Shown: piece by piece, positions 1 to 11,008 of the stretch
Layout of the letters: the number at the start of each line of letters is the position of its first letter
How positions within the stretch are numbered: the first letter of the stretch is position 1
Source: Synergistaceae bacterium
Lineage (GTDB): Bacteria; Synergistota; Synergistia; Synergistales; Aminobacteriaceae
Direction of reading: 5' to 3'
Assembly (NCBI GenBank): GCA_017427625.1
Contig: JAFRSL010000129.1
Span: forward strand, 1 to 11,008
DNA: 11,008 nucleotides
The notes under the pieces: generated by a model
The model's database searches: none
The model's input: only the letters and a program-made list of their open reading frames with translations
Told to the model about the DNA's origin: nothing
Made by a program: the position numbers and the translations under genes

Positions 1-17
1 ACCGCATACTTCTTCAT
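1..17 (-). CDS. Start of a leftward gene, cut by the window edge
   Basis: On the minus strand a strong Shine-Dalgarno sequence (GGAGGG) lies 7 bases before an ATG at position 17. Five whole codons follow (M K K Y A) before the window ends. A Lys-Lys start would suit a signal peptide, but five residues cannot identify a family. The gene is divergent from ilvC and shares the 18-333 region with it. The start is fairly secure because of the ribosome binding site; the product is unknown. Confidence 0.5.
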
Positions 18-89
18 GGTGAAACCCTCCTATCATGATTTGTGTTGCCGTTGAACCCCATATAACACATAAGCATCTCCCCCGCATTA

Positions 90-98
90 TGATATAAT
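90..98 (+). promoter_or_regulatory. Candidate extended -10 promoter (upstream)
   Basis: The sequence TGATATAAT is a perfect TGn-TATAAT extended -10. No recognisable -35 lies 16-18 bases upstream, which extended -10 promoters can tolerate. Transcription would begin near 105 and give ilvC a leader of about 230 bases containing the inverted repeat 101-179. Whether it is active is inference. Confidence 0.4.
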
Positions 99-140
99 AC
101 ACACCACAAAAGAAGAGGAGATGTGTTGTGTATTTTTTTT
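97..140 (+). terminator. Terminator-like hairpin with T8 tract
   Basis: Arms 97-108 and 122-133 pair at 11 of 12 positions around a 13-base loop and run into eight consecutive T (133-140). The stem is AT-rich and therefore weak. No plus-strand gene lies upstream in the window, and the left arm overlaps the candidate -10 at 93-98. It may be a fortuitous structure, or it may stop read-through from the left. Confidence 0.35.
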
Positions 141-179
141 GCGTTAAAATCATTATAGCACACCTCCTTCTTTTGGTGT
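101..179. promoter_or_regulatory. Long imperfect inverted repeat in the ilvC leader
   Basis: The segment 101-125 is an imperfect reverse complement of 159-179, including blocks ACACC and AAAAGAAG, with small bulges and about 33 bases between arms. It uses bases also needed for the 97-133 hairpin, so the two structures exclude each other. This resembles a terminator/antiterminator choice, but no ligand-binding domain is recognisable and the role is speculative. Confidence 0.35.
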
Positions 180-271
180 CAAATTTTAATATAAATAAAA
201 ATTTCTCTTGCCCCATCATAAAACCCCCTTCCACTTGGAAAAGCAGCAACTGACCGCGATTTTGTAATCAA

Positions 272-299
272 TTTTTCATATTTACCCCCATGATAAAAT
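272..299 (+). promoter_or_regulatory. Candidate ilvCD promoter, extended -10
   Basis: TGATAAAAT at 291-299 matches the extended -10 form TGn-TATAAT with one change in the hexamer. A weak T-rich -35 (TTTTTC, 272-277) lies 16 bases before the hexamer at 294-299. The start would fall near 306, leaving a short leader of about 28 bases that contains the ilvC ribosome binding site AAGGGAG (319-325). This is the simplest promoter for the operon. Confidence 0.45.
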
Positions 300-333
300 T
301 ATAAAAATTTTCAAACGCAAGGGAGATTTTCTT

Positions 334-1353
334 ATGGCACACGTTTACTACGAGAGAGACTGCGACATCAACAAGCTCAAAGGAAGAAAGATTGCTATCA
401 TTGGCTACGGTTCACAGGGACACGCTCACGCAATGAACCTCAGAGACTCAGGCTGTGATGTAATCGTCGGACTCTACAAGGGCGGTAAGTCATGGCCCAT
501 AGCGGAAAAGGACGGCTTCACAGTAATGACGGTCAGCGAGGCAACAAAAGCCGCCGACATCATCATGATACTCATTAACGACGAGAAGCAGGCTGACATG
601 TACAAGTCCGAAATGCTCCCCTATCTCACTGAGGGAAAGACCATAGCGTTCGCGCACGGCTTCAACATTCGCTACAAGCAGATAGTCGCCCCGAAAGGTG
701 TCGATGTGTTCATGGCCGCTCCAAAAGGCCCGGGCCACACTGTGCGAAGCCAGTACGTTGCGGGAAAGGGCGTTCCTTGCCTCGTTGCGGTTGAACAGGA
801 CGCTTCAGGGAAGTGCCTCGACACAGCACTCGCTTACATCGCTGGAATCGGCGGCGCGAGAGCAGGTATCCTTGAGACGACAATGCAGCAGGAGACTGAG
901 ACTGACCTCTTCGGCGAGCAGACCGTACTTTGCGGAGGCGTTGTTGACCTTATGCAATGTGGATTTGAGGTACTCTGTGAGGCTGGATATGACCCCGTCA
1001 ACGCATACTTTGAGTGCATTCACGAGATGAAACTCATCATCGACCTCGTGAACAGGGGCGGTGTCGCGGCAATGAACTACTCAATCTCCGACACGGCAGA
1101 GTTCGGTGAATACGTCTCAGGGCCTCGCGTTCTTCCTCATGAGGAAATCAAGGCCAACATGAGGAAGGTACTTCAGGACATTCAGGACGGTACATTTGCG
1201 GGAAGATGGATAGCCGAGAACAAGAACGGGCGCACATTCTTCAACTCAAAGCGCGACCAGTTGGCGAAGCACCCTATGGAGACGATCGGCAAGGAGTTAC
1301 GCGAGCAAATGTTGTGGAAGGACGGTTCAAGCCTCGATGAAGTGTCGAAGTGA
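334..1353 (+). CDS. ilvC: Ketol-acid reductoisomerase (NAD(P)+)
   Basis: IlvC converts 2-acetolactate or 2-aceto-2-hydroxybutyrate to the 2,3-dihydroxy acids of valine/leucine and isoleucine synthesis by a Mg-dependent alkyl shift and reduction in the cytoplasm. At 339 residues it is the short class I form. Visible are the Rossmann motif GYGSQG (24-29), the H108 motif AHGFN, the metal ligands D191 and E195 in TDLFGEQ, the C-terminal acidic residues E227 and E231, and S250 in MNYSISD. The start is set by AAGGGAG eight bases upstream. The cofactor loop after beta-2 reads LYKGGKSW (47-54), whereas NADPH-type class I enzymes usually read close to LRPGSKSW; the Arg and the first Ser are thus Tyr and Gly here, so cofactor preference is uncertain. 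The gene overlaps ilvD by 17 bases. Confidence 0.97.
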
Positions 1354-3004
1354 TAACATCAAAGCCGGCGTTGAACGTACCCCTAACGTCAGCCTCTTAT
1401 ACGCACTCGGTCTCACTAAGGAGGAAATCTCAAGACCTATAATCGGAGTCGTAAGTTCATTCAGCGAGGTTGTTCCGGGACATATGCACCTCGACAAGAT
1501 AGCTCAGGCCGTCAAAGAGGGAATTTACGCGGCTGGCGGTACTCCGATGATGTTCCCCGCGATTGCTGTATGTGATGGAATCGCTATGGGCCACGTCGGA
1601 ATGAAATACTCGCTTGTATCGAGAGACCTTGTTGCTGACAGTACAGAGGCTATGGCGATTGCACACCAGTTTGACGGACTTGTATGTATTCCGAACTGCG
1701 ACAAGAATGTTCCCGGCCTCCTAATGGCGGCGGCAAGGCTAAACATTCCTGCAATATTCTGCGCGGGAGGCCCGATGCTTGCGGGTCATCTAAAGGACGG
1801 ACGACGTACCTGTCTTTCGCACATGTTCGAGGCTGTGGGTGCATACCATGCCGGAAAGCTCGACGAAGCAGGAGTCGATGACTACACGGAGAATGCGTGT
1901 CCTTCCTGCGGGTCATGCTCTGGAATGTACACGGCTAACTCTATGAACTGTCTCACCGAAGCAATAGGAATGTCGCTGCGCGGAAACGGTACAATTCCAG
2001 CACCATACTCGGCAAGAATAAGGCTCGCAAAATTGACGGGCATGAAGATCATGGAGCTTGTCAAGAAGAATATACGTCCCCGCGACATCATGACCGCTGA
2101 GGCTTTCAACAACGCTGAGGCTGTCGATATGGCTCTGGGCTGCTCGACGAACACGATGCTCCACCTTCCGGCAATAGCTCACGAAGCAGGCGTAACCATC
2201 GACCTCTCACACGCAAACGAAATCAGCGAGCATACTCCGAATCTCTGCCATCTTGCACCGGCGGGCGATACTTTCATGGAGGACTTGGACAGGGCGGGCG
2301 GTGTCTACGCTGTCATGAATGAGCTTGCCAAGAACGGCCTCATTAAGACAGACCTGATGACTGCAACAGGGAAGACGGTCGCCGAAAACATCGCGGGGAT
2401 TGAAATTCTTGACGATGAGATAATACGTCCAGTGAGCAATCCATACTCCCCAACAGGAGGAATCGCTGTCCTTAAAGGCAACCTTGCACCAGACGGCTGC
2501 GTCGTGAAACGTTCGGCGGTTGCACTTGAGATGATGAAACACGAAGGGCCTGCGAGAGTCTTCGACAGTGAGGACGATGCAATTCAGGCGATTTATGCCC
2601 GCAAGATTAACCCCGGCGATGTCGTTGTCATACGCTATGAAGGGCCAAAGGGCGGGCCAGGAATGCGTGAGATGTTGAACCCAACGAGCGCAATCTGCGG
2701 AATGGGACTCGATACGAGCGTTGCACTGATTACGGACGGTAGATTTTCGGGTGCAACGAGGGGCGCAAGCATCGGCCATGTTTCACCGGAAGCGGCATCA
2801 GGCGGGAATATTGCGCTTGTTCACGAGGGAGACATCATCGCGATCGACATCAACAATTACAGCATAACCCTCAAAGTTTCGGACGAGGAACTTGCCGAAC
2901 GCCGGAAGAATTGGACTCCCAATGAGCCGAAGATTAAGACGGGATACTTGGCACGCTACGCAAAGCTCGTAACGTCAGCGGACAAGGGAGCAATATTAGA
3001 GTAG
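1337..3004 (+). CDS. ilvD: Dihydroxy-acid dehydratase
   Basis: IlvD dehydrates the 2,3-dihydroxy acids made by IlvC to 2-keto acids, the penultimate step to valine and isoleucine, using an Fe-S cluster and Mg. The 555-residue length is normal. Visible motifs are D80 in [11 protein letters not shown]121-D122-K123 (CDK), C194 in [13 protein letters not shown], and S471 in [10 protein letters not shown]. The segment FSEVVPGH (42-49) lacks the cysteine of the NEITPCN motif found in [2Fe-2S] dehydratases. It resembles the E. coli type, so an oxygen-labile [4Fe-4S] cluster is likely and fits an anaerobe. The ATG at 1337 lies inside ilvC; the family start (M-RSD-IK-G) supports it. No good Shine-Dalgarno is adjacent (GGAAGGA lies about 14 bases upstream), so translation is probably coupled to ilvC. 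Confidence 0.97.
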
Positions 3005-3019
3005 AGAGTGAATTTCCGG

Positions 3020-3055
3020 ATACCTTCAGCGAAGAAGCTGGGGGTATTTTTTTTT
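3020..3055 (+). terminator. Intrinsic terminator of ilvCD
   Basis: An 11-bp stem (3020-3030 with 3037-3047, including two G-U pairs) closes a GAAGAA loop and is followed by T8 (3048-3055). It begins 15 bases after the ilvD stop codon. This is a textbook rho-independent terminator. Confidence 0.93.
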
Positions 3056-3075
3056 GCACATTGATAGGGTGGTTT

Positions 3076-3105
3076 CTTGGAGGCTGACGTATTTCAGCCC
3101 CCAAG
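3076..3105 (-). terminator. Hairpin ending the leftward operon
   Basis: A 12-bp stem (3076-3087 with 3094-3105) around a 6-base loop lies just after the stop codon of the leftward hydrolase gene. On the minus-strand RNA every pair forms, one of them G-U; on the plus strand that pair becomes an A-C mismatch, so the structure favours the leftward transcript. There is no T tract after it on the minus strand, so it may protect the 3' end or act with another factor. Confidence 0.55.
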
Positions 3106-3113
3106 TTTTCATG

Positions 3114-4856
3114 TTAACGCTTGAACGGTAATTGAAGGTACGAGTCGTAATTCCCTCCGCAATGTATGACGTGCTTTCCTTTGTTGTTTGGCTTTGCCGG
3201 AGAAGTACCCGGCATCATCGATCCAGCTTCGTCCGTAGCACTCACAACGAGCCTCAACTGTTCGCCGGTATAAATTATCAATCCTGTGGGGTACATCTCG
3301 ATTTCAACGGGGACAATCTCGCCCTCCTTGAGCTTTTCAACGCGGTCAAAGCTGTGATACGGAATCTCCGGCGTTGTCTTCTCATCGTCAAGATGCCTCA
3401 TCGAAACCCTAAGCCTCCCCGTACTTCCCCTATAACGAAGAATACTTCCTCCGCGCTCGGTGAGATCATGATTCCGCGCACAGTGATTCGGTATCACGAA
3501 CTGCTGTAACATGTTCCCGTTCCTGTCGAGCTTGTAGAGGGAAATATAAACGTCCATGTCATCATGGCCCTCTGCCTCAACCCACAGCTTCACTTTAGGA
3601 TAGCCTACAATTTCCGTCCTCTCGTTCGCCGTGTAGAGGAACGATGCAAGAGTTATCACACCCTCAGCGTCATACTTCACCGGAAAATCTGAGCCTCCCT
3701 GTTTATCGTTGAGCGTCCGGGTCATTCCGTCAAGGTACAATTTCTCGTAGGTTACGCCCGCAGGCGGGAACGATTCCGCCGTAATCCCAGTGATATTACC
3801 GCCCTCGAAATCATGAAGCGAGTACCTTACTGTCGGAGTATCCTCCCAGCCGTTATTGATGCCCTTCAGGAAGTGGTCGAAGAATTTTCGCCTGTCCTCG
3901 ATGTGTTCAGCTGTGTAGAAATCCGGCCACTCTTGCCCGTCGTGAATGCGAATCCACTTTTTGCCCTCAGGAATCGCCCTCCATGCCCTGAAAGTCCCCA
4001 TCGTGTGAAGCGTATTGCTGTAGCTTGCGACAACGTAGGCGGGGCAGGTTATGCGTTCGGGGTGAGCAGTCTTGTCGCGCCACAAAGCATTGTCGTAGAG
4101 CGGGTACTTCAATCCTTCGGCGGCAAGGTCCTCCCACTGAACTGGGTCTCCTTCATGTGCCTGCGAAAACTGAATGCGCGCCGCAAATCCTACGTCCGTT
4201 ATTCCTCCGCGACTTATCAAATCCCTGTAGGCATCGCTGAGTCCTTCTTCGGGGTTTATGGCCGCGAGGTGTGGTGGCTGTGCGGAAGCTATGAACCACT
4301 GAGAGAAAGCGAGGTATGATGTTCCGCTCAGTGCGACTTTCCCGTTGCACCAGTCCTGAACCGCGAGCCACTCTATGAGGTCGTAACCGTCCTGCGCTTC
4401 ATGTGAGCCTATTGTGTAGATTGTGCCGCCGGATTTCGTGATGCCGCGTGAGTCTGGGTTGCATACAGCGTAACCGTGAGAGCACCAATATGCGGGGTCG
4501 CTTCCCTCGAACTTCTGAAGGCCGGAGAGCTTGCTGTCTGGGATACCTATCATCGCAAAGAGGCTCTTGTAGCTTGGACGAGTTCCGTTGTCTTTACCGT
4601 ATGGACTCCATGAGATTAGAACGGGGACTTTCTCGTCCGTCTTCGGCCTGAATACGTCAACACAAATTTCAACACCGTCCCTCATCTTCACGCGAACGTC
4701 CTTCTCGACGACAATCTCACATGGAAGCGGCATGAATCCTTCCTCTGATTGCCAGCCTTTGGGGAGGACGGATCTTCCCGACGCTATTTTCTGCGGACAT
4801 TCGGCTTTGTACTGCTTTGACGGTTTGAATATCATCAATTCTTCGAGTTCTGACAT
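3114..4856 (-). CDS. CocE/NonD family hydrolase (S15-like, cytoplasmic)
   Basis: This 580-residue protein has an alpha/beta-hydrolase core followed by a jelly-roll domain from about residue 345, the architecture of the X-Pro dipeptidyl-peptidase/CocE family, whose members cleave esters or amides. The N-terminal strand motif VKMRDGVEICVDVFRP (56-71), the DSRG motif (135-138) and the nucleophile S180 in GTSYLA are visible. Where CocE enzymes usually show the catalytic Asp in a G-W-Y-D context, this protein has ASYSNTLHT (N281). The likely catalytic His is H305 in IHDGQEWPDFY rather than in a G-P-W-x-H motif, so it belongs to a variant subfamily and the acid is unclear. No signal peptide is present. 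AAGGGGG lies eight bases before the ATG. It is the last gene of the leftward run. The substrate cannot be told from sequence. Confidence 0.85.
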   Translation of the reverse strand: MSELEELMIFKPSKQYKAECPQKIASGRSVLPKGWQSEEGFMPLPCEIVVEKDVRVKMRDGVEICVDVFRPKTDEKVPVLISWSPYGKDNGTRPSYKSLFAMIGIPDSKLSGLQKFEGSDPAYWCSHGYAVCNPDSRGITKSGGTIYTIGSHEAQDGYDLIEWLAVQDWCNGKVALSGTSYLAFSQWFIASAQPPHLAAINPEEGLSDAYRDLISRGGITDVGFAARIQFSQAHEGDPVQWEDLAAEGLKYPLYDNALWRDKTAHPERITCPAYVVASYSNTLHTMGTFRAWRAIPEGKKWIRIHDGQEWPDFYTAEHIEDRRKFFDHFLKGINNGWEDTPTVRYSLHDFEGGNITGITAESFPPAGVTYEKLYLDGMTRTLNDKQGGSDFPVKYDAEGVITLASFLYTANERTEIVGYPKVKLWVEAEGHDDMDVYISLYKLDRNGNMLQQFVIPNHCARNHDLTERGGSILRYRGSTGRLRVSMRHLDDEKTTPEIPYHSFDRVEKLKEGEIVPVEIEMYPTGLIIYTGEQLRLVVSATDEAGSMMPGTSPAKPNNKGKHVIHCGGNYDSYLQLPFKR

Positions 4857-4869
4857 TTCTCATTCCCCC

Positions 4870-5023
4870 TTAATAGTCCACTATCTCGCACAGCTTCAGC
4901 ACTATTCCGTAATCCTCACGAATCACAAGATAGTTGCCTCGCACGGCTATCTTGTCGCCCTTCTTGACCTTGCTGTACTCTCCTGCATTACCGAACACGC
5001 ACTATTATCTTTCTGTGCTTCAT
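4870..5023 (-). pseudogene. Remnant of an OB-fold (tRNA_anti-like) gene with its middle missing
   Basis: Directly after the preceding stop codon, AAGGAG lies five bases before an ATG at 5023. The reading frame gives only MKHRKIIVRVR and stops at 4988. In the +1 frame a coherent C-terminal segment runs to a stop at 4870, including EYSKVKKGDKIAVRG and VIREDYGIVLKLCEIVDY. This resembles the last two or three strands of small OB-fold proteins of the tRNA_anti-like kind, in which a KKGD-x-(I/V)-x-V-R-G strand is followed by a strand ending in L-x-x-C-x-(I/V). The first half of such a domain is absent. A GTG at 4998 could still start a 42-residue peptide, with a poor ribosome binding site. I read it as a gene that lost its middle and its frame. 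Confidence 0.55.
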
Positions 5024-5032
5024 GGCTGCTCC

Positions 5033-5806
5033 TTACTTGCTCAGGGCATCTTTTACGGCAATCGTAAGGTCATCAATCCCGATTGTCGCTCCCGAAATCA
5101 GGTCAACATTCTCTGCATGGCCGTCCTTGTCGTACTTCACTGACTCGACTCCGTTCTTCAGCACCCAGCCCTCAAAGTAAGCGACTTGTTCCCACCAGTC
5201 TTTATTGATGGAACTCACGCGCTTGATGCCGTAATTGTCGTACTTCTCTTTGCTGTCCTCACCCTGAAGGCTTATACGGTCAAGGAGTATGCTGGTGATT
5301 TCCCCGTCCTTGAGTATAACGTTGGCGATATAGAGTCCCCATACATTGCTGTATGACGTGCCTGTCTTGACGGTGTAGCCTCCTGACTCTGTGATGCCGT
5401 CAAAAGCATTCCTCACGGCATCTGACAGTTCTGCGACATTGATGGTCGCGCCCGACAGCAAATCGGGATTCAGAGCATGGCCGTTCTTGTCCGTGCTTAC
5501 AGCTTCGAGGCCGTGTTCAACAACCCAGCGTTCATAGTGGGCTACTTGTTCCCACCAGTCTTTTCCGAGTGTGCTGACCGGCTTAATACCGTAATTGTCG
5601 TGAAGCTCCTTGCTGCTCTTTCCGTTGGCAATGCGGTCAATGATGACGTTGGAGACTTTGCCGTCCTTCTCGATCACGTTTGCGATGTACAGCCCCCACT
5701 GCTTGCTGAACGAGAGTCCTGCTTTGACGCTGTAGGAACTGTCTCCAGCAAATGCCGCCGTAACAGCGAATAATGACAGTAATATTGACGCGGTTAATTT
5801 CCTTAT
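5033..5806 (-). CDS. Exported protein with two FMN-binding domains, ATA in place of a start codon
   Basis: From the ATA at 5806 the frame encodes 257 residues. It begins with an excellent signal peptide (RKLTASILLSLFAVTAAFA) and continues into two tandem FMN_bind domains of the NqrC/RnfG type. Each ends in the flavinylation motif D-x-x-S-G-A-T: DLLSGAT (acceptor T121) and DLISGAT (acceptor T241). In this family ApbE links FMN to that Thr outside the cytoplasm, so the product is probably a two-flavin electron carrier in the envelope. There is no ATG, GTG or TTG at the proper start. The good Shine-Dalgarno AAGGAGG sits 10 bases before the ATA. The first in-frame standard start is a GTG at 5677, which would discard the signal peptide and the beginning of domain 1. 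Either ATA is used inefficiently, or the gene is silenced by one base change, or the base is an error. It follows the PPOX gene by two bases. Confidence 0.8.
   Translation of the reverse strand: MRKLTASILLSLFAVTAAFAGDSSYSVKAGLSFSKQWGLYIANVIEKDGKVSNVIIDRIANGKSSKELHDNYGIKPVSTLGKDWWEQVAHYERWVVEHGLEAVSTDKNGHALNPDLLSGATINVAELSDAVRNAFDGITESGGYTVKTGTSYSNVWGLYIANVILKDGEITSILLDRISLQGEDSKEKYDNYGIKRVSSINKDWWEQVAYFEGWVLKNGVESVKYDKDGHAENVDLISGATIGIDDLTIAVKDALSK
5036..5745 (-). repeat. 360-bp tandem duplication inside the FMN-binding gene
   Basis: The two FMN_bind domains are in register at 120 codons. Identity survives at DNA level: the stretch from 5185 (acttgttcccaccagtcttt) recurs at 5545, and the block from 5231 (gtaattgtcg) recurs at 5591, both exactly 360 bases apart. 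Shared protein landmarks are WGLYIANVI, NYGIK, KDWWEQVA and LSGATI/ISGATI. This points to duplication within the gene rather than joining of two distant domains. Confidence 0.8.
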
Positions 5807-5808
5807 TT

Positions 5809-6213
5809 CTAGTTGTCCTCCTTCGTAATGTCTTCAACCTTGTCGCCCGGACTGTGAAGCTCTGCCCTCACGACCTCCATTTTAAACACCGCAAGCAATG
5901 GATTCTCAGAAGTCCCGAACCTCTCAATCTCCATCGGTATACGGCTGAGGTAACGCTCACGTATGCCCTTGTCGTGAATCTCGCTTGCCCTCCCGTAAAT
6001 GCGGATCCACTGGCCTTTACTGAAACCGAGAAGACTGATGTTAGGGTCCTCCATGAGCTGACGGTAAAACGCTTTCTCCGTCCTCGTCCCGAAATACATC
6101 ACGCCGTCCTCCTCAAGTATCCTGCCTATTGGCCTCCCTGAAGGGTAATCGCCGTCAATCGTGAGAAGGTAGTAGAAACCGCATTGTTCCAAGAAATCAT
6201 ATGCCCTGCTCAT
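5809..6213 (-). CDS. Pyridoxamine 5'-phosphate oxidase-like flavoprotein
   Basis: This 134-residue protein has the split-barrel fold of PPOX-like flavin-binding proteins. The opening DFLEQCGFYYLLTIDGDYPS, the R-P-I-G segment, the strand VMYFGTRTEKAFYRQL and the strand KGQWIRIYGRA match small anaerobe PPOX-family proteins that bind FMN or F420-like cofactors in the cytoplasm. The length suits the single-domain subfamily, not true PdxH. I chose the ATG at 6213 over a GTG at 6225: it forms an ATGA overlap with the upstream stop codon, and the GTG lies within the GGAGGTG ribosome binding site. Its final codons carry the ribosome binding site of the next gene. The substrate is unknown; a role as flavin reductase or flavin carrier for its neighbours is inference. 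Confidence 0.85.
   Translation of the reverse strand: MSRAYDFLEQCGFYYLLTIDGDYPSGRPIGRILEEDGVMYFGTRTEKAFYRQLMEDPNISLLGFSKGQWIRIYGRASEIHDKGIRERYLSRIPMEIERFGTSENPLLAVFKMEVVRAELHSPGDKVEDITKEDN
5817..5823 (-). promoter_or_regulatory. Ribosome binding site supporting the ATA start
   Basis: AAGGAGG on the minus strand lies within the last codons (Lys-Glu-Asp) of the PPOX gene, ending 10 bases before the ATA at 5806. It shows where translation of the FMN-binding protein was meant to begin. Confidence 0.6.
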
Positions 6214-7868
6214 TTCGTCAAGCACCTCCGTATTACTTCCAGTACATCAGCGATACCGTCAATGTCCTGTCCATTTGTCCATTTTTCCTGAACGGTATGG
6301 TAATTCGTCGCACTTTCCCAGTAAGAGACCTCATCGTCTGTCATGAGCCTTACGTCCGCGCCGTCAGCCTTGAGAGTCTCAATCTGCTTGTTGAACGACT
6401 CGCTCATCACCTTGCCGAGCTGTGAATACGAACTCTCCGCAGCCCTAGCGAAAGCCTCCTTGTCCTCATCACTCAAGCTCTCCCAGACTGTTTTGTTCAC
6501 CGCTATGATGTACTCATGGCCGAGCCACAATTTTGGTGATGTCAGTATGTGGGGAGCTGGTTTGTGCGCGCTTATGTCATAACCGCTGTCGATGTTCACG
6601 ATCAGGCCGTCAAGCCTCCCGTCATTGAGTGCCTCAGAAACTCCCGGCCCCCATGGCATCGTTACGGGTTCAGCCCCTGCGTTCGCTAGGAAATCCTTGT
6701 GCCAGAAACTCGCGCTCCTCCATCTCTGACCCTTGATGTCCTTGATGTCAGCCAACGTTTTTGCGCTGAAGAATCCGGCGGGGTATCCTGTCGCTATGAA
6801 AGCTGCGTGAATGCCGCAAGCCTCAAGCTCCTTTGCGAGTGCCGGGACTTCATCGTAGACCCTGCGGAAGAACTCGACCTGTTCCTGACCTGACGGGCCT
6901 ACAGGGAAACTCTTGAAGAGCTGGTGAAGCATCAAATCCTTCATGCAGTATTCGGGGACGACAACGGCCATGTCCGCGATTCCTGCCCGCAATGTCTTCA
7001 ACGCATCGTAGCCCGTTGAGATTTTCGCGTTCCAATGGGGAGTGATCTTCACCCGGCCATGTGATTCTCTTTCGACCGCCGTGAAGAATACATCGTTGAG
7101 GAATCGTGTCCGCATGTTACCCAGAGGCTCATGGTCTGAATACGTCAGCTTCACCGCGATGAAGTCATCAATAAGCGCGCAGACCTCCCTCAATCCTTCC
7201 TCCTTCATGAACGCAACATGTTCGGCGTTTGGTATGACGTGAAATCTTGCGTCGGGTAGAGCGTCGGCAACCTTCTTCCCTTCGGGGACTGGATTGGTCT
7301 TGTCGTTCTCGCCGGTAATGACAAGCGCGGGAATCGTTACCTTCTTGATGTCCGCCATGAGGTCAAAATCTATCAGCGACCCGATTATTGCGGCATCGTT
7401 CTTGTCTTTGGCCTCTGAAATTCTTTCGGGCGGGTAGGTGTCTCCTTGCCCTCTCGTGCCAATCAACACGATTTTCGAGAACAGTTCGGGGTATTTCTCG
7501 GCAGCTTTTAGTGTGATGTAGCTCCCCATCGAGAAGCCTATCACTATGGGCTTTCTCAGGCCGCAAGACGCAACCAGCCCCGCCAAATCGTCAGCGTTGT
7601 CCTCAAGCGTGAATGCTTCGGGCTTGTCAGTCTTCCCATGACCGCGAGAGTCGTAGCTGTAGACGTGATATTTCCCCTTGTAGTAGTCGAATAGGCTCGA
7701 CATGTATTCTTTTGAGTAGCCTTTGCCGTGAAGTAGAATTACCGCCGGTCCTTCCCCTGCCTCCATGACCGATATGTTTATGCCGTTGACGTTCCTCAAC
7801 CCCTCGCTGTCTGCAAACGCACAGCCTGCAATGAGTGCGAATATCAATGTGAGTGAAAGTACCTTCAT
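6210..7868 (-). CDS. Secreted alpha/beta-hydrolase fused to a TRAP solute-binding (DctP) domain
   Basis: The 552-residue product starts at ATG 7868, seven bases after GGAGG. Residues 1-19 form a signal peptide; I-A-G-C (13-16) is also a fair lipobox, so it may be a lipoprotein. Residues about 22-237 are a complete alpha/beta-hydrolase: oxyanion motif LLHGKG (45-50), DSRGHG (73-78), nucleophile S113 in GFSMGS, acid D189 in TGEND and H217 in NAEHVAF. Residues about 239-545 are a full-length DctP-type domain: first strand VKLTYSDHEP, then GRVKITPHWN, LRAGIADMAVV and R384 in the position of the carboxylate-binding Arg, then LANAGAEPVTMPW and ALNDGRLDG. The domains join with essentially no linker. 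SBPs of this type normally stand alone and deliver organic acids to DctQM, absent here. The enzyme may release an acid that the binding domain catches; this is inference. An upstream in-frame ATG at 8012 lies inside the preceding gene and is unlikely. Confidence 0.88.
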   Translation of the reverse strand: MKVLSLTLIFALIAGCAFADSEGLRNVNGINISVMEAGEGPAVILLHGKGYSKEYMSSLFDYYKGKYHVYSYDSRGHGKTDKPEAFTLEDNADDLAGLVASCGLRKPIVIGFSMGSYITLKAAEKYPELFSKIVLIGTRGQGDTYPPERISEAKDKNDAAIIGSLIDFDLMADIKKVTIPALVITGENDKTNPVPEGKKVADALPDARFHVIPNAEHVAFMKEEGLREVCALIDDFIAVKLTYSDHEPLGNMRTRFLNDVFFTAVERESHGRVKITPHWNAKISTGYDALKTLRAGIADMAVVVPEYCMKDLMLHQLFKSFPVGPSGQEQVEFFRRVYDEVPALAKELEACGIHAAFIATGYPAGFFSAKTLADIKDIKGQRWRSASFWHKDFLANAGAEPVTMPWGPGVSEALNDGRLDGLIVNIDSGYDISAHKPAPHILTSPKLWLGHEYIIAVNKTVWESLSDEDKEAFARAAESSYSQLGKVMSESFNKQIETLKADGADVRLMTDDEVSYWESATNYHTVQEKWTNGQDIDGIADVLEVIRRCLTK

Positions 7869-7890
7869 TTCTCTGCCTCCATAAAATTTT

Positions 7891-7920
7891 GGGGAAACTA
7901 GCAATAATGCCAGTCTCCCC
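7891..7920 (-). terminator. Intercistronic hairpin (attenuator or RNA-stability element)
   Basis: In the gap between the nitroreductase-like gene and the fusion gene, 7891-7902 pairs with 7909-7920 as a 12-bp stem with a six-base loop. All pairs form on the minus-strand RNA, two of them as G-U; on the plus strand those become A-C mismatches. AAAATTTTA follows rather than a clean T tract, so partial termination or mRNA protection is more likely than a full stop. Confidence 0.6.
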
Positions 7921-7932
7921 TTTTCTTTCTGC

Positions 7933-8577
7933 TTACGGCTTAGGCCCGACGCACTGCATGAGCGTGAAGTTGTGCTTTTCCGTGAGGCCGAGAAGTTCCG
8001 TGAGCTTTTCACGGTCGAAATTCATTCTCGTCCTTGCACCCCAGCCCTTTGAAGCTGCGAATAAGTAGACGTTCTGCATCGACAGTCCAGCGTGTGCGAA
8101 TCCGCAGTTCAGAATATCGCTCGCAGGAATTGGGCGACCCTTCGGCCATTTCTCCGTGTCCTGAATGTAGAGGAGATCGACCGCTGCCTTTGCGACAAAC
8201 GGCTGCCCTCCCGTCAACACACGATAATCCCCGTCCGCAACCTTCGTGATGCTGTGCCCGTCAGGATTGTACCTGAATACTCCCGACTTTGTGAACGCGA
8301 ATATCACCATGTCTTGAGTGTTCATCGCTGTGGCGAAGGTGAGTTTGCCGTTGTCCCTGTTGATTCCGCCCGCCGCCCAGAGAAGGTTTGACATCTCCTG
8401 AAGCGTTAGCTCCGTGTCGACGAAATCACCCGCGCTCTGACGCTGTGCAATGGCCTCGATCACGGGAATTCCGCCGGACTTTTCGGGGTCAGGTAGCTTC
8501 ACCGTTTCCCCTTCCGCCGCGAACGCTGACGAACTCACCAGCGCGACGAACAACAATACTGCAAATACTTTCTTCAT
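7933..8577 (-). CDS. Exported nitroreductase-family (SagB/ThcOx-like) protein
   Basis: A 214-residue protein with a clear signal peptide (MKKVFAVLLFVALVSSSAFA, cleavage after residue 20). The mature part opens with LPDPEKSGGIPVIEAIAQRQ and LTLQEMSNLLWAAGGINR (58-74), the pattern of nitroreductase-fold dehydrogenases of the SagB/ThcOx kind, which use FMN. MNTQD (85-89) corresponds to the FMN-contacting N-T-Q segment, and HAGLSMQNVYLFAASKGWG (162-180) to the conserved A-G-x-x-x-Q-N helix. The usual R-R-S-x-R-x-F motif reads RQSAGDF (46-52), so one or two phosphate-contacting Arg residues are lost and FMN binding may be altered. GGAGG precedes the ATG. It is the first gene of the leftward run, and its signal peptide suggests an extracytoplasmic redox role with the FMN-binding protein further down. 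The substrate is unknown. Confidence 0.82.
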   Translation of the reverse strand: MKKVFAVLLFVALVSSSAFAAEGETVKLPDPEKSGGIPVIEAIAQRQSAGDFVDTELTLQEMSNLLWAAGGINRDNGKLTFATAMNTQDMVIFAFTKSGVFRYNPDGHSITKVADGDYRVLTGGQPFVAKAAVDLLYIQDTEKWPKGRPIPASDILNCGFAHAGLSMQNVYLFAASKGWGARTRMNFDREKLTELLGLTEKHNFTLMQCVGPKP

Positions 8578-8606
8578 TACTTTTTGCCTCCTAATGTTAT
8601 TTATTG

Positions 8607-8626
8607 TCTCCCCACATGTGAGGAGA
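8607..8626. promoter_or_regulatory. 20-bp palindrome ahead of the leftward redox run
   Basis: TCTCC-C-CACATGTG-A-GGAGA is a two-fold symmetric site with nine of ten pairs matching, centred 39-40 bases upstream of the nitroreductase-like start codon. It could be an operator for a dimeric repressor. On the minus-strand RNA the mismatch becomes G-U, so it could equally form an 8-bp hairpin with a CATG loop. It lies beside the 8628-8731 repeat, but appears distinct from it. Confidence 0.4.
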
Positions 8627-8627
8627 T

Positions 8628-8731
8628 TAACCCCCTCGCCATTTCATGGCCCTCTCCCTCCTTGTCAGGGGGCGTAAAAGCTCCTGCCGCCCCTAAATTA
8701 GGGGAGGTGTCCTGCAAGGACGGAGGGGTTA
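8628..8731. repeat. 104-bp palindromic intergenic repeat (MITE- or REP-like)
   Basis: The element has imperfect inverted ends (TAACCCCCTC at 8628-8637 and GAGGGGTTA at 8723-8731). It contains three tight hairpins: GCCAT-TTC-ATGGC (8638-8650), CCCCTA-AAT-TAGGGG (8690-8704) and GTCCT-GCA-AGGAC (8709-8721). It starts two bases after the aldo/keto reductase stop codon. It is GC-rich and has no coding potential. Its form matches the short palindromic repeats scattered in many gut bacterial genomes. Only one copy is in this window, so repetitiveness is inferred from structure. It may serve as the terminator of the marR-reductase operon. Confidence 0.65.
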
Positions 8732-8732
8732 T

Positions 8733-9680
8733 TTACCTGTAAATTGGCTTTCCGTCCGAAAAAACAAGACTCCTCATCTCGTTACCATAAACCTTATGTT
8801 CCGCCGCCGTTGCCTCAATCTCCTTCATGTCCGCGTCAGTAAGCTCAATTCCGAGAGCGTCAATGTTGTCCTTGAGATGTTCGGGACTCGTAGTACCTGC
8901 GAGGCACATTGCGTTAGGCAGCTTCGTCAACGCCCATGCTGTCATAAGCTGGCTGAGTGATACTCCCTTCCGTTCAGCGATGGACTTCAAAGCCCTCACA
9001 AGCGGGAGATTCTTCGGGAGGTTCTCAGGCGACAATGCGGGCGAAACCATTGCGCTCGATGCCTTGCCCTCAAGAGTCCTGTCGTTCAGCAATCCATGAC
9101 CCTGCACCCCGAAAACGAGTACCTTTATTCCCAGCTCTTCAGCTGTCGGAATAATGCTAGTCTCAATGCTCCTGTCGATCAGCGAGTATTCCATCTCGAC
9201 CGTGTGAATTGGGTGGACTTTGTGGGCGCGCCTCAGTGTCTCAGCGTCAATCTCCGTCATTCCTATATTGCGGATATAACCTGCCTTCTTCAGTTCCGAA
9301 AGCTCGCCGATAATATCCTCAACCGGGATTTTCGCGTCCATTCTTGAGGGCTGATACAAGTCAACATAATCAAGTCCCAAACGACGGAGCGAGTATGTGA
9401 GTTGCGCCTTAATGTGGAACGGGCTGACATCGAGGCCGTAAATCCTACCGTCTGGCGCAAAAAGCACCCCGAATTTCACGGAGATAAAATACTTCTCTCT
9501 CGGTATTCCCTGAAGCGCACGACCCAAAAGCATCTCGCTTTCCCCGCACTGGTAGAAGTTCCCAGTGTTGAGGAAGGTTATACCCGCGTCAATGGCAGCA
9601 TGTACCGTCGCAATCGAGCGTTCAGGGTTTCGCCTGAGCGACATTCCCATACAGCCCAGCCCTAACCTGTCAATCTTCAT
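8733..9680 (-). CDS. Aldo/keto reductase-family protein with altered catalytic residues
   Basis: A 315-residue TIM-barrel protein of the aldo/keto reductase family, whose members reduce carbonyls with NADPH. The pattern from RLGLGCMGMS through ESEMLLGRAL, FISVKFG, LRRLGLDYVDLY and IRNIGMTEIDAETLRRAHKV fits the YajO/AKR13-like branch. The family tetrad is Asp-Tyr-Lys-His. Here Tyr (Y43) and Lys (K69) are kept, but the Asp position is N38 (LNTGNFY) and the His position is S112 (DLYQPSR). Some relatives also lack the His, but the Asp-to-Asn change is additional, so activity may be weak or different. GGAGGAA lies upstream of the ATG within the end of the MarR gene, whose stop codon is three bases before this start. 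The two genes form an operon and the MarR protein is its likely regulator. Confidence 0.9.
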   Translation of the reverse strand: MKIDRLGLGCMGMSLRRNPERSIATVHAAIDAGITFLNTGNFYQCGESEMLLGRALQGIPREKYFISVKFGVLFAPDGRIYGLDVSPFHIKAQLTYSLRRLGLDYVDLYQPSRMDAKIPVEDIIGELSELKKAGYIRNIGMTEIDAETLRRAHKVHPIHTVEMEYSLIDRSIETSIIPTAEELGIKVLVFGVQGHGLLNDRTLEGKASSAMVSPALSPENLPKNLPLVRALKSIAERKGVSLSQLMTAWALTKLPNAMCLAGTTSPEHLKDNIDALGIELTDADMKEIEATAAEHKVYGNEMRSLVFSDGKPIYR

Positions 9681-9683
9681 CTA

Positions 9684-10118
9684 TTATTCCTCCTTTTTCC
9701 GAAGCAGCTTGTTCAAAAGCCGCATTAGTTCCTTCTTCTCGTCAGCATCAAGAACTCCCGTCAGCCTATTTTCAAGCTCATCACCGAGACCGCAGAGAGT
9801 ATCCTTCATGTCGATGGCCTTCTTTGTTGGACAGAGGATTTTGCTCCTGCTGTCGTCGGGATTAACCCTGCGCTCAATCATTCCTTTCTGTTCGAGCTTC
9901 TGGACAAGCCCCGTTACAGTCGGGTTGGTCATCGAGAAGTAATGCTCAATATCGGCCTGCCTTATGTTCTTCTCTGGGTTCATGAGAACGTACTTCAGTA
10001 TCTTGAACTGAGAATGCGTGAGGTCGTAAGGCTCAAGAATAGGATTAGAGAGCTTGTCGATCTCAAGGCTCAACTTCTTGATGAGTATTGCGATTTTGTC
10101 AGAGTGATTAGTCATCAT
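9684..10118 (-). CDS. MarR-family transcriptional regulator
   Basis: This 144-residue protein shows the MarR winged helix-turn-helix. Helix 2 is LTHSQFKILKYVLMNPE, the recognition region is QADIEHYFSMTNPTVTGLVQKLEQKG, and the wing contains RRVNPDDSRSKIL with the family D-x-R-S signature. Flanking helices at both ends form the dimer interface, and the length is typical. MarR proteins usually repress their own operon and respond to small phenolic or oxidising ligands. Two adjacent ATG codons are possible (10118 and 10115). Neither has a good ribosome binding site, and the first overlaps the stop codon of the 36-codon ORF upstream, so translation is probably coupled to it. Targets are inferred to be this operon and perhaps the 8577-3114 run. 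Confidence 0.92.
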   Translation of the reverse strand: MMTNHSDKIAILIKKLSLEIDKLSNPILEPYDLTHSQFKILKYVLMNPEKNIRQADIEHYFSMTNPTVTGLVQKLEQKGMIERRVNPDDSRSKILCPTKKAIDMKDTLCGLGDELENRLTGVLDADEKKELMRLLNKLLRKKEE

Positions 10119-10225
10119 ATATGCAACATTCTCTCTGCGTTTCCGTGAGCGATTAACTCTTTCTGTTCCTGAGTGAGATTCGAGTTTGCAATGAATATGT
10201 AGACGTTAAGCGTGATTACTCGCAT
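10115..10225 (-). pseudogene. 36-codon remnant of an amidohydrolase-like gene, now leader ORF of marR
   Basis: An ORF with a strong Shine-Dalgarno (GGAGG, five bases before ATG 10225) begins MRVITLN, which resembles the MRVITLEEH-type start of amidohydrolase/decarboxylase proteins. It ends KELIAHGNAERMLHI, closely like the C-terminus of that family, where G-N-A-x-R-L-L is nearly invariant. About 300 residues that should lie between are missing, with the frame kept. It therefore looks like a gene that lost its interior by deletion. Its TGA overlaps the marR ATG, so ribosomes translating it would feed marR. The alternative is a genuine small leader peptide whose similarity is chance; each match alone is short, but together they are suggestive. 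Confidence 0.45.
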
Positions 10226-10254
10226 TTTTGCCTCCTGCTGGGATTGTTGATTTG

Positions 10255-10283
10255 ATGATAATATAGGAAGCTATGAATGTCAA
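10255..10283 (-). promoter_or_regulatory. Consensus-type promoter for the remnant ORF-marR-reductase operon
   Basis: On the minus strand TTGACA (10283-10278) is followed, after exactly 17 bases, by TATCAT (10260-10255), a five-of-six match to the -10. Transcription would start near 10248, about 23 bases before the ATG at 10225. It is the best promoter match in the window. No obvious palindromic operator overlaps it. Confidence 0.75.
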
Positions 10284-10290
10284 CAGTTAA

Positions 10291-10320
10291 AGAAAAACCC
10301 CCGCATTCTTACGGGGGCTT
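10291..10320 (-). terminator. Intrinsic terminator after the S9 peptidase gene
   Basis: On the minus strand CCCCCGTA and TGCGGGGG form an eight-pair stem (one G-T) with an AGAA loop at 10298-10317, followed by five T (10297-10293). It lies 10 bases after the peptidase stop codon and just ahead of the next promoter, so the two transcription units are separate. Confidence 0.9.
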
Positions 10321-10327
10321 GAAGTCT

Positions 10328-11008
10328 TTATCGTGAGCCTAAATGTTTCCTGAAGAACTCCTCCATCGTGCGGTAGAAGTCAAAGCGATTCTCCTCGTTG
10401 CGGAAGCCGTGTCCCTCGTTGTCCTTCACCATGTAGACGACATCTTTCCCAGCCTTACGGACTGCCTCGACAATCTGGTCTGACTCGGCCTTGTTGACTC
10501 GCGGGTCATTCGCTCCCTGTGCAACGAAAAGCGGAATCCTTATGTTCTCAGCGTGGAACACAGGCGATACCTCCGTCAAAAGCTCTTTGTCTGCCGACGG
10601 GTCTCCTATCATCTCATGCTCCATCTCAATGAACGGCCTCCAGTATGGCGGAATGCTCTCGATCAGCGTGAAGAGGTTTGACGGCCCGACGTAGCTCACA
10701 GCGCAGGCATATAAGTACGGCGTGAACGTTGCGCCCGCAAGAGCAGCGTATCCCCCGTAGCTTCTTCCGTAAATCGCAAGCCTTGAATGGTCGGCAATAC
10801 CTTCGTTGACCGCCCACTGTACTCCGTCCGTAACGTCGTCCTGCATTCTCTTTCCCCACTGCTTGAAGCCCGCCTGCCAGAACGCTTTCCCGTAGCCCGT
10901 TGAGCCTCTGAAGGTCACCTGCAAGACAGCGATTCCCCTGTTCGCGAGGAATTGTGCCTCAGAGTCGAAACCCCACACGTCCCTCGCGCTTGGGCCTCCG
11001 TGCGGTAT
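10328..11008 (-). CDS. S9-family prolyl oligopeptidase-type peptidase, catalytic domain (5' end outside the window)
   Basis: The visible 226 residues are the C-terminal alpha/beta-hydrolase domain of an S9 peptidase of the acylaminoacyl-peptidase/S9C kind, which hydrolyses short peptides. The frame is open to the window edge, so the start and the N-terminal beta-propeller lie beyond 11008. Counting from the edge, HGGP (3-6) forms the oxyanion hole, S83 sits in GRSYGGYA, the acid is D168 in QGANDPRV and the His is H200 in NEGHGF. FRGSTGYGKAF is also typical of the family. All triad residues are present and the C-terminus has normal length. A methionine-like GTG at 10978 is internal, not the start. 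It is likely to take part in peptide use. Location cannot be judged without the N-terminus. Confidence 0.95.
   Translation of the reverse strand: MPHGGPSARDVWGFDSEAQFLANRGIAVLQVTFRGSTGYGKAFWQAGFKQWGKRMQDDVTDGVQWAVNEGIADHSRLAIYGRSYGGYAALAGATFTPYLYACAVSYVGPSNLFTLIESIPPYWRPFIEMEHEMIGDPSADKELLTEVSPVFHAENIRIPLFVAQGANDPRVNKAESDQIVEAVRKAGKDVVYMVKDNEGHGFRNEENRFDFYRTMEEFFRKHLGSR

Follow-up and report, generated by a model that had tools for sequence, protein, structure and literature searches.

Binding proteins of TRAP transporters are usually regarded as stand-alone proteins that serve a permease. According to the available part of PMC12344293, the binding proteins of the DctP and TAXI types invariably consist of only two alpha/beta domains and a hinge, and the same source itself reports an elongated TAXI protein. 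The main text of PMC8238504, on FMN_bind proteins flavinylated by ApbE, mentions none of DctP, solute-binding, Synergist, multi-domain or hydrolase. In our own literature search, the families PF03480 and PF04205 were not found together in any paper, and DctP, hydrolase, TRAP transporter and domain fusion were not found jointly.

Here we analyse 11,008 nucleotides of Synergistaceae DNA (the window), in which a single gene joins an alpha/beta-hydrolase to a DctP-type solute-binding domain. This hydrolase-DctP architecture is real, recurrent and undescribed in the literature searched. The best reading of the fusion, to which we give a probability of roughly 0.4, is that the DctP half holds the product or the substrate of the hydrolase half.

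Domain structure and constraint of the fusion gene

The genes of the minus strand run in the order MarR, aldo/keto reductase, nitroreductase, fusion, PNPOx, FMN_bind and CocE-like hydrolase, and the features are as follows.

9684..10118, minus strand: MarR-family regulator, upstream in the gene run (Pfam; conserved neighbour)
8733..9680, minus strand: aldo/keto reductase (Pfam; conserved neighbour)
7933..8577, minus strand: nitroreductase (Pfam; signal peptide by eye; conserved neighbour)
6210..7868, minus strand: hydrolase-DctP fusion gene, 552 residues, ATG at 7868 and TGA at 6210-6212, with homologues P0003-P0008 of like architecture
7812..7868, minus strand: signal peptide MKVLSLTLIFALIAGCAFA (by eye), with a lipobox-like IAGC (C16)
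7158..7808, minus strand: alpha/beta-hydrolase half, residues 21-237, with S113 (7530-7532), D189 (7302-7304) and H217 (7218-7220)
7155..7157, minus strand: junction residue 238, between the last helix of the hydrolase (223-237) and the first strand of DctP (239-244) in the predicted model
6213..7154, minus strand: DctP-type solute-binding half, residues 239-552, with R384 at 6717-6719
5809..6213, minus strand: PNPOx-like gene (Pfam PNPOx_N), whose ATG (6213-6211) overlaps the TGA of the fusion as ATGA
5033..5806, minus strand: two-module FMN_bind gene with SGAT motifs (Pfam), ATA at the expected start
3114..4856, minus strand: CocE/NonD (S15-PepX_C) hydrolase (Pfam and curated profile models)

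A GGAGG sequence lies seven bases upstream of the ATG at 7868, and the ATGA overlap at the other end of the gene suggests that the fusion and the PNPOx-like gene are probably translationally coupled. At the FMN_bind gene, ATA (5804-5806, minus strand) replaces the ATG start of the homologues, and is possibly a rare start codon or a mark of early decay. The enzyme for flavinylation, ApbE, is encoded in the window's own genome. The signal peptide of the window protein carries IAGC, where P0003 has VAGC and P0004 and P0005 have AGS; judged by eye from this lipobox-like motif and its C16, the window protein may be a lipoprotein instead of a free secreted protein.

The hydrolase half is recognized by Pfam Abhydrolase_1 (84.9 bits, cut-off 25.8) and Abhydrolase_6 (58.7 bits, cut-off 26.3), and the other half by DctP (PF03480) over residues 261-522 (63.0 bits, cut-off 23.4). 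The DctP half has the fold of a solute-binding protein; it reaches the NCBIfam model TRAP_S1 (53.4 versus 50 bits) and misses the stricter dctP model TIGR00787 (28.6 versus 175.05). The original prediction had placed a catalytic triad at S113, D189 and H217, and all three residues are found at these positions: the nucleophile elbow GFSMG (GxSxG) together with D189 and H217, completing the Ser-Asp-His triad, recurs in each of the 19 hydrolase rows that were compared. The conserved arginine that had been expected in the DctP half is R384, which aligns with the arginine of the 'KMR' motif in the solved DctP proteins 7nrr and 7nsw and is invariant in the DctP alignment (16 of 16 rows). We take R384 to be the equivalent of SiaP Arg-147. 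The latter residue is covered in the available part of PMC4646407.

The solo hydrolases of relatives (n = 3) terminate 4-5 residues past the end of the helix at which the fusion joins, and the DctP half begins at the mature N-terminus, so that both halves of the fusion are essentially complete. This bears out the two complete halves that had been proposed. The join was also thought to have almost no linker, and the predicted structure (pTM 0.84, pLDDT 87) has none, with the single residue 238 placed between the halves.

Both halves are under purifying selection. In the comparison of the window with the related genome G021, from another species, dN/dS comes to 0.109 over the 207 codons of the hydrolase half and to 0.116 over the 313 codons of the DctP half, values that are approximate at the fusion dS of 1.3-1.5. 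Both fall inside the range of 0.04-0.17 spanned by six neighbours in the same comparison, i.e., aldo/keto reductase (0.043), S15 (0.075), PNPOx (0.103), MarR (0.131), nitroreductase (0.149) and FMN_bind (0.168). The broken copies of the fusion in G004 and G031 have a dN/dS of 0.105-0.125, which points to breaks that are recent, or else to errors of assembly.

These values bear on the possibility that the fusion is a by-product of locus decay, i.e., that deletions in a degrading operon left an open frame behind and that the fused protein has no selected function. Several genes of the locus are indeed interrupted in G004, G021, G023 and G031, the FMN_bind gene of the window lacks a standard start codon, and the DctP subfamily occurs in only 16 of 43 genomes of the genus, some of them incomplete. 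However, the dN/dS of each half, about 0.11 at a dS of about 1.3-1.5, largely refutes this explanation, and the ATGA overlap with the next gene and the two or more origins described below count against it as well, so we consider it improbable. The fusion gives the impression of an accessory device: every copy measured was under constraint until recently, and some are broken.

Recurrence and origin of the join

In a homologue search with the fusion protein, 7999 candidates were scored and 376 passed. Among the best 120 of these 376, P0002 is the window's own protein cluster (99%), and six further clusters (P0003-P0008) share the fusion architecture, with an identity to the query of 61-83% and 96-100% of its length covered; P0028 has the join, with its DctP half broken. 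The hydrolase cap (about window residues 147-174) is naturally lost in P0006 and P0007, which keep the catalytic triad. At the level of whole genomes, G021 has an open copy of the fusion without the cap region, the copy in G004 has a single frame break, which lies in its DctP half and may be due to assembly, and the copy in G031 is broken at several places. Whether the fusion recurs across species, a question posed with the original prediction, is thus answered in the affirmative by P0003-P0008 and by these three genomes. The draft metagenome-assembled genome behind the window consists of 304 contigs, of which the window is one, and a misassembly at about 7160 had been raised as a possible source of the join. 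The same join is found in independent assemblies, in the six other clusters (one of them on a contig of 106,787 bases) as well as in G021, G004 and G031, and this excludes an artefact for practical purposes.

The fusion appears to have arisen more than once. In a tree of 69 DctP domains (P0001-P0070 minus the partial P0028, from 121 proteins), the hydrolase-DctP label requires three changes, at least two of which are forced by well-supported branches, and all architectures together require 21 changes against a minimum of 8. A single clade of all eight hydrolase-DctP rows, a group defined by architecture, is rejected by the AU test (p-AU 4e-67), perhaps in part because the stand-alone P0011 sits within the main fused clade. 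The DctP tree sets P0008 apart, and the hydrolase half of this protein likewise falls outside the main fused clade (81/81 clade support, base unresolved). Most simply, the sequences point to at least two origins of the fusion, and recombination of one half may be an alternative source of the placement of P0008. The recent in-frame deletion between two former neighbours that had been offered as a rival to a functional fusion finds no support as a single event, given that the fusion extends down to 61% identity and has, most simply, at least two origins.

It is likely that the fusion formed by the joining of neighbours in a shuffled operon. At the same spot after the nitroreductase gene, the hydrolase stands alone in G014 and G035 and the DctP gene stands alone in G034; G015 has a hydrolase-amidohydrolase fusion at this spot, and in G027 a hydrolase gene lies 3 nt ahead of an FMN_bind-FMN_bind-DctP gene. 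The separate genes in close relatives that had been held up against the fusion are therefore found, along with other arrangements, in these five genomes, whereas G021 (open) and G004 and G031 (both broken) have the fusion itself at this position. Loss of the middle modules from a G027-like arrangement would yield a hydrolase-DctP fusion. Adjacent hydrolase and stand-alone DctP genes were not seen among 20 neighbourhoods. As for a mobile cassette with fixed DNA ends, inspection by eye of the genus loci revealed no shared flank around the joins beyond coding homology.

An orphan DctP domain with shuffled partners

Among 66 loci from named genomes (up to 8 kb on each side, contig permitting), dctM is absent near this DctP in 65; in the remaining locus, L067, DctM accompanies another gene resembling a solute-binding protein, on the opposite strand. 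None of the 17 loci of the genus shares a contig with any DctM among those listed of the 181 PF06808 matches in 16 genomes, and tblastn of 19 DctM proteins against 87 stretches gave none in the stretches of the genus loci. For 12 further genomes, also searched with PF06808, proximity of DctM to the locus was judged from gene neighbourhoods and tblastn; the search for dctQ used two queries only. The window's own genome has 12 DctM matches elsewhere. By its gene neighbourhood, the DctP half of the window protein is an orphan solute-binding domain without a TRAP permease gene of its own nearby: it belongs to the DctP fold family, and its gene does not adjoin dctQ or dctM as a member of a TRAP operon would. 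A position near dctQM, suggested as a check on the fusion, is not what we find, and uptake through a neighbouring TRAP permease is unsupported, since dctM is missing beside the window gene and from nearly all related loci.

At a threshold of E 1e-40, the 16 genomes of the genus that carry the DctP subfamily (of 43, some incomplete) contribute 17 loci. Four of these are hydrolase-DctP genes (two with an open frame), and one in G023 has a hydrolase-type leader followed by DctP, with an internal stop. Three loci are FMN_bind-COesterase-DctP (one decayed), three are FMN_bind-FMN_bind-DctP (in G015 with the two parts in different frames), two are MBL-Cu_amine_oxidN1-DctP, and four are stand-alone DctP genes. 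As read from these sequences, the DctP subfamily in one ruminant-gut genus of Synergistaceae is repeatedly fused in frame to varied secreted modules, which include hydrolases of two folds (alpha/beta-hydrolase and COesterase on one side, metallo-beta-lactamase on the other) as well as FMN_bind. Wherever DctP is C-terminal, the join lies at its mature N-terminus, in the YSDHEPLG region; P0045 has the reverse order, DctP followed by FMN_bind. The partner is cut short or gone, and DctP retained, in P0025 (apparently a hydrolase leader only, by eye), P0031 (an FMN_bind stub), P0053 (an MBL stub) and G023.

The hydrolase subfamily is shuffled in a similar manner. It is fused to Amidohydro_2 in G015, to SDR in P0122 (where a signal peptide is not evident), to SnoaL in P0124-P0126 (in P0125 by sequence likeness only, missed by Pfam) and to a GDSL lipase in P0127 and P0128 (37% identity). 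Amidohydro_2, SDR and SnoaL are also separate neighbour genes in the loci of relatives, and are absent from the window.

We note several further arrangements. In P0026, the partner joined at this same point of the DctP module is a membrane Cache sensor in truncated form. In the G015 locus (L043), positions 225-1940 encode a hydrolase with a signal peptide and an Amidohydro_2 domain (571 residues), and within 2070-3660 the FMN_bind-FMN_bind part and DctP are out of frame at a run of nine A, a change that may stem from slippage, from decay or from the assembly. A lone DctP gene in G032 (L041, 7292-8302) lies between two genes of the same family, hflK/hflC-like by eye, and two hflK/hflC-like genes (by eye) flank the whole locus of G027 (L038). 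Another lone DctP gene, in G002 (L036, 374-1438), sits within a run of genes that by eye resemble dapA, dapB and dapD, with a spacing of 2 nt upstream and an overlap of 4 nt downstream. A contig binned as Treponema (L064) apparently carries the same decayed FMN_bind-COesterase-DctP gene as the Synergistaceae genome G032 (L042), which is perhaps a case of mis-binning.

Outside the Synergistaceae, the orphan DctP subfamily is found mostly in Proteobacteria, where it often sits next to genes that by eye resemble TetR, LysR-SnoaL, OmpR-type or two-component regulators or TonB receptors; a function for the subfamily was not found in the literature searched. As a control, 51 such loci (L065-L118 minus L102, L106 and L110; 5 to 17 kb each) were searched for the partner modules at E 1e-15. 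None contains the hydrolase, FMN_bind, MBL, COesterase, nitroreductase, PNPOx, amidohydrolase or SDR, and the sole matches are one aldo/keto reductase (L088) and one S9 peptidase (L101). It follows that DctP had a role without these partners, and that its link to enzymes belongs to the ruminant genus.

The control moves support somewhat away from a holding function and toward hitch-hiking for export and expression, in which DctP works independently, the joins are kept for a signal peptide and a place in the MarR-linked operon, and the function of the hydrolase is unrelated. Such hitch-hiking would also fit the N-terminal joins, whose DctP side is always the mature N-terminus, and the partners, which are of many kinds and often truncated (the P0025 leader, by eye, and the stubs in P0031, P0053 and P0026), as well as the existence of solo DctP genes with their own leader. 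Yet the hydrolase half is constrained as strongly as the DctP half; hydrolases and flavin modules, which the locus also contains as separate genes, make up many of the partners; and members of the hydrolase subfamily are in turn fused to further domains encoded there. We regard hitch-hiking as the main rival, serious but tentative and short of even odds.

Proposed role and comparison with known systems

If, as we prefer, the DctP half holds the product or substrate of the hydrolase, the fusion gene would encode a single protein of two domains that is exported and possibly anchored to lipid. Its alpha/beta-hydrolase half would most likely hydrolyse a compound of the ester or lactone type, and its DctP half would most likely close on the released carboxylate, or on the substrate. 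The ligand would thereby be kept outside the cytoplasm for other exported enzymes of the MarR-containing locus, such as the nitroreductase and the FMN_bind protein. The substrate, the ligand, the hand-over of product and the extracytoplasmic location are what we infer for this protein. The likeliest class of ligand is an aromatic or hydroxycinnamate-like acid: among the 50 structures listed in a fold comparison, TarP (with coumarate and cinnamate) is one of the solved DctP relatives (13-23% identity), as are further binders of aromatic acids and binders of ectoine, pyroglutamate and sialate, and the best fold match among those listed is an isethionate binder.

In favour of a holding function we count the recurrence of the fusion with, most simply, two or more origins, the constraint on both halves, the triad conserved in every hydrolase row compared, the several hydrolase partners, the linkerless model, the TarP-like solved relatives and the presence of ApbE in the genome. 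On the other side stand the low identity to the solved relatives among those listed, which include non-aromatic binders, the truncation or loss of partners with DctP kept, the loss of the cap in P0006 and P0007, the breaks in G004 and G031, and the lack of partner modules in all 51 loci outside the Synergistaceae. The cleave-and-capture device of the original prediction remains plausible as cleavage and holding without uptake, whereas its uptake step through a TRAP permease finds no support with dctM not nearby.

Here the DctP fold serves as a module of secreted enzymes, and the loci of the genus and nearly all related loci gave no permease gene next to it. Should the domain hold what its enzyme produces, nature would have arrived at an enzyme-plus-binder design, and a very large protein family would have gained a new role. 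The recurrent fusions tie the genes of a rumen locus (MarR, aldo/keto reductase, nitroreductase, PNPOx, FMN_bind, amidohydrolase and esterases) into one testable pathway. A wider generalization, which we consider rather unlikely at present, is that the permease-free DctP subfamily has turned into a shuffled module that holds substrate or product for secreted enzymes. Joined in frame, in this one genus, to esterases, a metallo-hydrolase and flavin carriers, with FMN_bind-carboxylesterase-DctP as the longest chain, it would form single-chain extracytoplasmic devices for the cleavage, holding and reduction of aromatic acids, and would play no part in transport.

The hydrolase half resembles the 3-oxoadipate enol-lactonase, esterase and BpoC hydrolases in its GFSMG nucleophile elbow and triad, and the models of bifunctional PcaDC and PcaCD provide a precedent for the fusion of such hydrolases to a pathway partner. 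Unlike these enzymes, the hydrolase of the fusion is predicted to be exported and its cap is short or absent; against every hydrolase model among the 25 curated models listed, it scores far below cut-off, so that an exact substrate is not assigned. The extracytosolic FMN_bind proteins flavinylated by ApbE are represented by a neighbour gene and by a frequent alternative partner of DctP, whereas the hydrolase-DctP fusion itself has no FMN_bind domain. Compared with the DctP-type binding proteins of TRAP transporters, such as TarP, the DctP half of the window protein has no dctM nearby, is fused to an enzyme, and is 13-23% identical to the solved proteins among those listed. In having a solute-binding protein parted from its usual permease and sometimes fused anew, the locus is akin to the TAXI-GltS fusions and the orphan Bug proteins, as presented in the available parts of PMC12344293 and PMC5812351, respectively. 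The partner in the TAXI-GltS fusions, from the same part of PMC12344293, is a membrane transporter, whereas the partner here would be a soluble exported enzyme or a flavin module.
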